Assembly (NCBI RefSeq): GCF_007992455.1
Contig: NZ_BKAH01000009.1
Location: 1 to 64,000 of the forward strand
DNA: 64,000 nt
Origin: Microbacterium saccharophilum
GTDB taxonomy: Bacteria; Actinomycetota; Actinomycetes; Actinomycetales; Microbacteriaceae
Direction of reading: 5' to 3'
Shown: in pieces, positions 1 to 64,000 of the stretch
How positions within the stretch are numbered: the stretch's first letter is position 1
Layout of the letters: each line of letters starts with the position of its first letter
Translations under genes and position numbers: made by a program
The notes under the pieces: generated by a model
What the model was told of the DNA's origin: nothing
Database searches by the model: none
What the model saw: only the letters and a program-made list of their open reading frames with translations

Positions 1-60
1 CGGCGCGGGCGAACGGCGGCGCCCCGGCTCGCGCCCACGCCACCGCCACGCCGCCGCCGC

Positions 61-84
61 GCCACCGCGCCACCGCGCCACCGC
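61..84. repeat. GCCACCGC tandem microsatellite
   Basis: Three perfect 8-bp copies of GCCACCGC, preceded by looser GCC/ACC-rich sequence from about position 35. Positions 1-101 contain no gene that I can support; the stretch is low-complexity GC-rich DNA next to the terminator of the symporter gene. Confidence 0.7.
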
Positions 85-101
85 GACAAACGGCAGGGAT
101 G

Positions 102-139
102 ACGAAGCCCCGCCCGATCGTGACCGGGCGGGGCTTCGT
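102..139 (-). terminator. Intrinsic-type terminator hairpin after the symporter gene
   Basis: A perfect 15-bp inverted repeat (102-116 with 125-139) with an 8-base loop begins 8 bases after the stop codon of the symporter gene. No U-tract follows on the minus strand, which is usual in high-GC actinobacteria. The position directly after a stop codon supports a role in termination. Confidence 0.75.
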
Positions 140-147
140 GACGTACG

Positions 148-1623
148 TCAGATGCGGGCGGGTTCGCCCTGCGGGTTGGCGTCCGTGGCGGGCGCGGGCG
201 CCGTCGCGGCGACCGGCGCCGCTGCGACGGCATCCGTCGTCTCGTCGTCGTCGCCGGAGTCGTCCGCGAACGGCTCACCGTCGCGCGGGGCGTTGTACAG
301 GTCCTGGTTCAGGATGCCTTCGCGCTTGGCCACGATCGCCGGGACGAGCGCCTGCCCGGCGACGTTGACCGCGGTGCGGCCCATGTCGAGGATCGGGTCG
401 ATCGCGAGCAGCAGGCCGACGCCCTCCAGCGGCAGGCCCAGGGTGGACAGGGTGAGCGTCAGCATGACCGTCGCACCCGTGGTGCCGGCGGTCGCCGCCG
501 ACCCGACGACGGAGACGAGCGCGATGAGCAGGTACTGCACGAGCGAGAGCTCGATGCCGAAGAACTGCGCGACGAAGATCGCGGCGATGGCGGGGTAGAT
601 CGCGGCGCAGCCGTCCATCTTGGTCGTCGAGCCGAGGGGCACCGCGAACGAGGCGTACTCGCGGGGCACGCCGAGGTTCCGCTCGGTGACGCGCTGCGTG
701 AGCGGCAGGGTGCCGATCGAGGACCGCGAGACGAACGCGAGCTGCACGGCCGGCCACACGCCGGAGAAGTACTGGCGGATGGAGAGGCCGTTGGTCTTCA
801 GCAGCACGGGGTACACGACGAAGAGGACGAGTGCGAGCCCGAGGTAGATCGCGACGGCGAACCACAGCAGGGTCGTGAGCTTCTCCCAGCCGTAGGTGAC
901 GACGGCGGACCCGATGAGGCCGAGCGTGCCGATCGGCGCGATGCGGATGATCCACCACAGCACCCGCTGGATGACCTTGAGGAACGATTCGGTGAACGCG
1001 ACGAACGGCTCGGCGCGCGTGCCGAGCTTGAGCGCGGCGATGCCGACGGCGACCGCGATCACGATGACCTGCAGCACGTTGAAGCCGACCGTCGAGGTGA
1101 TGGCGCCGGCCGGGTCGGCGGAGCTGGAGACGGTGAGGCCGAGGAAGTTCTGCGGGATGAGTCCCTTGAGGAAGTTCCACCACGTGCCGACGGTGTACGG
1201 GTCGCCGGTCGCGAGCTGCGACTGGTCGACGCGGTTGCCCGGCTGCACGGTGACGCCGAGGACGATGCCGATCGTCACCGCGATGAGCGCCGTGATGCCG
1301 AACCAGAGGAGAGTCTGGCCGGCGAGGCGGGCGGCGTTGGTGACCTTGCGGAGCTGGGTGATGCTCGCGACGATCGCGGTGAAGATGAGCGGGACGACCG
1401 CGACCTTCAGCAGCGTGACGTAGGCGCTGCCGATGGTGGAGAGCGTCGCCGCGAGGCCGTTGGGGTTGCCGTCGGCGTCCGGCCCGAGTTGGCGGGCGAG
1501 CAGGCCGAGAGCGATGCCCGCGATGAGCGCGATCGTGATCTGGAACCCGAATGACCGGTAGAACGGCTTCTTCGGCTTGACGGTGCGCGCGCCGACGGGC
1601 GCGGTGGGGCGTGTGGAAGTCAC
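148..1623 (-). CDS. Dicarboxylate/amino acid:cation symporter (DAACS family)
   Basis: A 491-residue membrane protein with eight or more hydrophobic segments. It carries the family's serine-rich re-entrant loop (SRSSIGTLPLT) and the substrate/cation motif GSTTKMDG. The stretch GCAAIYPAI after that motif recalls the TcyP/YdjN cystine transporters more than GltP or DctA, so dicarboxylates, glutamate and cystine are all possible substrates. The C-terminus is an Ala/Pro/Asp-rich cytoplasmic tail. The GTG start at 1623 is chosen because GGAGA lies just upstream and the protein then begins directly before the first membrane helix; the open frame continues upstream across the tRNA and is not coding there. 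The family couples uptake to Na+ or H+ gradients. Family assignment is firm; the substrate is inferred. Confidence 0.9.
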   Translation of the reverse strand: MTSTRPTAPVGARTVKPKKPFYRSFGFQITIALIAGIALGLLARQLGPDADGNPNGLAATLSTIGSAYVTLLKVAVVPLIFTAIVASITQLRKVTNAARLAGQTLLWFGITALIAVTIGIVLGVTVQPGNRVDQSQLATGDPYTVGTWWNFLKGLIPQNFLGLTVSSSADPAGAITSTVGFNVLQVIVIAVAVGIAALKLGTRAEPFVAFTESFLKVIQRVLWWIIRIAPIGTLGLIGSAVVTYGWEKLTTLLWFAVAIYLGLALVLFVVYPVLLKTNGLSIRQYFSGVWPAVQLAFVSRSSIGTLPLTQRVTERNLGVPREYASFAVPLGSTTKMDGCAAIYPAIAAIFVAQFFGIELSLVQYLLIALVSVVGSAATAGTTGATVMLTLTLSTLGLPLEGVGLLLAIDPILDMGRTAVNVAGQALVPAIVAKREGILNQDLYNAPRDGEPFADDSGDDDETTDAVAAAPVAATAPAPATDANPQGEPARI

Positions 1624-1720
1624 GGGAGGGTCTCCTGGGGGGATGGCGATCGCCGGATGGTTCGTGTGCGCCGCAGCGCGTGTGTCGACGGTAGACGCGG
1701 GGATGGATGCCGCGGGCCGA

Positions 1721-1736
1721 TGTGACCTCGTGTGAC
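1721..1736. promoter_or_regulatory. TGTGAC direct repeat upstream of the symporter gene
   Basis: Two TGTGAC copies start 10 bases apart (1721 and 1731), about 100 bp upstream of the symporter start. One helical turn of spacing would suit a regulator binding direct repeats. No partner regulator is visible nearby, and the rest of the 232-bp gap (1624-1855) holds nothing else I can name. Confidence 0.25.
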
Positions 1737-1855
1737 AACGGCCCGTGGGGCGGGATTTGTTCCCACCGCCTCGAGATTCCTTCCGCGAGCCGGTGGGGAA
1801 CCCGGGCGGAAACGCCGATGAGCGCCGCCCCTCGGTGGGGACGACGCTCATCTGG

Positions 1856-1947
1856 TGGCGGAAGTGACAGGATTTGAACCTGCGAGGCGAGTTACCCCGC
1901 CTACATGGATTCCAGCCATGCTCCTTAGGCCGCTCGGACACACTTCC
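1856..1947 (-). tRNA. tRNA-Ser(GGA)
   Basis: The minus strand gives a cloverleaf of serine type. The acceptor stem GGAAGTG (1947-1941) pairs with CACTTCC (1866-1860), followed by G73 and an encoded CCA (1858-1856). The anticodon stem CATGG/CCATG encloses a loop with anticodon GGA, reading UCC and UCU. The long variable arm is a GC-rich hairpin (GGCGGGGTAACTCGCC), the class II hallmark of tRNA-Ser. The T-loop reads GGTTCAAATCC. Confidence 0.97.
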
Positions 1948-2046
1948 AACGGACGATCCTACCAGAGCGGCACCGGCGCGCTTCTCGCCCGTCCCCTTCA
2001 TGCTGCACGCCTCATGCCTCATGCCTCGCGCCTCCCGCCGCGCGCC

Positions 2047-3501
2047 TCATGCCGCGCGCCAGCCACCGCGGTCCGGCGGCGGATCCCACGCCCAGCGCAC
2101 CGGCGACTTCGAGCGGAGGGCGACGGTCTCCCCCGACCCGCCGGGCGGATGGAGGACGAACGGCCCGGTGCCGTCGCGGCTGATCTTCCAGCCCTGGTTG
2201 TGCAGCAGCAGGTGATGGAAGCGGCAGAGAAGAACGCCGCGGTCGATGTCGGTGCAGCCGTGGTCTTCCTCCCAGTGATCCGCGTGGTGCGCTTCGCAGT
2301 ACGACGGCGGACGGTCGCACCCCGGCCAGAGGCATCCGCCGTCGCGGACGGCGAGCGCCATGCGCTGCTTCCCGGAGAAGAGTCGCTGCTCCCGTCCGAC
2401 GTCGAGCGGGTTTCCGCCTCGGTCGACCGTCACGGTCACCGACCCGGTGTCGCACAGGGCGCGGTCGAGCACGGCGCCGGGAAGGGCCTCGCCGCCGTCT
2501 TCGAGGTTTCCGACGGCGAGCAAGCGCCCGAACGGATCGCGCGGGCCCACGGCATCCTTGACGACGACGAGCCGGACGCCCGGCTGCCGCGCACCGAACA
2601 CATCCTCCGCGGAAGCCAGGGCGCCCGCGCGCAGGACGTCCATCATCAGGTCGTACGCGAGCTGCTCGTTCGTGCGCGGATCCCGCACGAGCTCGTCTGC
2701 CTGCGCCCTCTCGAGGTCGGTCATGAAGCGCGGGCCGCCGCGGCGGGGCCGCAGGGCGGCATCCGTGATGGACTGCACCCACGCGAAGGTCTCGTCGTCG
2801 AAGTCGATGCGGGCGTGGTGGACGCCGTCGGCATCCGTCCATGTCCGGAAGGCGCGGCCCGCGTATCGCTGCGCGAAGCGCTCCCCGGCACCCACCGGGT
2901 CGAGGGCGTCGCGCACGGCGCGGGCGCGCTTCCCCAGCTCCTCGACGGGCATGCCGGGCGCCTCGCCCACGAGCTGCTGCGCGGCGATCGCCCAGACCTC
3001 CGCGGCGCCGTCGCACTCTGCGGGATCGCCGAGGCCGCGCCGGATCGCGTCATGCTGCGCCGCCGTCACCGCCCCGCCCAGCATCGCGTCGCGGAGCCCG
3101 GCGTGCCACACGAACACCGGCGTAGCCGGCTCCGCATCCGGATGGGGATCGGGCGCAGACGGCGGACCCTCCAGAAGCGCGGCACCCACTCGGACCGTGC
3201 GGCTCGCCTCGCCCCTGGATCCGCCCGTGATCTCCTGCACGAGCGTCACCGGCGAGCGATGCCCGAGCGTGCCCGCCAGTCCCCCATGCGGGGCGGCCGA
3301 TCGCTCCGCGACCACCCCCGCGGCCGCGACTTTCAGCCGCTCTGCGCAGCCGATGAGCGCAGACGCCTCCTCGAGGAGCGCGACGACCGCGTCATCCGGC
3401 ATCCTCCGCAGCACCGCCGGCAGCGACGCCGGCTCGACATCGAGAGCATCATGGGCGGCCACGGCCCGTGCTCTCGAGGCGACCTCGGCGAGGAATGTCA
3501 T
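2047..3501 (-). CDS. DUF222 / 13E12 repeat family protein with C-terminal HNH domain
   Basis: A 484-residue protein. Residues about 1-330 form the helical DUF222 region typical of the actinobacterial 13E12 family. An HNH nuclease-like module follows, with zinc-binding and catalytic residues visible as CLWPGCDRPPSYCEAHH and later CRFHHLLLHNQGW. These proteins occur in multiple copies in actinobacteria, often near repeats or mobile DNA, and their function is unsettled. The ATG at 3501 is chosen because a CAGAAT hexamer ends 6 bases before it, suggesting leaderless translation; the frame stays open far upstream but opposite the lactonase gene. Nuclease activity is inferred from the motif only. 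Confidence 0.88.
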   Translation of the reverse strand: MTFLAEVASRARAVAAHDALDVEPASLPAVLRRMPDDAVVALLEEASALIGCAERLKVAAAGVVAERSAAPHGGLAGTLGHRSPVTLVQEITGGSRGEASRTVRVGAALLEGPPSAPDPHPDAEPATPVFVWHAGLRDAMLGGAVTAAQHDAIRRGLGDPAECDGAAEVWAIAAQQLVGEAPGMPVEELGKRARAVRDALDPVGAGERFAQRYAGRAFRTWTDADGVHHARIDFDDETFAWVQSITDAALRPRRGGPRFMTDLERAQADELVRDPRTNEQLAYDLMMDVLRAGALASAEDVFGARQPGVRLVVVKDAVGPRDPFGRLLAVGNLEDGGEALPGAVLDRALCDTGSVTVTVDRGGNPLDVGREQRLFSGKQRMALAVRDGGCLWPGCDRPPSYCEAHHADHWEEDHGCTDIDRGVLLCRFHHLLLHNQGWKISRDGTGPFVLHPPGGSGETVALRSKSPVRWAWDPPPDRGGWRAA

Positions 3502-3507
3502 ACCTGC

Positions 3508-3513
3508 ATTCTG
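3508..3513 (-). promoter_or_regulatory. Probable -10 element, leaderless HNH gene
   Basis: CAGAAT on the minus strand ends 6 bases before the ATG at 3501, so transcription would begin at or beside the start codon. Confidence 0.45.
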
Positions 3514-3633
3514 CTCCCACCCTCGGACATTTGTTCGAACGCGCGGATCATCCTGTGGACGACATTCCGCCGGTCCCGCTCGTGGAGGAGGCGGCGTGCG
3601 GGAGCACGCGCCACGCCGCCGACCCAGCCGAAC

Positions 3634-3639
3634 TAGGCT
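3634..3639 (+). promoter_or_regulatory. Probable -10 element, leaderless lactonase-like gene
   Basis: TAGGCT ends 6 bases before the GTG at 3646, and no Shine-Dalgarno sequence is present. The same hexamer at the same distance occurs before the genes starting at 35268 and 36449. Confidence 0.6.
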
Positions 3640-3645
3640 CGACCC

Positions 3646-4680
3646 GTGACCTCCGCAACGCCCCTGGTCCTCGTGGCCAACGCCGGTGACGGCTCCATCA
3701 GCACGTTCCGCCTCGCCGACGGCGCGCTCGAGCGTCTCGCCGTGACCGACGGCCTCCCGGGCACCTCGACATTCGTCGTCGACGCCACGCGCGACCTCGT
3801 CTACGCCGCCGTCAAGGGCGACGTCCCCGGCATCCGGACCCTGGCCCTCGACCGAGAGTCGGGCCGCCTCACTCCGCGCAGCACGACCGACCTCCCCCGC
3901 GGCGGCATGAACTACCTCGCGCTCACCCGTGACGGGACCGCCCTGCTCGGCGCGTCGTACGGCGGCGGGTACGGCATCCTCGCCCCCATCGTCGACGGCG
4001 TCGTCGGCGAACCGGTCAGCACGATCGCCTACCCGCGACTGCACTCCGTGCTCCCCAGCGCCGACGGACGCTTCGCGTACTTCGTCTCGCTCGGGGCCGA
4101 CCTGGTCGCGCAGTACGCGATCGGCGACGACCTCACCCTCACCCCGCTCGACCCTCCGACCGTCGCATGCCCCGCCGGCAGCGGCCCGCGCCACCTCGTC
4201 CTGAACGACGCGCAGGATGCCGTCTACGTCCTCACCGAGTTCACCGCCGAGGTCCTGCACTTCGCGCGGAACACCGAGGACGGCACGCTGACCCCGCTCG
4301 ACAAAGCCACCGCCTACGACACGACGAAGGGCCTCCAGCGCAGCGTCATCGATGAGGACCCGCTCGCGCACCACTACATCTGGGGCGCGGACCTCCACAT
4401 CGGTGAGGACGGGCGCCGGCTCTGGGCGTCCGAGCGCACCGAGAGCACGCTCGGGGCGGTCGGGGTCGCCGCGAGCGGGTCGGTTCTCGCCGCCGACCGT
4501 TTCACCGTCACCGAGACGCAGCCCCGCGGCTTCGCGGTGAGCCGCGACGGCGCGTACCTGGTCGCCGCGGGCGAGAAGTCGACGACCGTCTCCCTCTACC
4601 GCGCGGATGCCGACCGGCTCGAGCTCCTGCAGCAGGCCGAGACCGGCACGGGCGCGAACTGGGTCCGCTTCGTCGACTGA
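3646..4680 (+). CDS. Lactonase-family beta-propeller protein (6-phosphogluconolactonase-like)
   Basis: A 344-residue protein with no signal peptide. It shows the repeated blades of the Pfam Lactonase family, such as LVANAGDGSISTFRL at the N-terminus, SVLPSADGRFAYFVS, and RGFAVSRDGAYLVAAGEKS near the end. Family members (the YbhE/Pgl type) hydrolyse 6-phosphogluconolactone in the oxidative pentose phosphate pathway, but many paralogues act on other lactones or are uncharacterised. No other pentose phosphate gene is nearby. It stands alone and converges with the antiporter gene. The GTG start fits the leaderless promoter at 3634. Fold confidence is high; the exact substrate is uncertain. Confidence 0.85.
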   Translation: MTSATPLVLVANAGDGSISTFRLADGALERLAVTDGLPGTSTFVVDATRDLVYAAVKGDVPGIRTLALDRESGRLTPRSTTDLPRGGMNYLALTRDGTALLGASYGGGYGILAPIVDGVVGEPVSTIAYPRLHSVLPSADGRFAYFVSLGADLVAQYAIGDDLTLTPLDPPTVACPAGSGPRHLVLNDAQDAVYVLTEFTAEVLHFARNTEDGTLTPLDKATAYDTTKGLQRSVIDEDPLAHHYIWGADLHIGEDGRRLWASERTESTLGAVGVAASGSVLAADRFTVTETQPRGFAVSRDGAYLVAAGEKSTTVSLYRADADRLELLQQAETGTGANWVRFVD

Positions 4681-4735
4681 GGCCTCGCCCGAGGTGCGTC
4701 GCCCACCGTGCGTCGCCCGTCAGCGCCGGCCCGCG

Positions 4736-6463
4736 TCAGTGCCCTGCGCCGCCGGGACGCCGCTGCAACCGGGTCTCCTCCTGGTCGAGCATGACCTGGG
4801 CCTCCGCGAGGATGCGCGAGGGGTAGACGCCCGCGGCGCGAAGCTCGAGCATCTTCTCGCGCTCCGCGGCGACGATGGTGAGGCGCAGCTCGCGGTAGAT
4901 GCGGTGCGGGGTCTCGCTGTCGGCCCCACCACGGCCGGCGCGTTCCCACGCCGCTTCCGTGTTGAGGAAGGAGGCCTGCCGCGCACGCTCCACGACCTCG
5001 GGGTCGAGGGAGTCTCCGCGCGCGGAGATCTCCTCGTCGAGCGCGTCCAGCCCCGCGCCGCTGAGCGTCTCGAGCAGTTGGGCGAAGTCCTTGCGGTCCT
5101 CCCTCGCGTCGATGCCCTGCACGCCCAGCAGCTTGATGAGCCACGGCAGGGTGCCGCCCTGCAGCAGGATGCTGACGACCGCGACGGTGAACGCGATGAG
5201 GATGAGCTGCGGGCGGTACGGCGTCTCCTCCGGGAGGGACTGGGCGGCGGCGAGCGTCACCACGCCCCGCATCCCCGACCAGCCCAGCACGACGCCCCCG
5301 CGCCAGTCGATGTGCTCCTGCCGCTGCGTCTCGAGGTCCGCGCGTCGACGCGTGTAGTCCCGCTCCAGCCGGTTGCGCGCGAGCGCCTGACGCCGCGACT
5401 TCATCGGATGGCTCCGGAAGTAGTAGAGCGCCAGCAGCGAGCGGTACGTCTGCTTCTCGGCGTGCCGCGCGCGGCGGCCGAGCGCGTAGACGAGAGGCCC
5501 GATCCACAGATACCGGATGACGACGAGCGCCACGGTCGCGAGCAGTCCGATCCCGATGGAGTCCCACACCCCGAGCACGGTCGGGTCGACGTCGCCGATG
5601 AGGGTGCGGATCTCCAGCCCGATGAGCAGGAAGACGCCGTTCTCCAGCAGGAACTGGATGGTGCGCCAGTTGATGCGATCGCTGATCCGCGACTGCGGCG
5701 AGAACTTCGCCGGTGCCGCGTGCCCCGTGTAGAGTCCGGCGACGACGACGGCGAGGACGCCGGAGGCGTGCAGCTGCTCGGCGGGCACGAACGCGATGAA
5801 GGGCACGGCGATCGACAGGGCGGTGTCGAGCACGGGGTCGGACAGCTTCGACCGGACCCAGACGGTCACCCAGCCCGTGACCAGCCCGATGACGATCGCG
5901 ACCGCGACGGCGTAGAAGAAGTCCGCCACGCCCGCCCAGGGCGAGGCGAGTCCGCCCGCCGCGGCCGCGACCGCGGAGCGGAGGAGGACCAGGGCGGTCG
6001 CGTCGTTGACGAGACCCTCGCCCTCGAGCACGGTGAGCAGGCGGGGCGGCAGGCCGAGGCGCCGCCCGATGGAGGTCGCGGCGACGGCATCCGGCGGGCT
6101 GATGATGGCACCCAGCGCGACGGCGGCGGCGAAGTTGAGGTCGGGGAGCAGAAGGTACAGGAGCCCGCCCGTGGCGAAAGCGGTGACGATGACGAGCACG
6201 ACGGAGAGGCTCGCGATCGGCGCGAGGTTCCGGCGGAAGTCGATGATCGGGACGCTGATGGCGGCCGCGTAGAGGATGGGCGGCAGGAGGCCGTCGAGGA
6301 TGATCTCGTGCGGCACCTCGATCTCGGGCACACCCGGCAGATACGACAGGGCGACGCCGGCGACGACGAGGACGATGGGGGCGGCGACACCGAGCTTCTT
6401 GGAGAACGCGGCCACGCCGACGATGATGGCGACTGCCACCACCGCATACACCCCGAGTTCCAT
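4736..6463 (-). CDS. CPA1-family Na+/H+ antiporter
   Basis: A 575-residue protein. About twelve hydrophobic segments fill residues 1-390; the segment GAIISPPDAVAATS followed by GEGLVNDATALVLL is the CPA1 ion-binding core with its paired acidic residues. A hydrophilic C-terminal domain of about 150 residues is charged and probably helical (YPSRILAEAQVMLDQEETRL near the end), as in NhaP/YjcE-type antiporters. The expected role is proton-driven export of Na+ or other monovalent cations for pH and salt balance. The ATG at 6463 gives the usual N-terminus directly before helix 1 and has a -10-like TAGTCT 7 bases upstream. It converges with the lactonase gene. Confidence 0.9.
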   Translation of the reverse strand: MELGVYAVVAVAIIVGVAAFSKKLGVAAPIVLVVAGVALSYLPGVPEIEVPHEIILDGLLPPILYAAAISVPIIDFRRNLAPIASLSVVLVIVTAFATGGLLYLLLPDLNFAAAVALGAIISPPDAVAATSIGRRLGLPPRLLTVLEGEGLVNDATALVLLRSAVAAAAGGLASPWAGVADFFYAVAVAIVIGLVTGWVTVWVRSKLSDPVLDTALSIAVPFIAFVPAEQLHASGVLAVVVAGLYTGHAAPAKFSPQSRISDRINWRTIQFLLENGVFLLIGLEIRTLIGDVDPTVLGVWDSIGIGLLATVALVVIRYLWIGPLVYALGRRARHAEKQTYRSLLALYYFRSHPMKSRRQALARNRLERDYTRRRADLETQRQEHIDWRGGVVLGWSGMRGVVTLAAAQSLPEETPYRPQLILIAFTVAVVSILLQGGTLPWLIKLLGVQGIDAREDRKDFAQLLETLSGAGLDALDEEISARGDSLDPEVVERARQASFLNTEAAWERAGRGGADSETPHRIYRELRLTIVAAEREKMLELRAAGVYPSRILAEAQVMLDQEETRLQRRPGGAGH

Positions 6464-6470
6464 CGATGCA

Positions 6471-6476
6471 AGACTA
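6471..6476 (-). promoter_or_regulatory. Probable -10 element, leaderless antiporter gene
   Basis: TAGTCT on the minus strand ends 7 bases before the ATG at 6463; there is no purine-rich ribosome binding site in between. Confidence 0.55.
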
Positions 6477-6546
6477 TCGGGCGGCGGTGTCAGGCCCCGC
6501 GGGCCTACCTCGCCGCGACGGCATCCGATCGAGGACAATGCCCCTC

Positions 6547-6891
6547 ATGAAGCCCCCGTGGACGCCGCTGTCGATCGCCTACCTCGTGCTCGCGCTCCTC
6601 GGGCTGATCGGCACGTTCCTCTTGAATGTGTGGTCGGTCGTGCTGATGCGGAACTATCTCGGCGACCTGTTCACGTCAGGCCCCGCGGTCGGGTCGATCG
6701 GCGTCGACCTGCTCGTCGTCGCGATCGCAGGATGCATCCTCATCGTCGCGGAGGCGCGCCGGCTCGGGATGCGCCGCGCCTGGCTGTACATCCTCCTCTC
6801 CGGCGTGACCGCGTTCGCGTTCACGTTCCCGCTGTTCCTCGCGATGCGGGAACGCCGCCTCCATTCCGCCCCGGCCCGGTCTGCAGGATGA
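6547..6891 (+). CDS. DUF2834-type small membrane protein
   Basis: A 114-residue protein with three predicted membrane segments (about residues 9-30, 43-64 and 74-96). The N-terminus MKPPWTPLSIAYLVLALLGL resembles DUF2834 proteins, whose function is unknown. Two ATG codons are possible, 6538 and 6547. The second places GACAAT 7 bases upstream, like its neighbours, and gives the usual family N-terminus, so I chose it. It lies 19 bp before the serine hydrolase gene, which has its own ribosome binding site, so the two may be cotranscribed. Confidence 0.7.
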   Translation: MKPPWTPLSIAYLVLALLGLIGTFLLNVWSVVLMRNYLGDLFTSGPAVGSIGVDLLVVAIAGCILIVAEARRLGMRRAWLYILLSGVTAFAFTFPLFLAMRERRLHSAPARSAG

Positions 6892-6910
6892 TCGTCTCAG
6901 GAGGTACGCC

Positions 6911-7933
6911 ATGCTGACGATCGATCCCGCCGCGCTCGAGCAGGCTGCGGCGAAGCGGGCGTTCACCGGGATCGCCACGGTGGATGCCGGAGACGAACGC
7001 ACGCTGGCACGGGCCTTCGGATTCGCGCACCGCGCCTTCGCCGTGCCGAACACGCCCGACACGCGGTTCGCGATCGCGAGCGGCAGCAAGACGTTCACGG
7101 CGCTGGCCGTCATGCGGCTCGTCGAAGAGGGAGCGCTGCGGCTGGAACAGCCCGTCCGCGAGATCCTCGGCGCCGACCTGCCGCTCATCGACGACGCCGT
7201 GACGGTCGAGCATCTCCTCACCCACACGTCCGGGATCGGCGACTACCTCGACGAGGATGCGGACTGGGAGGCGTCCGACTACGTGCTGACCGCCCCGGTC
7301 CACACACTGACGACAGCCGAGGCGTTCCTGCCGCTCGTCGACGGGTTGCCGCAGTCCTTCCCGCCGGGCGACCGCTTCGCCTACTGCAACGGCGGGTACA
7401 TCGTGCTCGCGATCGTCCTCGAGCGCCTGACCGGCGAGACGTATCATGACGTCGTGCGGCGAAGCGTGTTCACTCCGGCCGTCCTCACGCAGACCGACTT
7501 CCTCCGCTCCGACGAGCTGCCGGGGACCGCGGCGCTCGGCTACCTCTTCGAAGACGGGGACCGCGTCAACACGCTGCACCTCCCGGTGCTCGGCAACGGC
7601 GACGGCGGCGCATACACGACCGCGGCCGACCTGCACCGCTTCTGGCGCGCCCTCTACGGCGGCCGCATCGTGTCGCCGGCGACCGTGGCGGCCATGACGA
7701 TCCCGCGGCACGATGTGCCGGACGAGGGGATGCGGTACGGCATGGGGTTCTGGCTGCACCGCACCGCTCCCGCCGCCGTGCTGGAGGGATACGACGCCGG
7801 GGTGTCGTTCCGGTCGACGCACATCCCGGCATCCGACACGACGGTGAGCATCCTCGGCAACAGTTCGGAGGGCGCATGGCCTGTCATCGGCGTCGCAGCA
7901 GAGGCCGTCGACGCGTGGCTGGTCAGACGGTGA
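6911..7933 (+). CDS. Serine hydrolase of the beta-lactamase / class C PBP-like family
   Basis: A 340-residue cytoplasmic-looking protein. The catalytic SxxK motif is S57-G-S-K60 (ASGSKTFTALAV) and the second motif YxN is Y158-C-N160 (FAYCNGGY). The C-terminal KTG/HTG-type motif is not obvious; the region near YDAGVSFRS may be its equivalent. A strong ribosome binding site (AGGAGG) precedes the ATG. No signal peptide is visible, so a role in cell-wall or antibiotic chemistry is unlikely; family members are often esterases or peptidases of unknown substrate. Its last 11 bases overlap the end of the convergent Nudix gene. Confidence 0.85.
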   Translation: MLTIDPAALEQAAAKRAFTGIATVDAGDERTLARAFGFAHRAFAVPNTPDTRFAIASGSKTFTALAVMRLVEEGALRLEQPVREILGADLPLIDDAVTVEHLLTHTSGIGDYLDEDADWEASDYVLTAPVHTLTTAEAFLPLVDGLPQSFPPGDRFAYCNGGYIVLAIVLERLTGETYHDVVRRSVFTPAVLTQTDFLRSDELPGTAALGYLFEDGDRVNTLHLPVLGNGDGGAYTTAADLHRFWRALYGGRIVSPATVAAMTIPRHDVPDEGMRYGMGFWLHRTAPAAVLEGYDAGVSFRSTHIPASDTTVSILGNSSEGAWPVIGVAAEAVDAWLVRR

Positions 7934-8630
7934 CGGGCAGTTCGCGCGTCCCGTCCCACGGTTCCGTCCAGCCGAGGCGGTCGAACAGGCCGTCCAGCAC
8001 GATCGCGGTGAACCCCCAGACGAGGTGGATGCCCGTGGCGTGCGGCACATGGAAGGCCGGTCCGCGGAACTCCTGACCTTCCCGCCGGATCACGGTGACA
8101 CCGCGGTTCGCCGGGTCGAGGAGGTCGGCGACCGGGGCGCGGAAGACGGCAGCCGACTCCGCCTCGTCGACGACGCGGACGGGCGTCGGATGCCGCCACC
8201 AGGCGAGCACCGGGGTGACGAGGTGCTGCGAGAAGGCGAGCGGGAGCGTCTCGAGGGTGCCGAGCACGTCGACCCCGGCCGGGTCGAGGCCGGTCTCCTC
8301 CTCGGCCTCGCGCAGCGCGGCGGCGATGGGCTCTTCGCCGCCGTCGAGACGGCCGCCCGGGAAGGCGACCTGGCCGGGGTGCGAGCGCAGCGTCGCCGCG
8401 CGGGCGAGGAGCAGCACGTCGAGATCGCGCGAGACGGCGTCCGCCGCGTGGACGCTCCGCACGCCGTCGAGGACGCCGAACAGGATGAGCACGGCGGCGG
8501 CGCGGGGGGCGGTGGGGACCGGAGCTCCGCGCAGCGCCGAGAAGCCGCGCCCGGCGGAGCCCGCGGCGACGGCGGCGGTCAGCGCCTCCAGCTGCGCTCG
8601 GGCGCTGAGCGGAGCACGTTCGGCAGGCAC
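7923..8630 (-). CDS. Nudix hydrolase, CoA pyrophosphatase type
   Basis: A 235-residue protein. The Nudix box spans about residues 92-116 (GGRLDGGEEPIAAALREAEE with ETGLD) and holds the REAEEE metal-binding core. It is preceded by SHPGQVAFPGG, which matches the extended signature of the CoA-diphosphatase branch (the E. coli NudL and peroxisomal NUDT7 group). The expected reaction splits CoA or acyl-CoA into 4'-phosphopantetheine and 3',5'-ADP. The GTG start at 8630 has TAGCCT 6 bases upstream. An unusual 20-bp-period array starts 9 bp beyond that hexamer and covers its -35 region, so expression may be controlled there. Confidence 0.85.
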   Translation of the reverse strand: MPAERAPLSARAQLEALTAAVAAGSAGRGFSALRGAPVPTAPRAAAVLILFGVLDGVRSVHAADAVSRDLDVLLLARAATLRSHPGQVAFPGGRLDGGEEPIAAALREAEEETGLDPAGVDVLGTLETLPLAFSQHLVTPVLAWWRHPTPVRVVDEAESAAVFRAPVADLLDPANRGVTVIRREGQEFRGPAFHVPHATGIHLVWGFTAIVLDGLFDRLGWTEPWDGTRELPVTV

Positions 8631-8636
8631 CCGTTC

Positions 8637-8642
8637 AGGCTA
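8637..8642 (-). promoter_or_regulatory. Probable -10 element, leaderless Nudix gene
   Basis: TAGCCT on the minus strand ends 6 bases before the GTG at 8630. The matching -35 position (about 8660-8665) lies inside the first unit of the periodic array. Confidence 0.55.
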
Positions 8643-8650
8643 CGCCGGTT

Positions 8651-8765
8651 GTCGAGCGCGTATCCGTGCTGTTGAGCGCGTATTCGCTGCGTCGAGCGCG
8701 TATTCGGGAGGGTGAGTGCGCATCCACGTCGAATACGCAGTCAACCCGTTGAATACGCGCTCGAT
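8651..8765. repeat. Six-unit array with exact 20-bp period, four direct and two inverted copies
   Basis: 15-bp units related to GTTGAGCGCGTATTC begin at 8651, 8671, 8691 and 8711; inverted copies begin at 8731 and 8751. Each is separated by a 5-bp spacer of unrelated sequence. The units at 8671 and 8691 differ at one base, while the one at 8711 is the most diverged. The array lies between the Nudix gene (minus) and a small proline-rich gene (plus), overlapping the Nudix -35 region. It has no open frame of interest. It could be a multi-site operator, a REP-like repeat cluster or a DNA architecture site. Confidence 0.8.
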
Positions 8766-8843
8766 GTCAAGGGGCTGGGCTGCGCGCGGTGTTCGGGGTG
8801 AGGGTGCGGGGGAACGCGCATCTGCGCATGAGAGGAGCACGCC

Positions 8844-9038
8844 ATGAGCACCGCCTTCCCCGACGCCCCCGGCGAGACGCCCGGCCCCGCCGGCCCACCG
8901 GATCCGGGACTGCCCGGCGCCCCGGAGGAGCCGCTGGCACCGTATCCGTCTGAGCCGCTCGCGCCGAACCCCACGGAGCCGTTCGCGCCGAACCCGGAGG
9001 AGCCGCTCACCGACCCGGACGGGCCGAACCGCTTCTGA
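8844..9038 (+). CDS. Small proline-rich protein with four octapeptide repeats
   Basis: A 64-residue protein of unknown function. Residues 27-58 are four copies of an 8-residue unit close to P-x-E-P-L-A-P-N (PEEPLAPY, PSEPLAPN, PTEPFAPN, PEEPLTDP). The whole protein is low-complexity, acidic and probably disordered. AGGAG lies 7 bases before the ATG, which argues for translation. No signal peptide or membrane segment is seen. It ends 7 bp before the convergent efflux-pump gene. A glycine/serine-rich frame also exists on the opposite strand, but it lacks a comparable start. Confidence 0.6.
   Translation: MSTAFPDAPGETPGPAGPPDPGLPGAPEEPLAPYPSEPLAPNPTEPFAPNPEEPLTDPDGPNRF
8922..9017 (+). repeat. 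24-bp coding tandem repeat (4 copies)
   Basis: Four degenerate 24-bp units encode the octapeptide repeats of the small proline-rich protein. Copy number may vary between strains. Confidence 0.65.
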
Positions 9039-9045
9039 CCCGACG

Positions 9046-10660
9046 TCAGGTGGACGGGCGCGCCGGGTCCTCCGAGACCTGCGCGTCCTCCTCCTGCCGC
9101 CGGCCCGCACCGAGCGAGAACGTCGCGGCGAGGCCGACGAGAAGGAACCCCGCGGCGGTGAACGCCGACGCGCGCGTGCCGTCCGAGAAGGCCGCCTCGG
9201 CGGCGGCTCCGAACGCCTCGGTCTCGGGGTTCGCCGACAAGCCGGCGATCGCGCCGCCGGCCGAGTCGACGACGGCGCTCACGACCGTGTCGGCCTGCGC
9301 GGCGGGAACGCCCGCGTCATCGAGGGATGCGCTGAGCGCCGCGCCGGTCGTCGTGAAGAGGACCGTGCCGAGGATCGCCACGCCGAGCGCCGAGCCGACC
9401 TGACGCGACGTGGACTGCGTGCCCGATCCCTGACCCGACAGCTGCACGGGCACGTCCTGGAGGATGACGCCGGTGAGTTGCGCCGTGGCGAGCCCGACCC
9501 CGAAGCCGTAGACGAACAGGGCGGGGACGAGCCATCCCCAGGCCGCGTCCGGCGCGATGATGAACCCGACCCACGCGACGCCGATGATCTCCGCGACGAT
9601 GCCGAGACGGACGATGACGACGGGCGACCTTGCCGCTGAAGGCCCCCGCCGCGCCGCTGGCGAAGAACGAGCCGAGGGCGAGCGCGAGCAGCAGGAAGCC
9701 GGTCTGCAGGGCGTCGAATCCGAGCACGAACTGCAGCCACAGGGGCAGCGAGAGGATGATGCCGAACTCGCCGAGCGAGACCACGAGAGCGGCGACGTTG
9801 CCGTTGCGGAAGGACGGGATGCGGAAGAGAGAGAACTCCAGGAGCGTGCCCTTGCCCTGCTTCGCGCGCGCCAGTCCCCACCAGATGAAGCCGACGAGCG
9901 CGACGACGGCGATCGCGAACGCGACGGGGATGGGCGACAGCTCGAACGGCCAGGTGAACGAGCCGATCGTGAAGTCCTGCTCGAGCGTCCACCAGCCATA
10001 GGTGCGGCCCTCGATGAGCCCGAAGACGAGCGAGCCGAACAGGAGGACGGACAGCACGGAGCCGACGATGTCGAGGCGGCCGCGGCGGGGCTCCTTCGAC
10101 TCGGCGACCGTCAGCAGCACGCCGATGATGATGATGATGCCGAGCGGGACGTTGATGCCGAACGCCCAGCGCCACGAGAACGCCGTCGTCAGCCAGCCGC
10201 CGAGGAGCGGGCCGACCGCGGCCATGCCGCCGATGGTCGAGCCCCACACCGCGAACGCGATGCCCCGCTCCTTGCCGCGGAAGGTCGCGTTGATGAGCGA
10301 GAGGGTCGTCGGCAGGATCATCGCGCCGCCGACGCCCTGGACGAGGCGGGAGAGGATCAGGATGCCGCCGTCGGGTGCGAGCGCCGCGAACACCGACGAG
10401 GCCGCGAAGAGCACGACGCCGAGCAGCATGACGCGGCGGCGACCGAAGCGGTCGGCAAGGCTGCCGAAGAGCAGGAGGAGCGCGGCGAAGACGAGCGTGT
10501 AGGCCTCCTGGACCCACTGGACCTCGGTCGAGGTGATGCCGAGCTCGTCGACGATCGACGGCACCGCCACGTTCACGATCGTCGAGTCGACGATGATGAG
10601 CGACACGGCGATGCTGATGAAGACCAGCCCTATCCAGCGCTTCCGAGCGGCAGCTTCCAC
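9046..10660 (-). pseudogene. DHA2-type MFS drug efflux transporter, frameshifted
   Basis: The gene is split between two frames. Residues 1-about 344 read from the GTG at 10660 and contain the MFS motif A (GSLADRFGRRR), motif C region and about ten membrane helices of the 14-helix DHA2 family (EmrB/QacA type). Near 9621-9632 the frame must shift: GAFSGKVA is in the first frame and PVVIVRLGIVAEIIG continues in the second, down to the stop at 9046. One extra or two missing bases in the GGTCGCCCG stretch would explain it. The second frame ends with a normal C-terminus (SLGAGRRQEEDAQ). Both halves look otherwise undamaged, so a sequencing error or a very recent mutation is likely. An AT-rich operator-like dyad precedes the start. 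Confidence 0.8.
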
Positions 10661-10700
10661 AATTTATCTCGCTTATCTAGTAATACAGTTGGCGAGATTA
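10661..10700 (-). promoter_or_regulatory. AT-rich promoter/operator of the efflux pump gene
   Basis: This is one of the few AT-rich stretches in the window. ATCTCGC (10666-10672) and GCGAGAT (10692-10698) form a perfect 7-bp inverted repeat with a 19-bp spacer. TTATCTCG and TTATCTAG are repeated directly 10 bp apart, and a near-palindrome TTATCTAGTAA sits at 10673-10683. The layout suits a MarR- or TetR-type repressor controlling the pump, but no such regulator gene is adjacent. Confidence 0.5.
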
Positions 10701-10741
10701 CTCCTTCCAGCCTGAATCAGCACATCCGGCGCGGATGAGGA

Positions 10742-11140
10742 TCAGCGGAAGAGGTCGTCGTACTCCGCGACCGGGACGATGCCGTCTGCGGCGGCGGCGA
10801 GGGCGTCATCCGCCGCGATGAGCGCATCGGCCTGCAGCGTCGCGACAGCGAGGTACTCGGCCTGTGCCGTGTCCTCCCACCCGAGCCGAGACGCGATCCT
10901 CCACGCCGTCGCCCGCGACACCCGGTCGCCGAGGAGCCGGATCTTCAAGGCCGCGATGCCCTCCAGCCGTGCGCGGCCCTCCTTCTCCGGGAGGGTGCCC
11001 TCGCGTACGGCCCGGTACAGGGCGGAAAGCGCATGGGAGCGCAGCACGGCCGGGCCGACCAGCGCGTGGGCCGGGCTCACCGCACGCCCCTCTTCCACGA
11101 GCCGCAGGGCCGTTCCGGAGTCGATCGCGTACCGGGTCAT
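10742..11140 (-). CDS. PIN-domain protein (VapC-like), no visible antitoxin
   Basis: A 132-residue protein. MTRYAIDSGTALRL at the N-terminus and WEDTAQAEYLAVATLQADAL plus IAADDALAAAADGI toward the C-terminus follow the PIN-domain pattern, with acidic residues D7, a central E/D pair and D-D near the end as likely Mg2+ ligands. PIN proteins are ribonucleases, and in VapBC pairs they are toxins. Here the neighbours are an efflux pump gene and, 7 bp upstream, an MFS gene; no small antitoxin frame precedes it. It may be an orphan toxin or a PIN-like protein with another role. The fold is inferred from motif spacing. Confidence 0.65.
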   Translation of the reverse strand: MTRYAIDSGTALRLVEEGRAVSPAHALVGPAVLRSHALSALYRAVREGTLPEKEGRARLEGIAALKIRLLGDRVSRATAWRIASRLGWEDTAQAEYLAVATLQADALIAADDALAAAADGIVPVAEYDDLFR

Positions 11141-11147
11141 GCCGCGA

Positions 11148-12431
11148 TCATCCCACCGGGCGGGGACACTCCACAGCGCGCACGGCGTCGAGGCTCCGCG
11201 CCGCCGCCGCCACGCGTGTGCGCCGCTCGATGGCGAGGTTCAGCACCCCGAGCGCCACGACGATCGCCGCCGCCAGCAACGGGATGACCATGGCGCTCCG
11301 GGCCCCGAACGCCTCCGCCAGGGCGCCCGTCCCGGCGGCCGCGAGCGACTGCGACAGAGCCATCGCCGACCCCAGCACCGTCATGAGCGTCGCCGACCGG
11401 CCGACCGGACTGCGCTGGCCGCCGAGGCTGTAGAGGGTCACGAGCGTCGGCCCGATGCCGAGGCCCATGAGCGCGAGCATCAGCGTCACAGCCGACACCG
11501 AGTCGCTCAGCGTGAAACCGAGGGTGGATGCCGCGAGCACGCTCGCGAACAGCATCCATCGCCAGCGCAGCGCGAACCGGGTGGGCAGCAGCGCCACGGC
11601 GAGGGCGAGGACGGCAGACCCGATCCCCATGACCCCGTACAGCAGCGAGGCCGTGTCGACGTCGTTCCGCTCGGCCATGAACGCCGTCAGGGAGGTGAGT
11701 GTCGCGCCGAAGAACATCCCGACGGCGAAGGTGGCGGCCACGAGCACGAGCACGGGGGCGCGCAGCAGCTCCCGGGCCGGCGCCAGCTCGACGTCCGCGT
11801 CCCCGTGCGCCGGCGACACACGCGCGGTGGGGTGCAGCGCGAACGCCGTCACGAAGACGAGGCTCAGGACGGCCGCGGCGGCGATCGGCATCCACGGGGC
11901 GATGAACGAGGCGAGCACGCCGACGACCACGGGGCCGATGACGAACGCGGTCTCATCCGCCGCCGACTCGTACGCCATCGAGCGGGAGAACGTGCGGATG
12001 CGGCGGTGCGGCGAGAGCCGGTCGCGGATGATCGTGATCATCCGGCTCCGCGACATGGCCGCCGCCTGCGGGGCGGACAGGCCGATCAGGAACGCCGAGG
12101 CCAGCAGCATCCCGTCGAACAGGTCCGACGATGCAACGAAGGGGAACGCGATGAGCAGCGCCCCGTTGACGAGGCCGAGCGGGACGAGCACCCGGCGCTG
12201 GCCGAGCCGGTCGACGGCATCGCCGACGACGGGGCCGGCGATGACGGTGCCGATGCCGACAGCGGCCGAGGTCAGTCCGCCGAGGGCGACGGAGCCGCGG
12301 ACCGAGACGACGAGGGTGAGCACGCCGACGACCATCATGGCGAACGGGAGGCGCGCGAGGAACGCGATCGGGAAGTACCAGAACCCGGTGTGCGAGATCA
12401 GGGAACGATCATCGACGGCGGTCGCGGTCAT
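11148..12431 (-). CDS. MFS transporter (12-helix)
   Basis: A 427-residue membrane protein with about twelve hydrophobic segments. The loop after helix 2 carries GDAVDRLGQRRVL, a match to MFS motif A, and SRSRMITIIRDRLSP follows helix 5. The ATG at 12431 follows GAGGTG by 7 bases and leads directly into the first helix (FWYFPIAFLARLPFAMMVV). The family includes drug, sugar and metabolite transporters; nothing in the sequence or neighbours fixes the substrate. The gene ends 7 bp before the PIN-domain gene and may be cotranscribed with it. Confidence 0.82.
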   Translation of the reverse strand: MTATAVDDRSLISHTGFWYFPIAFLARLPFAMMVVGVLTLVVSVRGSVALGGLTSAAVGIGTVIAGPVVGDAVDRLGQRRVLVPLGLVNGALLIAFPFVASSDLFDGMLLASAFLIGLSAPQAAAMSRSRMITIIRDRLSPHRRIRTFSRSMAYESAADETAFVIGPVVVGVLASFIAPWMPIAAAAVLSLVFVTAFALHPTARVSPAHGDADVELAPARELLRAPVLVLVAATFAVGMFFGATLTSLTAFMAERNDVDTASLLYGVMGIGSAVLALAVALLPTRFALRWRWMLFASVLAASTLGFTLSDSVSAVTLMLALMGLGIGPTLVTLYSLGGQRSPVGRSATLMTVLGSAMALSQSLAAAGTGALAEAFGARSAMVIPLLAAAIVVALGVLNLAIERRTRVAAAARSLDAVRAVECPRPVG

Positions 12432-12589
12432 GGTGGAGCACCTCGGTTCGGCTGGCGGTCGGAGTGTGCCGCCTTGCCTTCCCAGCAGGTAGATGCACCG
12501 TACGGGCGCCGCGGAATGCGGACGCCTCGGGTCCAGGGTAGCGCGTGCCGGTGGGAACGCGCTGGGTGGATCGAAGGGATGCCGGGCGG

Positions 12590-13087
12590 CTACCAGCCCA
12601 TCGAGCCCGGGACGCCCTTGAACGGGCCGACGATGGCGGAGGTGACCCATCCGCCGTAGAACCCGCCGGGCTGCGGCGTGACGGTCTCGCCGTCCACCGT
12701 GCACCGGTCCATCTCACGCGCGTACACGGCGACGCGGTCGGCGAGCACCTCGTAGCCGGGCAGCGGATGCGGGTAGCCCCACCCTGCGCGCGGGCGCACG
12801 AGGCCGCCCCCGGCGACGTCGAAGTAGCGCGCCGCCCCCTTGAACTCGCAGACCGACGATCCCGTCGTCGGCGCGAGGGACCCGTCGGCGAACGCCCCGA
12901 TCGGCAGGTAGTAGACCGGCGGATGGCTCGTCTCGAGCACGCGTACGACGTCATCGGTGTCGACGATCACCTGGCCCCCGAGCACGATCGACACACGGGA
13001 GGCGACCGGCTCGACGCGGGGCGGACGGGGGTAGTCCCAGACCGACTCCTGGCCGGGAGCGACGGGATCGGCGTGCGGGCGCGGCAT
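12590..13087 (-). CDS. DUF427 domain protein
   Basis: A 165-residue cytoplasmic protein. The core pattern of DUF427 is clear: VVRVLETSHPPVYYLP, then CEFKGAARYFDV and AVYAREMDRCTVDGE. The family has a small beta-rich fold of unknown function and is common in actinobacteria, often alone as here. The ATG at 13087 is preceded at 6 bases by TACAGT, indicating a leaderless message; the frame stays open upstream through the divergent gene, but that part is not coding. It is divergent from the Lon-substrate-domain gene, with 63 bp between the starts. Confidence 0.85.
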   Translation of the reverse strand: MPRPHADPVAPGQESVWDYPRPPRVEPVASRVSIVLGGQVIVDTDDVVRVLETSHPPVYYLPIGAFADGSLAPTTGSSVCEFKGAARYFDVAGGGLVRPRAGWGYPHPLPGYEVLADRVAVYAREMDRCTVDGETVTPQPGGFYGGWVTSAIVGPFKGVPGSMGW

Positions 13088-13093
13088 CCCCTC

Positions 13094-13099
13094 ACTGTA
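13094..13099 (-). promoter_or_regulatory. Probable -10 element, leaderless DUF427 gene
   Basis: TACAGT on the minus strand ends 6 bases before the ATG at 13087. Confidence 0.55.
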
Positions 13100-13150
13100 C
13101 GTCCGCTGAAGGTCGACCCGGGCCGCCGCAGGCGATGTTTGACTGGTGCC

Positions 13151-13759
13151 ATGAGCGCCGTGCCGATGTTCCCCCTCGGGTCCGTGCTGTTCCCGTACAC
13201 CCCGCTCCCGCTGCGCGTCTTCGAGCCGCGGTACCTCACGATGCTGGGGCGGCTCCTGGACGCCGAGGAGCCGATGTTCGGCGTGGTCCTCATCGAGCGG
13301 GGACACGAGGCCGGCGGCGGGGATCAGCGCAGCAGCATCGGGACCCTGGCGCGCCTGCTCGAGGTCTCCACCGGCGACGACGACATGTACGCCCTGGCCG
13401 TCGGCACCGAGCGGATCACCGTGGACCGGTGGCTCGACGACGACCCGCACCCGCAGGCCGAGGTGTCGCCGGTCCCGCCGCTGGAGTGGAACGAGGCGCT
13501 GACACCGCTGCGGAACGAGGCGGAGGCGCTGGTGCGCCGGATGCTGGCGCGCAGCGCCGTCGTCGGTGAGGCGCAGTGGGATCCGAACGTCGAGCTGTCC
13601 GACGATCCCGTCGCCTCGGCGTGGCAGCTCGCCGCGATCGCGCCGCTCGGCGAGTACGACCGGTTCACGCTGCTGCAGTCGACGACGACGGGCGGCCTGC
13701 TGCGCCAGATCATCGACCTGACGCTGGAGATCGAGCCGCTCCTCGGGCTGCCGGACTGA
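13151..13759 (+). CDS. LON peptidase substrate-binding domain protein
   Basis: A 202-residue protein that consists only of the N-terminal (LON) substrate-binding domain of Lon protease, with no AAA or peptidase part. Recognisable parts are MFPLGSVLFPYTPLPLRVFE with RYL after it, and FGVVLIERG. Stand-alone LON proteins are widespread in actinobacteria; they may bind peptides or act as adaptors, but no activity is established. A C-terminal helical region (QLAAIAPLGEYDRFTLLQ) fits the family. The start is the only ATG that gives the conserved beginning. The gene ends about 30 bp before the convergent PEP-mutase-like gene. Confidence 0.85.
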   Translation: MSAVPMFPLGSVLFPYTPLPLRVFEPRYLTMLGRLLDAEEPMFGVVLIERGHEAGGGDQRSSIGTLARLLEVSTGDDDMYALAVGTERITVDRWLDDDPHPQAEVSPVPPLEWNEALTPLRNEAEALVRRMLARSAVVGEAQWDPNVELSDDPVASAWQLAAIAPLGEYDRFTLLQSTTTGGLLRQIIDLTLEIEPLLGLPD

Positions 13760-13789
13760 ACGCCGCTCAGCTGCCGGATTGAACGCCGC

Positions 13790-14569
13790 TCAGTTGAGCG
13801 CGCGGGTGGACGGCGGGATGACGCCGTCGGCGTACAGGCTCTTCGCGACGTCCTGCAACGCCGTGAGGGCGACGCGTTGCGTCGTCGGCCCGTACGAGAT
13901 GCGGGCGACGCCGAGCGCCTCGTACTCCGCGGCCGTGAGCGCGCCGGGCAGGCCGATGACACTGACCTTCCGCTCCCCGATCCCCTCGACGAGCCGCCGC
14001 GTGACGTCGGCGTTCAGCACGCCGGGGACGAACACGATGTCGGCGCCTGCGTCGAGGTAGGCGCGGCCGCGCTCGATGGCATCCGCGATCGACTCGTCGA
14101 GCGGACGGTCGCCGCCGCGGACGATGGCGTCGGTGCGGGCGTTGAGCGCGAAGGGCACGCCCTCGGCCACGCCGGCACGCACGATCGCCTCGACGGCGGC
14201 CACCGACTCCGCGAGCGGCTTCAGGCGATCCTCGACGTTGGCGCCGACGATGCCCACGCCGATCGCACGGCGGGCGGTCTCGCCCGCGTTGCCGAAGCCG
14301 GCATCCAGATCGGCCGAGACGGGCACGTCACCGGCAACGGACACGATGCGGCCGACCATGTCGAGCACCAGCTCGAGCGGGATGTTCTCGCCGTCGGGGT
14401 AGCCGAAGGTCGCGGCGATCGAGTGACCGGCGGTGGCGAGCGCCTTCGTCTCGGGCAGATCGAGGATCGCCTTGGCGGATACGACATCCCACACGTTGAC
14501 GACGCGGAGGATCTCCGGCGCGGCGTGGAGGGCGGACAGGGTCTGGGCGCGTTCTGCCTGAGAAGTCAT
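13790..14569 (-). CDS. Isocitrate lyase/PEP mutase superfamily protein
   Basis: A 259-residue TIM-barrel protein. It has VVNVWDVVSAKAI at the N-terminus, PVSADLDAGFGN (metal-binding acidic residues), GVGIVGANVEDRLKPL and FALNARTDAIVRGG, the order seen in the PEP mutase/ICL family. The KKCGH active-site loop of isocitrate lyase is absent, so it is not a glyoxylate-shunt enzyme. Relatives split or form C-C bonds next to a carboxylate (oxaloacetate or methylisocitrate type) or are uncharacterised. The ATG at 14569 follows AGGAGG closely; an upstream ATG at 14605 is possible but has no ribosome binding site. It is divergent from the glycosyltransferase operon. Confidence 0.82.
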   Translation of the reverse strand: MTSQAERAQTLSALHAAPEILRVVNVWDVVSAKAILDLPETKALATAGHSIAATFGYPDGENIPLELVLDMVGRIVSVAGDVPVSADLDAGFGNAGETARRAIGVGIVGANVEDRLKPLAESVAAVEAIVRAGVAEGVPFALNARTDAIVRGGDRPLDESIADAIERGRAYLDAGADIVFVPGVLNADVTRRLVEGIGERKVSVIGLPGALTAAEYEALGVARISYGPTTQRVALTALQDVAKSLYADGVIPPSTRALN

Positions 14570-14633
14570 GTCCTCCTGGCTATCGGTCCCCGTCGCCGGT
14601 GTCAACGCCCCCGGGCCTCTTCGTCCGATGGGC

Positions 14634-14639
14634 TAGCGT
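14634..14639 (+). promoter_or_regulatory. Probable -10 element of the glycosyltransferase operon
   Basis: TAGCGT lies about 27 bases before the GTG at 14667. Unlike the leaderless genes, this one then has a GAGGAG ribosome binding site, so the message would carry a leader of about 20 bases. Confidence 0.45.
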
Positions 14640-14666
14640 GGCCGGACAGCCGCCTGAGGAGTCGAC

Positions 14667-15464
14667 GTGACTGCACGCCCCGAGGGATCGCCGACGATCT
14701 CCGTCGTGATCCCCGTGAAGGATGACGCCCGCGAGCTGCGCCGGTGCCTGCGCGCCCTGCAGCTGCAGACCCGGGAGCCCGACGAGATCGTCGTCGTCGA
14801 CAACGGGTCCGCGGATGCCTCCGCGGAGGTCGCGCGCGACGCCGGCGTGCGGGTCATCCGATGCGATCGCCCCGGCATCCCCGCAGCGAGCTCCGCCGGG
14901 TACGACGCCGCGACCCAGGACGTGATCGTGCGACTGGACGCCGACTGCCTTCCGGCGCAGACCTGGATCGAGACCGTCGAGAGGGCGTTCGTGCGCCGGC
15001 CGGACGTGTCGGTGTTCACGGGCGGGGCGCGCTTCATCGACGGGCCGCGGGCGCTGCGCACGTGGCTCGCCGCCTGCTACCTCGGCGCGTACGTCGTGGT
15101 CACCGCGCCGGCGCTCGGCCATCTGCCGGTCTTCGGCTCGAACCTCGCGTTCCGCCGGTCGGCGTGGCAGCGCATCCGCGGCCACGTGCATCGGCAGGAT
15201 GCCGAACTGCACGACGACCTGGACCTCGCGTTCCACCTGGGCGAGCGGCACCGCATCCGCTACCTGCACGGCGCGGCGATGGGCATCTCCATGCGGCCGT
15301 TCGCCGCCGGTGCGGGGTTCGGGCAGCGACTCCTGCGCGGCGTCCGCACGGTCCTCGTGCACTGGCCGGCGGATTTCCCCCCGGTGCGATGGGTGCGGCT
15401 GCTGCTTCGGCGGGGGCTGCACCGGCTCGGCGTGCCGGTCCCGCGACGCCGGGCTCCCCGATGA
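14667..15464 (+). CDS. Family 2 glycosyltransferase
   Basis: A 265-residue protein. The GT-A nucleotide-sugar fold is shown by ISVVIPVKDDARELRRCL, then EIVVVDNGSADAS and VIVRLDADCLPA, where the D-A-D is the metal-binding motif. Later come FGSNLAFRRSAWQ and DLAFHLGERH. There is no clear membrane domain, although the middle (LAACYLGAYVVVTAPALGHL) is moderately hydrophobic. It is the first gene of a three-gene operon joined by four-base ATGA overlaps, with an endonuclease/exonuclease/phosphatase-fold enzyme and a membrane protein, which suggests membrane glycolipid or surface polymer work. Donor and acceptor are unknown. Confidence 0.85.
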   Translation: MTARPEGSPTISVVIPVKDDARELRRCLRALQLQTREPDEIVVVDNGSADASAEVARDAGVRVIRCDRPGIPAASSAGYDAATQDVIVRLDADCLPAQTWIETVERAFVRRPDVSVFTGGARFIDGPRALRTWLAACYLGAYVVVTAPALGHLPVFGSNLAFRRSAWQRIRGHVHRQDAELHDDLDLAFHLGERHRIRYLHGAAMGISMRPFAAGAGFGQRLLRGVRTVLVHWPADFPPVRWVRLLLRRGLHRLGVPVPRRRAPR

Positions 15465-16294
15465 GCGTCACGCCGCTCATCGGGCCGGTCGAGGCGCCTG
15501 ATCTCCATGTCGTGAGCTACAACATCCGGCGCCGGTTCACCGGACCGCTCGTGCGCCCGGCCGACCGGTGGCGACTGCGCCGCCCGCGCCTGACTGCGCT
15601 GCTCCAAGCCGAGCGCCCCACTCTCCTGGGCGCGCAGGAGGCCATGCCCGACCAGGCCACGGCGGTACGGGATGCACTCGGTCCGCGGTACCGGTTCGTC
15701 GGGCACGGCCGGGACGCGAACGGGCGGGGCGAGGGGTGCCCGCTGTTCTTCGACGGGGAGCGCCTCGAACTGCTCGACTGGCGGCAGACGGCGCTCTCCA
15801 CCCAGCCGGACGTCCCCGGCTCCCGGTCGTGGGGCGCGATGCTCCCCCGCGTGCTCGTCACCGCCTCGTTCCGCGACCGCGCGACCGACGTGCGCTTCAT
15901 CGCGCTCAACACCCACCTGGACGTCTTCTCGCCGCGGGCCCGCGCCGCCGGCGCGCGGCACATCCGCGAACTCGTCGAGGACCAGGAGCTTCCGGCGATC
16001 GTCACGGGAGACTTCAACGCGCGCCCGGGGTCGGCGCCGCTCCTCGAGCTGTTCGGCGGCGATGACCTCGTCGATGCGTGGGATGCCGCCGCGGAACGCG
16101 AGACACCGGAGTGGGACACGTACGCCGGTTACCGTCGCCCGCACGTGCGCCGAGGCCGGATCGACTGGATCGGGGTGTCGCCGGACGTGCGCGTGCTGCG
16201 CGCGGCCATCGACCCCCGGCCGGTCGGCGGCGGCTGGCCGTCGGATCACCTGCCGGTGCATGCCGTCGTGCGGATGGGGGGCCGCGGCGCATGA
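15461..16294 (+). CDS. Endonuclease/exonuclease/phosphatase family enzyme
   Basis: A 277-residue protein of the EEP fold. The conserved blocks are HVVSYNIRRRFTG at the start, LLGAQEAMPDQ (catalytic Glu), ALNTHLDVFSPRARAAGA, IVTGDFNARPGS (catalytic Asp/Asn), RRGRIDWIGVSPDVRV and WPSDHLPVHAVV with the C-terminal Asp-His pair. The fold serves nucleases, sphingomyelinases, inositol phosphatases and diester lipid hydrolases. With no DNA-binding extension and with glycosyltransferase and membrane-protein neighbours, a phosphodiesterase acting on lipid-linked or small substrates is plausible. The ATG overlaps the preceding stop as ATGA. Confidence 0.87.
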   Translation: MSVTPLIGPVEAPDLHVVSYNIRRRFTGPLVRPADRWRLRRPRLTALLQAERPTLLGAQEAMPDQATAVRDALGPRYRFVGHGRDANGRGEGCPLFFDGERLELLDWRQTALSTQPDVPGSRSWGAMLPRVLVTASFRDRATDVRFIALNTHLDVFSPRARAAGARHIRELVEDQELPAIVTGDFNARPGSAPLLELFGGDDLVDAWDAAAERETPEWDTYAGYRRPHVRRGRIDWIGVSPDVRVLRAAIDPRPVGGGWPSDHLPVHAVVRMGGRGA

Positions 16295-16854
16295 TCGAGA
16301 ACTTCCTCCGCCGCCCGCGCGGCGTTGCCGAGATCCTCGCCGACGCCGTGCGCGTCGCAGGGGTGCTGAGCATCCTGGTCGCGGCGATCTGGTGGACCGG
16401 GACGGATGCCGGCATCCTCTCGCTCGCACTGCCGGCACTGCTCGCCCCGCGGTTCGTCGGCGTGCGGCCGGGGTTCGACATCGCGTACGGGGTCACGGTG
16501 CTCATCGCATCGTGGAGCAACGTGCTCGACCTGTACCGCACCATCACCGGATGGGACCTCGTCGTGCACACCGTCTGCACGGGCCTCATCGCCGCGATCG
16601 CGTATCTGGCGCTCGTTCGCTGGGGCATCGCGCCGCCGCCTCGAGAGGCTCGCCGGGCGGCCGTGATCTTCACCGCGGCGCTCGGCCTCGCGGCGAGCGC
16701 CGTCTGGGAGATCATCGAGTGGATCGGCAAGACGTTCGTCACGGATGAGATCTTCGTCACCTACACCGACACGATCGGCGACATGGCCGTCGGCGCCCTG
16801 GGGTCGATCGCCGCCGGCTTCCTCGTGGCGAGGGTGCGCCTGCTGCGGGACTGA
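16291..16854 (+). CDS. YjdF/DUF2238-like integral membrane protein
   Basis: A 187-residue protein with five or six hydrophobic segments. It carries VWEIIEWIGKTF followed by DTIGDMAVGALGSIAAG, the acidic E-x-x-E-W and D-x-x-x-D-M pattern seen in YjdF/DUF2238 proteins. Conserved acidic residues in or next to helices suggest ion or lipid-headgroup binding; the family has no proven function. The start overlaps the previous stop (ATGA), so it is the third gene of the operon. The 150 bp after it contain no gene that I can support. Confidence 0.75.
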   Translation: MIENFLRRPRGVAEILADAVRVAGVLSILVAAIWWTGTDAGILSLALPALLAPRFVGVRPGFDIAYGVTVLIASWSNVLDLYRTITGWDLVVHTVCTGLIAAIAYLALVRWGIAPPPREARRAAVIFTAALGLAASAVWEIIEWIGKTFVTDEIFVTYTDTIGDMAVGALGSIAAGFLVARVRLLRD

Positions 16855-16992
16855 CGGCGTTTGCGGCGGGCGCGACGCGGGCGCTGCTGCGGAGGCGACG
16901 TGGAGGTTCCTGCACCGCGAGTTCGACCTGGCACCGTTCTGACGGCATCCGGCGAGCACACGGCGACCGTCGCCATCGGCCCGCGGCGTCCG

Positions 16993-16998
16993 TAGAGT
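16993..16998 (+). promoter_or_regulatory. Probable -10 element, leaderless LigD-type gene
   Basis: TAGAGT ends 6 bases before the ATG at 17005. A weak -35-like TCGCCA occurs about 17 bases further upstream. Confidence 0.6.
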
Positions 16999-17004
16999 GG
17001 CGCC

Positions 17005-18240
17005 ATGTCTCCTGGCAAAGGCGATGCCGTCACGCTCGAGATCGGCGGGCGCGAGGTCCGTGTGAGCAGTCCGGGGAAGATCGTCTTCCCGGATGCGGGG
17101 CTCACGAAGCTCGACATCGTCGAGTACTACCTCACCGTCGCCGACGGGGCCCTCCGCGGCGCCGCCGACCGCCCGATGGTGCTCAAGCGCTTCGTGAAGG
17201 GCATCGACAAGGAGGCCTTCTTCCAGAAACGCGTCCCCGAGAACCACCCCGACTGGATCCGGACCGCGACGCTGCAGTACGCCTCGGGCACGAGCGCCGA
17301 AGAGACCGTCATCCAGGATGCCGCGGGCCTCGCATGGGTCGTCAACCTCGGCTGCCTCGACCTGAACCCGCACCCCGTGCGTGCCGGCGACCTCGACCAC
17401 CCGGACGAGCTCCGCATCGACCTCGACCCGATGCCCGGCGTCGACTGGTCGCAGATCGTCGACGTCGCCTTCGTCGCCCGCGATGTCCTCGACGACCTGG
17501 GCCTCGTCGGCTGGCCGAAGACCTCGGGCTCCCGGGGCATCCACATCCTCATCCGCATCCACCCGCACTGGGACTACAAGGACGTGAGACTCGCGGCGCA
17601 GACCTTCGCACGCGAGGTCGAGAACCGCGCGCCGGGACTCGCCACGGCGCACTGGTGGAAGGAGGAGCGCGGGGAAAGCGTCTTCGTCGACTTCAACCAG
17701 AACGCGAAAGACCGCACCGTCGCCTCCGCCTACTCCGTGCGGCCCCGCCCCGACGCCCGGGTCTCCACACCGCTCAGCTGGGACGAGCTGCGCGTGCGGC
17801 GCCCCGAGGAGTTCACCGTCCGCACGGTGCCCGCCCGCTTCGCGGAGATCGGGGACCCGCACGCGGGCATCGACGATGCCCCCGGGTCGCTCGAGGCGCT
17901 CCTCGCCCTCGCGAAGGACCTCGGACCCGCCGAGCGCGCACCGCGCGCCGCCGACGGGTCGGGCCGGCGCCAGTCGACGATGCCGCTCATCGAGATCGCG
18001 CGTGCCAGGACGAAGGACGAAGCCCTCGCCGCGCTCGAGACCTGGAAAGCGCGTCATCCGGGCGTCGTCGCCCAGCTCTCCCCCGCCGATATCCTCGTCG
18101 ACGGGATGCGCGGGTCGAGCTCGCTCTGGTACCGCATCCGCGTCAACCTGCAGCACGTGGCCGAGCCCGATCGCCCCGGCCAGGAGCCCCTCGAGGTCGA
18201 CTACGACCCCTGGGCAGGCAGGACGGACCCCCGCGCCTGA
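17005..18240 (+). CDS. Stand-alone LigD-type polymerase/primase domain protein
   Basis: A 411-residue protein of the archaeo-eukaryotic primase fold. Motif I is R-I-D-L-D-P with D139 and D141, motif II is SGSRGIH at 174-180, and motif III is FVDFNQNAKDRT with D229. These are the nucleotidyl-transfer residues of the polymerase domain of bacterial NHEJ ligase LigD. The ligase and 3'-phosphoesterase domains are absent and no Ku gene lies in the window, so it matches the Prim-PolC-type single-domain proteins of actinobacteria used in break or base-excision repair gap filling. Residues about 310-411 form an extra C-terminal part ending in VDYDPWAGRTDPRA. The start is set by the leaderless promoter. 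Confidence 0.9.
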   Translation: MSPGKGDAVTLEIGGREVRVSSPGKIVFPDAGLTKLDIVEYYLTVADGALRGAADRPMVLKRFVKGIDKEAFFQKRVPENHPDWIRTATLQYASGTSAEETVIQDAAGLAWVVNLGCLDLNPHPVRAGDLDHPDELRIDLDPMPGVDWSQIVDVAFVARDVLDDLGLVGWPKTSGSRGIHILIRIHPHWDYKDVRLAAQTFAREVENRAPGLATAHWWKEERGESVFVDFNQNAKDRTVASAYSVRPRPDARVSTPLSWDELRVRRPEEFTVRTVPARFAEIGDPHAGIDDAPGSLEALLALAKDLGPAERAPRAADGSGRRQSTMPLIEIARARTKDEALAALETWKARHPGVVAQLSPADILVDGMRGSSSLWYRIRVNLQHVAEPDRPGQEPLEVDYDPWAGRTDPRA

Positions 18241-18242
18241 CC

Positions 18243-18737
18243 TCAGAGGGTCTGCAGCTCGACGTCCCGCAGCACACCGTCGTCCACGACGGCGGTCATC
18301 ATCGTGTGGTGGGGCTGGCGCCGCCGGTCGGTGGGCGATCCCGGGTTGAGCAGGCGCCTGCCGCGGGGCGTCATCGTGTCCCACGGGATGTGGCTGTGCC
18401 CGAAGACCAGCACATCGACGTCGGAGTACGCGGCGTCCATCCGCTCCTCGCGGTTGCGCGCCGGACCGGTCTCGTGGGCGACCCCGAAGCGCACGCCCTC
18501 GATCTGCCGGCGCGCGACCTCGGGCAGCCGCGCGCGCAGATCCGGGCCGTCGTTGTTGCCGAAGACGCCCAGCACGTCGCCGTGGGCGGCGAGCTCGTCC
18601 AGAACGGATGCCGTCACCCAGTCACCGGCGTGGACGATGAGGTCCGCGTCATCCGCCGCCCGCAGCACGGCGGCCGGCAGCACACGCGCCCGCCCGGGGA
18701 TGTGCGTGTCGGAGATGAGGAGGAGCCGCGTCGTCAT
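18243..18737 (-). CDS. YfcE-type calcineurin-like metallophosphoesterase
   Basis: A 164-residue protein. All family metal-binding blocks are present in order: LISDTHI near residue 9, IVHAGDW, VFGNNDG, GVAHE and VFGHSHIPW. Small single-domain enzymes of this kind (YfcE, MJ0936) hydrolyse phosphodiesters with Mn2+ or similar metals; the natural substrate is usually unknown. The ATG start has a CAGACT hexamer 6 bases upstream. It converges with the LigD-type gene, with 2 bp between the stop codons, and is divergent from the lipoprotein gene. Confidence 0.88.
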   Translation of the reverse strand: MTTRLLLISDTHIPGRARVLPAAVLRAADDADLIVHAGDWVTASVLDELAAHGDVLGVFGNNDGPDLRARLPEVARRQIEGVRFGVAHETGPARNREERMDAAYSDVDVLVFGHSHIPWDTMTPRGRRLLNPGSPTDRRRQPHHTMMTAVVDDGVLRDVELQTL

Positions 18738-18824
18738 CCGACGAGTCTGCGGGGCGGGGGCATCCCTGTCGAACGGGTGCGCGGGGCCCCCGACACCTGG
18801 TAAAGGACGCCCGGTCGCCTTTGA

Positions 18825-18830
18825 TAGCGT
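18825..18830 (+). promoter_or_regulatory. Probable -10 element, leaderless lipoprotein gene
   Basis: TAGCGT ends 6 bases before the GTG at 18837; there is no ribosome binding site in the 6-base gap. Confidence 0.6.
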
Positions 18831-18836
18831 CGAACA

Positions 18837-19631
18837 GTGACCAAGACCGCCGGTTTCGCGTTGACCGCCCTCGCCGCGCTCCTCCTCGCCGGGTGCTCCG
18901 CGACCCCCGCCCCCTCGGAGTCGGACACACCCGCTGCGGCGCCGACCGCGAGCGCCTCCCCGACGGCATCCGCGACGCCGACGCCGGAGCCGGCCGCCTG
19001 GTCGGCACCGGAGGAGTGCACGGCGATCGACGTGAGCCCCGGCGCCACCGTGACCGGCGACGAGCTGGGTGCGTGCATCCAGACGGCGCTCTCCTCATTC
19101 GGCACGGGCAAGGAGACGATCAGCGGCGCGGAGCTCGGCGGCGAGATCCGCTTCCAGTACACGCCCGAATTCGAGTTCCAGGGCTCACTGGAGACCGGTG
19201 ACGGGCCCATCGAGATCACGTTCCTCGACGGCATCATGTGGATCGACAGCGGCGACGGCCCGGTCAAGGGCGATCCCGAGTCCACCGACCCCGACGAGCA
19301 GATGGCCGGGATCACCGGCGAGCTGTACCGCGTCTTCTCCGACCCCTCCTTCGCGGGCGACCTCATCGCAGCGAGCCCCAGCTGGACGGTCGCCTCCGCG
19401 CCGGACTCGATCACGCTGGCGAACGGCGACACCGTGTCGGCGACCCGCATCACGAGTGACGCCCCGTTCAGCTGGTACGACCTGCCGGTGCAGAGCTACG
19501 TCGTCTGGTTCGCCGACAACTGGACCCCGGTCGGTTCGGAGGGCACCGCATCCTTCTTCGGCGCATCGAGCACCATCACCCAGCACTACTACGACCTCGG
19601 CGAGCCCGTCGAGATCACGCCCGCCGGCTGA
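18837..19631 (+). CDS. Secreted lipoprotein of unknown function
   Basis: A 264-residue protein with a lipoprotein signal peptide: basic start, hydrophobic core and lipobox LLAGC with C20. A Ser/Thr/Ala/Pro-rich linker follows to about residue 55. The remainder has no motif that I recognise; it shows an extended region (EIRFQYTPEFEFQGSLETG, then IEITFLDGIMWIDSGDGPVK) and later SFFGASSTITQHYYDLGEPV, which looks beta-rich and somewhat like LppX/LprG or LolA-like lipid-binding lipoproteins. That comparison is an inference. GTG is chosen as start because of the leaderless promoter and the fitting signal peptide. Confidence 0.8.
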   Translation: MTKTAGFALTALAALLLAGCSATPAPSESDTPAAAPTASASPTASATPTPEPAAWSAPEECTAIDVSPGATVTGDELGACIQTALSSFGTGKETISGAELGGEIRFQYTPEFEFQGSLETGDGPIEITFLDGIMWIDSGDGPVKGDPESTDPDEQMAGITGELYRVFSDPSFAGDLIAASPSWTVASAPDSITLANGDTVSATRITSDAPFSWYDLPVQSYVVWFADNWTPVGSEGTASFFGASSTITQHYYDLGEPVEITPAG

Positions 19632-19643
19632 GCGGGGGGTCCG

Positions 19644-20147
19644 TCACTCCCGGAAGTCCTCCGGGTCGACGTGCTCGAGGAACTCCTTGAACTCCTCGAG
19701 GTTCTCCTCCGGGTCGCCCCCGGCCTCATCCTCCGTCACGACGTCGATCACGCCGGCCTCGGCGAGCACATCGTCGGCGACCCAGATCGGCGCCGCGGTG
19801 CGCGAGGCGAGCGCGATGGCATCCGACGGTCGCGCATCCACGAGATGGATGCCGGCGGCAGAGGTGATCGTCACCTCCGCGTAGAAGGTGCCCTCCTCGA
19901 TCCGCGTCACCTCGACGCGGTCCACGGTGGCGCCGAGCTCGTCCAGGAGGGACCGCATGAGGTCGTGCGCGAGCGGGCGTGGCGGGATGGCCCCCTCGAC
20001 GGCGATGAGGATGGAGGTCGCCTCCTGCGTGCCGATCCAGATCGGCAGGATGCGGCCCTCTCCCGGAAGGGAATCCAGCGGCTTCAGCAGGATGACGTGC
20101 TGCCCGGCCGCATCCAGAGCCACCCCGGCCACTCTCACCTGGACCAT
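19644..20147 (-). CDS. Bifunctional nuclease (BFN) family protein, DUF151
   Basis: A 167-residue protein. The BFN core is evident: LPIWIGTQEATSIL, then PRPLAHDLMRSLLDELG, and DARPSDAIALASR. A C-terminal acidic tail (EDEAGGDPEENLEEFKEFLE) is typical of actinobacterial members. Family proteins show RNase and DNase activity in plants, and in mycobacteria and streptomycetes the gene often lies near MerR regulators; the bacterial role is not settled. The ATG at 20147 has a GAGGGGAGGGG ribosome binding site. The gene stands alone, convergent with the lipoprotein gene. Confidence 0.88.
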   Translation of the reverse strand: MVQVRVAGVALDAAGQHVILLKPLDSLPGEGRILPIWIGTQEATSILIAVEGAIPPRPLAHDLMRSLLDELGATVDRVEVTRIEEGTFYAEVTITSAAGIHLVDARPSDAIALASRTAAPIWVADDVLAEAGVIDVVTEDEAGGDPEENLEEFKEFLEHVDPEDFRE

Positions 20148-20228
20148 GGCCCCTCCCCTCGATGGATGCCGTCGGCGCTGCTTCCATCGTAGGCACGTGC
20201 CCCGGGATGCGGACCTGGACGCGTACCC

Positions 20229-20258
20229 GGGGCGGGAGGACCCCCCTCCTCCCGCCCC
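20229..20258 (-). terminator. Intrinsic-type terminator after the flavin oxidase gene
   Basis: A perfect 12-bp stem GGGGCGGGAGGA / TCCTCCCGCCCC with a 6-base loop lies 38 bp past the stop codon of the flavin oxidase gene and upstream of the BFN gene. No U-tract is present. It would separate the two same-strand genes. Confidence 0.7.
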
Positions 20259-20296
20259 GTTCCGCTGTCGCCGGGCCCCACCCGGCGAAGCCTCGC

Positions 20297-21670
20297 TCAG
20301 ACCGGATGCGCTGCGGCGAACACACCCGCCGGGTCGTACCGGTGCTTGAGCTCACGGAGTCGCTCCCCCGCGGCGCCGAATCCGGCCGCCCGCGGCACGC
20401 CTCCCCCGTCGATGAACGTCAGCGCGAGCGCGTCGCCGTGCCATGGCCCGAGCGCGGCGACCATCGCCTGCACGGCCGCGGTGGCGGGGCCGACCGCCTC
20501 CGGCACGGGCGCGACGGCGATCCCGTCCACGAGGTACTCGCCCTCGATCGCCGAGACGGCACCGCCGTCCGGGCGCGGCCGCGCGAACGCGCCGCCTAGG
20601 TGTCGCAGCTCGGCGACGAAGAGGGCCGGGGAGCCGGCCGCGGCGAGGAAGTGATCGACGGCGTCGCGGGGAAGCGCGTCCAGCACGGCGTGCGCCGTGA
20701 TCGACGGCGTCGGCTCGGGCGGGTCCATGTGCACGCCCACGAGATCCGCGGCCGGGATCCGTCCGAACGTATCCATCTCGGGCTGCAGGGCGCGCAGCGG
20801 CGCGAGGAGCTCGGCCGCCACGGCATCCGTCTCCAGGATCGCCCCGTCGATCACGACGAGGGATCGTCCGGACAGGAACGGCGGGAAATCGGGGAGGGGC
20901 GGGATGTGCAGCACCCGCAGCGTCGTGGTGGCGCTCTCCGGCGCCGCAGCGGTCCACGACGCCCACGCGTGCGCCACCGCGGGCGCGTGCGCGGCATCCC
21001 ACAGCATCATCCCGGCGTGCACGTCGGCGTACGGCAGCAGGTCGATCTCGAGCGAGACGACGACGCCGAACGCGCCGCTGCCGCCGCGCACGGCCCAGAA
21101 GAGCTCAGCGTGCTCGTCGGCGCTCGCGCGCAGCAGATCGCCGCCTGCCGTGACCAGCTGCACCTCGCGCACGCTGTGCACGGCCATGCCGTGCGCACGC
21201 CCGTAGAAGGAGATGCCGCCGCTGAGCGCATAGCCGACGACGGACACATCGCCGGCACTGCCGTGCAGGGCGGTGAGCCCGTGCGGCGCGGCCGCGGCGA
21301 TCACGTCGTTCCACTGCGACCCGCCGAGCACCCGCGCCGTCCGGGCGAGAGGGTCGACGGTCACGCCACGGAGGCCGGCGAGGCTGAGGAGGACGACGTC
21401 CGACACGTCGGTGTCGGCGAGGGCCGCGGCGGCGTGACCCGTCGACTGCGGCGCCACCCGGAGACCGGCCGCCACCGCTGCCCGGACGGCGTCGACGACG
21501 TCTTCGGCCGTCTCCGGACGCACGACCGCGAACGGTCGCTGGTCGACCACGACGTTCCACGGGAGCCGCGCGGCGTCGAAGCCCGCGTCGCCGGGGAAGA
21601 GCACGCGGTCGCCCAGCGCATCGCGGAGCCGCCGGACGCGGGAGTCGATGGTGAGGTCGGGAGTGGTCAT
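20297..21670 (-). CDS. FAD-linked oxidase of the berberine bridge enzyme-like type
   Basis: A 457-residue protein of the VAO/PCMH flavin fold. VVDQRPFAVVRPETAEDVVD begins the FAD-binding domain; H79 in APQSTGH is the expected site of covalent 8-alpha-histidyl FAD. GYALSGGISFYGRAHG and FWAVRGGSGAFGVV follow in the usual order, and the C-terminal BBE segment ends LRELKHRYDPAGVFAAAHP. The second covalent site (Cys of two-site BBE enzymes) is replaced in GYALSGGIS, so attachment is likely single. There is no signal peptide. Such enzymes oxidise sugars or secondary metabolites. The ATG at 21670 is the first reasonable start; the frame above it is antisense to the regulator. It is divergent from the LuxR gene. 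Confidence 0.85.
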   Translation of the reverse strand: MTTPDLTIDSRVRRLRDALGDRVLFPGDAGFDAARLPWNVVVDQRPFAVVRPETAEDVVDAVRAAVAAGLRVAPQSTGHAAAALADTDVSDVVLLSLAGLRGVTVDPLARTARVLGGSQWNDVIAAAAPHGLTALHGSAGDVSVVGYALSGGISFYGRAHGMAVHSVREVQLVTAGGDLLRASADEHAELFWAVRGGSGAFGVVVSLEIDLLPYADVHAGMMLWDAAHAPAVAHAWASWTAAAPESATTTLRVLHIPPLPDFPPFLSGRSLVVIDGAILETDAVAAELLAPLRALQPEMDTFGRIPAADLVGVHMDPPEPTPSITAHAVLDALPRDAVDHFLAAAGSPALFVAELRHLGGAFARPRPDGGAVSAIEGEYLVDGIAVAPVPEAVGPATAAVQAMVAALGPWHGDALALTFIDGGGVPRAAGFGAAGERLRELKHRYDPAGVFAAAHPV

Positions 21671-21734
21671 GCGGGTCCGAATCGTCGAGGGATGGTGCGG
21701 CAGCAGTCTGCCCGCAGGTTCGGCGAGGCCACCA

Positions 21735-21777
21735 TCCCAGATCACGGGGGTCCTGCGCCCTCCCAGATTCCTGGGGT
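21735..21777. promoter_or_regulatory. Paired dyad sites between the oxidase and LuxR genes
   Basis: Two related 17-bp sites begin with TCCCAGAT at 21735 and 21761, agreeing at 14 of 17 positions with a 26-bp offset. The second contains a perfect inverted repeat CCCAG-ATTC-CTGGG (21762-21775). Lying 35-77 bp upstream of the LuxR start and 65-107 bp upstream of the oxidase start, they are good candidates for binding by the LuxR-type protein. Confidence 0.5.
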
Positions 21778-21811
21778 GGTGTGCGGGCGCGCGGAGGAGC
21801 ACACTCTTCCC

Positions 21812-22939
21812 ATGACCTCGGGGGTGGCGGTCGGTCGTGCGCGCAGCGACCTGGACGTCATCTCGCGCGCCGGGCTGCCGCTCGTGCGCTTCATGGATGA
21901 GGCCGCGGCGGCGATGGCCGCGGTCGTGCCGTTCGTCGCCGGGTGCTTCTCGACGGTCGACCCCGCCACCGCCATGATCTCCAGCACGCTCAAGCTCGGC
22001 GACATCCGGGGACGGAACGAATCCGATGTGCACTGGGCGCAGATCGAATACGGCGGCGACGATCCGACCGCGTTCAGCGCCATGCTCGCGGCCGGCCGCG
22101 TGGCCGTCGGAGTCGCGCACGAGACGTCGGGCGACATCGAGCGGTCGGTGCGCATGTCGGACCTGCTGATCCCCCGCTTCGGCTATCACGACGAGGCGCG
22201 GGTGCTGCTCAGCGACCGCAGCGGCGCGTGGGGCAGCCTCAGCGTGTTCCGCGGCGGCGACGATCCGACCTTCGCGGCCGACGAGCTCGCCTTCCTCGAG
22301 ACGGTCGCGCCGGCGCTCACCCGCGGCATCCGTGCGGGGCTGCTCACCCAGCTGGGTTCGGCGACCATGGTGGCGGACACCGGTCCGGCGGTCATCGTCG
22401 TCGATGCGCACGACCGCATCGTCCAATCGAGTCCGGGAGCGCAGACGCATCTGCGGCGCATGACGGAGGTGCCGCACGCCGCCGACCCGCTCCTCATCGT
22501 CCAGGCCCTCGTCGCCGGTGCCCGGCGGTTCGCGCGGGGCGAGGCCGACCGGATGCCGCGCGTGCGGGCGCGCACGACCGACGGCGTCTGGCTCGTGCTG
22601 CACGCCGCGCCGCTCGGCGGGGCGGGCGACCGCGCCGGCGACGTCGTCGTGACGATCGAGGAGGCCCGCCCGCAGGAGGTCATCGACCTCGTCGCCGCCG
22701 CGTTCGGGCTGACGGCGCGGGAGCGCGATGTCGTCGAGGTGCTGCTGACCGGCGCGGACACCCGCGAGATCGCTTCCGCGCTGCACGTGTCGCCGTACAC
22801 CGTGCAGGACCATCTCAAATCCATCTTCGACAAGGCCGGTGTCGCGAGCCGCCGAGAGCTCGTCGCGCGCGTCTACTTCGACCAGTACGTGACGCGGATC
22901 GGCGCACCCCTGGGGACGAACGGGGCACCGCTCGTCTGA
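21812..22939 (+). CDS. LuxR-type transcriptional regulator
   Basis: A 375-residue protein. Residues about 20-170 look like a GAF-type sensor region (FVAGCFSTVDPATAMIS, then GAWGSLSVFRGGDDPTF), residues about 185-290 a PAS-like region (PAVIVVDAHDRIVQSSPGAQ), and residues about 300-365 a LuxR helix-turn-helix (FGLTARERDVVEVLLTGADT, then REIASALHVSPYTVQDHLKS). No receiver or ATPase domain is present. The close divergent arrangement with the flavin oxidase and the paired dyads between them suggest it controls that gene and itself. A CACACT hexamer ends 6 bases before the ATG. The ligand is unknown. Confidence 0.87.
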   Translation: MTSGVAVGRARSDLDVISRAGLPLVRFMDEAAAAMAAVVPFVAGCFSTVDPATAMISSTLKLGDIRGRNESDVHWAQIEYGGDDPTAFSAMLAAGRVAVGVAHETSGDIERSVRMSDLLIPRFGYHDEARVLLSDRSGAWGSLSVFRGGDDPTFAADELAFLETVAPALTRGIRAGLLTQLGSATMVADTGPAVIVVDAHDRIVQSSPGAQTHLRRMTEVPHAADPLLIVQALVAGARRFARGEADRMPRVRARTTDGVWLVLHAAPLGGAGDRAGDVVVTIEEARPQEVIDLVAAAFGLTARERDVVEVLLTGADTREIASALHVSPYTVQDHLKSIFDKAGVASRRELVARVYFDQYVTRIGAPLGTNGAPLV

Positions 22940-22964
22940 CGAGCGGACCTGACGGAGCCGATAC

Positions 22965-24650
22965 TCAGCGCGGCGCGCGCCACACCGTCGTCTCGGCCGG
23001 CACGACACCGTCCGGCGGCAGGCCGACCGCGCTGGAGAGGAGCACGTCGCCGCCGCCGTCGACGGGGAACGGATCGGCGCCGAAGTTGGCGATGACCTCC
23101 CAGCCGTTCGGCCGCGTGAAGTGCAGCACGTCGTCGCGCTCCGTCTCGATCCAGGTGAGGCGTTCCGCCGCCTGCAGCCGGTGGCGCAGCGCGAGCGCGC
23201 GCCGGTAGAGCGCGAGAGTGGACTCCCCATCACGCTCCTGCACGTCGACGGCCGCGTCGCCGAACCAGTCCGGCTGCGGCAGGTGCGACCCGCCGGCGCC
23301 GAACCCGAACGACGACCCCGCGCGCGTCCACGGCAGCGGCACGCGGCACCCGTCCCGCCCGTAGTCGGCACCGTCGCCGCGGAAGAAGGTCGGGTCCTGG
23401 CGCTCGGCGTCGGGGATCTCCGCGACCTCGTGCAGGCCCAGCTCCTCCCCCTGGTAGAGGTAGCTCGATCCGGGCAGCGCGAGCATCAGCAAGGTCGCGG
23501 CGCGGGCCCTGCGGAGGCCCTGCGCGCGGTCGAGACGAGGCTCGATGCCGCCGCTGCGCACCCAGTCGGTGCCCTGCTTGACGGCCCCGGGGCCGCGCGC
23601 CTCCGCTCCCAGGGGCGGCAGGCCGTACCGGGTGGCGTGACGGACGACGTCGTGGTTGGAGAGCACCCACGTGCTCGACGAGCCGGACTCGGCCGCGAGG
23701 CGCAGGTTGTCGGTGATGACGCGGCGGAACTCCGACGCGTCATAGTCCGCCTGCAGCAGGTCGAAGTTGAACGCCTGTCCGAGGCCCTCCGGGCTCGCGT
23801 ACCGCGGCACCCGCGACGAGTCCACCCACGCTTCCGCGACCGCCGTGCGCGGCGGGTCGTAGGAGTTGAACACGGCGCGCCATTCCGCGTAGATCTCGTG
23901 CACGTCGTCCCGGTCGATGAGGGGATGGTTGCCGTCGAACGGCAGCGCGGCCAGTTCGAGCTTCGAGGGCAGCGGTTCGGCCAGATCCTTCGTCAGCATG
24001 TGCGCGACGTCGATGCGGAACCCGTCGACGCCACGGTCGGACCAGAACCGCAGCGTGCGGACGAAGTCGTCCCGCACCTCGCGGCTCCGCCAGTTCAGGT
24101 CGGGCTGCTCGACGGCGAAGGTGTGCAGGTACCACTGCCCGTCGCCCGCCGGCTCCCAGGCCGATCCGCCGAACGCCGAGTCCCAGTCGGTCGGCGGTGC
24201 CGCGAGATCGGGCCCGGTCCCGTCGCGGAAGATGTACCGGTCGCGTGCGGCGGAGCCGCGCGGCGCCGCGAGGGCCTCCTGGAACCAGGCGTGCCGGTTC
24301 GAGGTGTGGTTGGGGACGATGTCGACGACGACCCGGATGTCACGGGCGTGCAGTGCCGTGACGAGCTCGTCGAAGTCGGCGAGCGTACCGAGCCGGGGAT
24401 CGACGTCACGGTAGTCGGCGACGTCGTACCCGCCGTCGGCGAGCTCGGACGGGTAGAACGGGCTCAGCCAGACGGCGTCGATCCCGAGCTCGGCGAGGTA
24501 GTCGGCGCGCGACGTCACCCCTCGGAGGTCGCCGATGCCGTCTGCGTCGCTGTCCGCGAAGCTGCGGGGGTAGATCTGGTACACGGCGGCCTGGCGCCAC
24601 CAGCCCGCGTCGGCCGCACGCGCGGCCCCCGCATCCGCCGGTACGGTCAT
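22965..24650 (-). CDS. GH13 alpha-glucosidase / oligo-1,6-glucosidase-like enzyme
   Basis: A 561-residue cytoplasmic enzyme of glycoside hydrolase family 13. The (beta/alpha)8 barrel motifs are complete: VVDIVPNHTS, then GFRIDVAHM with nucleophile D214, AVAEAWV with acid/base E273, and LSNHD with stabiliser D334. The opening QIYPRSFADSDADGIGDLRG with the DADGIGD loop is typical of alpha-glucosidases, oligo-1,6-glucosidases and trehalose synthases; the lack of a long C-terminal extension argues against trehalose synthase. It probably cleaves alpha-1,4 or alpha-1,6 glucosides imported by the cell. Its ATG overlaps the stop of the upstream cyclase-like gene by 4 bp, so the two are translationally coupled. 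Confidence 0.9.
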   Translation of the reverse strand: MTVPADAGAARAADAGWWRQAAVYQIYPRSFADSDADGIGDLRGVTSRADYLAELGIDAVWLSPFYPSELADGGYDVADYRDVDPRLGTLADFDELVTALHARDIRVVVDIVPNHTSNRHAWFQEALAAPRGSAARDRYIFRDGTGPDLAAPPTDWDSAFGGSAWEPAGDGQWYLHTFAVEQPDLNWRSREVRDDFVRTLRFWSDRGVDGFRIDVAHMLTKDLAEPLPSKLELAALPFDGNHPLIDRDDVHEIYAEWRAVFNSYDPPRTAVAEAWVDSSRVPRYASPEGLGQAFNFDLLQADYDASEFRRVITDNLRLAAESGSSSTWVLSNHDVVRHATRYGLPPLGAEARGPGAVKQGTDWVRSGGIEPRLDRAQGLRRARAATLLMLALPGSSYLYQGEELGLHEVAEIPDAERQDPTFFRGDGADYGRDGCRVPLPWTRAGSSFGFGAGGSHLPQPDWFGDAAVDVQERDGESTLALYRRALALRHRLQAAERLTWIETERDDVLHFTRPNGWEVIANFGADPFPVDGGGDVLLSSAVGLPPDGVVPAETTVWRAPR

Positions 24651-25600
24651 ACGGCACCAACCCAGCGGTTCAGCGCGCGTTGCGCGAGGAACGTGACCCA
24701 TTTCGAGGGCTCGCCGGGATCGACGTCCAGCGGGAACCAGACCCGCCCCGGGTACACATGCCCCTGGAGCCAGCGTCCGTCGTCCTGGCGGGCCGCGCGG
24801 ACGCGCTCGACCGTCTCGCCGATGCGCGGGTCGGGGCGGATGCCGTTGTGCTCCGCCGCCTCCGTGAAGTAGTCGATCGCCTTCAGCGCCGTGAACGGCC
24901 AGCGATACGGGTAGACGATCCGGTCCGTCCACGGCCCCACCTGCTCGCCCGTGGAGAGCCGGTAGCGCAGCCGGCGCTCGAGCAGGTACTCCTCGCCGCC
25001 GTGGCGTGCGGCGCGCAGCTCCGGCGTTCCCCCGGTGAGCTTCTCGTAGGCGAGGATGCCGCGCAGGGCGTTGATCGTGGAGTGGAACGAGGACCGCGTC
25101 GACCCCTCCACCCACTCGCAGTCCCAGCCGCCGTCGGGGAGCCGATGCTCCGGCAGCCACGCGGCGATGGCCGACACGTCGGCGCCGAGCCACGCGCCGT
25201 TGGCGAGGGTCATCGCGTTGATGCACACGTCGACCTCGCCACCCCAGTACGGGAGGTCGTCATACTCCCACCGGGAACTCTCGGCGAGCTTCTCCGCCGT
25301 CCCGGCCAGGACCGCCGGGTCGAGGCCCCATTCGCGCAGGGTCGTGAGGGTCCAGGTCGTCGCGGTCCACGGCTGCCCTTCCTCGTCGCGGGAGGCGTCG
25401 GCGGGGAAGTACGCGCCGCCCGCCCACTGCCCGTCCGGATCCTGACGGGCCAGGAGTGCAGCACCGTCACCCTCGGTCGCGATGCGCTCCCGCGTGCGCT
25501 GCCAGACCTCGTCGGGCTCGCCGGCGAGGTCGCGCTGCACCTGCCAGCGCAGCGTGGGGTCGGAGTCGAGCAGCCAGTCCTGGACGGCGGTGTCGGTCAT
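24647..25600 (-). CDS. Squalene cyclase-like (alpha/alpha-toroid) protein
   Basis: A 317-residue protein with repeats of the prenyltransferase/squalene-oxidocyclase toroid: LLARQDPDGQWAGGAYFP, AAWLPEHRLPDGGWDCEWVE and VRAARQDDGRWLQGHVYPG, each a QW-like G-x-W turn. The catalytic DXDD of squalene-hopene cyclase is not evident and the protein is half the length of a cyclase. Such half-length proteins are described in actinobacteria without known function. It lies first in a two-gene unit with the GH13 enzyme, and a toroid can also bind or hydrolyse sugars, so a carbohydrate role is worth considering. TATCCT 6 bases before the ATG indicates a leaderless message. Confidence 0.72.
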   Translation of the reverse strand: MTDTAVQDWLLDSDPTLRWQVQRDLAGEPDEVWQRTRERIATEGDGAALLARQDPDGQWAGGAYFPADASRDEEGQPWTATTWTLTTLREWGLDPAVLAGTAEKLAESSRWEYDDLPYWGGEVDVCINAMTLANGAWLGADVSAIAAWLPEHRLPDGGWDCEWVEGSTRSSFHSTINALRGILAYEKLTGGTPELRAARHGGEEYLLERRLRYRLSTGEQVGPWTDRIVYPYRWPFTALKAIDYFTEAAEHNGIRPDPRIGETVERVRAARQDDGRWLQGHVYPGRVWFPLDVDPGEPSKWVTFLAQRALNRWVGAV

Positions 25601-25606
25601 GTCGGC

Positions 25607-25612
25607 AGGATA
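25607..25612 (-). promoter_or_regulatory. Probable -10 element, leaderless cyclase-like/GH13 operon
   Basis: TATCCT on the minus strand ends 6 bases before the ATG at 25600. Confidence 0.6.
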
Positions 25613-25660
25613 GGCCGCCGGTCCGACACGCGTCAGGGGCTGAGGGCTCGCGGTGCGGCG

Positions 25661-26185
25661 TCAGGCGCCGACGAGGGCGCCGCCGCGCGTGCGGATGAGC
25701 CCGGCGCGGAGGAGCAGCAGGTAGATCTGGCAGCCCAGGCAGAACGCGAACACGGCGTTGAGGAACGCCGCGATGAACGCGGCGGCACCCGCGACCGGCA
25801 GCGCCCACGGCACCCCGACGACGTGCAGGACGATCCCGATCGTGACGACGACGAATCCGACGATCTGGGCGAAACGCGGCGGGCGCGGGTCTTCCAGCTC
25901 GCTCGGCGGCGCCAGGCGCGGGCGGACTGCGGTGCGGAAGAGCACGCCCCAGGGTGCGGTGTGCGGCGACGCGAAGCCCCAGACGAAGAGCAGGTCGACG
26001 GCGAGGAGGACGAGGAACCCCGGATCGGCGATCCGCTCGGCGAGTGTCGTGCCCGTGCGGACGGCGGGGCCGAGGAGCGCCAGGAAGGTGCCGAGGAGGA
26101 TGAGCACCGCCGTGATCGCGGCGGCGAAGCGGGGACCGCGCGGATCGATGCCCGCGGGGCGGGGTGCGCTGCTCTGCTGTGCCAA
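25661..26185 (-). CDS. DUF4395 membrane protein
   Basis: A 174-residue protein with four hydrophobic segments (about residues 20-40, 55-75, 108-128 and 130-155). The last contains FAFCLGCQIYLLLL, the cysteine pair diagnostic of DUF4395. Members of the family often sit beside thioredoxin or sulfurtransferase genes and may take part in redox or sulfur traffic, but no such gene is adjacent here. The TTG at 26185 is chosen because GGAAGG lies 9 bases upstream and the protein then starts shortly before helix 1; longer frames upstream lack a ribosome binding site. Confidence 0.78.
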   Translation of the reverse strand: MAQQSSAPRPAGIDPRGPRFAAAITAVLILLGTFLALLGPAVRTGTTLAERIADPGFLVLLAVDLLFVWGFASPHTAPWGVLFRTAVRPRLAPPSELEDPRPPRFAQIVGFVVVTIGIVLHVVGVPWALPVAGAAAFIAAFLNAVFAFCLGCQIYLLLLRAGLIRTRGGALVGA

Positions 26186-26221
26186 CGTCGTCTGCCTTCC
26201 CTGTCGATGAGGTCTTCCGCG

Positions 26222-26227
26222 AGCGTA
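26222..26227 (-). promoter_or_regulatory. Possible -10 element of the DUF4395 gene
   Basis: TACGCT on the minus strand lies 36 bases before the TTG start, which would give a leader of about 30 bases containing the GGAAGG ribosome binding site. Confidence 0.35.
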
Positions 26228-26289
26228 GACGCGGCGGCCATCGGCCGGCGCGCGTCCGTCACACGACGTAGCACCCATCCGCGATGCCT

Positions 26290-26319
26290 ATTGATATTCG
26301 ATCAGTATCTATCGATAAT
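26290..26319 (+). promoter_or_regulatory. AT-rich promoter/operator of the DUF2975-XRE pair
   Basis: ATTGATA (26290-26296) and TATCGAT (26310-26316) form an inverted repeat with one mismatch. The hexamer GATAAT at 26314-26319 ends 6 bases before the ATG at 26326. This region is far richer in A and T than its surroundings. A repressor bound here would cover the -10, and the XRE-type product of the second gene is the obvious candidate. Confidence 0.55.
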
Positions 26320-26325
26320 CGAGAG

Positions 26326-26808
26326 ATGACTCGTCTCGTGATCGCCGCGCTCCGCGCGCTCATCGTCGTCATCGTGCTCGCGGGACTGTTCGCGCAGGTC
26401 CGCATCGTCCCGTTCATCGCGCGAGGGCTCGCCTCGGATGCGGAGCGCCCGGAGATCGTCGTGCCGTACGCGTTCTGCGGCATCCTGGCGATCGCGTGCG
26501 GCCAGCTGGTCCTCGTGGCGATCTGGGCCCTGCTGTCGAAGGTGCGCCGCGACGCGATCTTCAGCGAGAGCGCCTACCGCTGGGTGGATGTCATCCTCGC
26601 GGCGGGCATCACCGCGACCGCGACCCTCCTCGCCCTCGCCCTCCATGTCGCGCTCGTCGTGGAGCCCCCGCTCGACGCCCCCGGCCTGACGGCCTTCGCG
26701 CTCGGCGGCGTGATCTGCGCGGCGGCGTTCGTCCTGCTGATGATCGTCATGCGAGGTCTGCTCCGCAGCGCGACGGGTCTCCGCAGCGAACTGGCGGAGG
26801 TGGTCTGA
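26326..26808 (+). CDS. DUF2975 membrane protein
   Basis: A 160-residue protein with four hydrophobic segments. The N-terminus MTRLVIAALRALIVVIVLAG and the loop LLSKVRRDAIFSESAYRWVD fit DUF2975, whose members are nearly always paired with a small XRE-type protein encoded directly downstream, as here. The pair probably forms a membrane-tethered transcription switch, but this is not proven. The ATG at 26326 follows GATAAT at 6 bases; an earlier ATG at 26284 would add 14 residues across the operator and is less likely. The stop shares one base with the next start (TGATG). Confidence 0.85.
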   Translation: MTRLVIAALRALIVVIVLAGLFAQVRIVPFIARGLASDAERPEIVVPYAFCGILAIACGQLVLVAIWALLSKVRRDAIFSESAYRWVDVILAAGITATATLLALALHVALVVEPPLDAPGLTAFALGGVICAAAFVLLMIVMRGLLRSATGLRSELAEVV

Positions 26809-27014
26809 TGGCGATCACGGTGGAGATCGACGTGCAGCTGGCGCAGCGGAAGATGTCGGTCGCGGAGTTCGCCGACGCCATCGGCATCAGTCCGGCCAAC
26901 GTCGCCGTGCTCAAGAACGGACGCGCGAAGGCCGTGCGGTTCACGACGCTCGACGCGATCTGCCGCGTGCTGGACTGCCAGCCGGGCGACATCCTGCGCT
27001 ACCGCGCAGAGTGA
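26808..27014 (+). CDS. XRE-family HTH protein paired with DUF2975 (YozG type)
   Basis: A 68-residue protein that is almost entirely a Cro/C1-type helix-turn-helix: MSVAEFADAIGISPANVAVL is the HTH, followed by KNGRAKAVRFTTLDAICRVL and the closing DCQPGDILRY. This short form is typical of YozG-like regulators that accompany DUF2975. It starts inside the stop codon of the DUF2975 gene (TGATG), so translation is coupled. It most likely binds the AT-rich operator upstream of the pair. Confidence 0.9.
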   Translation: MAITVEIDVQLAQRKMSVAEFADAIGISPANVAVLKNGRAKAVRFTTLDAICRVLDCQPGDILRYRAE

Positions 27015-27035
27015 TGCCCGGCGCGGAGACGAGAC

Positions 27036-27596
27036 TCAGCGCAGGAACTGGGCGGGGTCGAACTCCGCGATCGGGATGACGCGGACGCGCGGCAGCTGCG
27101 CGTCGAACGCCTGCACGTCGAACTCCAGGTCGAAGAACTGCAGTCCGGGCAGCGCGGCGAACTCCGAGCTGCGGAACTCCTCGAACGCCAGCAGGCCGAC
27201 GCGGCGCGATCCGTCGATCAGGGCGGAGACGTCCTCCACGAAGTCGCGGTCGTGGCTGACGAGGACGACGTCGCCCTCCCGCTCGCGCAGCGCCCGGAGC
27301 GTCCGCTGGATGGCGATGTCGACGACCTTCTCGTCGGCATTCCCGGACAGCGGCACCGGCTGGTAGTTCATCGCCAGGAGCGCCTGCACGAACGACATCG
27401 GCAGGCTCGTCGAGGCGTTGAGGAAGAACAGGCCGCGGGCCTGCTGGTTCCAGCGCCCGGCGACGAACGACAGGATGCGGTCCCACCGCGGGCGCTCCTC
27501 CGGCTGCGGGCGTCTGCCCAGGATGGAATTGCCCAGCGTCGCGTCGATGTTCTCGCCGTCGATCAGCACCCAGGTCGTGCGATCCGTCTCGTGCAC
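27036..27596 (-). CDS. NYN-domain (LabA/DUF88-like) putative ribonuclease
   Basis: A 186-residue protein. TTWVLIDGENIDATLG carries the first acidic residue of the NYN active site, EKVVDIAIQRTL the second, and VVLVSHDRDFVEDVSALIDG the third; this is the PIN-like NYN arrangement. NYN proteins are thought to act as RNases in RNA turnover or defence. The GTG at 27596 has GAGAGGAC five bases upstream; the ATG at 27617 would add seven residues. It is a single gene between the XRE and M18 genes, with no partner visible. Confidence 0.85.
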   Translation of the reverse strand: MHETDRTTWVLIDGENIDATLGNSILGRRPQPEERPRWDRILSFVAGRWNQQARGLFFLNASTSLPMSFVQALLAMNYQPVPLSGNADEKVVDIAIQRTLRALREREGDVVLVSHDRDFVEDVSALIDGSRRVGLLAFEEFRSSEFAALPGLQFFDLEFDVQAFDAQLPRVRVIPIAEFDPAQFLR

Positions 27597-27668
27597 GGTG
27601 TCCTCTCCCGAGCGCATCCGCGCGCTCGTCTCATCCTAGGGCGGGGAAGGACGAGGTCCGAAGGAGCC

Positions 27669-28943
27669 TCAGCCCCGGAAGAACACCTCGGCGACGCGCG
27701 TGAGGTCCCAGAGGTCGCTGACGCCGGCGAGCTCCCGCGCCGAGTGCATCGACAGGATCGGGATGCCGACGTCCACCGTGCGCATGCCGAGCCGCGTCGC
27801 GGTGATGGGGCCGATCGTCGACCCGCACGGAACGGCATTGTTCGACACGAACTCCTGGCCGGCGACCCCCGCGCCGGCGCACCAGCCGGCCCAGGCCGCC
27901 GCGCCCACGGCATCCGTCGCATAGCGCTGGTTCGCGTTGATCTTGAGGATCGGGCCGCTGCCGAGCCGGGGCTGCACGACCGGGTCGTGACGCTCCGCGT
28001 AGTTCGGGTGCACGGCGTGACCGACGTCGCTCGAGACGCACCAGCTGCCCGCAAGGGAGCGCAGCTGCTGCTCGCGATCCGCGCCGAGCGAGAGCCACAC
28101 CCGCTCGAGCACGTCGGAGAGGAACGGCCCGGCCGCGCCGGAGCGCGTGCCCGACCCGACCTCCTCGTGGTCGAACACGGCGAGCATCGCGATGTGGTCG
28201 CCGTCGGTCCCGGTCTTCGCGAGCGCGGCGACCCCGGCGTGGACGGATGCCAGGTCGTCGAGGCGTCCGGCGGCGAAGAAGACGTCCTCGTGCCCGAACG
28301 TGCGGCCCGGGGCCGCGTCGGCGGTGACGAGGTCGTACCCGCGGATGCGCGCGGCATCCACCCCCGCCGCCCGCGCGACCTCGCCCAGAAGGTCCGCGGA
28401 GTCGGCTTCGCCGAGCCCCCACACCGGCTGGGTCTGGGACTGCTTGTCCAGCGCGAGGCGGTCGTTGACCTCGCGGTCGAGGTGGATGGCGAGCTGCGGG
28501 AGCCGCAGGAGGGGCCCCGTCGCCGCGAGCACCGACGTGCCGTCATCGAGGACGAGGCGCCCCGCGAGGCGCAGCTCCCGGTCGAGCCACGAGTTCAGCA
28601 GCGGGCCGCCGTAGATCTCGACGCCGGCCTGCAGCCAGCCGAGCTTGCCCGTCGTGGGCCTGGGCTTGAGCTTGAAGCCGGGGGAATCGCTGTGCGCCCC
28701 GAAGACGCGCACCGCCGTCGCCGCCGTCGCGCCGTCCGGGACGACCCAGGCGATGACGGCGCCATCACGGACCACGACGAACCGGCCGCCGGACGGCGAA
28801 CCCCACGGCTCGTTCTCCTCCAGCCGGGTGAACCCGGCGTCGACGAGCCGCTGCGCCACGTGGGCTGCGGCATGGTGGCTGGACGGGGACGCGGCGATGA
28901 ATGCCGCGAGATCGTCGGCGTGGGCGAGCGCGTCGGCGGGCAC
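27669..28943 (-). CDS. M18 family aminopeptidase
   Basis: A 424-residue enzyme. Metal-binding and catalytic residues are visible: GAHSDSPG with H84 and D86, GRLDDLASVHAG, FDHEEVGSGTRSGA with the Glu pair, SSDVGHAVHPNY, and a C-terminal IPILSMHSARE with the last His. This is the M18 (aspartyl aminopeptidase) pattern of two zinc ions, and the length is standard. It removes N-terminal acidic residues from peptides in the cytosol. The GTG at 28943 follows AGGAGG by 6 bases. Confidence 0.93.
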   Translation of the reverse strand: MPADALAHADDLAAFIAASPSSHHAAAHVAQRLVDAGFTRLEENEPWGSPSGGRFVVVRDGAVIAWVVPDGATAATAVRVFGAHSDSPGFKLKPRPTTGKLGWLQAGVEIYGGPLLNSWLDRELRLAGRLVLDDGTSVLAATGPLLRLPQLAIHLDREVNDRLALDKQSQTQPVWGLGEADSADLLGEVARAAGVDAARIRGYDLVTADAAPGRTFGHEDVFFAAGRLDDLASVHAGVAALAKTGTDGDHIAMLAVFDHEEVGSGTRSGAAGPFLSDVLERVWLSLGADREQQLRSLAGSWCVSSDVGHAVHPNYAERHDPVVQPRLGSGPILKINANQRYATDAVGAAAWAGWCAGAGVAGQEFVSNNAVPCGSTIGPITATRLGMRTVDVGIPILSMHSARELAGVSDLWDLTRVAEVFFRG

Positions 28944-29028
28944 GGGAGACCTCCTGGTGGGCGGGCGGTCCTTCGATCGTATGCCGCGACGGGCGGGCAG
29001 CCCTCCGCGGTCGCGGCTCCCTCACGGG

Positions 29029-29034
29029 TACCGT
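29029..29034 (+). promoter_or_regulatory. Probable -10 element, leaderless small HNH gene
   Basis: TACCGT ends 6 bases before the ATG at 29041. Confidence 0.55.
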
Positions 29035-29040
29035 CGAGTC

Positions 29041-29385
29041 ATGCCCGCTCCGCAGACCCGACGCGCCCGTGCCGCGCGTCGGCGCGTGAAGCGGGTCGCG
29101 GCGAGCGGCAGCGACCTCACCGCCGCGCAGTGGTCCGCGATCCTCGACGCGTGGGCGCGGTGCGCGTACTGCGGCGCCGACGGCGTGGCGCTGCAGCGCG
29201 ACTGCGTGCTGCCCATCTCGCGTGGCGGGCGGTACACGGTGGACAACGTCGTGCCCGCCTGCCGCTCCTGCAACGCCAGCAAGTGCAACGACGAGGTGAC
29301 GTCGTGGATGCGGCGGCGGCGCCTCGACGAGCCCGCGTTCCTGCTGCGCTGGTACGAGGTCGTCGCGGCGCTGCGGTCGGCCTAG
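29041..29385 (+). CDS. Small HNH-type protein with altered catalytic residue
   Basis: A 114-residue basic protein. Two zinc knuckles are present (CAYCGA and CRSC), and the HNH beta-beta-alpha region reads RDCVLPISRGGRYTVDNVVP then CNASKCNDE. In active HNH nucleases the first position is usually D-H; here it is D-C, so the general-base His is missing. The late N and the zinc sites are kept. It may be an inactive DNA-binding relative or use another residue. The N-terminus is Arg-rich. The last 4 bases overlap the stop of the convergent YcaQ-like gene. Confidence 0.8.
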   Translation: MPAPQTRRARAARRRVKRVAASGSDLTAAQWSAILDAWARCAYCGADGVALQRDCVLPISRGGRYTVDNVVPACRSCNASKCNDEVTSWMRRRRLDEPAFLLRWYEVVAALRSA

Positions 29386-30458
29386 AGACCGGTCACCGGC
29401 ACGCCGAGCCACTCCCCGAGCTCGCGGATCTCCGCGTGCACCATCTCGGTCTCCTCCTCGTCGAAGGGCACGAGTTCGTGGAGCGCGTTGACGACGAGCG
29501 TCTCGCGCTTCCTGTCGAGCTCGGCGTCGAGAAGACCGATGAACCGGTCGCCGACGAGGACCGGGTGCGCGAAATAGCCGTAGCGGCGTTGCGCCTTGGG
29601 TTTGAACTGCTCGAGGACGTACGTGAAATCGAAGAGCTCCTGCAGGCGGGGGCGGTCGTACAGCATCCCGTCGTACGGGTTGAGGATGGCGACCCGCCCG
29701 CCCGGGTCGGTGTCCATGGCGGCGAGGGCCTCCGGGTCGACGCGCCACTTCCAGGCGCTCCCCTCCACTTCGGCGGCCTCCCCGGCCTCGCCCACGGGCG
29801 TCCAGGGCGAGCGTCGCCGTGCGATGCCCGCGGCCTGGAGGCGGCGCTCCTCGAGCCGGCGGCCCGCGTCCTCATAGGAGATGTCGGGGAGGTCGGACGG
29901 GTAGACCCGCTCGGCGATGTCCCAGCGGCGCGACCTCCCGACCCGCCCGACGATCGCGACCTCGCCGATCAGCATGAGGATCTCCAGCATCCGCGGCACG
30001 GCGTTCGTGCCGTACCAGCCGCCCTCCGATGCGGCGGCGACGGCGCTCGTGTCCGGGATGTCGGCGGCGAGCAGCGGCCCGTCGGCCCGGAGGCGCGCGA
30101 GCACGTCGCGGCGGAACGCGTCATTGGCCCGCATCCACTGCACGGTGGCGTCCCGCAGCTTCCGCTGCCGCATCCGGGGAACGAGGACCGGCAGCAGCGA
30201 GGACGGATGGAATCCGCCGTCGAACTCGAACAGGAGGCGGTCGGTCTCGACGGCCTTCGTCAGCTGGGGCTGTTCGAACGACCAGCCGATGCGCGACCAC
30301 AGGATGCTCTGCTCGGCCGGCGCGATCGTGGCGGTCGGGTCGATCTTGATGGTGCCGATCTGCTCGGCGACCTCCACGACGTCGCCCGGCCGGTCGGCAT
30401 CCAGCAGCTGCGCCCGCACCGCGATGCGGCGCGCCTCGTCCCGCGTCAGCCGGTGCAT
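29382..30458 (-). CDS. Winged-helix DNA-binding protein of the YcaQ/AlkX family
   Basis: A 358-residue protein. The start MHRLTRDEARRIAVRAQLLD, then IGTIKIDPTATIAPAEQSIL, and the QxQ-like and C-terminal region ILNPYDGMLYDRPRLQELFD, FTYVLEQFKPKAQRRYGYFA identify the HTH_42 family. E. coli YcaQ and Streptomyces AlkX are DNA glycosylases that unhook interstrand crosslinks and remove bulky alkyl adducts. The signature is good for the family, but crosslink repair by this member is inferred. The ATG at 30458 is preceded by TACGCT at 6 bases. Confidence 0.87.
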   Translation of the reverse strand: MHRLTRDEARRIAVRAQLLDADRPGDVVEVAEQIGTIKIDPTATIAPAEQSILWSRIGWSFEQPQLTKAVETDRLLFEFDGGFHPSSLLPVLVPRMRQRKLRDATVQWMRANDAFRRDVLARLRADGPLLAADIPDTSAVAAASEGGWYGTNAVPRMLEILMLIGEVAIVGRVGRSRRWDIAERVYPSDLPDISYEDAGRRLEERRLQAAGIARRRSPWTPVGEAGEAAEVEGSAWKWRVDPEALAAMDTDPGGRVAILNPYDGMLYDRPRLQELFDFTYVLEQFKPKAQRRYGYFAHPVLVGDRFIGLLDAELDRKRETLVVNALHELVPFDEEETEMVHAEIRELGEWLGVPVTGL

Positions 30459-30464
30459 GGCACG

Positions 30465-30470
30465 AGCGTA
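30465..30470 (-). promoter_or_regulatory. Probable -10 element, leaderless YcaQ-like gene
   Basis: TACGCT on the minus strand ends 6 bases before the ATG at 30458. Confidence 0.6.
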
Positions 30471-30585
30471 GCGGGGCCGCCCGACACGGGCATGCGCCGT
30501 CTCCGCGCACGGGTTGCCCCGGGGCCCGGCCAATTTCACGGCCCGCGAGCCCACGGGGACGGCCGGAGGAGGGTTGTCTGGGAGC

Positions 30586-31161
30586 ATGGCCCCCTCCGCT
30601 CGTGCCCGTGTCTCCGTCGTCCTCGTGCTCGTCACGGCTCTCACCGGATTGACGGCTTGCGCCGCTTCCGCCCCCGCCGCCTCGGCTCCTGCCCGTATCA
30701 CGGCGTCCGACATCGCTGCGATGGCACCCGTGGAGGTGGTCGACACGCTCGAGGCTCTCCCGGTGGACGAGCGGCCGAGCGATGTCACCGTGTCCGTGCG
30801 TCCCGACCGCCTCGTGATCACGGCGGACGGTGCGGAGACCGAACGTCCGCTGCCGGAGGACCTCTTCTACCTCTCCCTGGCGCCGTACGTCGACCAGACG
30901 CACGACTGCTTCTTCCACAGCCTCACGACCTGTCTGGGCGAGCTCGGCGGCGCGGTCCTCGACGTGACCGTCACCGACGCGTCCGGCGTCACGCTCGTCG
31001 ACGAGACGGTGACCGCCGCCGACAACGGCTTCGTGGGACTCTGGCTGCCCCGGGGCATCGACGCGACGCTCGAGGTCGCGTACGACGGCGCACGCGCGAC
31101 GACGCCGATCAGCACGGGCGCAGAAGACCCCACCTGTCTCACGGGCCTGCACCTGAGCTGA
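30586..31161 (+). CDS. cueP: CueP-family copper-binding lipoprotein
   Basis: A 191-residue secreted lipoprotein with lipobox LTAC (C25). The mature part has the CueP pattern: THDCFFHSLTTCLGELGGAV, then DNGFVGLWLPR, and STGAEDPTCLTGLHLS at the end. The three cysteines plus a His match the conserved metal-ligand set of CueP, the periplasmic copper protein of Salmonella, which supplies or buffers copper. No copper ATPase or CueR-type regulator is adjacent. A TTGTCT hexamer ends 6 bases before the ATG; the purine-rich GGAGGAGGG is 15 bases away and probably too far to be the ribosome binding site. Confidence 0.85.
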   Translation: MAPSARARVSVVLVLVTALTGLTACAASAPAASAPARITASDIAAMAPVEVVDTLEALPVDERPSDVTVSVRPDRLVITADGAETERPLPEDLFYLSLAPYVDQTHDCFFHSLTTCLGELGGAVLDVTVTDASGVTLVDETVTAADNGFVGLWLPRGIDATLEVAYDGARATTPISTGAEDPTCLTGLHLS

Positions 31162-31183
31162 TCGGCGTCGCGATCGGATGCCG

Positions 31184-31435
31184 TCAGTGGGCGTCCGGCG
31201 GCTCCCCGGCCGCCCCGCTCTCGACGGCTTCCGCGGCTTCGTCATCGTCGGCGCCGGCGACCCCGGGACCGGGGCCGGGGCGGACGACGGCATCCTCGGC
31301 GATGTCGATGCGGGTGTTGCCATCGTGCTCGCTCACCTCGATGCGCGGCGCGGCATCGCGCTCGGTGGAACCTTCGGCGCGCAGCAGCTGGTCGCGCCGC
31401 TTCTCCTCGTCGGTCATGCCGTCCGTGTCACTCAT
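31184..31435 (-). CDS. Small acidic hypothetical protein, last gene of a stress-type operon
   Basis: An 83-residue protein without recognised domain. It begins with MTDEEKRRDQLLRAEG-like charged sequence, continues with RIEVSEHDGNTRIDIAEDAV, and ends in an Ala/Gly/Glu/Asp-rich, probably disordered tail. The ATG at 31435 lies 8 bp after the stop of the SRPBCC gene, with GGGG as a weak ribosome binding site. Same strand and tight spacing suggest cotranscription with the SRPBCC, SDR and GH15 genes. It converges with the cueP gene. Confidence 0.6.
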   Translation of the reverse strand: MSDTDGMTDEEKRRDQLLRAEGSTERDAAPRIEVSEHDGNTRIDIAEDAVVRPGPGPGVAGADDDEAAEAVESGAAGEPPDAH

Positions 31436-31443
31436 CTCGGCCC

Positions 31444-31896
31444 CTACGAGACGTCGCCGCGCCAGGCGCCGGTCTCGGTGCCGCGACCCTCGATGAACTC
31501 CTTGAAGTTGTCCAGGTCCTTCTTCACCGCGTGGTCGTCCACGCCGACGAGGGCGCCGACCGTCTCCACGAGCCCCTTCGGCTCCCACTCGAGCTGCACC
31601 GTCACGCGGGTGGTGTTCTCGTCGAGCTTGTGGAAGGTGACGACGCCGGCGTGGTCGGCGTCGCCGTCGATGCTGTTCCAGGCGACGCGCTCATCGGGGT
31701 GCTGCTCGGTGATCTTGGCGGTGAATTCGCGCTGCACGCCGCCGATCGTCACCTTCCACCGGTTGGTGGTCTCGTCGATCTGCGTGATCGAGTCGACGAA
31801 GCTCAGGAACTGCGGGAACGACTCGAACTGCGTCCACTGGTTGTACGCCGTCGAGACGGGGACGTCGACGTCGATGCTCTTCGTGATGCTTGCCAT
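31444..31896 (-). CDS. SRPBCC family (START-like) protein
   Basis: A 150-residue protein of the polyketide cyclase/dehydrase (START-like) fold. The N-terminus SITKSIDVDVPVSTAYNQWT, followed by QFESFPQFLSFVDSI, and VTFHKLDENTTRVTVQLEWE toward the end are typical of the Coq10/SRPBCC group. Such proteins bind hydrophobic ligands; this subtype is often found with SDRs and general-stress proteins in actinobacteria. AAGGAG sits 7 bases before the ATG. It follows the SDR gene at 48 bp and precedes the small acidic gene. Confidence 0.85.
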   Translation of the reverse strand: MASITKSIDVDVPVSTAYNQWTQFESFPQFLSFVDSITQIDETTNRWKVTIGGVQREFTAKITEQHPDERVAWNSIDGDADHAGVVTFHKLDENTTRVTVQLEWEPKGLVETVGALVGVDDHAVKKDLDNFKEFIEGRGTETGAWRGDVS

Positions 31897-31944
31897 GGGT
31901 GTTCTCCTTCTCTTCGTGGGTCTGGGGCTGGGTTGTGCGACGCG

Positions 31945-32841
31945 TCAGGGGGTGGGCATTCCGCCGTTGACGTTCAGGGTCTCGCCGAGCACATAGCTCG
32001 ATTCGGCCGACGCCAGGAAGACGTACGCCGGGGCGAGCTCCGCCGGCTGCCCCATGCGTCCGAGCGGCGTGTCCTCACCGAACTTCTCGAGCTTCTCCGG
32101 CGGCTGGCCGTCCGTCGGCTGCAAGGGCGTCCAGATCGGCCCCGGGGCGACCGCGTTCACCCGGATGCCCTTGGGCGCGAGCTGCTGCGCGAGACCCTTC
32201 GTGAACGCGTTGATGGTCGCCTTCGTCGAGGCGTAGTCGACGAGGATGTCCGACGGCGAGTACGCCTGGATCGAGGTCGTGTTGATGATGGTCGCGCCTG
32301 CGGGCAAGTGCTTCAGCGCCGCCTTCGTGATCCAGAACATCGCGTACACGTTCGTCTTGAAGGTGTCGTCGAACTGCTCGTCGGTGATGTCCTCCAGGGA
32401 CTCCTGGTAGATCTGCTTGCCGCCGTTGTTGACGAGGATGTCGAGGCCGCCCAGGGCCGCGACGGCGTCCTCCACGAGCGACCGGCAGTATGCGGCATCC
32501 CGCAGATCGCCCGGCAGCGTCGCGACGGTCGCGCCGGCGTCGCGCAGGATGCCGGCGATCCGCTGCGCGTCCTCCTCCTCGCTCGGCAGGTACGACAGCG
32601 CGACGTCGGCGCCTTCACGGGCGAACGCGATGGCGGTCGCCGCCCCGATGCCGGAGTCGCCGCCGGTGATGAGCGCCTTGCGTCCGGTCAGGCGACCCGT
32701 GCCCCGGTAGCTCTCTTCGCCGAGATCCGCACGCGGAGTGAGGTCGGCGTCGAGGCCGGGCTCGGCCATCTCCTGCTTCTCCGGCTCGATGTCCGCGTAC
32801 AGCGTCGCGGGGTCCGTGAACGTGTATTGATCACGCGTCAT
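31945..32841 (-). CDS. SDR family oxidoreductase (YghA/YdaD-like)
   Basis: A 298-residue short-chain dehydrogenase. NAD(P)-binding TGGDSGIG is at about residues 59-66, NNGG in the middle, catalytic Ser in INTTSIQAY and YASTK as the Y-x-x-x-K pair. The 45-residue N-terminal extension before the Rossmann core (YADIEPEKQEMAEPGLDADL) is characteristic of the YghA/YdaD general-stress group, whose substrates are unknown. GAGGAGGA lies 4 bases before the ATG. It is in a unit with GH15 upstream (28 bp) and SRPBCC downstream. Confidence 0.88.
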   Translation of the reverse strand: MTRDQYTFTDPATLYADIEPEKQEMAEPGLDADLTPRADLGEESYRGTGRLTGRKALITGGDSGIGAATAIAFAREGADVALSYLPSEEEDAQRIAGILRDAGATVATLPGDLRDAAYCRSLVEDAVAALGGLDILVNNGGKQIYQESLEDITDEQFDDTFKTNVYAMFWITKAALKHLPAGATIINTTSIQAYSPSDILVDYASTKATINAFTKGLAQQLAPKGIRVNAVAPGPIWTPLQPTDGQPPEKLEKFGEDTPLGRMGQPAELAPAYVFLASAESSYVLGETLNVNGGMPTP

Positions 32842-32869
32842 GCGTCCTCCTCGGGTGTCGGTGATTCGG

Positions 32870-34660
32870 TCAGCGGTCATGGAGCTTCTCCTCCGGGACG
32901 AGTTCGCGGATGGTGAGGGCCGCGCTGAGGAACGCCAGGTGACTGAGCGCCTGGGGAGTGTTGCCCCACGCCGAGCCGTCGTCGGCGTCGATCATCTCGG
33001 CGTAGATCCCGACGTCGTTCGCGCGCGTGACGAGGTCGTCCATGAGGTCGAGCGCCTCGTCGTGGCGGCCGACGCAGGCCAGCGCGTGCGCGCGCCAGAA
33101 CGCGCAGGCCACGAAGGTCTTCTCCTCGCGGTGCACGCCGCTGTACCGGTACATCAGCGGGCCGGCGCCGAGCTCCGCGGTGAGGGCGTCGATCGTGCGC
33201 GACATCCGCTCGGACCGGTCGAACCCGCTGAACGCGTGGAGCAGGACGGACGCGTCGAGATCATCGGTCCCGGGGTGGGCGAGGTAGGCGCCTCGCTCCT
33301 CGGACCAGCAGTTCTCGTCGATCCACTCCCGGATGCGGTCGCGTTCGGCCCGCCACCGTTCGGCGCTGCCCGGGATCGCGCCCTGTTCGGCGAGGTACGC
33401 GGCGTCGTCGAGGGCCTTCCAGCATCCCATCTTCGAGGAGGTGTAGTGCTGGCGCTGCGGGAGCTCCCACATGCCTGCGTCGGGGTTGCGCCAGAGATCG
33501 CAGGCGCGGTTCGCCGTCTCCGCGAGCACGCGGCCCGTCTCGTCGTCCAAGACGTTGCCCGCGTCGGCATAGGTGCGGCACACGGCGATGAGATCGCCGT
33601 AGACCCCGAGCTGCAGCTGGTGGGTGGCGCGATTGCCCGTCACGACCGGACCGATCCCCTGCCATCCGCGCACCGCGTACGCGCTGGGCTCTTCGACGAG
33701 GTCGCCGTCCAGTGTGTACATGACGTGCAGATCGGGACCGTGCCGGCGGATCGTCCGCAGGAGCCAGGACAGCGCCGCGTGGGTCTCCTCGCGCAGGCCG
33801 AAGCGCTCCAGCGCGTGCACGGTGTAGGCGAGGTCGCGCACCCACGCGTAGCGGTAGTCCCAGTTCTTACCTCCGTTCTCGCTCTCCGGCAGCGAGGTGG
33901 TCGCGGCCGCCGCGATCGCGCCCGTGGGGCTGTACACGAGGAGCTTCAGGGCGAGCGCGCTGCGCTGCACCTGGTGGGCCCAGGGTCCGTCGTAGGAGAA
34001 CACCTCCGACCAGTACCGCCAGCTCGCGATCGTGCGGTCGATGCCCGCGTCGACGTTGCGCGGGCGCGGAACGTGCAGCGGCTCGTCGTGGGTGGCCGCC
34101 AGCACCAGCAGGTGACGGGAGCCGGGGTCGGTCGTGAACGCACCGGTCTGCCGGGGACCCGTCGGCGTCGCTTCCGGCTCCTGCGGGCCGTGGTCGAGGC
34201 CCGTGACGACGAACGCCGTCGCCCCGCACCGGACGACGGCCCCCTGGGGCGTCGTCTCGAGCCACGGAGAGCCGGTGCGCAGCGACGTCCCGGCCTGCAC
34301 GGACCAGCGCATCCGCACCCGACCGGTCACCCCGTCGACCCGCCGGGCGAGTTCCGCCCACGGGAGTCGGCCCGCGACACCGGAGACGAGGGCATCGGTG
34401 ACCTGCACCGTCCCGTCCGCCGTCGTGAAGGTGGTCTCGAGGACGTTGGTGCCGGGGACGTACCGGCGGACGCTCGTGAACTCCGCTTCGGGGGAGAGCG
34501 TCAGCTCGCCGCCGGTCTCGTCGTCGAGGATCTCGGCGAACAGCGGCGCGGCGGAGACAGCGGGCAGCGGAAGCCAGCCGACGCGTCCATCCCGCCCGAT
34601 CAGCGCGACGGTGCGGCCGTCGCCGATCGGCGCGTAGGACTCGATCGGTGCAAACGTCAC
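32870..34660 (-). CDS. Glycoside hydrolase family 15 enzyme (trehalase/glucoamylase-like)
   Basis: A 596-residue protein. After an N-terminal beta-sandwich domain (IESYAPIGDGRTVALIGRDG and on), an (alpha/alpha)6 barrel begins near NWDYRYAWVRDLAYTVHALE, the GH15 hallmark. HYTSSKMGCWKALDDAAYLA and REEKTFVACAFWRAHALACV hold the usual catalytic-cleft residues. Actinobacterial proteins of this type include trehalases and glucan 1,4-alpha-glucosidases; some have no tested substrate. There is no signal peptide, so it acts inside. The GTG at 34660 is chosen for its AGGAGG, 4 bases upstream; the longer frame above it is not coding. It starts the operon with SDR, SRPBCC and a small acidic protein, suggesting trehalose or glycogen mobilisation under stress. 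Confidence 0.87.
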   Translation of the reverse strand: MTFAPIESYAPIGDGRTVALIGRDGRVGWLPLPAVSAAPLFAEILDDETGGELTLSPEAEFTSVRRYVPGTNVLETTFTTADGTVQVTDALVSGVAGRLPWAELARRVDGVTGRVRMRWSVQAGTSLRTGSPWLETTPQGAVVRCGATAFVVTGLDHGPQEPEATPTGPRQTGAFTTDPGSRHLLVLAATHDEPLHVPRPRNVDAGIDRTIASWRYWSEVFSYDGPWAHQVQRSALALKLLVYSPTGAIAAAATTSLPESENGGKNWDYRYAWVRDLAYTVHALERFGLREETHAALSWLLRTIRRHGPDLHVMYTLDGDLVEEPSAYAVRGWQGIGPVVTGNRATHQLQLGVYGDLIAVCRTYADAGNVLDDETGRVLAETANRACDLWRNPDAGMWELPQRQHYTSSKMGCWKALDDAAYLAEQGAIPGSAERWRAERDRIREWIDENCWSEERGAYLAHPGTDDLDASVLLHAFSGFDRSERMSRTIDALTAELGAGPLMYRYSGVHREEKTFVACAFWRAHALACVGRHDEALDLMDDLVTRANDVGIYAEMIDADDGSAWGNTPQALSHLAFLSAALTIRELVPEEKLHDR

Positions 34661-34767
34661 ACGGCCTCCTGCGTCTCGGGAGTGCCAGTGTCGCCCATCG
34701 CCGGAGATGATGCCCGAGGGTTGACAAGCTCCGGCGCGCATGGGAAGAGCGCGCGGGTCGCGCCGGT

Positions 34768-35268
34768 TCAGGCGCGGGCGAGCTCCGCCAAGGACGTGCC
34801 GGTGAGGCGCTGCGTCGTCCACTCCGCGAGCGGATCCGCGCCGATCGCGCGGTAGAAGCCGATCGCGGGCGCATTCCAGTCCAGCACCGTCCATTCGAAG
34901 CGGCGGTAGCCCCGCTCGACGCACTCGGCGGCGAGGGCCGACATGAGCGCGCGTCCGTAGCCGCGGCCGCGGTGCGCGTCGTCGACGTACAGATCCTCGA
35001 GCCAGATGCCGTGGGTTCCCGTCCAGGTCGAGTACGTCACGAACCACACCGCGATCCCGACGATGACGTCGTCGCGCGCGACGACGTGCGCGAACGCGCG
35101 GGGCTGGGCGCCGAACAGGGTCGCCTCGAGCATCTCGGCGGAGTTCTCCACGGCATCCGGTTCGCGCTCGTAGAGGGCGAGCGCGTGGATGAGGGCGAGG
35201 ATGCCGGGCTCGTCGCCGGGGCGGGCGGCGCGCAGCACGGCGCCGTCGGGCAGGTCGCGGGAGGTCAC
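34768..35268 (-). CDS. GNAT family N-acetyltransferase
   Basis: A 166-residue protein of the diamine/aminoglycoside-like GNAT branch: LRAARPGDEPGILALIHALA at the start, IWLEDLYVDDAHRGRGYGRA as the acetyl-CoA loop (R-G-x-G-x-G/A form) and FEWTVLDWNAPAIGFYRAIG at the end. The E-D-L-Y-V and DWN-x-P-A-I-x-F-Y signature is that of spermidine/spermine- and thialysine-type acetyltransferases, so polyamines or lysine analogues are plausible acceptors. The GTG start lies 6 bases after a TAGGCT hexamer that overlaps the stop codon of the upstream gene. Confidence 0.87.
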   Translation of the reverse strand: MTSRDLPDGAVLRAARPGDEPGILALIHALALYEREPDAVENSAEMLEATLFGAQPRAFAHVVARDDVIVGIAVWFVTYSTWTGTHGIWLEDLYVDDAHRGRGYGRALMSALAAECVERGYRRFEWTVLDWNAPAIGFYRAIGADPLAEWTTQRLTGTSLAELARA

Positions 35269-35274
35269 CCTCCG

Positions 35275-35280
35275 AGCCTA
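35275..35280 (-). promoter_or_regulatory. Probable -10 element, leaderless GNAT gene
   Basis: TAGGCT on the minus strand ends 6 bases before the GTG at 35268. Its first three bases are the TAG stop codon of the DUF3054 gene. Confidence 0.55.
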
Positions 35281-35670
35281 GGCGGAGGGTCCGGGCCGAT
35301 CCGTGCGACGCCGCAGCACGAGGCGGGCGATCAGGCGCCACCCGACGAGGGCGGCGAGGAGGACGAGCGTCGCGACGACGATGAACGGCACGGCGGTGCC
35401 CTGCCCGGAGAGCGCGCGCAGCACCATCCCGCCGGCGACGCTCACGAGGGCGAGCGGGATGCCGGTCCGCGCCGGCGCCGTGGGCGCGCGCCACGCGAGG
35501 GTCACGCCCCAGCCGACGGCGAGCGCGAGGAGGAACGGCCAGGCCGTGCTCCAGAGGCCGAGCACCGGGTCTTCGGCGTGAGTCGTGCGCCCCGTGAGCG
35601 CGAACCCCGTCACGAGGACCGCATCGGCGACGAGCGCCCCGGCGATGTGCGCGCCGGTCAGGCGGTTCAC
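35278..35670 (-). CDS. DUF3054 membrane protein
   Basis: A 130-residue protein with four hydrophobic segments. LVADAVLVTGFALTGRTTH followed by STAWPFLLALAVGWGVTLAW is the DUF3054 pattern; the family is actinobacterial and uncharacterised. The GTG at 35670 overlaps the stop of the trhO gene (GTGA), which favours it over the GTG three codons earlier. It therefore forms an operon with trhO, probably without functional link. Confidence 0.8.
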   Translation of the reverse strand: MNRLTGAHIAGALVADAVLVTGFALTGRTTHAEDPVLGLWSTAWPFLLALAVGWGVTLAWRAPTAPARTGIPLALVSVAGGMVLRALSGQGTAVPFIVVATLVLLAALVGWRLIARLVLRRRTDRPGPSA

Positions 35671-36449
35671 TGCTCGCACCGCTCGCCGTGGGCCGCCGGC
35701 GCGGGGGTCAGGGCGGGGGTCAGGGCGGGGGTCAGGGCGGGAGTCAGGGACTCGCGGCCGTCGAAGACGAAGCAGTCGCCGCGGAAGTGGGCGGCGCCGG
35801 CGTGCGCGAAGTACCCGAGGATGCCGCCGTCGAGCTGATACGCGTCGATGCCGCTCTCGCGCAGGTGGATCGCGGCCTTCTCGCAGCGGATGCCGCCGGT
35901 GCAGAAGCTCACGACGGTCTTGCCGGCGAGCTGCGCCCCGTGCTCCTCCGCCGCGGCGGGGAACTGCGTGAAGCGGTCGATGCGCCAGTCGAGCGCGCCC
36001 TCGAAGGTCCCGTAGTCGACCTCGAACGCATTGCGGGTATCGAGCACGACGACCTCCCGCCCCGCGTCGTCGTGTCCCTGATCGAGCCAGCGCCGGAGGG
36101 TCTCCGGGGCGACGGCCGGCGCGCGACCGGCGCCGGGACGGACGGTCGGGCGGTCCATCCGGATGATCTCGCGCTTGTGCTTGACCAGCATCCGGGCGAA
36201 CGGCTGCTCCGCGGACCAGCTCTCCTTCGCCGTCAGTGCGGCGAAGCGCTCGTCGGCGCGCAGGTCATCGAGGAACCCGCGCACGTCGGCGGCCGCCCCG
36301 GCGAGGAAGAGGTTGATCCCCTCCTCGGCGAGGATGATCGTGCCCTTGAGCCGCGCCGCGACCGCGCGTTCCCGCAGCGCGGGGCGGAGAGTCGCCGGAT
36401 CGTCGATCTGCGTGAAGAGGTACGCCGAGACGTTCAGGACGGATGCCAC
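35667..36449 (-). CDS. trhO: tRNA uridine(34) hydroxylase TrhO, with C-terminal repeat
   Basis: A 260-residue protein of the TrhO (YceA) family, which hydroxylates U34 in tRNA anticodons as the first step to the 5-oxyacetyl-uridine type. It has the N-terminal acylphosphatase-like domain (KGTIILAEEGINLFLAG) and a rhodanese-like domain with the active Cys in VSFCTGGIRCEKA (C183). YGTFEGALDWRIDRFTQFPA is conserved. The C-terminal tail is unusual: four LTPA repeats (residues 235-250) encoded by 12-bp units. The GTG start is 6 bases after TAGGCT. It is followed by DUF3054 with a GTGA overlap. Confidence 0.9.
   Translation of the reverse strand: MASVLNVSAYLFTQIDDPATLRPALRERAVAARLKGTIILAEEGINLFLAGAAADVRGFLDDLRADERFAALTAKESWSAEQPFARMLVKHKREIIRMDRPTVRPGAGRAPAVAPETLRRWLDQGHDDAGREVVVLDTRNAFEVDYGTFEGALDWRIDRFTQFPAAAEEHGAQLAGKTVVSFCTGGIRCEKAAIHLRESGIDAYQLDGGILGYFAHAGAAHFRGDCFVFDGRESLTPALTPALTPALTPAPAAHGERCEQ
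35700..35747 (-). repeat. 12-bp coding minisatellite in trhO
   Basis: Four tandem 12-bp units (GGCGGGGGTCAG type on the plus strand, the last with one change) encode LTPA-LTPA-LTPA-LTPA. The copy number is likely to vary between strains without frameshift. Confidence 0.85.
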
Positions 36450-36455
36450 CCCTCC

Positions 36456-36461
36456 AGCCTA
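36456..36461 (-). promoter_or_regulatory. Probable -10 element, leaderless trhO
   Basis: TAGGCT on the minus strand ends 6 bases before the GTG at 36449. A GGAGGG overlaps the 6-base gap and is too close to act as a ribosome binding site. Confidence 0.6.
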
Positions 36462-36499
36462 CGAAGGCCGGCGCCCCGCCGGCGCCGCGGCGGACCGGG

Positions 36500-37144
36500 T
36501 CAGCCGCGGATGGCGTCCGCGATCGGCACGTCGCCGGCGTTGAAGCGGAGCGTGCGGCGCACCGTGGAATCGTCGGCGAGCACGGCGGCGATGACGGCGG
36601 CCACGTCGCCGCGCGCGACGGTGCCGGATTCCGCGGCATCCACGTCGATCCGGCCCGTGGGCTGGTCGAGGGTGAGAGAGCTCGGGGCGACGATCGTCCA
36701 GTCCAGCCCGCTCGCGCGGAGGTGCGCGTCGGCGGCGGCTTTGGCCTCGGCGTACGCGAAGAACCCGTTCTCCGGCGGCACGCCGTGGTCCGGGCGTGCC
36801 CCGAAGTACGACACCATCACGTACCGGCGCACATCCGCGGCCACTGCCGCGTCGATCGTGCGGATCGCGGCATCCCGATCGACGGCGTAGGTGCGCTCGG
36901 GGCTGCCGCCGCCGGCGCCCGCCGACCAGACGACGGCGTCGTTGGCGCTCAGGAGATTCGCGAGCTGCTCGGTGTCGAGCCGCTCGATGTCGGCGACGAC
37001 GGGCGTGGCGCCGGTCGCGGCGACCTCCGCCTCGTGGTCGGCGTTGCGGATGACGGCCGTCACGTGGTCGCCGCGGGAGACGAGGAGGGGCTCGAGGAGC
37101 AGGGCGACCTTGCCGTGTCCGCCGATGAGCAGGATGCGGGCCAT
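36500..37144 (-). CDS. Atypical SDR, NAD(P)H-binding protein
   Basis: A 214-residue Rossmann protein. The N-terminal dinucleotide loop is LIGGHGKVALLL (G-G-x-G-x-V), the middle has VVWSAGAGGG and YVMVSYFGARPDHG, and YAEAKAAAD supplies the Y-x-x-x-K pair. This is the atypical SDR5/NmrA-like group, often NADP sensors or epimerase/dehydratase-like proteins with no fixed reaction. AAGGAG lies 7 bases before the ATG. It stands alone between trhO and another SDR gene. Confidence 0.85.
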   Translation of the reverse strand: MARILLIGGHGKVALLLEPLLVSRGDHVTAVIRNADHEAEVAATGATPVVADIERLDTEQLANLLSANDAVVWSAGAGGGSPERTYAVDRDAAIRTIDAAVAADVRRYVMVSYFGARPDHGVPPENGFFAYAEAKAAADAHLRASGLDWTIVAPSSLTLDQPTGRIDVDAAESGTVARGDVAAVIAAVLADDSTVRRTLRFNAGDVPIADAIRG

Positions 37145-37240
37145 GAGAAGGCTCCTTCCGGTTGGGCCTTCGAGACTACGCCGCGCACGACGGAGGGCGC
37201 CCGGCGGATGCCGGACGCCCTCCGGGGTGGGCAGCGGTGC

Positions 37241-38248
37241 TTACTGCACCGACCACCCGCCGTCGCTCGGCAGGATCGCGCCGTTGATGTTCACACCGTC
37301 GTCGGACAGCAGGAACGTGATGGACGCGGCCAGCTGCTCCGCCGTCGCGAGCGTCGGGATCGCGGACTGGAACGGCTGCAGGCGGGCCTGGCCGGTCTCC
37401 GACACGTGCGGTGGGAACGGGATGCCGGTGGCGACGCCGCCGGGGGCGACGAGGTTCACGCGGATGCCCTGCGGGCCGTACATGAACGCGGCGCTGCGGG
37501 TCATGCCCGCGACGGCGTGCTTGCTCGTCGTGTACGCGTTGCCGGACGCGTTGCCGCGCAGGCCCGCCTCGGAGCCGACGTTGACGATCGAGCCCTTGCC
37601 GGCGGCGAGCATCGCCGGCAGCACGGCGCGGGTGAGCTTGAAGGCGCCCGTGACGTTGACCGCCATGACGCGGTCCCACATCTCGTCGGTGGTCTCGCCG
37701 AGCGGCGAGAAGTCGTCGTTGATGCCGGCGACGTTGGCGAGCGCGTCGATCTTCTCGCCGGCGGCGGCGACGATGGCATCCACGGACTCCGTCTTCGTGA
37801 TGTCGCCGACGACCGTGGTGATGTCGGCGTCGGCGAGGGAGCCGCGGAACTCCTGCAGGCGCTCGGCGGACATGTCCACGGCGATCACGCGCCCGCCCTC
37901 GCGGGCGATGCGCGACGCGGTGGCGCGGCCGATGCCGGACGCGGCCCCGGTGACGACGACGGTCTTGCCGGTGAAACGACCGGGCGTGATCCGCTCGGTC
38001 CAGCCGGTGGCTTCGGTCTCGGGCATGACCCCACCGTTGGCCTTCAGAACGAGGTCGTCGATGACCGACTGCGGCATCTGTCCCTGGCTGAGCGGCACGA
38101 GCTGCTGCAGCGGGAGTCCGCGGACGGGTGCGAGCGATTCCTCCGATGCCCCCGACGCGGCGAGAAGACCACGGACGAGCTGCCCGCCGACCTCGCTGTC
38201 GAGCCATGCGCCGATCGTGCTGTCGGCGGTGAGCACCTTCTCTGACAT
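37241..38248 (-). CDS. SDR oxidoreductase with ~75-residue N-terminal helical extension
   Basis: A 335-residue protein. The SDR core starts near residue 92 (KTVVVTGAASGIGRATASRI with TGxxxGIG at 100-107); catalytic residues are S226 in NVGSEAG and Y239/K243 in AYTTSK. Residues 1-80 form a separate helical part (STIGAWLDSEVGGQLVRGLL, then LPLQQLVPLSQGQMPQSVID) that ordinary SDRs lack and that resembles the small caps of some glycosidase-linked domains. AGGGGAA precedes the ATG. It is divergent from a TetR gene with a perfect dyad between them, so it is probably the regulated enzyme. The substrate is unknown. Confidence 0.85.
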   Translation of the reverse strand: MSEKVLTADSTIGAWLDSEVGGQLVRGLLAASGASEESLAPVRGLPLQQLVPLSQGQMPQSVIDDLVLKANGGVMPETEATGWTERITPGRFTGKTVVVTGAASGIGRATASRIAREGGRVIAVDMSAERLQEFRGSLADADITTVVGDITKTESVDAIVAAAGEKIDALANVAGINDDFSPLGETTDEMWDRVMAVNVTGAFKLTRAVLPAMLAAGKGSIVNVGSEAGLRGNASGNAYTTSKHAVAGMTRSAAFMYGPQGIRVNLVAPGGVATGIPFPPHVSETGQARLQPFQSAIPTLATAEQLAASITFLLSDDGVNINGAILPSDGGWSVQ

Positions 38249-38302
38249 GTGATTCCCCTTCGCTTCCGACCCGATCGAAGCTGATCGGGCCCGGCGGGCG
38301 AT

Positions 38303-38328
38303 AATTCCCGTCCGGGAAATACTAAACT
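38303..38328 (+). promoter_or_regulatory. TetR operator dyad and promoter between the SDR and TetR genes
   Basis: TTCCCG-TC-CGGGAA (38305-38318) is a perfect 6-bp-arm inverted repeat. A -10-like TAAACT follows at 38323-38328, 31 bases before the TetR ATG, so the dyad covers the -10/-35 spacer. The site is well placed for repression of both divergent genes by the TetR protein. Confidence 0.6.
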
Positions 38329-38358
38329 CGCGCATGCCGCGGATCAAGAGGAGGCGCC

Positions 38359-39027
38359 ATGGTCAACCCGCAACGCCGAGGACGAGGATCGCGCGCGGGG
38401 CTCGACCTCGACCGCATCATCGACGCCGCGCGCGGCATGGACCCGGAGCGGCTGACGATGCAGGCGCTGGCCGACGAGCTGGGTGTGGACCGGAAGGCCC
38501 TCAACCACCATGTCACCGACCGCGAAGGGCTTCTCGAGCTGCTCGCGATCGACGCGTTCCGGCGCCGGTTCGCCGCGGAGGACGTCGACCTCGGAGCGAC
38601 CTGGCAGGACGCCTGCCGCGCCTACGCGGACGCGATGCGCCAGAGTCTCGGGGACACGGGTGAATGGCTGGCGTTCTTCCGCTTCACGAATCCGCACGAC
38701 CTCGCGATCGTGGGCCCCGCCGAGACGGTCGCGGAGCGGATGCTCGCCGCCGGGTTCGACGACGTGACGGTCAGCCGCGCCATGCATCTGCTCATGACCA
38801 TCTGCAGCGGCTTCGCGCGGGATGCCGTCATCGGCCGGCGGGAAGGCGGGCACCCGCACATCGAGGCGCTCCGCTCCGCGCTGGCATCCGACGACGGCGG
38901 GTACACCGCCCTCCGCGACCTCGTCGACGCGCGGGTGGACAACTTCGGCGACGAGCAGTTCCGCTTCGACGTCGACGCGTTCATCGCCGCGATGGAACTG
39001 CGCCTCCCGCGCCGCGACGCCCCCTGA
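38359..39027 (+). CDS. TetR/AcrR family transcriptional regulator
   Basis: A 222-residue protein. The N-terminal helix-turn-helix is LDLDRIIDAARGMDPERLTM followed by QALADELGVDRKALNHHVTD; the D-R-K-A-L-N-H-H recognition helix is the usual TetR form. The rest is helical and presumably binds a ligand (FRFTNPHDLAIVGPAETVAE, then MHLLMTICSGFARDAV). GAGGAGG lies 5 bases before the ATG. The divergent SDR and the dyad between the genes point to local control. A shorter frame starting at 38334 is a shadow. Confidence 0.88.
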   Translation: MVNPQRRGRGSRAGLDLDRIIDAARGMDPERLTMQALADELGVDRKALNHHVTDREGLLELLAIDAFRRRFAAEDVDLGATWQDACRAYADAMRQSLGDTGEWLAFFRFTNPHDLAIVGPAETVAERMLAAGFDDVTVSRAMHLLMTICSGFARDAVIGRREGGHPHIEALRSALASDDGGYTALRDLVDARVDNFGDEQFRFDVDAFIAAMELRLPRRDAP

Positions 39028-39036
39028 GCCTGCCGG

Positions 39037-39990
39037 TCAGGCCGTCGCGGGCGTCCACTCCGAGACGCGGTTGAGCTCGAACACCTCGTCGGCATCGAGG
39101 TCGGTGCGGGCGCCGTCGAGGAGGTCGGCGACCTGCGCCACCTGCGACGCCGACGCGATGGGCGCCGCGACGGAGGGCTGGGCGCGCAGCCAGGCGAGCG
39201 CCGTGGCCGCGATCGAGACGCCGTGCGCGTCGCCGATGCGCTCCAGGGCGTCGATGATCCGCAGGCCCGCCGGCGTGGCGTACTGCGCCGCGGCGGTCGC
39301 GCGCGGCGAACTCTGGCCCGTGACATCCGTCGTGCGGTACTTGCCGGTCAGGAACCCCTTCGCGAGCGCGAAGTACGGCACGAGGCTCAGCCCGTGCTCC
39401 TGCGCGACGGGGACGATGTGCTCTTCGACGTCGCCGCGGTGCACGAGGTTGTAGTGCGGCTGGACGGCGATGGGCTCGGCCACACCGAGGTTGCGGGCGA
39501 TGCGGATCCACTCCTGGATGCGCTCGGCGGAGTAGTTCGAGACGGCGGTGTGCCGCACGAGCCCGTCGGCCACGAGCGCGCCGAACGCCGCGACGGTCTC
39601 CTCCAGGGGCACGGACTCGTCGTCGAAGTGCGCGTAGTACAGGTCGATCGCGTCGACACCGAGGCGGCGCAGCGACGCCTCGGCGGCGGCCCGCACAGTG
39701 GCGCCGGACAGCCCTTTGAACTCCGGATGCTGGCTGACCTTGGTCGCCACGACGACGCCGGCGGGCTTGCGCGAGGCCAGCCACTCGCCGATGATCGTCT
39801 CGCTCTCGCCGCCGGAGTTGCCGGGCTTCCAGGAGCTGTACGAGTCGGCGGTGTCGAGGAAGTCCCCGCCGCCTTCTCGGAACGCGTCCAGCACCGCGAA
39901 CGACGTGTCGCGGTCGGCGGTCCAGCCGAAGACGTTGCCCCCGAGGGCGAGCGGGAAGATGTCGAGGTCGCTGTGTCCGATGCGGGTCAT
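39037..39990 (-). CDS. Aldo/keto reductase
   Basis: A 317-residue (beta/alpha)8 oxidoreductase. The catalytic tetrad positions are visible: FLDTADSYSSWKPGN (Asp and Tyr), VVVATKVSQHP (Lys) and DLYYAHFDD (His). The C-terminal APIASASQVAQVADLLDGA is the NADPH-binding region. It belongs to the broad YajO/YhdN-like AKR group; the natural substrate cannot be told from sequence. The ATG at 39990 gives the standard N-terminus, MTRIGHSDLDIFPLALGGNV. It is convergent with the TetR gene and divergent from the LLM oxidoreductase gene. Confidence 0.9.
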   Translation of the reverse strand: MTRIGHSDLDIFPLALGGNVFGWTADRDTSFAVLDAFREGGGDFLDTADSYSSWKPGNSGGESETIIGEWLASRKPAGVVVATKVSQHPEFKGLSGATVRAAAEASLRRLGVDAIDLYYAHFDDESVPLEETVAAFGALVADGLVRHTAVSNYSAERIQEWIRIARNLGVAEPIAVQPHYNLVHRGDVEEHIVPVAQEHGLSLVPYFALAKGFLTGKYRTTDVTGQSSPRATAAAQYATPAGLRIIDALERIGDAHGVSIAATALAWLRAQPSVAAPIASASQVAQVADLLDGARTDLDADEVFELNRVSEWTPATA

Positions 39991-40081
39991 ACCGAAGACC
40001 AAGGCGCCGCGGGTGCGCTCTATTCCGCCGGCGGCATCCATTCACCGGAATGCACGCCGGCGGCGTACGGTTGCACGCGTC

Positions 40082-41110
40082 ATGGAACGCTTCGGAACCC
40101 TCTCCTTCGGCCACTACGGACCTCTCGGCGGAGGGCGCTCGCTCACCGCCGGCGATTCGCTGCGGCAGGCCGTCGATCTCGCCCAGGGGATGGACGATTT
40201 GGGCGTGAACGGCATCGCGTTCCGCGTGCACCACTTCGCCCGCCAGCAGTCCTCCCCCATGCCGCTGCTCGCCGCGATCGCCGCGACGACCGAGCGCATC
40301 GAGATGGGCACCGGCGTCATCGACATGCGGTACGAGAACCCGCTGTACCTCGCGGAGGAGGCGGCCGCCGTCGATCTGCTCTCCGACGGGCGGCTCGCGC
40401 TCGGCGTGAGCCGCGGGTCACCGGAGACCGTCGTCCGCGGCTACGAGGCCTTCGGCTACACCGGCGCCGAGGACCCGCGCGGGGCCGACCTCGCGCGGGC
40501 GCACTTCGACCTGTTCCTGCGCGCCATCGACGGGGAGGGGATCGCCGAGCGCGACCCGGACAGCCCGTTCGGCGGCGGCACCGGCCTCCAGCGCATCGAG
40601 CCGCACTCCCCCGGCCTGCGCTCCCGCGTGTGGTGGGGTGCCGGCTCACGGGACACCGCAGAGTGGGCCGGCCGCATCGGGGTGAACCTCATGTCATCGA
40701 CGCTGCTCACGGAGGCCGACGGGCGGCCCTTCGACCTGCTCCAGGCCGACCAGATCGACGCGTTCCGCGCCGCGTGGCGCGAGGCGGGCCACCCCGGAAC
40801 GCCCCGCGTGTCGGTGAGCCGCTCGATCTTCCCGATCACGACGGCGGAGGACGAGCTGTACTTCGGGCACAGTCAGAACGGCGACGGCATCGGCTACATC
40901 GACGGGTTCCGCTCGACCTTCGGGAAGACGTACGCCGCAGCGCCCGACGTGCTCGTCGAGCAGCTGCTGCAGGATGCCGCGATCCGCTCGGCCGACACGC
41001 TCATGCTCACGATCCCCAGCCAGCTCGGCGTCGAGTTCAACCTCCGCATCGTGGAGTCCTTCGCGACGCACGTCGCGCCCCATCTGGGGTGGAAGTCGAC
41101 CCGCGCGTAG
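40082..41110 (+). CDS. LLM-class flavin-dependent oxidoreductase
   Basis: A 342-residue luciferase-like monooxygenase. The sequence runs MERFGTLSFGHYGPLGGG, then FRVHHFARQQSSPMPLLAAI with the conserved His pair, ERIEMGTGVIDMRYENPLYL with AEEAAAVD, and LGVSRGSPE. FMN or F420 is the usual cofactor; the MRYENP-x-x-x-AEEAA region is that of the FMN-dependent alkanal monooxygenase-like group. Substrates range from long-chain alkanals to sulfonates and nitrilotriacetate. A TACGGT hexamer lies 10 bases before the ATG. The gene stands alone. Confidence 0.87.
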   Translation: MERFGTLSFGHYGPLGGGRSLTAGDSLRQAVDLAQGMDDLGVNGIAFRVHHFARQQSSPMPLLAAIAATTERIEMGTGVIDMRYENPLYLAEEAAAVDLLSDGRLALGVSRGSPETVVRGYEAFGYTGAEDPRGADLARAHFDLFLRAIDGEGIAERDPDSPFGGGTGLQRIEPHSPGLRSRVWWGAGSRDTAEWAGRIGVNLMSSTLLTEADGRPFDLLQADQIDAFRAAWREAGHPGTPRVSVSRSIFPITTAEDELYFGHSQNGDGIGYIDGFRSTFGKTYAAAPDVLVEQLLQDAAIRSADTLMLTIPSQLGVEFNLRIVESFATHVAPHLGWKSTRA

Positions 41111-41161
41111 CCGGCGAGACATCCTCCGGACGGTGTGGTCGACAGCCGCGCCGACACCGTG

Positions 41162-41167
41162 AATAAT
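41162..41167 (+). promoter_or_regulatory. Probable -10 element, leaderless regulator gene
   Basis: AATAAT, one of the best matches to the bacterial -10 in the window, ends 6 bases before the ATG at 41174. Confidence 0.6.
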
Positions 41168-41173
41168 AGAGGT

Positions 41174-41800
41174 ATGACCACAGGACGCCCCGCCGGCTAC
41201 AGCGCCATCTCGAGCTACTCCCGGGTGGAGCTCCTGCACCTGATCCAGCTCCAGCGGGAGCGTACGATCGCCGATCTCGTGACCTCCACGGGCCTGCACG
41301 CGAACACCGTCCGCGAGCACCTGCAGCGGCTCATCGACGACGGCTACGTCGTCGCGGAGAGCGAGCACCGCACGACGCGGGGCCGCCCGCGCGTGCTCTA
41401 CAGCGCGGCCGACGGGGCGGGAGCCTCGAGCGCCGTGCAGCAGCGCAAGGTGAAGGCGGCGGCGGAGCGCGGCGACCTGCTCCGCCGGGTCATGCCCGGC
41501 CAGCAGAGCATCGAGCTGGACACCGCGGCACTGCACCAGGTGGACGCCGTCGTGGAAGACCTCATGGATGCCGGCTTCGACCCGCTCATCGATGAGGAGG
41601 CGCTGACGATCGACCTCACGCCCTGCGCGCACGCGGAGGCTCAGGCCGCGCACCGCGAGGTGCTGTGCAGCGTGCACCTCAGCCTCATGCAGAGCGTGCT
41701 GACCGAGGCCGGCGGCCCGCTGTCGGTGGACGGCATGCGGTCCTCCTGCGACCCCACCGAGTGCGTCGTGCAGCTACTCCACGCCGGCCACCGCCAGTAG
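41174..41800 (+). CDS. Winged-HTH regulator with cysteine-containing C-terminal domain
   Basis: A 208-residue protein. Residues about 12-75 form an ArsR/DeoR-like winged helix (RTIADLVTSTGLHANTVREH, then LQRLIDDGYVV). The C-terminal part has the order C-x-H, C-x-x-H and C-x4-C (LTPCAHAEAQAAHREVLCSV, then RSSCDPTECVVQL), which recalls SufR-type proteins that bind an iron-sulfur cluster. It stands at the edge of the molybdenum cofactor island, convergent with fdhD. An oxygen- or redox-responsive regulator of the cofactor or cytochrome bd genes is a reasonable guess but not shown. Confidence 0.78.
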   Translation: MTTGRPAGYSAISSYSRVELLHLIQLQRERTIADLVTSTGLHANTVREHLQRLIDDGYVVAESEHRTTRGRPRVLYSAADGAGASSAVQQRKVKAAAERGDLLRRVMPGQQSIELDTAALHQVDAVVEDLMDAGFDPLIDEEALTIDLTPCAHAEAQAAHREVLCSVHLSLMQSVLTEAGGPLSVDGMRSSCDPTECVVQLLHAGHRQ

Positions 41801-41815
41801 GGAGAGCGCCGCCGC

Positions 41816-42652
41816 TCAGACCCGGATGCGGTCGGCCCGCGCGTAGGCGTTCATCGACGGGCCGCGAAGGAACCCGACGAGCGTGAGTCCGGACGCCGTC
41901 GCGAGTTCGACGGCGAGGGACGACGGCGCCGACACGGCGGCGAGGATCGGGATGCCGGCCATGACCGCCTTCTGCGCCAGCTCGAAGCTCGCTCGGCCGG
42001 ACACCAGCAGCACGGTGCCGCGCAGCGGCAGGCGGTCGTGCAGCACGGCCCACCCGACGATCTTGTCCACCGCGTTGTGCCGCCCCACGTCCTCCCGCAG
42101 CACGAGGAGCTCCCCCGTCTCGGCGTCGAAGAGCCCGGCCGCGTGCAGCCCGCCGGTCTTGTCGAACGCCGCCTGCTGTGCGCGCAGCGCATCGGGGAGC
42201 GCGGTGAGCGTCGCAGCGGACACCGACGCGGCATCCGCGGCCACGTCGTACGTCGAGATCGTCTCGATGGCCTCGATCGACGCCTTCCCGCACATCCCGC
42301 ACGAGCTCGTCGTGTAGAAGTTGCGGGCGAGGTCGGCGGACGGAGGGTGCACGCCCGGCGCGAGCGTGAGGTCGAGGACGTTGTACGTGTTGCCGTCGGT
42401 GCCGCCCGTGCCCGGACCGCCGCAGTGGATGGCGGAGGCGAACTGGTCGCCGCGGGAGAGCACACCCTCGGAGACGAGGAACCCCGCCGCGAGCTCGACG
42501 TCGTGGCCGGGCGTGCGCATCGTGACGGCGAGCGGGACACCCGCCACCCGGATCTCCAGCGGCTCCTCGACGGCGAGGGTGTCGGGGCGGCGCACGGCCT
42601 CGCCCCCGACGGTGATCTTCACGACGGGGCTCCGGGTGGTGATGCGTCCCAC
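41816..42652 (-). CDS. fdhD: Formate dehydrogenase accessory sulfurtransferase FdhD
   Basis: A 278-residue protein. The cysteine motif [12 protein letters not shown] is the FdhD C-x-x-C that carries sulfur from a cysteine desulfurase to the molybdenum cofactor of formate dehydrogenase. [34 protein letters not shown] and [17 protein letters not shown] are also diagnostic. The likely client is the FdhF/YdeP-type enzyme at 60062-62368. The GTG start follows the moaA stop by one base, so the two are a tight operon with moaA first. Confidence 0.95.
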
Positions 42653-42653
42653 G

Positions 42654-43721
42654 TCAGCCGCCGATCGCGTTCATGCCGCGCGGCGGCTGCAGGAACGACG
42701 GGTCGTCGATGGCGTGGCCCGGAAGCTTGCCGTGCACGCACGCGCGCAGCATCCGCTCGACGTCGGCGTCGTCGCCGCTGGTGACAGCGCCGCCGCGCAG
42801 CACGGGAAGAAGGTTGTATTCGGTCGCGGAGAACAGGCAGTTGCGCAACTGGCCGTCGGCGGTGAGCCGCAGGCGATCGCAGTCGCCGCAGAACGGCGCT
42901 GTGACGCTCGCGATCACGCCGACCGAGTCCGGACCCCCGTCCAAGAGGAACCGCTCCGCGGGGGCGCCGCCACGGCCGGGCACCGGCGTGAGCTGCCAGT
43001 GCCGTCCGAGCGCGGCGAGGATCTCCGTCCGGGTCACCATGGCGCTCCGATCCCACGTGTGCCCGGCGTCGAGCGGCATCTGCTCGATGAACCGCATCTG
43101 CGCGCCGTGCGCGACGGCGAAGCGGACGAGGTCGGCGAGTTCGTCCTCGTTGACGCCGCGCATCGCGACGGCGTTCAGCTTGAGGGGACGGAGACCGGAC
43201 TGTGCGGCGGCGGCGATGCCGGCGAGGACGTCGTCGAGACGGTCACGCCGGGTGAGGGCGTGGAACCGCTCGCGGTCGAGCGTGTCGATGGAGATGTTGA
43301 GGCGGTGCAGGCCCGCGGCGGCGAGGTCGGGGAGCATCTCCGGCAGCCGGATGCCGTTGGTCGTCATGGCGATCTGGACGGGAGCGCCGGCGGCCTCGAT
43401 GCCGGCGAGCCGGCGGACGACGTCGACGATGTCGGGCCGCAGCAGCGGCTCCCCGCCGGTCAGCCGGAACGTCGTGATGCCCGCGGCGGCCGCGACCCGG
43501 GCGACCCGCACGATCTCGTCGGTCGTGAGGATGCCGGCGCGCGCGAGCCACTCGTTGCCCTGCTCCGGCATGCAGTACGTGCAGCGCAGCGAGCAGCGGT
43601 CGGTCAGGGAGATCCGGAGGTCGCGGTGCACGCGCCCGAACGTGTCCACGAGCGGGCCGCCGGCATCGACCGGCGCCGCCTGCGGCGCCCGGTGGGCGAG
43701 CGTGACGGGGACGGCGACCAT
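42654..43721 (-). CDS. moaA: GTP 3',8-cyclase MoaA
   Basis: A 355-residue radical SAM enzyme that starts molybdenum cofactor synthesis by rearranging GTP. The N-terminal cluster motif is CSLRCTYC (C43, C47, C50) and the C-terminal cluster cysteines are in [26 protein letters not shown] and the GTP-binding arginines near the end are as expected. The protein ends in MNAIGG; the terminal Gly-Gly tail is needed for activity in known MoaA. The ATG at 43721 is 6 bases after TAGCCT. Downstream is fdhD; the divergent neighbour is cydA. Confidence 0.96.
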
Positions 43722-43727
43722 GCTCCG

Positions 43728-43733
43728 AGGCTA
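43728..43733 (-). promoter_or_regulatory. Probable -10 element, leaderless moaA-fdhD operon
   Basis: TAGCCT on the minus strand ends 6 bases before the ATG at 43721. No molybdenum cofactor riboswitch would fit, because no leader remains. Confidence 0.6.
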
Positions 43734-43773
43734 CCCGCGCGCGCGGTGCGCGGGGCGGGCGGATGGTTCGGCG

Positions 43774-43779
43774 TATTTT
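43774..43779 (+). promoter_or_regulatory. Possible -10 element of cydABDC
   Basis: TATTTT is the only AT-rich hexamer in the 130-bp moaA-cydA gap and lies 72 bases before the cydA ATG, leaving a leader of about 65 bases. I looked for a Rex-type TTGTGAA/TTCACAA dyad and did not find one. Confidence 0.3.
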
Positions 43780-43851
43780 GCACGGCCGAACCCCTGACGC
43801 GTGCGGGTCGTCCTCGCTACCGTGACCTTCAGATACGGGGAAGGACCGGGG

Positions 43852-45297
43852 ATGGATCTGCTCGACCCGCTGCTGCTTGCGCGCTGGCAATTCGGACTGA
43901 CGACGCTGTACCACTTCCTGTTCGTGCCGCTGACGCTCGGCATGGCGCTCACGGTGGCGATCTTCCAGACGACGTGGTTCCGCACGGGGAACGTGAAGTG
44001 GCTGCACCTCACGCGCTTCTTCGGGAAGATCTTCCTCATCAACTTCGCGATGGGCGTCGTGACCGGCATCGTCCAGGAGTTCCAGTTCGGCATGAACTGG
44101 TCGTCGTACTCCCGCTTCGTCGGCGACGTCTTCGGCGCCCCGCTCGCGTTCGAGGGCCTCATGGCCTTCTTCTTCGAGGCGACCTTCATCGGCCTGTGGA
44201 TCTTCGGCTGGGACAAGCTCCCCAAGGCACTGCACCTCGCCAGCATCTGGATCGCGACGATCGGCGCCTGGTTCTCGGCGTATTTCATCCTCGCCGCGAA
44301 CGCCTTCATGCAGAACCCGGTCGGCTACCAGATGGCGCAGGACGGGGGCCGGGCCGAGATGACCGACTTCCTCGCCGTCCTCACCAACCCCGTCGCGCTC
44401 GCCGCGCTCCCGCACACCCTCTCCGCGGCCTTCATGATGACCGCCGGCGTCGTCATCTCGATCGCCGCGTGGCACCTCATGCGCGGTCAGAATCTGGAGA
44501 TGATGCGCCCCGCGCTGAAGTACGGCCTGTGGGGGATGATCGTCTCGTTCGCCGCCGTCGCGCTCTCCGGCGACCAGCTGGGCCTCGTCATGGTGCAGAC
44601 GCAGCCGATGAAGATGGCCGCCGCGGAGGCCATGTTCGACTCCGCGTGCGGGGCCGACGCCTCCTTCTCGATCTTCTCCATCGGCACCCCGGACGGCACC
44701 GGCGAGATCTGGTCGCTGCGTGTGCCGTACCTGCTGTCGTTCCTGTCGACCCACACCCTCGATGGCTGCGTCGAAGGCATCAACGACCTCAACGTGCAGT
44801 ACACGACCGAGCTGTTCCCGCAGTTCGCCGACCAGGTGGAGGGCAACTTCGCCCCCATCCTGTGGATCACCTACTGGTCGTTCCGCTGGATGATGGGCCT
44901 CGGCGGCATCGCCGCGCTGACCGCCGTCGTGGGGCTGTGGCTCACCCGGAGCAAGGCGAAGCGCGACGTGCCGCAGTGGGCGTGGAAGCTCGCCGTGTGG
45001 GCGTGGCCGGCGTCGCTGGGCGCCATCCTCATCGGCTGGATCTTCACCGAGATGGGCCGTCAGCCGTGGATCGTGTTCGGGCTCATGCTCACCGAGGACG
45101 GCGTCTCCCCCTCCGTGCCCGGCTGGACCGTGCTGATCTCGCTGCTCGCGTTCACCGGGATCTACGCCGCGCTCGCGGTCGTGGAAGCCGGCCTCATCAT
45201 CAAGACGGCCAAGGCCGGCCCCGAGCCGCTGCCCGGGCCTGACGACCCGGATCCCTCCGACATCCCGGTCGCAGACACCCCGACGACGGTCTACTAG
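43852..45297 (+). CDS. cydA: Cytochrome bd ubiquinol oxidase subunit I
   Basis: A 481-residue membrane protein. The heme b ligand His21 lies in TTLYHFLFVPLTLG, a second His in LPHTLSAAFMMTAG, and the quinol-site GRQPW motif in FTEMGRQPWIVFG. The Q-loop between helices 6 and 7 is short, the form common in actinobacteria. Subunit I holds the three hemes and oxidises quinol, reducing O2 to water with high affinity. GGGAAGGA precedes the ATG at 43852; the frame continues upstream without a better start. It is first of cydABDC. Confidence 0.96.
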   Translation: MDLLDPLLLARWQFGLTTLYHFLFVPLTLGMALTVAIFQTTWFRTGNVKWLHLTRFFGKIFLINFAMGVVTGIVQEFQFGMNWSSYSRFVGDVFGAPLAFEGLMAFFFEATFIGLWIFGWDKLPKALHLASIWIATIGAWFSAYFILAANAFMQNPVGYQMAQDGGRAEMTDFLAVLTNPVALAALPHTLSAAFMMTAGVVISIAAWHLMRGQNLEMMRPALKYGLWGMIVSFAAVALSGDQLGLVMVQTQPMKMAAAEAMFDSACGADASFSIFSIGTPDGTGEIWSLRVPYLLSFLSTHTLDGCVEGINDLNVQYTTELFPQFADQVEGNFAPILWITYWSFRWMMGLGGIAALTAVVGLWLTRSKAKRDVPQWAWKLAVWAWPASLGAILIGWIFTEMGRQPWIVFGLMLTEDGVSPSVPGWTVLISLLAFTGIYAALAVVEAGLIIKTAKAGPEPLPGPDDPDPSDIPVADTPTTVY

Positions 45298-45306
45298 GAG
45301 CACGTC

Positions 45307-46338
45307 ATGGATCTCGCATACGTCTGGTTCTTCATCGTCGGCGTGCTGTTCGTCGGCTACTTCGTCCTCGACGGGTTCGACTTCGGGGTCGGGATGTCGC
45401 TGCCCTTCCTCGGCAAGGACGACGTCTCCCGCCGCCAGATCATCAACACGATCGGGCCCGTCTGGGACCTCAACGAGACGTGGGTCATCGTCGCCGGCGC
45501 CTGCCTGTTCGCGGCGTTCCCGGAGTGGTACGCGACGCTGTTCAGCGGCTTCTACCTCGCGCTCCTCGTCATCCTGCTCGCCCTCATCGCGCGCGGCGTC
45601 TCCTTCGAGTACCGCCACCAGCGTGACTCCCTGCGCTGGAAGCGGGGCTTCGACCGGATGATCGTCATCGGCTCCGCCCTCCCCGCGCTCCTGTGGGGCG
45701 TCGCCGTCGCCAACATCGTGCAGGGCGTGCCGATCGACCAGGACCACGAGTTCACCGGGTCGCTCCTGACCCTGCTGAACCCCTACGGCCTGTGGGTGGG
45801 GGTCACGACCCTGCTGCTGTTCTGGCTGCACGGCGTGTACTTCATCGCCCTGAAGACCGACGGTCAGGTGCAGCAGGATGCGCACGCGCTCGCCCGGCGC
45901 CTGGCGATCCCGACGGTCGTGTTCGCCGCCGGCACGGTCGTCTGGACCTACGTCATCGCGGCCGGCCGCGAAGCGCCGCTGCTGTGGGCCGTCATCGCGT
46001 GCGGCGTGATCGCGGCGCTCGCCCTCCTGGCTTCCGTCGTCGCCAACGCCGTCAAGCGCGACGGCTGGGCGTTCGCCGCCGGCGCCGGGACGATCGTCTT
46101 CGCCGTGCTCACGCTGTGGCTCGCCCTGTTCCCGTTCGTCATGCCGTCCTCGACCGACATCGCCTACAGCCTGACGATCGAGAACGCCTCGAGCACCGAC
46201 TACACGCTGACGATCATGACGTGGGCCGCCGTGATCTTCCTGCCGCTCGTGCTGCTGTACCAGGGCTGGACGTACTGGATCTTCCGCAAGCGCGTCACCC
46301 GCTCGCGCATCGAGAAGGCCGCCGCCCTCGCCCACTGA
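45307..46338 (+). CDS. cydB: Cytochrome bd ubiquinol oxidase subunit II
   Basis: A 343-residue membrane protein with about eight helices. LDGFDFGVGMSLPFLGKDD and INTIGPVWDLNETWVIVAGA are the strong CydB signatures; GWTYWIFRKRV closes the protein. It stabilises the heme-bearing subunit I. AGGAG precedes the ATG, which starts 9 bp after cydA, so both are made together. No CydX-like small frame is seen between them. Confidence 0.96.
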   Translation: MDLAYVWFFIVGVLFVGYFVLDGFDFGVGMSLPFLGKDDVSRRQIINTIGPVWDLNETWVIVAGACLFAAFPEWYATLFSGFYLALLVILLALIARGVSFEYRHQRDSLRWKRGFDRMIVIGSALPALLWGVAVANIVQGVPIDQDHEFTGSLLTLLNPYGLWVGVTTLLLFWLHGVYFIALKTDGQVQQDAHALARRLAIPTVVFAAGTVVWTYVIAAGREAPLLWAVIACGVIAALALLASVVANAVKRDGWAFAAGAGTIVFAVLTLWLALFPFVMPSSTDIAYSLTIENASSTDYTLTIMTWAAVIFLPLVLLYQGWTYWIFRKRVTRSRIEKAAALAH

Positions 46339-46379
46339 CCCGGCGCGGGCAGGCTGCTCGCGGATGGCAGGATCGAATC

Positions 46380-48035
46380 ATGGCTTCATCGGGTGGGGAG
46401 GCTGCGCGCACGCGCAGCCGGCCCGTCGACCCCCGGCTCCTGCGCTATGCGCGCGCCTCGCGCGGGTTCTTCCTGGCGATCGGCGTCATCGCCGCCCTGC
46501 AGACCGTGACGATCATCGCGTTCGCGTGGCTCGTGACACGCGCGGTCGTCGACGCGATCGCCGGGGCTGAGCTCTCCGGCACGCTCCTCGCCCTCGCCGG
46601 CGTCGTCGCGGTCCGCGCGGCGCTGCTGTGGGCGCGTGAGATCGTCGCCGCGCGGGCGGCCGCGCGGGTGGAGGCCGAGCTCCGCTCCCGCCTCGTCGCC
46701 GCCGTGGGCCGGCTCGGGCCCGGCTGGCTCGCAGGTCGCAACTCCGCGCAGCTGGCCGTGACCGCCGGCCGCGGGCTCGAGGCGCTGGACGCGTACTTCG
46801 GCCGCTATCTGCCGCAGCTTGTCCAGACCGTCGTCGCGACCCCGGTCCTCATCCTCGTCATGTGGTGGGCCGACTGGATCTCGGGCCTCACCGTCGTCCT
46901 GACCATCCCGCTCATCCCGCTGTTCATGGTGCTCATCGGGCTCGCGACGCGCGCCGTGCAGCAGCGCCAGTGGGAGACGCTCGGGCGTCTCGCCGCGCGG
47001 TTCGCCGACACGGTGCGGGGCCTGTCCACCCTCAAGGTCTTCGGCCGGCAGCACCGCGCGGCGGATTCGATCCGGCGTCTCACAGCGATCTACCGCCGCG
47101 AGACGATGCGGGTCCTGCGGGTGTCGTTCCTGTCCGGGTTCGCCTTGGAGTTCCTGGCATCCATCTCGGTCGCGATCATCGCCGTCACGATCGGCTTCCG
47201 CCTCATCGACGGGTCGCTCACCCTCCTGGTGGGTCTGTTCGTCCTGCTGCTCGCGCCCGAGGCGTACCTGCCGTTGCGGCAGGTCGGGGTGCAGTTCCAC
47301 GCGGCCGCGGAGGGCGTCGCCGCGACCGACGACGTCTTCGCGGTGCTGGATGCCGCGCGGGACGCGGCCGCGCCCGCCCGGGCGGCCGCGGTGCCGGGCG
47401 ACGGTGCGCTCGTGCTCGACGGCCTGCGTGTGCGCCGCGGCGACCGCCTGCTGCCGCCGGTCTCGGTGACCGCGACACCCGGCACGGTGACGCTGCTGGA
47501 GGGACCGAGCGGCGCCGGCAAGACCAGCATCCTCGCCGCCCTGCGCGGCGCTGCGCACGGCGAGGGCATGGCGACGTACGGGGGCGCGGATGTCGGGGGG
47601 CTGGCGCCGTCGACGTGGCTCGCGTGGGCCGGGCAGGCGCCGGGACTCGTCGCGGGCACCGTCGCGGAGAACGTGACGCTCGGCGACGACGCGCCCGACG
47701 CCGACCTCGTCGGCCGCGCCCTGGGCCTCGCGGGGGCCGGCGCGCTGGACGCGGAGCGGGAACTCGGCGTGCAGGGCGCCGGTCTTTCCGGAGGTCAGGC
47801 GCAGCGGGTCGCGGTGGCCCGCGCCTTCTACCGACACCTCCGCGGGTTCGGCCCGGTCATCGCGCTCGATGAGCCGAGCGCGGCGCTCGACGCCGCCACG
47901 GAGGCGGACCTCTGGGCGTCGCTGCGGGCCTTGGCGGACGGCGGCGCGACGGTCGTGCTGGTCTCGCACCGCGAATCCGCCCGCGCGATCGCCGACCGGA
48001 TCGTCCGCCTCGATGCCGCGGAGGTGACGGCATGA
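46380..48035 (+). CDS. cydD: Thiol reductant ABC exporter subunit CydD
   Basis: A 551-residue ABC half-transporter: six membrane helices (residues about 25-300) and a nucleotide-binding domain with Walker A GPSGAGKTS, signature LSGGQAQR, Walker B VIALDEPSAAL and the switch His in LVSHRES. CydDC exports cysteine and glutathione-type thiols, or in newer work imports cystine, and is required for assembly of cytochrome bd. The ATG at 46380 is 41 bp after cydB, with AGGATCG as a ribosome binding site. The stop overlaps cydC (ATGA). Confidence 0.92.
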   Translation: MASSGGEAARTRSRPVDPRLLRYARASRGFFLAIGVIAALQTVTIIAFAWLVTRAVVDAIAGAELSGTLLALAGVVAVRAALLWAREIVAARAAARVEAELRSRLVAAVGRLGPGWLAGRNSAQLAVTAGRGLEALDAYFGRYLPQLVQTVVATPVLILVMWWADWISGLTVVLTIPLIPLFMVLIGLATRAVQQRQWETLGRLAARFADTVRGLSTLKVFGRQHRAADSIRRLTAIYRRETMRVLRVSFLSGFALEFLASISVAIIAVTIGFRLIDGSLTLLVGLFVLLLAPEAYLPLRQVGVQFHAAAEGVAATDDVFAVLDAARDAAAPARAAAVPGDGALVLDGLRVRRGDRLLPPVSVTATPGTVTLLEGPSGAGKTSILAALRGAAHGEGMATYGGADVGGLAPSTWLAWAGQAPGLVAGTVAENVTLGDDAPDADLVGRALGLAGAGALDAERELGVQGAGLSGGQAQRVAVARAFYRHLRGFGPVIALDEPSAALDAATEADLWASLRALADGGATVVLVSHRESARAIADRIVRLDAAEVTA

Positions 48036-49693
48036 CGACCGCCACCGACGTCCTCCGAGGCGCCATGCCGCCCGTCCGCCGGTTCTGGCCGGGCGCCGCG
48101 TCGGCGTTCGCGTCCGAGGCCTCCGCCGTCGCGCTCCTCGCCGTGAGCGCGTGGCTCATCGTGCGGGCGAGCGAACAGCCCCTCGTGATGTACATCTCCG
48201 CGGCCGTCGTCGGGGTGCGCGCGTTCGCGCTCGCCCGCGCCGCCTTCCGCTACACGGAGCGCCTCGCGAGCCACGACGCGGCGCTGCACCAGCTCGCCGT
48301 GACGCGCACCGATCTCGTGCGGCGGCTCATCCCGCTGGCCCCTGCGGGCCTGGACCGGAGCCGCCGCGGCTCCATGCTCGGCGCGCTCGTGGACGACGTC
48401 GACGAGCTGCAGAACCTCCCGCTCCGGGTCGTGCAGCCCCTCGTCTCCTCCGCCGCCGTCGCCCTCGGGGCGGTCGTCCTCGTGGCGTTCGTGTGGTGGC
48501 CGGCCGCCCTGACGCTCCTCGGCTGCCTCGTCGTCGCGGGACTCCTCGCGACCGCGTGGGGCTGGGCGTCCGGCGCACGGGCGGAACGCGCGATCGCGCC
48601 GCTGCGGGGTCGCCTCGCCGACGCCGTGCTCGACCACCTCGGCAGCCTCGACGTGCTGATCGCGTGCGGCGCCGAGCCTGAGAGCCGCGCCCGCATCGCC
48701 CGCGCCGACGCCGACCTGCGCCGCGCGGTCATCCGCCGCGCCGGCGCGCAGGCGGGCACCGCGGCGGCGGTCTCCCTGCTGGCCGGCGCCGCCTCGCTGC
48801 TGGCCGTCCTGACGGCGGCGCCGGCTGTCGCGGCCGGTGACCTCGGCGGGCCGTGGTTCGCCGTCGCGGTGCTGGTGCCGATGGCCGTGTTCGAGGTGTT
48901 CGCGGCGGTGCCGCTCGCGGCTTCCGCGTGGCGCCAGGTGCGGGCGGCCGCCGCGCGGATCGCGGATGCCGTGCCCGACACGATCCCGCCTGAGCTCGTC
49001 GCCGAGACGGATGCCGGCACCGGGGCCGCGCCCGACCTCGGAGACGGACTGACACTGCGCGGCGTCACCGCCCGATGGCCCGGCGCCGCCGAGCCCGCGC
49101 TCAGCGGCGTCGACCTCGACGTGCGACCGGGCGAGCGCATCCTCGTCGTCGGGTCCAGCGGCGCCGGCAAGACGACGCTCGCGCACGTCCTCGTGCGGTT
49201 CCTCGAGGTGGACGGGGACTACACGATCGGCGGGCGGTCGGTGCGCGGCCTCGCGCCGGACGACGTGCGGCGCACGGTCGGGCTGTGCGAGCAGCATCCG
49301 ATGCTCTTCGACGAGGACATCCGGCAGAACCTGCTCTTCGCGCGGGACACCGCGACCGACGCCGAGCTGGAGGCGGTGCTGGAGCGCGTCGGCCTGGGCC
49401 CGTGGGTCCGCGACCGCGGGGGCCTGGACGCCCGCGTCGGCGAGCGGGGGGCACTCGTCTCCGGCGGCCAGGCGCAGCGGCTCGCCCTCGCGCGGGGCCT
49501 CCTCCGCGGCTTCCCCGTCCTCGTGCTCGACGAGCCGACGGCGGGCGTCGACCCGGCGGCATCCGACGCGCTGCTCACCGATCTCATGACGGCCGTGGGC
49601 GGCGACCGGGCCGTCGTGCTCATCTCGCACGTCGCGGTGCCGGAAGGCCTCGTCGACCGCACGGTGCGGCTCGCGGACGGCCGGATCGTCTAG
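48032..49693 (+). CDS. cydC: Thiol reductant ABC exporter subunit CydC
   Basis: A 553-residue partner half-transporter of CydD. Helices fill residues 20-300; the nucleotide-binding domain has Walker A GSSGAGKTT, signature VSGGQAQR, Walker B VLVLDEPTAGVD and the switch His in LISHVAV. ATGA overlap with cydD gives translational coupling, as expected for an obligate heterodimer. Its stop overlaps the stop of the convergent GNAT gene by 4 bp. The order cydABDC is standard in actinobacteria. Confidence 0.93.
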   Translation: MTTATDVLRGAMPPVRRFWPGAASAFASEASAVALLAVSAWLIVRASEQPLVMYISAAVVGVRAFALARAAFRYTERLASHDAALHQLAVTRTDLVRRLIPLAPAGLDRSRRGSMLGALVDDVDELQNLPLRVVQPLVSSAAVALGAVVLVAFVWWPAALTLLGCLVVAGLLATAWGWASGARAERAIAPLRGRLADAVLDHLGSLDVLIACGAEPESRARIARADADLRRAVIRRAGAQAGTAAAVSLLAGAASLLAVLTAAPAVAAGDLGGPWFAVAVLVPMAVFEVFAAVPLAASAWRQVRAAAARIADAVPDTIPPELVAETDAGTGAAPDLGDGLTLRGVTARWPGAAEPALSGVDLDVRPGERILVVGSSGAGKTTLAHVLVRFLEVDGDYTIGGRSVRGLAPDDVRRTVGLCEQHPMLFDEDIRQNLLFARDTATDAELEAVLERVGLGPWVRDRGGLDARVGERGALVSGGQAQRLALARGLLRGFPVLVLDEPTAGVDPAASDALLTDLMTAVGGDRAVVLISHVAVPEGLVDRTVRLADGRIV

Positions 49694-50289
49694 GCCAGGT
49701 CGATGGCGAAGGCCTGCACGCCCTCGTGGGACGGGACCGGACGGAACCCGAGCCGGCGGTAGAACGCCAGCGCGCCGGCGTTCTCCGACGACGCGACGAG
49801 GTGCAGGCCCGTCACGCCCCGCTCGCGGAGGGCGGCGAGGAGCGTCTCGATGAGGCGGCGCCCCCAGCCCTGCCCCTGCACCTCGGGGAGCAGGTCGATG
49901 TGCAGGTGCGCAGGGTGCGTGTCGCCGTACGGCTCGGCGCCGGCGCGGCGGCCGTACGCGTAGATGAGCGTGCCGTCCTGCCGGGTGGCCTCGCTCTCCG
50001 GGCGTGGCCAGCGGTCGGCGAACCGCGGCCACCACTCCTGCGCGAACCAGTCCTCGAACGCGCGGGTGTCCGGCGTCCCGACGACGTAGCCGACCACACG
50101 TCCGTCGTCCGTCTCGAGCACGAACGCGAGATCGGGATGCCGGGCGACGTAGGGGAGCACGAAGACCTCGGCCCAGATGTCGTCGTCCGCGAAGATCCCC
50201 GTCGCGTCGGCTCCGGCGTCCCCGGTCTTCAGACAGATCTCGGCGAGCGCGGGTTCGTCGCCGGGACGGAACGGGCGGATGCGGGGCAC
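49690..50289 (-). CDS. GNAT family acetyltransferase
   Basis: A 199-residue protein. IRPFRPGDEPALAEICLKTG at the start, HIDLLPEVQGQGWGRRLIET as the acetyl-CoA loop (Q-G-Q-G-W-G) and HLVASSENAGALAFYRRLGF at the end are typical. The middle 70 residues (FAQEWWPRFADRWPRPESEA) form an insertion seen in N-acetylhexosaminidase-linked or YhhY-like GNATs in actinobacteria, so the acceptor may be a sugar amine or protein; this is uncertain. The GTG at 50289 follows a CAGGAT hexamer at 6 bases. It converges with cydC. Confidence 0.83.
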   Translation of the reverse strand: MPRIRPFRPGDEPALAEICLKTGDAGADATGIFADDDIWAEVFVLPYVARHPDLAFVLETDDGRVVGYVVGTPDTRAFEDWFAQEWWPRFADRWPRPESEATRQDGTLIYAYGRRAGAEPYGDTHPAHLHIDLLPEVQGQGWGRRLIETLLAALRERGVTGLHLVASSENAGALAFYRRLGFRPVPSHEGVQAFAIDLA

Positions 50290-50366
50290 CCCCGCATCCT
50301 GGCACGAAGCCGGGACGTTCGCCCAGCGGGCAGCGTCGGCACCGCACCTGCTCCCCCGCGTGACCC

Positions 50367-50440
50367 AACGGCGGAGATCCTCACGCACCCCCGCGGAATG
50401 GACGCCGGAAACCGGCGCCGCGCGCACGATCTCCGCCGTT
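50367..50440. repeat. 74-bp element with perfect 13-bp terminal inverted repeats
   Basis: AACGGCGGAGATC (50367-50379) and GATCTCCGCCGTT (50428-50440) are exact inverse copies separated by 48 bp. Inside are a second hairpin CGCCGG-AAA-CCGGCG and a short CGCGG/CCGCG pair, so either strand folds as nested stems. It lies between the GNAT gene start and the modC stop, in a 169-bp gap without coding potential. It resembles a REP/MITE-type mobile palindrome or a structured RNA; it could also stop transcription from the mod operon. Confidence 0.75.
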
Positions 50441-50458
50441 AGGCACCGCGGTGCGGGG

Positions 50459-51532
50459 TCAGGCGGGCAGGAGGCGGACGGCGTCGACGTCCAGCCGCAG
50501 CCGGACGGGCCGGCCGGCGGCGAGGCCCAGCTCGGCGACGAGGTCCGCCGGCAGGTCGACGGCGACGGCCGGCTCCGCCGTGTGCACGCGGATGCCGGCG
50601 ACCGTCTGCTCCAGCCGGGACACGCGGCCCACCCACTCCCCCGGCGCGGCGGCGAGGCGGAGCGCACCGGTCCCCGTGCCGTCCGGGAGCGTGTCGAGCC
50701 GCACCGCGCCGGGGCGGAAGAGCGCCACGGCGTCGCCGGCGGCCGCGCCCCGGGCGGGCAGGGCGAGGCCGCCAGCCCGCCACCATCCGTCCACGACCGC
50801 CCCCACGACCCGATTGAGCCCTGCGACCACGGCGCCGAACGCCGTCGCGGGGGCCGTGAGCACGTCCCGCACCGTGCCGCGCTGCGTGACGCGCCCGTCC
50901 TCGAGGAGCACGAGGGTCTCGGCGAGCGCGGCCGCGTCGACGGCGTCGTGCGTCACGAGCACGGTGGTCGTGTGCGCGGCCGGCAGCTGCTCGGCGAGCA
51001 TCGCCCGCACGCCGCCGGCGGTCTCCGGGTCGAGCGCCGTGAGCGGCTCGTCGAGCAGCAGGACGGCGGGGCGCGTCGCGAGCGCGCGCGCCAGCCCCAC
51101 GCGCTGCTGCTGCCCCCCGGACAGCTCCCCGGGCCGGTGCGGCCCGGACCCCGGAAGCCCGACCCGCCACAGCCATTCGTCGGCCTCCGCACCGGCATGC
51201 GCGCGGTCCAGGCCCCGCGCCCGCAGGCCGAACGCGATGTTGTCGCGGGCGCTGAGGTGCGGGAAGAGGTGCGGGTCCTGCCCGAGCAGCACGACGCCGC
51301 GGCGCTGCGGGGCGATGTGGCTCCGCCGGTCCGACACGATCCGCTCCCCGACGCGGACGTGCCCGCGCGGAAGGCGGAGGACACCGGCGATCGCCGCCAG
51401 CAGCGTGGACTTCCCGGCGCCGCTCGGGCCCATCACGGCGAGCGTCTCGCCGGGCCGCGCGGCGAGCGCGGCATCCAGCGTGAAACCGCGCCGCTCGAGG
51501 ACGGCGTGCACGTCGAGGGCCGCGCCGCTCAC
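50459..51532 (-). CDS. modC: Molybdate ABC transporter ATP-binding protein
   Basis: A 357-residue ATPase. Walker A GPSGAGKST, signature LSGGQQQR, Walker B VLLLDEPLTALD and switch His VLVTHDA are all present; residues about 230-357 are the TOBE/mobile domain (LNRVVGAVVDG, and the end LDVDAVRLLPA) as in ModC. The GTG at 51532 overlaps the modB stop (GTGA). It is last in the unit molbindin-modA-modB-modC and provides energy for molybdate uptake for the cofactor genes that flank it. Confidence 0.92.
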   Translation of the reverse strand: MSGAALDVHAVLERRGFTLDAALAARPGETLAVMGPSGAGKSTLLAAIAGVLRLPRGHVRVGERIVSDRRSHIAPQRRGVVLLGQDPHLFPHLSARDNIAFGLRARGLDRAHAGAEADEWLWRVGLPGSGPHRPGELSGGQQQRVGLARALATRPAVLLLDEPLTALDPETAGGVRAMLAEQLPAAHTTTVLVTHDAVDAAALAETLVLLEDGRVTQRGTVRDVLTAPATAFGAVVAGLNRVVGAVVDGWWRAGGLALPARGAAAGDAVALFRPGAVRLDTLPDGTGTGALRLAAAPGEWVGRVSRLEQTVAGIRVHTAEPAVAVDLPADLVAELGLAAGRPVRLRLDVDAVRLLPA

Positions 51533-52332
51533 CGCGCTGCCCCCGGCCGCCACGCGCGCACGAGCAGCAGCACCGCCACGGCGGTGACGAGCAGCAGCAA
51601 CGACAGCGCGACCGCGGTGCCCTGCGAGACGCCGGCACCGTTGAAGGCGGTGTAGATCGCGAGGGGCATCGTCTGCGTGACGCCCGGCGCGTTCCCGGCG
51701 AAGAGCGCCGTGGCACCGAATTCCCCGACGGCGCGCGCGAAGCACAGCACGACGCCGGCGACGAGGCCGGGCGCGGCGAGCGGCAGAGTGACACGGGTGA
51801 GGATGCGCCACCGCCCGGCCCCGAGCGAAGCCGCCGCCTGCTCGTAGCCGACCCCGGTGGAGCGCAGCGACGCCTCGAGGGCGAGCACGAGGAACGGCAG
51901 CGCGACGAACATCTGCGCGAGGACGACCGCCGTCGTCGTGAACGGGATGCGGATGCCGACCTCCGCGAGCGCCGGGCCGAGCCAGCCCGACCTGCCGAAC
52001 AGGAACAGCAGGGCGACGCCGCCGACCATCGGCGGGAGGACGAGGGGGACGGTCACGAGCGCGCGCAGCACGGCGGCCGTGCGGTTGCCCGCGCGGGCGA
52101 TGAGGAGCGCGAGCGGCACGCCGAGGAGGATGCACAGCGCGGTGGCGACGAGGCCCGTGCGCATCGAGAGGGCCAGCGCCTCCAGCGCCGCCGGCGAGGT
52201 CACGTCCTGCCACAGGGTGTCCCACCGCACGCGGCCGACGAGCGCGGCGAGCGGGACGACGAGCAGCGCGAGCCCGAGGACGGCGGGGACGAGCAGCACC
52301 TGCGGCACGAAACCGCGGTCGGCGCGCGTCAC
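51529..52332 (-). CDS. modB: Molybdate ABC transporter permease
   Basis: A 267-residue permease with six hydrophobic segments. The EAA loop is EQAAASLGAGRWRILTRVTL with PLAAPG after it, the ATPase docking site. VPLVLPPMVGGVALLFLFG is the common ModB form. The GTG at 52332 overlaps the modA stop (GTGA) and its own stop overlaps the modC start, so the three are translationally chained. The frame upstream of 52332 is antisense-free but belongs to modA. Confidence 0.93.
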   Translation of the reverse strand: MTRADRGFVPQVLLVPAVLGLALLVVPLAALVGRVRWDTLWQDVTSPAALEALALSMRTGLVATALCILLGVPLALLIARAGNRTAAVLRALVTVPLVLPPMVGGVALLFLFGRSGWLGPALAEVGIRIPFTTTAVVLAQMFVALPFLVLALEASLRSTGVGYEQAAASLGAGRWRILTRVTLPLAAPGLVAGVVLCFARAVGEFGATALFAGNAPGVTQTMPLAIYTAFNGAGVSQGTAVALSLLLLVTAVAVLLLVRAWRPGAAR

Positions 52333-53084
52333 GGCGCCCCGAAGCCGCGTGCGGCGAGCACCCGCTGGCCGGCCGGACCGCGGACGAATGCCACGAAGGC
52401 GGCGGCGGCGTCCGGCTCCGACGCCCCGGAGAGCGCGGCGATCGGGTAGCGGTTGACGACCGCGTCGGCGCCGGGCGTCGCGACGGTGTCGATGTCGCCG
52501 CGGCCGGCGGCATCCGTCACGTAGACCAGGCCCGCGTCCGCCTCGCCCGCCGCGACCTTCGTCAGCACGGCGGTGACGTTCTGCTCGTAGCTGTCCACGG
52601 CCGCGGTGATGCCCGCGCCGGCCAGCAGCCGGTCGGCGGCGGCGCCGCACGGCACCTCGTGCGCGCACTGCACGATGACCGGATCGGCGCGCGCGAAATC
52701 CGGCAGCCCGGTCACACCGGCGGGATTTCCGGCGGGCACGATGACGGTGAGGGTGTTCGTCGCGAAGACGGTCGCGGGCGCCGCGAGCCCGGCATCCACG
52801 ACCTTCTGCATGTTCGGCTCGTCCGCCGACGCGAACACGTCGGCGGCGACTCCTTCGATGAGCTGCGTCGCGAGCGTCGACGAGCCGTCGTAACGGATCG
52901 CGTCCACCGCGACGCCCGGATGCTCCTCCTCGAACAGGTCGGCGATCTCCTCGAACGCGCCCTGCAGCGAGGCGGCCGCGAAGATCGTCAACCGGGTGTC
53001 CTCGCCGACCGTGGCGCGGGGCGTGGCCGCGCAGCCGGCGAGCGCGAGCGCGCACGCCGCCAGGAGAACCAGTCGCCGGCGCAC
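52329..53084 (-). CDS. modA: Molybdate ABC transporter substrate-binding lipoprotein
   Basis: A 251-residue lipoprotein with lipobox LAGC (C18). LTIFAAASLQGAFEEIADLF is the ModA signature with the oxyanion-binding Ser; YDGSSTLATQLIEGVAADVF and KVAAGEADAGLVYVTDA complete the type. It catches molybdate (and probably tungstate) outside the membrane and passes it to ModB. The GTG start lies one base after the molbindin-type gene's stop. Its stop overlaps modB (GTGA). Confidence 0.94.
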   Translation of the reverse strand: MRRRLVLLAACALALAGCAATPRATVGEDTRLTIFAAASLQGAFEEIADLFEEEHPGVAVDAIRYDGSSTLATQLIEGVAADVFASADEPNMQKVVDAGLAAPATVFATNTLTVIVPAGNPAGVTGLPDFARADPVIVQCAHEVPCGAAADRLLAGAGITAAVDSYEQNVTAVLTKVAAGEADAGLVYVTDAAGRGDIDTVATPGADAVVNRYPIAALSGASEPDAAAAFVAFVRGPAGQRVLAARGFGAP

Positions 53085-53085
53085 C

Positions 53086-53478
53086 TCAGCCCCGCGGGGT
53101 CTCGACGATGACGTTCGTGGCCTTGACGACGGCGACCGCGAGCGATCCGGGCTCGAGCCCGAGCTCGGCGACCGCCTCGGCCGACAGCAGGGAGACGACC
53201 CTGTGGGGTCCGGCCTGGATGTCCACCTGCGCCATGACGCCGTCCACCTGCACGCGCGTCACGAGCCCGACGAACCGGTTCCGGGCGCTGGAGAGCGCGT
53301 CGGTGGGGTCCGATGCCGTCCGCGCGAGCTCGACCGCGTGCGCGGCGAGCGCGTCGCCGGGGATGCGAGCCGGCGACTCCCCCGTCGCCGGGAGCGTCCC
53401 CTGGTCGACCCAGCGGCGCACGGTGTCGTCGCTGACGCCGAGCAGGCGTGCGGCCTCGGAGATGCGGAACGCGTCCAT
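53086..53478 (-). CDS. HTH-TOBE (molbindin-type) protein, likely molybdate-responsive regulator
   Basis: A 130-residue protein that joins a MerR/excisionase-like helix-turn-helix (residues about 3-45, RISEAARLLGVSDDTVRRWV then DQGTLPATG) to a TOBE/Mop domain (RNRFVGLVTRVQVDGVMAQV, then VATNVIVE-like end). It is the actinobacterial counterpart of ModE: molybdate binding to TOBE would alter DNA binding. It is the first gene of the mod operon, with TAACGT 6 bases before the ATG. A palindrome CCGCA-TC-TGCGG at 53525-53536, in the gap to moeZ, is a possible target. Confidence 0.85.
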   Translation of the reverse strand: MDAFRISEAARLLGVSDDTVRRWVDQGTLPATGESPARIPGDALAAHAVELARTASDPTDALSSARNRFVGLVTRVQVDGVMAQVDIQAGPHRVVSLLSAEAVAELGLEPGSLAVAVVKATNVIVETPRG

Positions 53479-53484
53479 GCGGCG

Positions 53485-53490
53485 ACGTTA
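53485..53490 (-). promoter_or_regulatory. Probable -10 element, leaderless mod operon
   Basis: TAACGT on the minus strand ends 6 bases before the ATG at 53478. Confidence 0.55.
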
Positions 53491-53524
53491 TCACCGCACT
53501 CGCGGCGCTTGACAGGGTATTTCG

Positions 53525-53536
53525 CCGCATCTGCGG
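53525..53536. promoter_or_regulatory. Palindrome between divergent mod and moe operons
   Basis: CCGCA-TC-TGCGG is a perfect 5-bp-arm dyad in the 97-bp gap between the molbindin-type regulator gene and moeZ. It sits about 40 bp from each start and could be a shared operator for the regulator. A TTGACA occurs at 53509 but has no well-spaced -10. Confidence 0.35.
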
Positions 53537-53563
53537 TCCCGCGCCGACACTGCGCGCCGGGAT

Positions 53564-53569
53564 TACGCT
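53564..53569 (+). promoter_or_regulatory. Probable -10 element, leaderless moeZ operon
   Basis: TACGCT ends 6 bases before the ATG at 53576. Confidence 0.6.
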
Positions 53570-53575
53570 GAAGGG

Positions 53576-54676
53576 ATGCCGCTGCCCCCGCTCGTCGATC
53601 CCGTCCCGGCGCTGTCCGCGGGCGAGAGCGCGCGCACGGCACGGCACCGCGCCCTCGCCGGTCTCGGCGACATCGGCCAGCGGCGGCTCGCCGCGGCCCA
53701 TATCGCGGTCATCGGCGCCGGAGGGATCGGGTCGCCCGCGATCCTCGCGCTCGTGGCCGCGGGGGTCGGGAGCGTCACGGTCATCGACGACGACATCGTC
53801 GAGCACACGAACCTGCAGCGACAGGTGCTGCACCGCCTCACCGACATCGGCGCCGCGAAGGTCGACTCCGCCGTCCGCGTGGCGGAGGATCTCTCCCCCG
53901 AGACCGTGGTGCACCCGGTCCGCGAGCGTCTCACGGCCGGCAACGCCGCGACGCTGCTGCGGGGCGCCCACCTCGTGATCGACGGCAGCGACACGTTCGA
54001 GACCCGCGCGGCCGTCGCCGGGGCGTGCGAGGAGCTCGGCATCCCGCTCGTCTGGGGGGTCGTGCAGGAGTTCCATGCGCAGGTCACCGTGTTCTGGTCC
54101 GCCCCGCCCGCCGGCACCGCCGCCGTGCGCCTCCGCGACCTGCACCGGCCCGACGAGGTCGGCGAGCTGCCGACCTGCTCCGCCGTCGGCGTCCTGGGCG
54201 CGCTGTGCCTGCAGGTCGGCGGCCTGCTCGCGGCGGAGGCCGTCAAGCTCGTCTCCGGCATCGGCGAACCCCTCCTCGGCCGGGTCGCCGTGATCGACGC
54301 CCTCGCCGGCACGCAGCGCGACGTGCCGCTGCGCGCCGCGACGGGCGCGGCCGCCGATCCGCCGCCGGCGGACCCCGCGCCGGCCCGGGAGGAGATCCCG
54401 CAGGTCACGGCCGCCGAGATGCTGGCCGCGCAGGAGGCGGGCGCGACCCTCCTCGACGTGCGGGAGCCCTTCGAGACGGACGCCGGCATCGTGGGCGGAT
54501 CGGTCCTCATCCCCCTCGCGGACTTCCTCGCCGACCCGGGCCAGATCGACGAGGGCCCCGTCGTCGTGATCTGCGCGCACGGCATCCGCGCCCTGCGGGC
54601 CGCCGAGGTCCTGCGGGACCGCGGTGTCGCGGCGTCCGTCCTCGCCGGCGGGCTCGCGGCCTGGACACCGGCATGA
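53576..54676 (+). CDS. moeZ: ThiF/MoeB-type adenylyltransferase with rhodanese domain (MoeZ)
   Basis: A 366-residue fusion. Residues about 20-255 are the E1-like domain (AVIGAGGIGSPAILALVAAG, nucleotide loop; DGSDTFETRAAV; PTCSAVGVLGALCLQVGG with the conserved Cys), and residues about 270-366 a rhodanese domain with active Cys in VVVICAHGIRAL. Such proteins adenylate the MoaD C-terminus and then pass sulfur to it. The C-x-x-C zinc motif of E. coli MoeB (normally before the PTC block) is missing; the region reads FWSAPPAGTAAVRLRDLHRP. The stop overlaps moeA (ATGA), the second gene of a six-gene operon ending with moaD. Confidence 0.93.
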   Translation: MPLPPLVDPVPALSAGESARTARHRALAGLGDIGQRRLAAAHIAVIGAGGIGSPAILALVAAGVGSVTVIDDDIVEHTNLQRQVLHRLTDIGAAKVDSAVRVAEDLSPETVVHPVRERLTAGNAATLLRGAHLVIDGSDTFETRAAVAGACEELGIPLVWGVVQEFHAQVTVFWSAPPAGTAAVRLRDLHRPDEVGELPTCSAVGVLGALCLQVGGLLAAEAVKLVSGIGEPLLGRVAVIDALAGTQRDVPLRAATGAAADPPPADPAPAREEIPQVTAAEMLAAQEAGATLLDVREPFETDAGIVGGSVLIPLADFLADPGQIDEGPVVVICAHGIRALRAAEVLRDRGVAASVLAGGLAAWTPA

Positions 54677-55914
54677 CGGGCCTCCGCACGGTCGAGGAGC
54701 AGCAGGCGGTTGTGCTGGCCGCCGTGCACCCCCTCCCCGCCGAGACCCTGCCGCTCGGCGCCGCCGCCGGTCGCACCCTCGCGGCGCCGGTCCGTGCGGC
54801 CGTGGACATCCCCGCGTTCGACAACTCCGCGATGGACGGGTTCGCCGTGCGCGCGGCCGATGTCGTACACGCCCGCGCGGAGCAGCTGGTCCCGCTTCGC
54901 GTCGTCGCCGATCTGCCGGCCGGCACCCCCGACGACCCGGCGCTGTCCCCCGGCGAGGCCGCCCGCATCATGACCGGCTCGCCCGTGCCGACCGACGCGG
55001 ATGCCATCGTCCCTTTCGAGGACACCGTCGGTGGGCTCGCGGACTCCCTCGACACCGTCACCGTCCTCGCGGCACCGCGCGCCGCCGCCCACATCCGGCG
55101 CCGCGGCGAGGACGCGCGCACGGGCGACGTCATCCTTCCCGCGGGCGTCGCGCTCGGCGCCTGGCAGCTCTCGGCGGCCGCCGCCGCCGGCGTCCCGGAG
55201 GTCGAGGTCGCGCGCGCCCCGCGGGTCGCCGTCGTCTCGACCGGCAGCGAGCTCGTCGAACCCGGCCGCCCGCTCCGGCGCGGGCAGATCCCCGAGTCCA
55301 ACAGCATCCTGCTCGCCGCGCTCGTCGCCGCCGCGGGCGGCGACGTCGTGGCCAGGGAGAGCGTCGACGACGACGGCGAGGGCCTCCGCACCGTTCTCGC
55401 GGCCGTGACCGGCGGACAGTCGCCCGCCGACGTCGTCGTGTTCTCCGGGGGTGTGAGCGCGGGCGCGTACGAAGTGGTCAAGAACGAGCTGGCGGGCACG
55501 ATGGCGTTCAGCAAGGTCGCGATGCAGCCCGGCAAGCCGCAGGGGTTCGGCGTGCTGCCCGGCGGCACCCTGCTGTTCGGCCTGCCCGGCAATCCCGTGA
55601 GCGCCGCGGTGTCGTTCGAGGTGTTCGTCCGTCCCGCGCTCCTGGCCCTGCAGGGACGCACCGACATCGCCCGGCCGGTGCTGCGGCTGCCGGCGGCCGC
55701 GGCCTGGCGCACGCCGCCCGCGCGCCGCCAGTACCTCCCCGCCGTCATCGACCGGACCGACCCGTCCCGCTGGACCGTCCGACCCGCGACCGCCGGCGGG
55801 TCGGGCTCGCACCTGGCCGGAGGCCTCGGCGCCGCCGAGGCGCTCGCGGTGGTGCCCGCCGAGACGGATGCCGTCGCCGCGGGCGACTTCGTCGACGTGC
55901 TGCTGCTCGGCTGA
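54673..55914 (+). CDS. moeA: Molybdopterin molybdotransferase MoeA
   Basis: A 413-residue enzyme that inserts molybdate into adenylylated molybdopterin. Characteristic parts are PAFDNSAMDGFAVRA, GEAARIMTGSPVPTDADAIV, VVSTGSELVEPG and the VFSGGVSAGAYEVVKNELA block, with FGLPGNPVSAAVSFEVFVRP near the end. Length and order are standard. The ATG overlaps the moeZ stop (ATGA). moaC starts 29 bp after its end. Confidence 0.95.
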   Translation: MTGLRTVEEQQAVVLAAVHPLPAETLPLGAAAGRTLAAPVRAAVDIPAFDNSAMDGFAVRAADVVHARAEQLVPLRVVADLPAGTPDDPALSPGEAARIMTGSPVPTDADAIVPFEDTVGGLADSLDTVTVLAAPRAAAHIRRRGEDARTGDVILPAGVALGAWQLSAAAAAGVPEVEVARAPRVAVVSTGSELVEPGRPLRRGQIPESNSILLAALVAAAGGDVVARESVDDDGEGLRTVLAAVTGGQSPADVVVFSGGVSAGAYEVVKNELAGTMAFSKVAMQPGKPQGFGVLPGGTLLFGLPGNPVSAAVSFEVFVRPALLALQGRTDIARPVLRLPAAAAWRTPPARRQYLPAVIDRTDPSRWTVRPATAGGSGSHLAGGLGAAEALAVVPAETDAVAAGDFVDVLLLG

Positions 55915-55943
55915 CCCTCCGCCGCCGGTGCCATGCTGGGGGC

Positions 55944-56411
55944 ATGGGTTTCACGCATCTGGATGCCGCGGGCCACGCCCGCATGGTCGACGTCACCGCG
56001 AAGCAGCCGACGGTGCGCTCCGCGACGGCGCGCGGGTTCGTCCGCTGCGCGCGGGAGGTCGTCGCGGCGCTGCGCGACGGCGCGGTCCCGAAGGGGGATG
56101 TGCTCGCGGTGGCACGGATCGCCGGCATCCAGGGGGCGAAGCAGACCCCCGCCCTCCTGCCCCTCGCCCACGTCATCGGCGTGCACGGCGCGACCGTCGA
56201 TCTCCTGGTGACCGACGACGGCGTCGAGATCGAGGCCACGGTCCGCACAGCCGACCGCACGGGCGTGGAGATGGAGGCGCTCACGGCGGTGTCGGTGGCC
56301 GCCCTCGCCGTGGTCGACATGGTCAAGGGCATCGACAAGGCCACGGCGATCGAGAGCGTGCACCTCACCCGCAAGACCGGCGGGAAGAGCGGGGACTGGG
56401 AGCGCCCGTGA
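55944..56411 (+). CDS. moaC: Cyclic pyranopterin monophosphate synthase MoaC
   Basis: A 155-residue protein. TLD-like start, HLDAAGHARMVDVTAKQPTV, AGIQGAKQTPALLPLAHVIG and VAALAVVDMVKGIDK (catalytic Lys/Asp region) are the MoaC signatures. It converts the MoaA product to cPMP as a hexamer. A weak CATGCT hexamer ends 6 bases before the ATG, so it may also have its own leaderless transcript inside the operon. The stop overlaps mobA (GTGA). Confidence 0.95.
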   Translation: MGFTHLDAAGHARMVDVTAKQPTVRSATARGFVRCAREVVAALRDGAVPKGDVLAVARIAGIQGAKQTPALLPLAHVIGVHGATVDLLVTDDGVEIEATVRTADRTGVEMEALTAVSVAALAVVDMVKGIDKATAIESVHLTRKTGGKSGDWERP

Positions 56412-57010
56412 CGCCGTTCGGCGCCATCCTGCTCGCGGGCGGCCGGGCGACGCGGCTGGGCGGGGCGGCGAAGCCGCTGCTGGAGATCGGCGGACGGACC
56501 CTCCTGCAGCTCGCGCTCGACGCGACGCGCGGCTGCGCACCCGTGACGATCGTCGGCGACCCGGTCGCCGGCGTGGACGGCGCCCAGTGGGTCCGCGAGG
56601 ACCCGCCGTTCGGGGGACCGGCGGCCGCCATCGTGGCGGCGCTGCACACCTGGGACGACGACCCGGAGTGGACCTTCGTCCTGGCATGCGACCTGCCGGG
56701 CGTCGTCGACGCCGCCGCACGCCTGAGCCGCGACCTGCCGCTGCTCCCGGCCGACACCGACGGCGTCTGCCTCGGCGATGCCGGCTCCCGTCCGCAGTGG
56801 CTCACCGGCCTCTACCGCACGGCGCCACTCCGCCGCGCGGCGGCATCCCTCCCCGATCGCGGCGACGGCGCGTCCGTGCGCGCGCTCCTCGACGACCTCG
56901 CGATCACCGTCCTCGCGGCGCCCGCGGCCGAGACGGAGGACGTGGACACGTGGGAGGATCTGGAGCGGGCCCGCACCCGGCTGGGCGGGCCGGAAGCGGA
57001 GCGATCGTGA
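56408..57010 (+). CDS. mobA: Molybdenum cofactor guanylyltransferase MobA
   Basis: A 200-residue nucleotidyltransferase. The GTP-binding loop LLAGGRATRLGGAAKPLLEI has the L-A-G-G-x-x-x-R-x-G-G form, and VLACDLPGV carries the metal-binding Asp; PQWLTGLYRT is conserved. It joins GMP to molybdopterin to make the bis-MGD form, which fits an FdhF-type client. The GTG start overlaps moaC (GTGA) and the stop overlaps the DUF6457 gene (GTGA). Confidence 0.92.
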   Translation: MTPFGAILLAGGRATRLGGAAKPLLEIGGRTLLQLALDATRGCAPVTIVGDPVAGVDGAQWVREDPPFGGPAAAIVAALHTWDDDPEWTFVLACDLPGVVDAAARLSRDLPLLPADTDGVCLGDAGSRPQWLTGLYRTAPLRRAAASLPDRGDGASVRALLDDLAITVLAAPAAETEDVDTWEDLERARTRLGGPEAERS

Positions 57011-57273
57011 GCGAGCGGACACTGCCCTCCGAGGCGCTGGACGAGTGGGCGGCCGCGCTGCGCGACCTGCTCGGGCTCGGCCCCGACGACCTTCCGGTGG
57101 CGCTCATCCTGGATCTCGCCCGCGATGTCGCCAACGGCGTCGCGCGCCCGGCGGCGCCGCTGAGCGCCTTCGCCGCCGGTCTCGCCGCCGGCCGCGCGGG
57201 CGGCTCCCGCGCCGACACGGAGGCGGCCGTCGCCGCCGTCACGACGCGCGCGCAGGGCTGGGCCGACCGGTGA
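57007..57273 (+). CDS. DUF6457 protein inside the molybdenum cofactor operon
   Basis: An 88-residue helical protein of unknown function. LDEWAAALRDLLGLGPDDLP and VALILDLARDVANGVARPAA, then PLSAFAAGLAAGRAGG, give the DUF6457 pattern. No metal or nucleotide motif is visible. Both ends overlap neighbours by the GTGA rule (mobA before, moaD after), so it is made in step with the cofactor enzymes. A chaperone or adaptor for MobA or MoaD is a plausible role; no experimental data are known to me. Confidence 0.85.
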   Translation: MSERTLPSEALDEWAAALRDLLGLGPDDLPVALILDLARDVANGVARPAAPLSAFAAGLAAGRAGGSRADTEAAVAAVTTRAQGWADR

Positions 57274-57503
57274 CCCTCGTCCGGTACTTCGCCGCCGCGG
57301 AGGAACGCGCCGGGGTGGCGGAGGAAACCCGCGCCGAGGCGACGCTCGGCGCGCTGCGCATCGCGCTGGCCGCCGAGCGACCGGGGCTCGCGGCGATCCT
57401 CCCCCGCTGCGCCGTGCTCGTGGACGGGGCACGGGTCGACGACGCGCATCCGCTCGCCACCGACACCACCGTCGACGTGCTGCCGCCGTTCGCAGGCGGC
57501 TGA
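57270..57503 (+). CDS. moaD: MoaD/ThiS family protein (molybdopterin synthase small subunit)
   Basis: A 77-residue ubiquitin-like sulfur carrier. VRYFAAAEERAGVAEETRAE at the start and LVDGARVDDAHPLATDTTVD lead to the essential C-terminal Gly-Gly (PPFAGG). The C-terminus becomes a thiocarboxylate by MoeZ and donates sulfur in MPT synthase with MoaE. Start GTG overlaps the DUF6457 stop. Its stop lies in a 9-bp inverted repeat shared with the end of the convergent moaE. Confidence 0.93.
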   Translation: MTLVRYFAAAEERAGVAEETRAEATLGALRIALAAERPGLAAILPRCAVLVDGARVDDAHPLATDTTVDVLPPFAGG

Positions 57504-57539
57504 TCGCGGGGCACGGCCCCAGGGACGACGTCAGCCGCC
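57495..57539. terminator. Convergent terminator formed by the moaD and moaE ends
   Basis: GGCGGCTGA (57495-57503), the Gly-Gly-stop of moaD, and TCAGCCGCC (57531-57539), the inverse Gly-Gly-stop of moaE, form a perfect 9-bp stem. An inner hairpin GGGGC-ACG-GCCCC (57508-57520) lies in the loop. It could stop transcription from both sides. Confidence 0.5.
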
Positions 57540-57959
57540 GATGCCCTTCCACGCCGTCGTGCCGTCGGCCTCGATCTGCCGCTTCCACACCGGCAGCTCG
57601 CGCTTGACGGCCTCGATGACCTCGCGGCACACGGCGAAGGCCTCCGCCCGGTGCGGGGCGGCGACGGCGATGACGACGGCGGCGTCGCCGACGCTCAGCC
57701 GCCCGACGCGGTGACTGACGGCGACGATCGCCCCGGTCTCCCCGATCGCGCGCATCGCGATGCCGTGCAGCGTGGCCTCGGCGTCGGGATGGGCGGAGTA
57801 CTCCAGCGCCACCACGGCGCCCTGCGCGTCGGGGTCGTGGTCGCGGACCCGGCCGAGGAAGGTCGTGACGGCGCCGGCACGGTCATCGTCGACCGCCGCA
57901 AGGTGCGCGGCGAGATCGAGGGGCTCGTCGCCGATCCGGGCGAGGCGGACGGGGTTCAT
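57531..57959 (-). CDS. moaE: Molybdopterin synthase large subunit MoaE
   Basis: A 142-residue protein. VTTFLGRVRDHDPDAQGAVV, LEYSAHPDAEATL and SHRVGRLSVGDAAVVIAVAA, then KRELPVWKRQIEADGTTAWK are the MoaE motifs; the last holds the active-site Lys. It pairs with MoaD to add the dithiolene sulfurs to cPMP. The ATG overlaps the mog stop (ATGA). It is transcribed convergently to moaD. Confidence 0.95.
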   Translation of the reverse strand: MNPVRLARIGDEPLDLAAHLAAVDDDRAGAVTTFLGRVRDHDPDAQGAVVALEYSAHPDAEATLHGIAMRAIGETGAIVAVSHRVGRLSVGDAAVVIAVAAPHRAEAFAVCREVIEAVKRELPVWKRQIEADGTTAWKGIGG

Positions 57960-58435
57960 GCGTGGTCCTCCCCCGCGAGCTGACCGATCGTGTGCGCGGC
58001 GACCTCGACGATAAGGGGCATGCCGGATGCCACGGCCCGGGGCGAGCCCGGCAGGTTGACGATGAGCGCGCCGGATGCCACGCCCGCAAGGCCCCGGGAC
58101 AGCAGGGCGGTCGCCTTCTCCGTCGCGCCGCGACGCCGGAGCTCCTCCGCGATCCCCGGCACGTCTCGCTCGAGCACCCGGGCGGTGCCTTCCGGCGTCC
58201 GGTCGCGCGGTCCCACCCCGGTGCCGCCCGTCGTGACGATGAGGTGGGCGCCGCGGGCGAGGGCGTCACGCAGCGCCTGCTCGACGGCATCCGCCCCGTC
58301 CGGGACGATGACGGCGTCACCGCACGCATAGCCGGCGTCGCGCAGCGCCGCCACGGCGACGGGGCCGGCGGCATCCTCCCGCTGCCCCGACGCGGAGCGG
58401 TCGGACACGGTGATCACGACGGCGGTGCGGCTCAT
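57956..58435 (-). CDS. mog: Molybdopterin adenylyltransferase (Mog/MoaB family)
   Basis: A 159-residue protein. VVITVSDRSASGQREDAAGP, the LIVTTGGTGVGPRDRTPEGT loop and LIVNLPGSPRAVASGM are the MPT-binding blocks of Mog/MoaB. It adenylates molybdopterin before MoeA inserts molybdenum. TACCCT 6 bases before the ATG indicates a leaderless mog-moaE message. The name moaB is used for the same family in many actinobacteria. Confidence 0.93.
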   Translation of the reverse strand: MSRTAVVITVSDRSASGQREDAAGPVAVAALRDAGYACGDAVIVPDGADAVEQALRDALARGAHLIVTTGGTGVGPRDRTPEGTARVLERDVPGIAEELRRRGATEKATALLSRGLAGVASGALIVNLPGSPRAVASGMPLIVEVAAHTIGQLAGEDHA

Positions 58436-58439
58436 CCCT

Positions 58440-59993
58440 TCAGGGTAGTTCCGCGGGGGACGTGCGCACGTCGGCCTCGGCGGCCGCCGTGATGCGGTTC
58501 GCCATGCCGCGGAACACGAACCCGTGGAACGGCAGCACCGCCAGCCAGTACAGGCGGCCGGCGAGTCCGCGCGGGAAGAACACGGCGCGCTGGTCGTAGC
58601 GGGAGCCGGTGCCGTCGGGTTCGACCTGCAGGTCGAGCCACGCGAGACCCGGCACCTTCATCTCCGCCCGCAGGCGCAAGAGGCGCCCGGGCTCCACGGC
58701 CTCGACGCGCCAGAAGTCGATGGCATCGCCGACGGCGACGCGGGTGCGGCTGCGCCGGCCGCGCCGGAGGCCGACGCCGCCGACGAGCCGGTCCATCCAC
58801 CCCCGGATGGCCCACAGGATCGGCGAGGAGTACCAGCCGTTCTCACCGCCGATGCCGGCGATGACGGCCCACAGCCGCTCCGGCGAGGCGGACGTGCCGG
58901 CGGTGCGCACGTCGGTGAAGACGGTGCGGCCCGCCCACTCCGGATCGCTCGGTAGCGGATCGCTCGGCAGCTGCGCGAACTCGGTGTCCTGCCAGCTGGT
59001 CTCGATCGCGTCGCCGTCCACCCGGCCGAGCGCGAGCGCCACCGCGCGGCGGTACGGGGTGAGTCCGCCCTCGGGTTGCGGGATGATCGCGTCGACGTCG
59101 TGGTCGTCCATGACGCATTCGTTCTGCAGCGAGGCGATGAGCGGGCGGGCGATCGCGCGGGGCACGGGGGTGACGAGGTTCACCCAGTGCGAGGCGAGAC
59201 CCGGCGTGAGGACGGGGAGCGCCGCGATGGCGCGCTGCGGGAGTCCCGCCTCGACGGCGTACCCGTTCATCATCTGGCCGTAGCGCAGCACATCCGGTCC
59301 GCCGATGTCGGCGGCCCGGTTGACGTCGGGGTCGACGCGCGCGGCGCCCAGGAGGTAGTGCAGCACGTCGCGGACGGCGATCGGCTGGATGTGGTTGCGC
59401 ACCCACTTCGGCGCCGGCATGTACGGCAGCACCTCGGTGAGATGGCGGATCATCTCGAACGATGCCGAGCCGGAACCGATCACGACGCCGGCCTGGAGGA
59501 CGAGGCTCGGGACGCCGCTCTGCAGGAACACCTCGCCCACGTGCACGCGGGAGCGCAGGTGCGGGGAGAGCTCGCCGGTGCTCGGATGCAGGCCGCCGAG
59601 GTACACGATCCGCGCGACGCCGGCCTCGGCGGCCGCGCCCGCGACGGTCCTGGCGGCACGGAGGTCGGCGGCCTCGAAGTCGGCGCCGGCCGCCATCGAG
59701 TGGATGAGGTAGTACAGCACGTCGACGTCCGCGACGGCGGCGGTCACGGCATCCCGGTCGTCGGCGGAACCCTCGACGACCTCCACGTCGTCGCCCCACT
59801 CGAAGGCGGAGATGCGCGCGGCGTCGCGTGCGAGCACCCGCACGCGGTAGCCGGCGTTGCGCAGGCGCGGCACGAGGCGACCGCCGATGTACCCGGTGGC
59901 GCCGAGGACGAGCGCGCGCGGCGCCTCGCCGTCCGGGCGCGGGATCGCGCGGAGGGCCGTTTCGCGGCCGGTCGGGATCGAGGGTTCGCTCAT
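58440..59993 (-). CDS. NAD(P)-binding atypical SDR with C-terminal DUF2867 domain
   Basis: A 517-residue two-domain protein. Residues about 25-330 are an atypical SDR: ALVLGATGYIGGRLVPRLRN (T-G-Y-I-G-G loop), LYYLIHSMAAG, RIVYLGGLHPS and VVIGSGSASFEMIRHLTEVL. Residues about 345-517 are a DUF2867 (START-like) domain (WAVIAGIGGENGWYSSPILW and the end FHGFVFRGMANRI). The combination is common in actinobacteria and of unknown function. TAGCGT lies 6 bases before the ATG. The protein sits between mog-moaE and the molybdoenzyme gene on the same strand, but a link to the cofactor is not shown. Confidence 0.87.
   Translation of the reverse strand: MSEPSIPTGRETALRAIPRPDGEAPRALVLGATGYIGGRLVPRLRNAGYRVRVLARDAARISAFEWGDDVEVVEGSADDRDAVTAAVADVDVLYYLIHSMAAGADFEAADLRAARTVAGAAAEAGVARIVYLGGLHPSTGELSPHLRSRVHVGEVFLQSGVPSLVLQAGVVIGSGSASFEMIRHLTEVLPYMPAPKWVRNHIQPIAVRDVLHYLLGAARVDPDVNRAADIGGPDVLRYGQMMNGYAVEAGLPQRAIAALPVLTPGLASHWVNLVTPVPRAIARPLIASLQNECVMDDHDVDAIIPQPEGGLTPYRRAVALALGRVDGDAIETSWQDTEFAQLPSDPLPSDPEWAGRTVFTDVRTAGTSASPERLWAVIAGIGGENGWYSSPILWAIRGWMDRLVGGVGLRRGRRSRTRVAVGDAIDFWRVEAVEPGRLLRLRAEMKVPGLAWLDLQVEPDGTGSRYDQRAVFFPRGLAGRLYWLAVLPFHGFVFRGMANRITAAAEADVRTSPAELP
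58442..58447 (-). promoter_or_regulatory. Probable -10 element, leaderless mog-moaE operon
   Basis: TACCCT on the minus strand ends 6 bases before the ATG at 58435. It overlaps the 3' end of the upstream SDR gene (stop at 58440-58442). Confidence 0.55.
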
Positions 59994-59999
59994 CCCGGC

Positions 60000-60005
60000 A
60001 CGCTA
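60000..60005 (-). promoter_or_regulatory. Probable -10 element, leaderless SDR-DUF2867 gene
   Basis: TAGCGT on the minus strand ends 6 bases before the ATG at 59993. Confidence 0.6.
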
Positions 60006-60061
60006 CGCGGGGTGGCTGGGATCGCGCAGGGTGTTGCGTCGCCGGCGCGCGGCGGGTATGC

Positions 60062-62368
60062 CTACGCCCGCCGCTCCAGTCGGACGATGACGGCCTTCGA
60101 CGTCGGCGTCCCCGAGACGTCGGCGACCGACTCGAGCGGCACGAGCACGTTGGTCTCCGGGTAGTACGCCGCCGCATTGCCCCGCGGGGTCGCGTACCGC
60201 ACGAGCCGGAACGCCTCGGCCCGCCGCTCCTCCAGCCCGCCCGCCCCGTGCCACTCGGAGACGAGGTCGACGACGTCCCCGTCCGCGAATCCCAGGCCCA
60301 TGATGTCGTCCGGGTGGATGAGGACGACGCGTCGCCCGCCGCGGATGCCGCGGTAGCGGTCGTCCTTGCCGTAGATCGTGGTGTTGTACTGGTCGTGCGA
60401 GCGCAGGGTCTGCAGCAGCAGGCGCCCCTCCGGGATCCGCGGGTACTCGAGCGGGTTCGCCGTGAACCGGGCCTTCCCGTCGACGGTCGCGAAGCGGCGT
60501 TCGTCGCGGGGGCCGTTGGGGAGGAAGAAGGTGCGACCCTTCTGGATGCGCCGGTCGTAGTCCTCGAACCCGGGGATCACGTTCTGGATGTGACCGCGGA
60601 TGCCGGCATAGTCGCCCTCGAGCGCCGCCCAGTCCGCGTGCGGGGCGGCGGGGTTCTCGGCGAAGACGAGGGCGCAGAGACGCGCGATGATGGCGACCTC
60701 GCTCAGCAGGCCCTCGGCCGGCGGCGCAAGGCGACCGCGGGAGGCGTGCACGGCGCCCATCGAGTCCTCCACCGTCACGCGCTGGTCGGTGCCGCCGCGG
60801 CGGTCGCGGTCGGTGCGGCCGAGCGTCGGCAGGATGATGGCGCGCCGGCCCGTGACGACGTGCGAGCGGTTGAGCTTCGTGGACACCTGGACCGTGAGGT
60901 CGATGCGCCCCATCCCCTCCTCCACGACGGCGGTGTCGGGGGTCGCGGAGACGAAGTTGCCGCCCATGCCCAGGAAGAAGCGCACGCGGCCCTCGCGCAT
61001 CGCGCGGATCGCCGCGACGGTGTCGTAGCCGTGTGCGCGGGGCGCGGCGAAGGAGAACTCGCGGTCGAGGGCGGCCAGGAACTCCTCGGACGGCTTCTCG
61101 TAGATGCCGACCGTCCGGTCGCCCTGGACGTTGGAGTGGCCACGCACCGGGCAGACGCCGGCGCCGGGCCGCCCGATGTTGCCCTGCAGCAGCAGCACGT
61201 TGACGACCTCGCGGAGGGTCGGGACGGAGTGCTTGTGCTGCGTGAGCCCCATGGCCCAGCAGACGATCGTCGAGCCGGAGCCGCGGACGATCTCCGCGAT
61301 GCGGCGGAGCTCGGCCTCGTCGATGCCGGTGGCCGCCTCCAGCTCGGGCCAGACGGCATCCGCCATCGCCTGCCGGTACGCGTCGATGCCGCTCGTGTAC
61401 TGCGCGATGAAGTCGTGGTCGAGGATCCCGCCGTCCCGCTCCTCCACCTCGAGCAGGTGCTTGCCGATCGCCTGGAACAGCGCCTGGTCGCCGCCGAGGC
61501 GGATCTGCACGAACTCGTCGGCGAGGGTCGTGCCGCCGAGCATCACGCCGCGGATGGTCTGCGGGTTGTCGAAGCGGATGAGGCCTGCTTCCGGCAGCGG
61601 GTTCACGGCGATGATCCTCGCCCCGCGCTGCTTGGCCTTCTCCAGCGCACCCAGCATGCGCGGATGGTTCGTGCCCGGGTTCTGCCCGGCGACGATCAGC
61701 AGGTCGGCGTCGTGGATGTCCTCGATGGAGACGGTGCCCTTGCCGATGCCGATGGTCTCGGTGAGCGCGGAGCCCGACGACTCGTGGCACATGTTGGAGC
61801 AGTCCGGCAGGTTGTTCGTGCCGAGGCCCCGCACGAGCAGCTGGTACAGGAACGCCGCTTCGTTCGAGGTGCGCCCCGACGTGTAGAACACCGCGTCGTC
61901 CGGGCTGTCGAGATCCTTCAGAGCGTCGGCGATCGTCGTCAGCGCGTCGTTCCAGGAGATCGGCCGGTAGTGGGTGGCGCCCTCTTCCAGGATGACGGGA
62001 TGCGTGAGCCGCCCCTGCTGGCCGAGCCACCAGTCGTCATGAGCGCGGAGCTCGTCGACCGAGTGCGCCGCGAAGAACTCCGGGGGAACGCGCCGCAGCG
62101 TCGCCTCCTCGGCGACGGCCTTCGCGCCGTTCTCGCAGAACTCGGCGAGGTGACGCTTGTTCTCCTCGGGCCACGCGCACCCGGGGCAGTCGAAGCCGTC
62201 CTTCTGGTTGACGCGCAGCAGCGTCTCCACACTGCGCGTGATGCCCATCTGCTCCTGCGAGATCTGCAGGGCGTGCAGCACGGCGGGGACGCCGACCGCG
62301 TGGTCTGCGGGGGATGTGACCCGCAGCTGCCGCTCGTCGATGTCGGTGGTCGGGGCTTTCCTCACCAT
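60062..62368 (-). CDS. FdhF/YdeP-family molybdopterin oxidoreductase
   Basis: A 768-residue enzyme of the bis-MGD family. The likely Mo ligand is C194 in NLPDCSNMCHESSG, followed by H195, at the place where E. coli FdhF has selenocysteine-His; the codon here is an ordinary Cys. At the N-terminus FDCPGCAWPE (C61, C64) and C78 in AEFCENG may hold an Fe-S cluster or its remnant. GQNPGTNHPRM, GNIGRPGAGVCPVRGHSNVQ and the end domain (LIHPDDIMGLGFADGDVVDL) are typical. No beta or membrane subunits are adjacent, so its electron partner is unknown. It is the only molybdoenzyme in the window and the likely client of FdhD and the cofactor genes. A leaderless promoter precedes it. Confidence 0.9.
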   Translation of the reverse strand: MVRKAPTTDIDERQLRVTSPADHAVGVPAVLHALQISQEQMGITRSVETLLRVNQKDGFDCPGCAWPEENKRHLAEFCENGAKAVAEEATLRRVPPEFFAAHSVDELRAHDDWWLGQQGRLTHPVILEEGATHYRPISWNDALTTIADALKDLDSPDDAVFYTSGRTSNEAAFLYQLLVRGLGTNNLPDCSNMCHESSGSALTETIGIGKGTVSIEDIHDADLLIVAGQNPGTNHPRMLGALEKAKQRGARIIAVNPLPEAGLIRFDNPQTIRGVMLGGTTLADEFVQIRLGGDQALFQAIGKHLLEVEERDGGILDHDFIAQYTSGIDAYRQAMADAVWPELEAATGIDEAELRRIAEIVRGSGSTIVCWAMGLTQHKHSVPTLREVVNVLLLQGNIGRPGAGVCPVRGHSNVQGDRTVGIYEKPSEEFLAALDREFSFAAPRAHGYDTVAAIRAMREGRVRFFLGMGGNFVSATPDTAVVEEGMGRIDLTVQVSTKLNRSHVVTGRRAIILPTLGRTDRDRRGGTDQRVTVEDSMGAVHASRGRLAPPAEGLLSEVAIIARLCALVFAENPAAPHADWAALEGDYAGIRGHIQNVIPGFEDYDRRIQKGRTFFLPNGPRDERRFATVDGKARFTANPLEYPRIPEGRLLLQTLRSHDQYNTTIYGKDDRYRGIRGGRRVVLIHPDDIMGLGFADGDVVDLVSEWHGAGGLEERRAEAFRLVRYATPRGNAAAYYPETNVLVPLESVADVSGTPTSKAVIVRLERRA

Positions 62369-62374
62369 GGCTCG

Positions 62375-62380
62375 ATCGTA
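62375..62380 (-). promoter_or_regulatory. Probable -10 element, leaderless molybdoenzyme gene
   Basis: TACGAT on the minus strand ends 6 bases before the ATG at 62368, within the 22-bp gap after the HerA-like gene. Confidence 0.55.
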
Positions 62381-62390
62381 CGCTGGCCGG

Positions 62391-64000
62391 TCAGCGCCGG
62401 CCGGTGCCGAAGACGCCGCGGATGACGCTCGTGAGGATCGTCTGCGTCGCCTTGGAGCCGAGGATCTGGTCGATGGGCGACTTCTCCGTGCGACGCGTCG
62501 TCCGGGTGGTTCGCGACGTGCCGCCGGCGGCCTTGAGGAGCCGGTCGTACTCCTTCTGCCGCTCTTTCGCCTCGCGGTCGAGCTGCTTCTGGATAGCCGC
62601 CTGCTGCGTGGCGAACTCGGCATCCGCCTTCGCCTTCTCCAGTGCCGCCTGCTCGGCGGCGGCCGCCTGCTCCGCCGCGTGCATCTTCGCCGTGAGGATC
62701 TCGCGGGCGGACTCCCGGTCGATCGGCGTCCCGTACTTCGCCAGCAGCGGCGAGGCCTTGACGGCGCGCTCGATGTCGGGGTCGGGGGTCGGCGACATGA
62801 GTCCCTGCGGCGCGCGCAGCCTCGTCCAGGCGACGGGTGTCGGGGCGCCCTTCTCGCTCATGACGGTGACGATGGCCTCGCCGGTGCCGAGCTCCTGCAG
62901 CGTGCGCTCGAGGTCGTAGCCGGACTTCGGGTAGGTGCCGACGGTCGCGCGCAGCGCCTTCGCGTCGTCGGGGGTGAAGGCGCGGAGCGCGTGCTGGACA
63001 CGCGAGCCGAGCTGCCCGAGCACGTCGGAGGGGACGTCCTTCGGCGTCTGGGTCACGAAGAAGACGCCGACGCCCTTGGACCGGATGAGGCGGACGGTCT
63101 GCACGATCGCGGACAGGAAGTCCTTCGACGCGTCCGTGAACAGCAGGTGCGCCTCGTCGAAGAAGAACACGAGCTTGGGCTTGTCGGCATCCCCCACCTC
63201 GGGGAGGATCTCGAACAGTTCGGCCAGCAGGTACATGAGGAACGTCGAGAAGAGGGCGGGCTTGTCGGCGACCCCGGGGACCTCCAGCAACGAGATGATG
63301 CCGCGCCCGTCGGCCGCGGTGCGGAGGAAGTCGCGCACGTCGAACTCCGGCTCGCCGAAGAAGACGTCCGCGCCGTCGTCGGCGAAGGTGATGAGCTCGC
63401 GCAGGATGACGCCGGCCGTCGCCGATGACAGCCCCCCGAGGTCCTTCAGCTCGGGCTTGCCCTCGTCGCTCGTGAGGTAGCTCAGAACGGCGCGGAGGTC
63501 GGCGAGGTCGACGAGCGCCAGGCCGTTCTCATCGGCGTAGTGGAACACGAGGCCGAGGCTCGACTCCTGCGTCTCGTTGAGGCCCAGCACCTTGCTCAGC
63601 AGCAGTGGGCCGAACCCGGAGACGGTGGCGCGGACGGGCACGCCCTTGCCGATGCCGCCGAGGGCGAAGTACTCCGTCGCCGTGGCCTCCGGCTTCCAGT
63701 CCTGCCCGAGGGCCGCGGTGCGCGCCAGCAGCTTGTCGTTGGCGGTTCCCGGGGTCGCGACGCCCGACAGGTCGCCCTTGATGTCGGCGGCGAACACGGG
63801 GACGCCCTTCGCTGCGAGCTGCTCGGCGAGGCCCTGCAGCGTGCGGGTCTTGCCGGTGCCGGTGGCGCCGGCGACGAGGCCGTGCCGGTTCATCATGGCC
63901 AGGGGGATGCGGATCTGCGCCGTCGGGTCGGGATCACCGTTGACCAGCGCGCCGAGGTCGAGCGTCTCGGCCTCGAACGTGTAGCCCTTCACGATCGCCG
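62391..64000 (-). CDS. HerA/DUF853-type helicase-like ATPase (5' end outside the window)
   Basis: The visible 536 residues reach the window edge without a stop, and the true start probably lies beyond it because related proteins begin a few residues before AIVKGYTF. Walker A is VAGATGTGKTRTLQGLAEQL, Walker B VFFFDEAHLLF, and VFFVTQTPKDVPSDVLGQLG is the sensor region. The C-terminal 110 residues are a coiled, Ala/Glu/Lys-rich segment followed by a basic tail. DUF853 proteins are hexameric FtsK/HerA-like ATPases with unclear substrates in bacteria. A GTG at 63992 would be the only start inside the window, but lacks a ribosome binding site that can be checked. Confidence 0.88.
   Translation of the reverse strand, partial: AIVKGYTFEAETLDLGALVNGDPDPTAQIRIPLAMMNRHGLVAGATGTGKTRTLQGLAEQLAAKGVPVFAADIKGDLSGVATPGTANDKLLARTAALGQDWKPEATATEYFALGGIGKGVPVRATVSGFGPLLLSKVLGLNETQESSLGLVFHYADENGLALVDLADLRAVLSYLTSDEGKPELKDLGGLSSATAGVILRELITFADDGADVFFGEPEFDVRDFLRTAADGRGIISLLEVPGVADKPALFSTFLMYLLAELFEILPEVGDADKPKLVFFFDEAHLLFTDASKDFLSAIVQTVRLIRSKGVGVFFVTQTPKDVPSDVLGQLGSRVQHALRAFTPDDAKALRATVGTYPKSGYDLERTLQELGTGEAIVTVMSEKGAPTPVAWTRLRAPQGLMSPTPDPDIERAVKASPLLAKYGTPIDRESAREILTAKMHAAEQAAAAEQAALEKAKADAEFATQQAAIQKQLDREAKERQKEYDRLLKAAGGTSRTTRTTRRTEKSPIDQILGSKATQTILTSVIRGVFGTGRR

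What the first reader, a model, noticed from the sequence alone, without database searches (positions are those of the whole stretch)
8651..8765. 20-bp-period array of six related sites, four direct and two inverted, overlapping the Nudix promoter
15-bp units close to GTTGAGCGCGTATTC start exactly every 20 bp at 8651, 8671, 8691, 8711 and, inverted, 8731 and 8751, with unrelated 5-bp spacers. Exact periodicity near two helical turns places all units on nearly the same DNA face, which suits cooperative protein binding. The first unit covers the expected -35 of the Nudix (CoA pyrophosphatase-type) gene. It is not a CRISPR: units and spacers are too short.
Basis: seen in the sequence. Interest (0 to 1): 0.65.

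Follow-up and report, generated by a model that had tools for sequence, protein, structure and literature searches.

The report
Dispersed 20-base repeat hairpin family
The six evenly spaced repeats are one copy of a family of small repeat arrays scattered between genes in a few related Microbacterium species; their RNA can fold into chains of hairpins, and they are probably not a switch for the neighbouring Nudix gene.

Summary
The array is real: six units at 8651-8765, exactly 20 bp start to start, four direct and two inverted. It is probably not a Nudix operator. Three more such arrays lie in this genome, and 6 of 366 genus genomes have unit pairs (3 to 252), with none in a reversed control. 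At the Nudix locus 0 of 31 other genomes examined have it; the nearest relative (87% identical) has 31 unrelated bases there. In five related carriers the 14-nt core (CGAGTGAGTATTCG) hardly varies (mean minor-base frequency 0.02, spacers 0.39). The core is self-complementary with G.U pairs on one strand only, so neighbouring units can form a hairpin with the spacer as loop: 39 of 39 runs tested fold better as sense RNA. Arrays are intergenic, concentrated between convergent genes, and often begin at a stop codon, sometimes supplying it; close opposite runs always face inward. It works like REP elements, but a hairpin needs two units, and no Y1 transposase or reverse transcriptase was found in 11 genomes. 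Best reading: a new REP-like family; how it spreads is unknown.

The parts
8651..8665 (+). unit 1 (direct)
8671..8685 (+). unit 2 (direct)
8691..8705 (+). unit 3 (direct)
8711..8725 (+). unit 4 (direct, most diverged)
8731..8745 (-). unit 5 (inverted)
8751..8765 (-). unit 6 (inverted)
8651..8755 (.). stretch not matched in nearest relative G082, which has 31 nt between the same two flanking matches
7923..8630 (-). Nudix gene (PF00293), neighbour only; 20 bases lie between its 5' end and unit 1
8844..9038 (+). 64-aa proline-rich ORF, neighbour only; no Pfam match; the stretch 8756-9039 is 85% identical in G082

Best explanation
The array is one of four found in this genome of a dispersed, REP-like intergenic repeat family limited to a small group of Microbacterium. 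Arrays are present or absent at matching places in relatives and change by whole 20-bp units (shown); I infer that they arrive as insertions, often into a gene's 3' end, though loss in the relative is not excluded at each site. On one strand the core of each unit is complementary to the core of the next, with G.U pairs, so a transcript through the array would fold into a chain of hairpins, and inverted runs into a longer stem (shown by folding, not measured). I infer that the arrays act, or are tolerated, as transcript-end elements (3'-end protection or weak termination, as proposed for REPs). The copy beside the Nudix gene is most likely a by-product of spreading rather than a Nudix regulator.
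For: Other arrays in the genome. 6 of 366 genus genomes with pairs: 252, 190, 66, 33, 8, 3; control 0 in all. Absence at the matching place in G082 for the window array and for C3:58481; the other two arrays lie in stretches G082 lacks at that place. In G025 an array stands where the C-terminus of the G423 gene continues, and the unit's TGA is the stop. Unit-number change at three of four orthologous loci, G031 v G210: 2 v 7, 2 v 5, 1 v 5, 3 v 3; 43 of 102 adjacent spacers identical against 4.4% between arrays. Core minor-base frequency 0.022 v spacer 0.39 in 93 interior units of five carriers; slots just outside arrays look like random sequence. Folding: 39 of 39 runs more stable as sense RNA, mean z -3.68 v -0.70; core pairing 83% v 58%, in this genome 87% v 68%; in the other carriers core positions 9 and 11 vary only T to C, turning G.U into G-C. 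0 of 66 runs inside ORF calls, 35 of 66 convergent v 66 of 348 gaps, 45 of 66 with a sense stop on the outer side, median distance 3 nt.
Against: The window array lies between two gene starts, where no annotated gene ends. In tandem gene pairs orientation is not clearly biased (10 sense v 7), and 7 of 66 runs are antisense to both neighbours. No terminator or promoter consensus at the window array. The G of the G.U pairs never becomes A, although A-U would also pair, so something besides pairing constrains the core. The 39 folds share one consensus, and only one is from this genome. In this genome 6 of 10 unit pairs have C.A at one core position and 3-4 of 10 have A.C at two others. No mobilising enzyme found. 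An earlier, cruder gene caller put 3 of 56 arrays inside ORFs.
Confidence: 0.6

Rival explanations
1. A sequence-specific DNA-binding protein binds the phased units cooperatively, as roadblock, insulator or chromosome-organising site; the core is its binding site.
For: Near-invariant core against variable spacers; 154 of 160 spacings exactly 20; among neighbouring runs under 1500 bp apart 18 of 21 inward, 3 same, 0 outward; partial DNA palindrome of the core; the G positions stay fixed although A would pair too.
Against: The mismatches of the palindrome outside its centre are G.T on one strand, as RNA pairing predicts; period 20 is kept automatically by tandem duplication; arrays sit mostly at gene 3' ends, not promoters; no binding protein identified.
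Confidence: 0.22
2. A neutral minisatellite that spreads and decays with no function.
For: Copy-number variation, presence beside unlike genes (read by eye), absence in most of the genus.
Against: Core invariance although arrays are kept at orthologous places between G067 and G210 or G031, about 77-90% identical there; clean array edges. Frequent recopying could mimic this.
Confidence: 0.13
3. An operator array controlling the Nudix gene.
For: Position just upstream of the Nudix start; unit 1 covers the place where a -35 would lie.
Against: No units at this locus in 31 of 31 other genomes examined, five carriers among them; arrays of the same kind beside other genes.
Confidence: 0.03
4. A guide-RNA array (CRISPR-like) with very short spacers.
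For: Constant repeat with variable spacer.
Against: 6-nt spacers, two orientations, dozens of loci in the richest genomes, neighbouring spacers often identical.
Confidence: 0.01

Closest known systems
REP / BIME elements (GTAG- and CGTC-tagged; PMC3733652, abstract and passages; PMC2817692, passages)
   Same: Short, extragenic, many copies in the richest genomes, mostly between convergent or co-directional genes and downstream of genes, ends sometimes supply the stop codon, inverted dimers and tandem clusters, thought to act as RNA elements; CGTC REPs also lack a dedicated transposase.
   Different: Here one unit has no loop of its own: the hairpin forms between two neighbouring units with the spacer as loop. 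Strict 20-bp tandem period; no GTAG head; no Y1 gene found; actinobacterial (no word beginning 'actinobacter' occurs in the main text of PMC3733652).
MIRU minisatellites of mycobacteria (recalled, no paper seen; brought none)
   Same: Dispersed intergenic arrays with variable unit number, abutting stop codons, in an actinobacterium.
   Different: Units recalled as about 46-101 bp with small ORFs; here 20 bp and strand-specific self-complementarity.
Iteron or operator arrays (recalled)
   Same: About 20-bp direct repeats on a regular grid.
   Different: Not tied to one origin or promoter; found at dozens of loci in the richest genomes.

Membership tests
REP/RAYT | extragenic, many copies per genome | tested here: met
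   0 of 66 runs inside ORF calls (3 of 56 with a cruder caller); up to 252 unit pairs per genome, but only 4 arrays found in the window's genome
REP/RAYT | imperfect palindrome able to form a hairpin | tested here: inconclusive
   core self-complementary with G.U, but the stem forms between two units rather than within one
REP/RAYT | GTAG / GT(A/G)G head (PMC2817692) | tested here: not met
   unit matrix and flanks show no such fixed head
REP/RAYT | Y1 (RAYT) transposase in the genome | tested here: not met
   PF01797 in 0 of 11 genomes, six carriers included; the control search rings in 5 of 14
CGTC REP | CGTC tag at one end of a hairpin (PMC3733652 abstract) | tested here: not met
   no fixed CGTC at unit ends, though some spacers contain it
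MIRU-type minisatellite | unit number varies at orthologous loci | tested here: met
   three of four loci compared differ
MIRU-type minisatellite | 46-101 bp unit (recalled) | tested here: not met
   20-bp unit
Intrinsic terminator | hairpin followed by U run | tested here: not met
   0 found in window 8400-9100; no T run seen by eye right after the arrays listed
Cooperative protein-binding array | specific bound protein | not testable with these tools
   needs pull-down
CRISPR | 24-48 bp repeats with non-repetitive spacers (as in PMC3733652) | tested here: not met
   14-nt core, 6-nt spacers often duplicated
RT-copied repeat | reverse transcriptase in carriers | tested here: not met
   PF00078 in 0 of 11 genomes, six carriers included; the control search rings in 3 of 14

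The most novel reading that the evidence does not exclude
The arrays are polar boundary elements: close opposite runs always face inward (0 outward among neighbouring runs under 1500 bp apart), bracket single genes or convergent gene ends, and are bound by an unknown protein or folded in RNA so as to stop polymerases or readthrough arriving from outside, a bacterial insulator-like system that spreads by an unknown copying process without a Y1 transposase or reverse transcriptase.
Probability: 0.1. Interest if true: 0.85.

Novelty: new variant of a known kind. Interest (0 to 1): 0.52.

Why it matters
It adds an actinobacterial, strictly periodic, two-units-per-hairpin family to the small dispersed repeats of bacteria, with unit-count variants at orthologous loci, array-free relatives, carriers from one array to dozens, and no sign of two enzyme families that could copy it. 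That makes 'how do such repeats spread without a RAYT, and are they RNA elements or protein sites' testable in one small group of species.

Tried and rejected
Reverse-transcriptase-templated growth of arrays at broken ends (suggested by inward facing and exact period): no RVT_1 in 11 genomes. RAYT-driven spread: no Y1_Tnp in 11 genomes. Composite transposon with array ends: interiors hold unlike, ordinary-looking genes (read by eye), and the enoyl-CoA hydratase-like gene bracketed by arrays here sits beside the same acyl-CoA dehydrogenase-like gene without arrays in G082; I saw no target duplication in the alignments. Phage or plasmid origin: no match of the window array in phages or plasmids, nor of one G067 array in plasmids; the exact two-unit pattern is in 0 viral contigs. 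Known RNA family: in window 7900-9300 only two sub-threshold Rfam hits, neither at the array. Wider occurrence: 398 family genomes (nine of them of the genus) gave this genome plus three single hits with 2-3 mismatches, while the reversed control gave two; an exact scan of GTDB r220 gave only Microbacterium pullorum contigs (records near the window may be left out). Literature: the 13-mer core occurs in no held paper; other searches listed nothing on such a repeat in Microbacterium, in a library that lacks most subscription journals.

Single unit copies in this genome (for example C1:70869, C3:362774) were taken from a look at the DNA as coding-like, without a gene test; the excess of single units within 2 mismatches over the control (180 v 53) was not pursued, since many look like ordinary codons.

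Full report
OBSERVATION. The Nudix gene (PF00293) lies left on the minus strand, and a 64-aa proline-rich ORF right on the plus strand, so the array sits between two gene starts. Single units are above chance with a strict pattern but not with a degenerate one; it is the regular row that is not chance (control).

OTHER COPIES. In its own genome (2.99 Mb, 31 contigs) three more period-20 arrays were found: C3:57639 (2 units), C3:58481 (5 units), C13:5513 (2 units). With the window array that is 15 units. Across 366 genomes of the genus, 6 have unit pairs within 3 mismatches: G210 252, G067 190, G031 66, G025 33, the window's genome 8, G423 3; the reversed control gave none. An earlier search with another pattern found 4 of 148. 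G025 is M. pullorum Sa4CUA7 by matching contig lengths, which places the window in Microbacterium. Outside the genus only noise-level single hits appear. In a tree of the Nudix gene alone (32 genomes) the five other carriers form a clade (95/90), next to the window's genome plus the array-free G082 (90/91, below the tool's mark for firm support). So the family belongs to one small group, and either G082 lost it or the window's genome gained its arrays separately.

EMPTY SITES. G082 is 87% identical at the Nudix gene. Its match stops at window 8650 and resumes at 8756, with 31 nt between. At this locus 0 of 31 other genomes examined have units. The C3:58481 array is absent from G082 between the same two genes. 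The C3:57639 and C13:5513 arrays lie near one end of 3.4-kb and 2.6-kb stretches that G082 lacks at that place. In G025 an array stands where the AMP-ligase-like gene of G423 goes on for more residues, and the unit's TGA is the stop. At another locus the gene of G423 and G025 already ends in CGAGTGAG where G210 and G031 have the first unit; whether that is a seed or a remnant is open.

ANATOMY. In 222 units from five other carriers (units chosen by similarity) the core is CGAGTGAGTATTCG followed by about 6 loosely patterned bases; this genome has CGAGYGCGTATTCG (15 units). Of 160 same-strand spacings 154 are 20. To avoid choosing units by their core, I read the 93 interior grid slots of arrays in those five carriers: 71 have no mismatch, 18 one, 3 two, 1 five; mean minor-base frequency is 0.022 in the core and 0.39 in the spacer; slots just outside arrays look random. 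Neighbouring spacers are identical in 43 of 102 cases against 4.4% between arrays, so units probably duplicate in tandem. At four loci compared between G210 and G031 (about 90-93% identical there) unit numbers are 7 v 2, 5 v 2, 5 v 1, 3 v 3. Sense-strand spacers hold 2.6% A against 15.6% in intergenic DNA, unexplained.

PLACEMENT. In 37 regions (17 chosen around arrays, 20 of 20 kb spaced along G210 and G067) there are 66 runs, orthologous loci counted separately and genes called by my own script: 0 inside ORF calls; 35 convergent, 14 divergent, 17 tandem gaps, against 66, 100 and 182 of 348 gaps of at least 40 nt, array gaps included. A cruder caller had put 3 of 56 arrays inside ORFs. The 5' side of the run meets a stop codon of a sense gene in 45 of 66, median distance 3 nt, and in 16 of these 45 the gene runs into the array. 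In tandem gaps orientation is 10 sense v 7, not clearly biased. Of the 20 spaced stretches, 13 have no array. Neighbouring runs under 1500 bp apart: 18 inward, 3 same, 0 outward. In the lists of exact pairs for G067 (98 of 98) and G210 (100 of 159), which overlap those data: 17 inward, 7 same, 0 outward; label shuffles reached the inward count in 258 of 20000 (G067) and 0 of 20000 (G210), and shuffles without any outward pair were 817 and 458. Part of this follows from convergent placement.

STRUCTURE. The core pairs with the next core on the sense strand with G.U pairs: 83% of core positions pair in sense and 58% in antisense over 158 adjacent pairs (105 different); in this genome 87% v 68% over 10. 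The two-base centre, A.G/G.A in the other carriers, is C-G/G-C here. Of 39 runs of at least three units without an opposite run nearby (38 from other carriers, 1 from this genome), all 39 fold more stably as sense RNA, mean z -3.68 v -0.70. These share a consensus and are not independent. The window array itself folds well on both strands because of its inverted units (z -4.05 and -5.62). In the other carriers T-to-C changes at core positions 9 and 11 keep pairing; G-to-A changes that would also keep it are absent, so a second constraint exists.

MECHANISM. Shown: dispersal, presence or absence at the compared sites, unit-number change, core conservation, strand-specific self-complementarity, placement. 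Inferred: arrival by insertion, RNA-level action at transcript ends, and that the window copy is a by-product. Not shown: what moves it; neither Y1 transposase nor reverse transcriptase was found in 11 genomes, six of them carriers. Protein binding remains the main rival.

COMPARISON. REP elements match in placement, stop-codon provision, inverted dimers and presumed RNA role (PMC3733652, abstract and passages) but not in unit architecture, head motif or transposase (PMC2817692, passages). I therefore say it works like a REP family and do not file it as one. What is said of MIRU is recalled.

Noticed in passing
window 8927-9008: A 24-bp period repeat (3.4 copies by TRF) inside the 64-aa proline-rich ORF, giving repeated Glu-Pro-Leu-Ala-Pro-like motifs.
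   Followed up: no
window 9046-10660 (-): An MFS-type transporter reading frame (by eye, no family search) appears split between two overlapping ORFs near 9630.
   Followed up: no
L031:310-3677 and L032:3054-5618: Two stretches of this genome missing at the same place in G082 hold what look like gene fragments (aldehyde dehydrogenase-like, MFS-like, by eye) and end near a repeat array.
   Followed up: partly
L104:15047-16310: In M. pullorum (G025) a gene with no counterpart at that place in G423 is bracketed by two inward-facing arrays; the gene family was not tested.
   Followed up: partly
spacers of arrays in L103-L116 and L158-L177: Adenine is almost absent from the sense strand of spacers (2.6% of 978 bases v 15.6% in intergenic DNA).
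   Followed up: partly
window 8637-8642 (-): A TAGCCT hexamer six bases before the Nudix GTG, conserved in G082, could be the -10 of a leaderless promoter (recalled motif); the consensus scan found no promoter.
   Followed up: no
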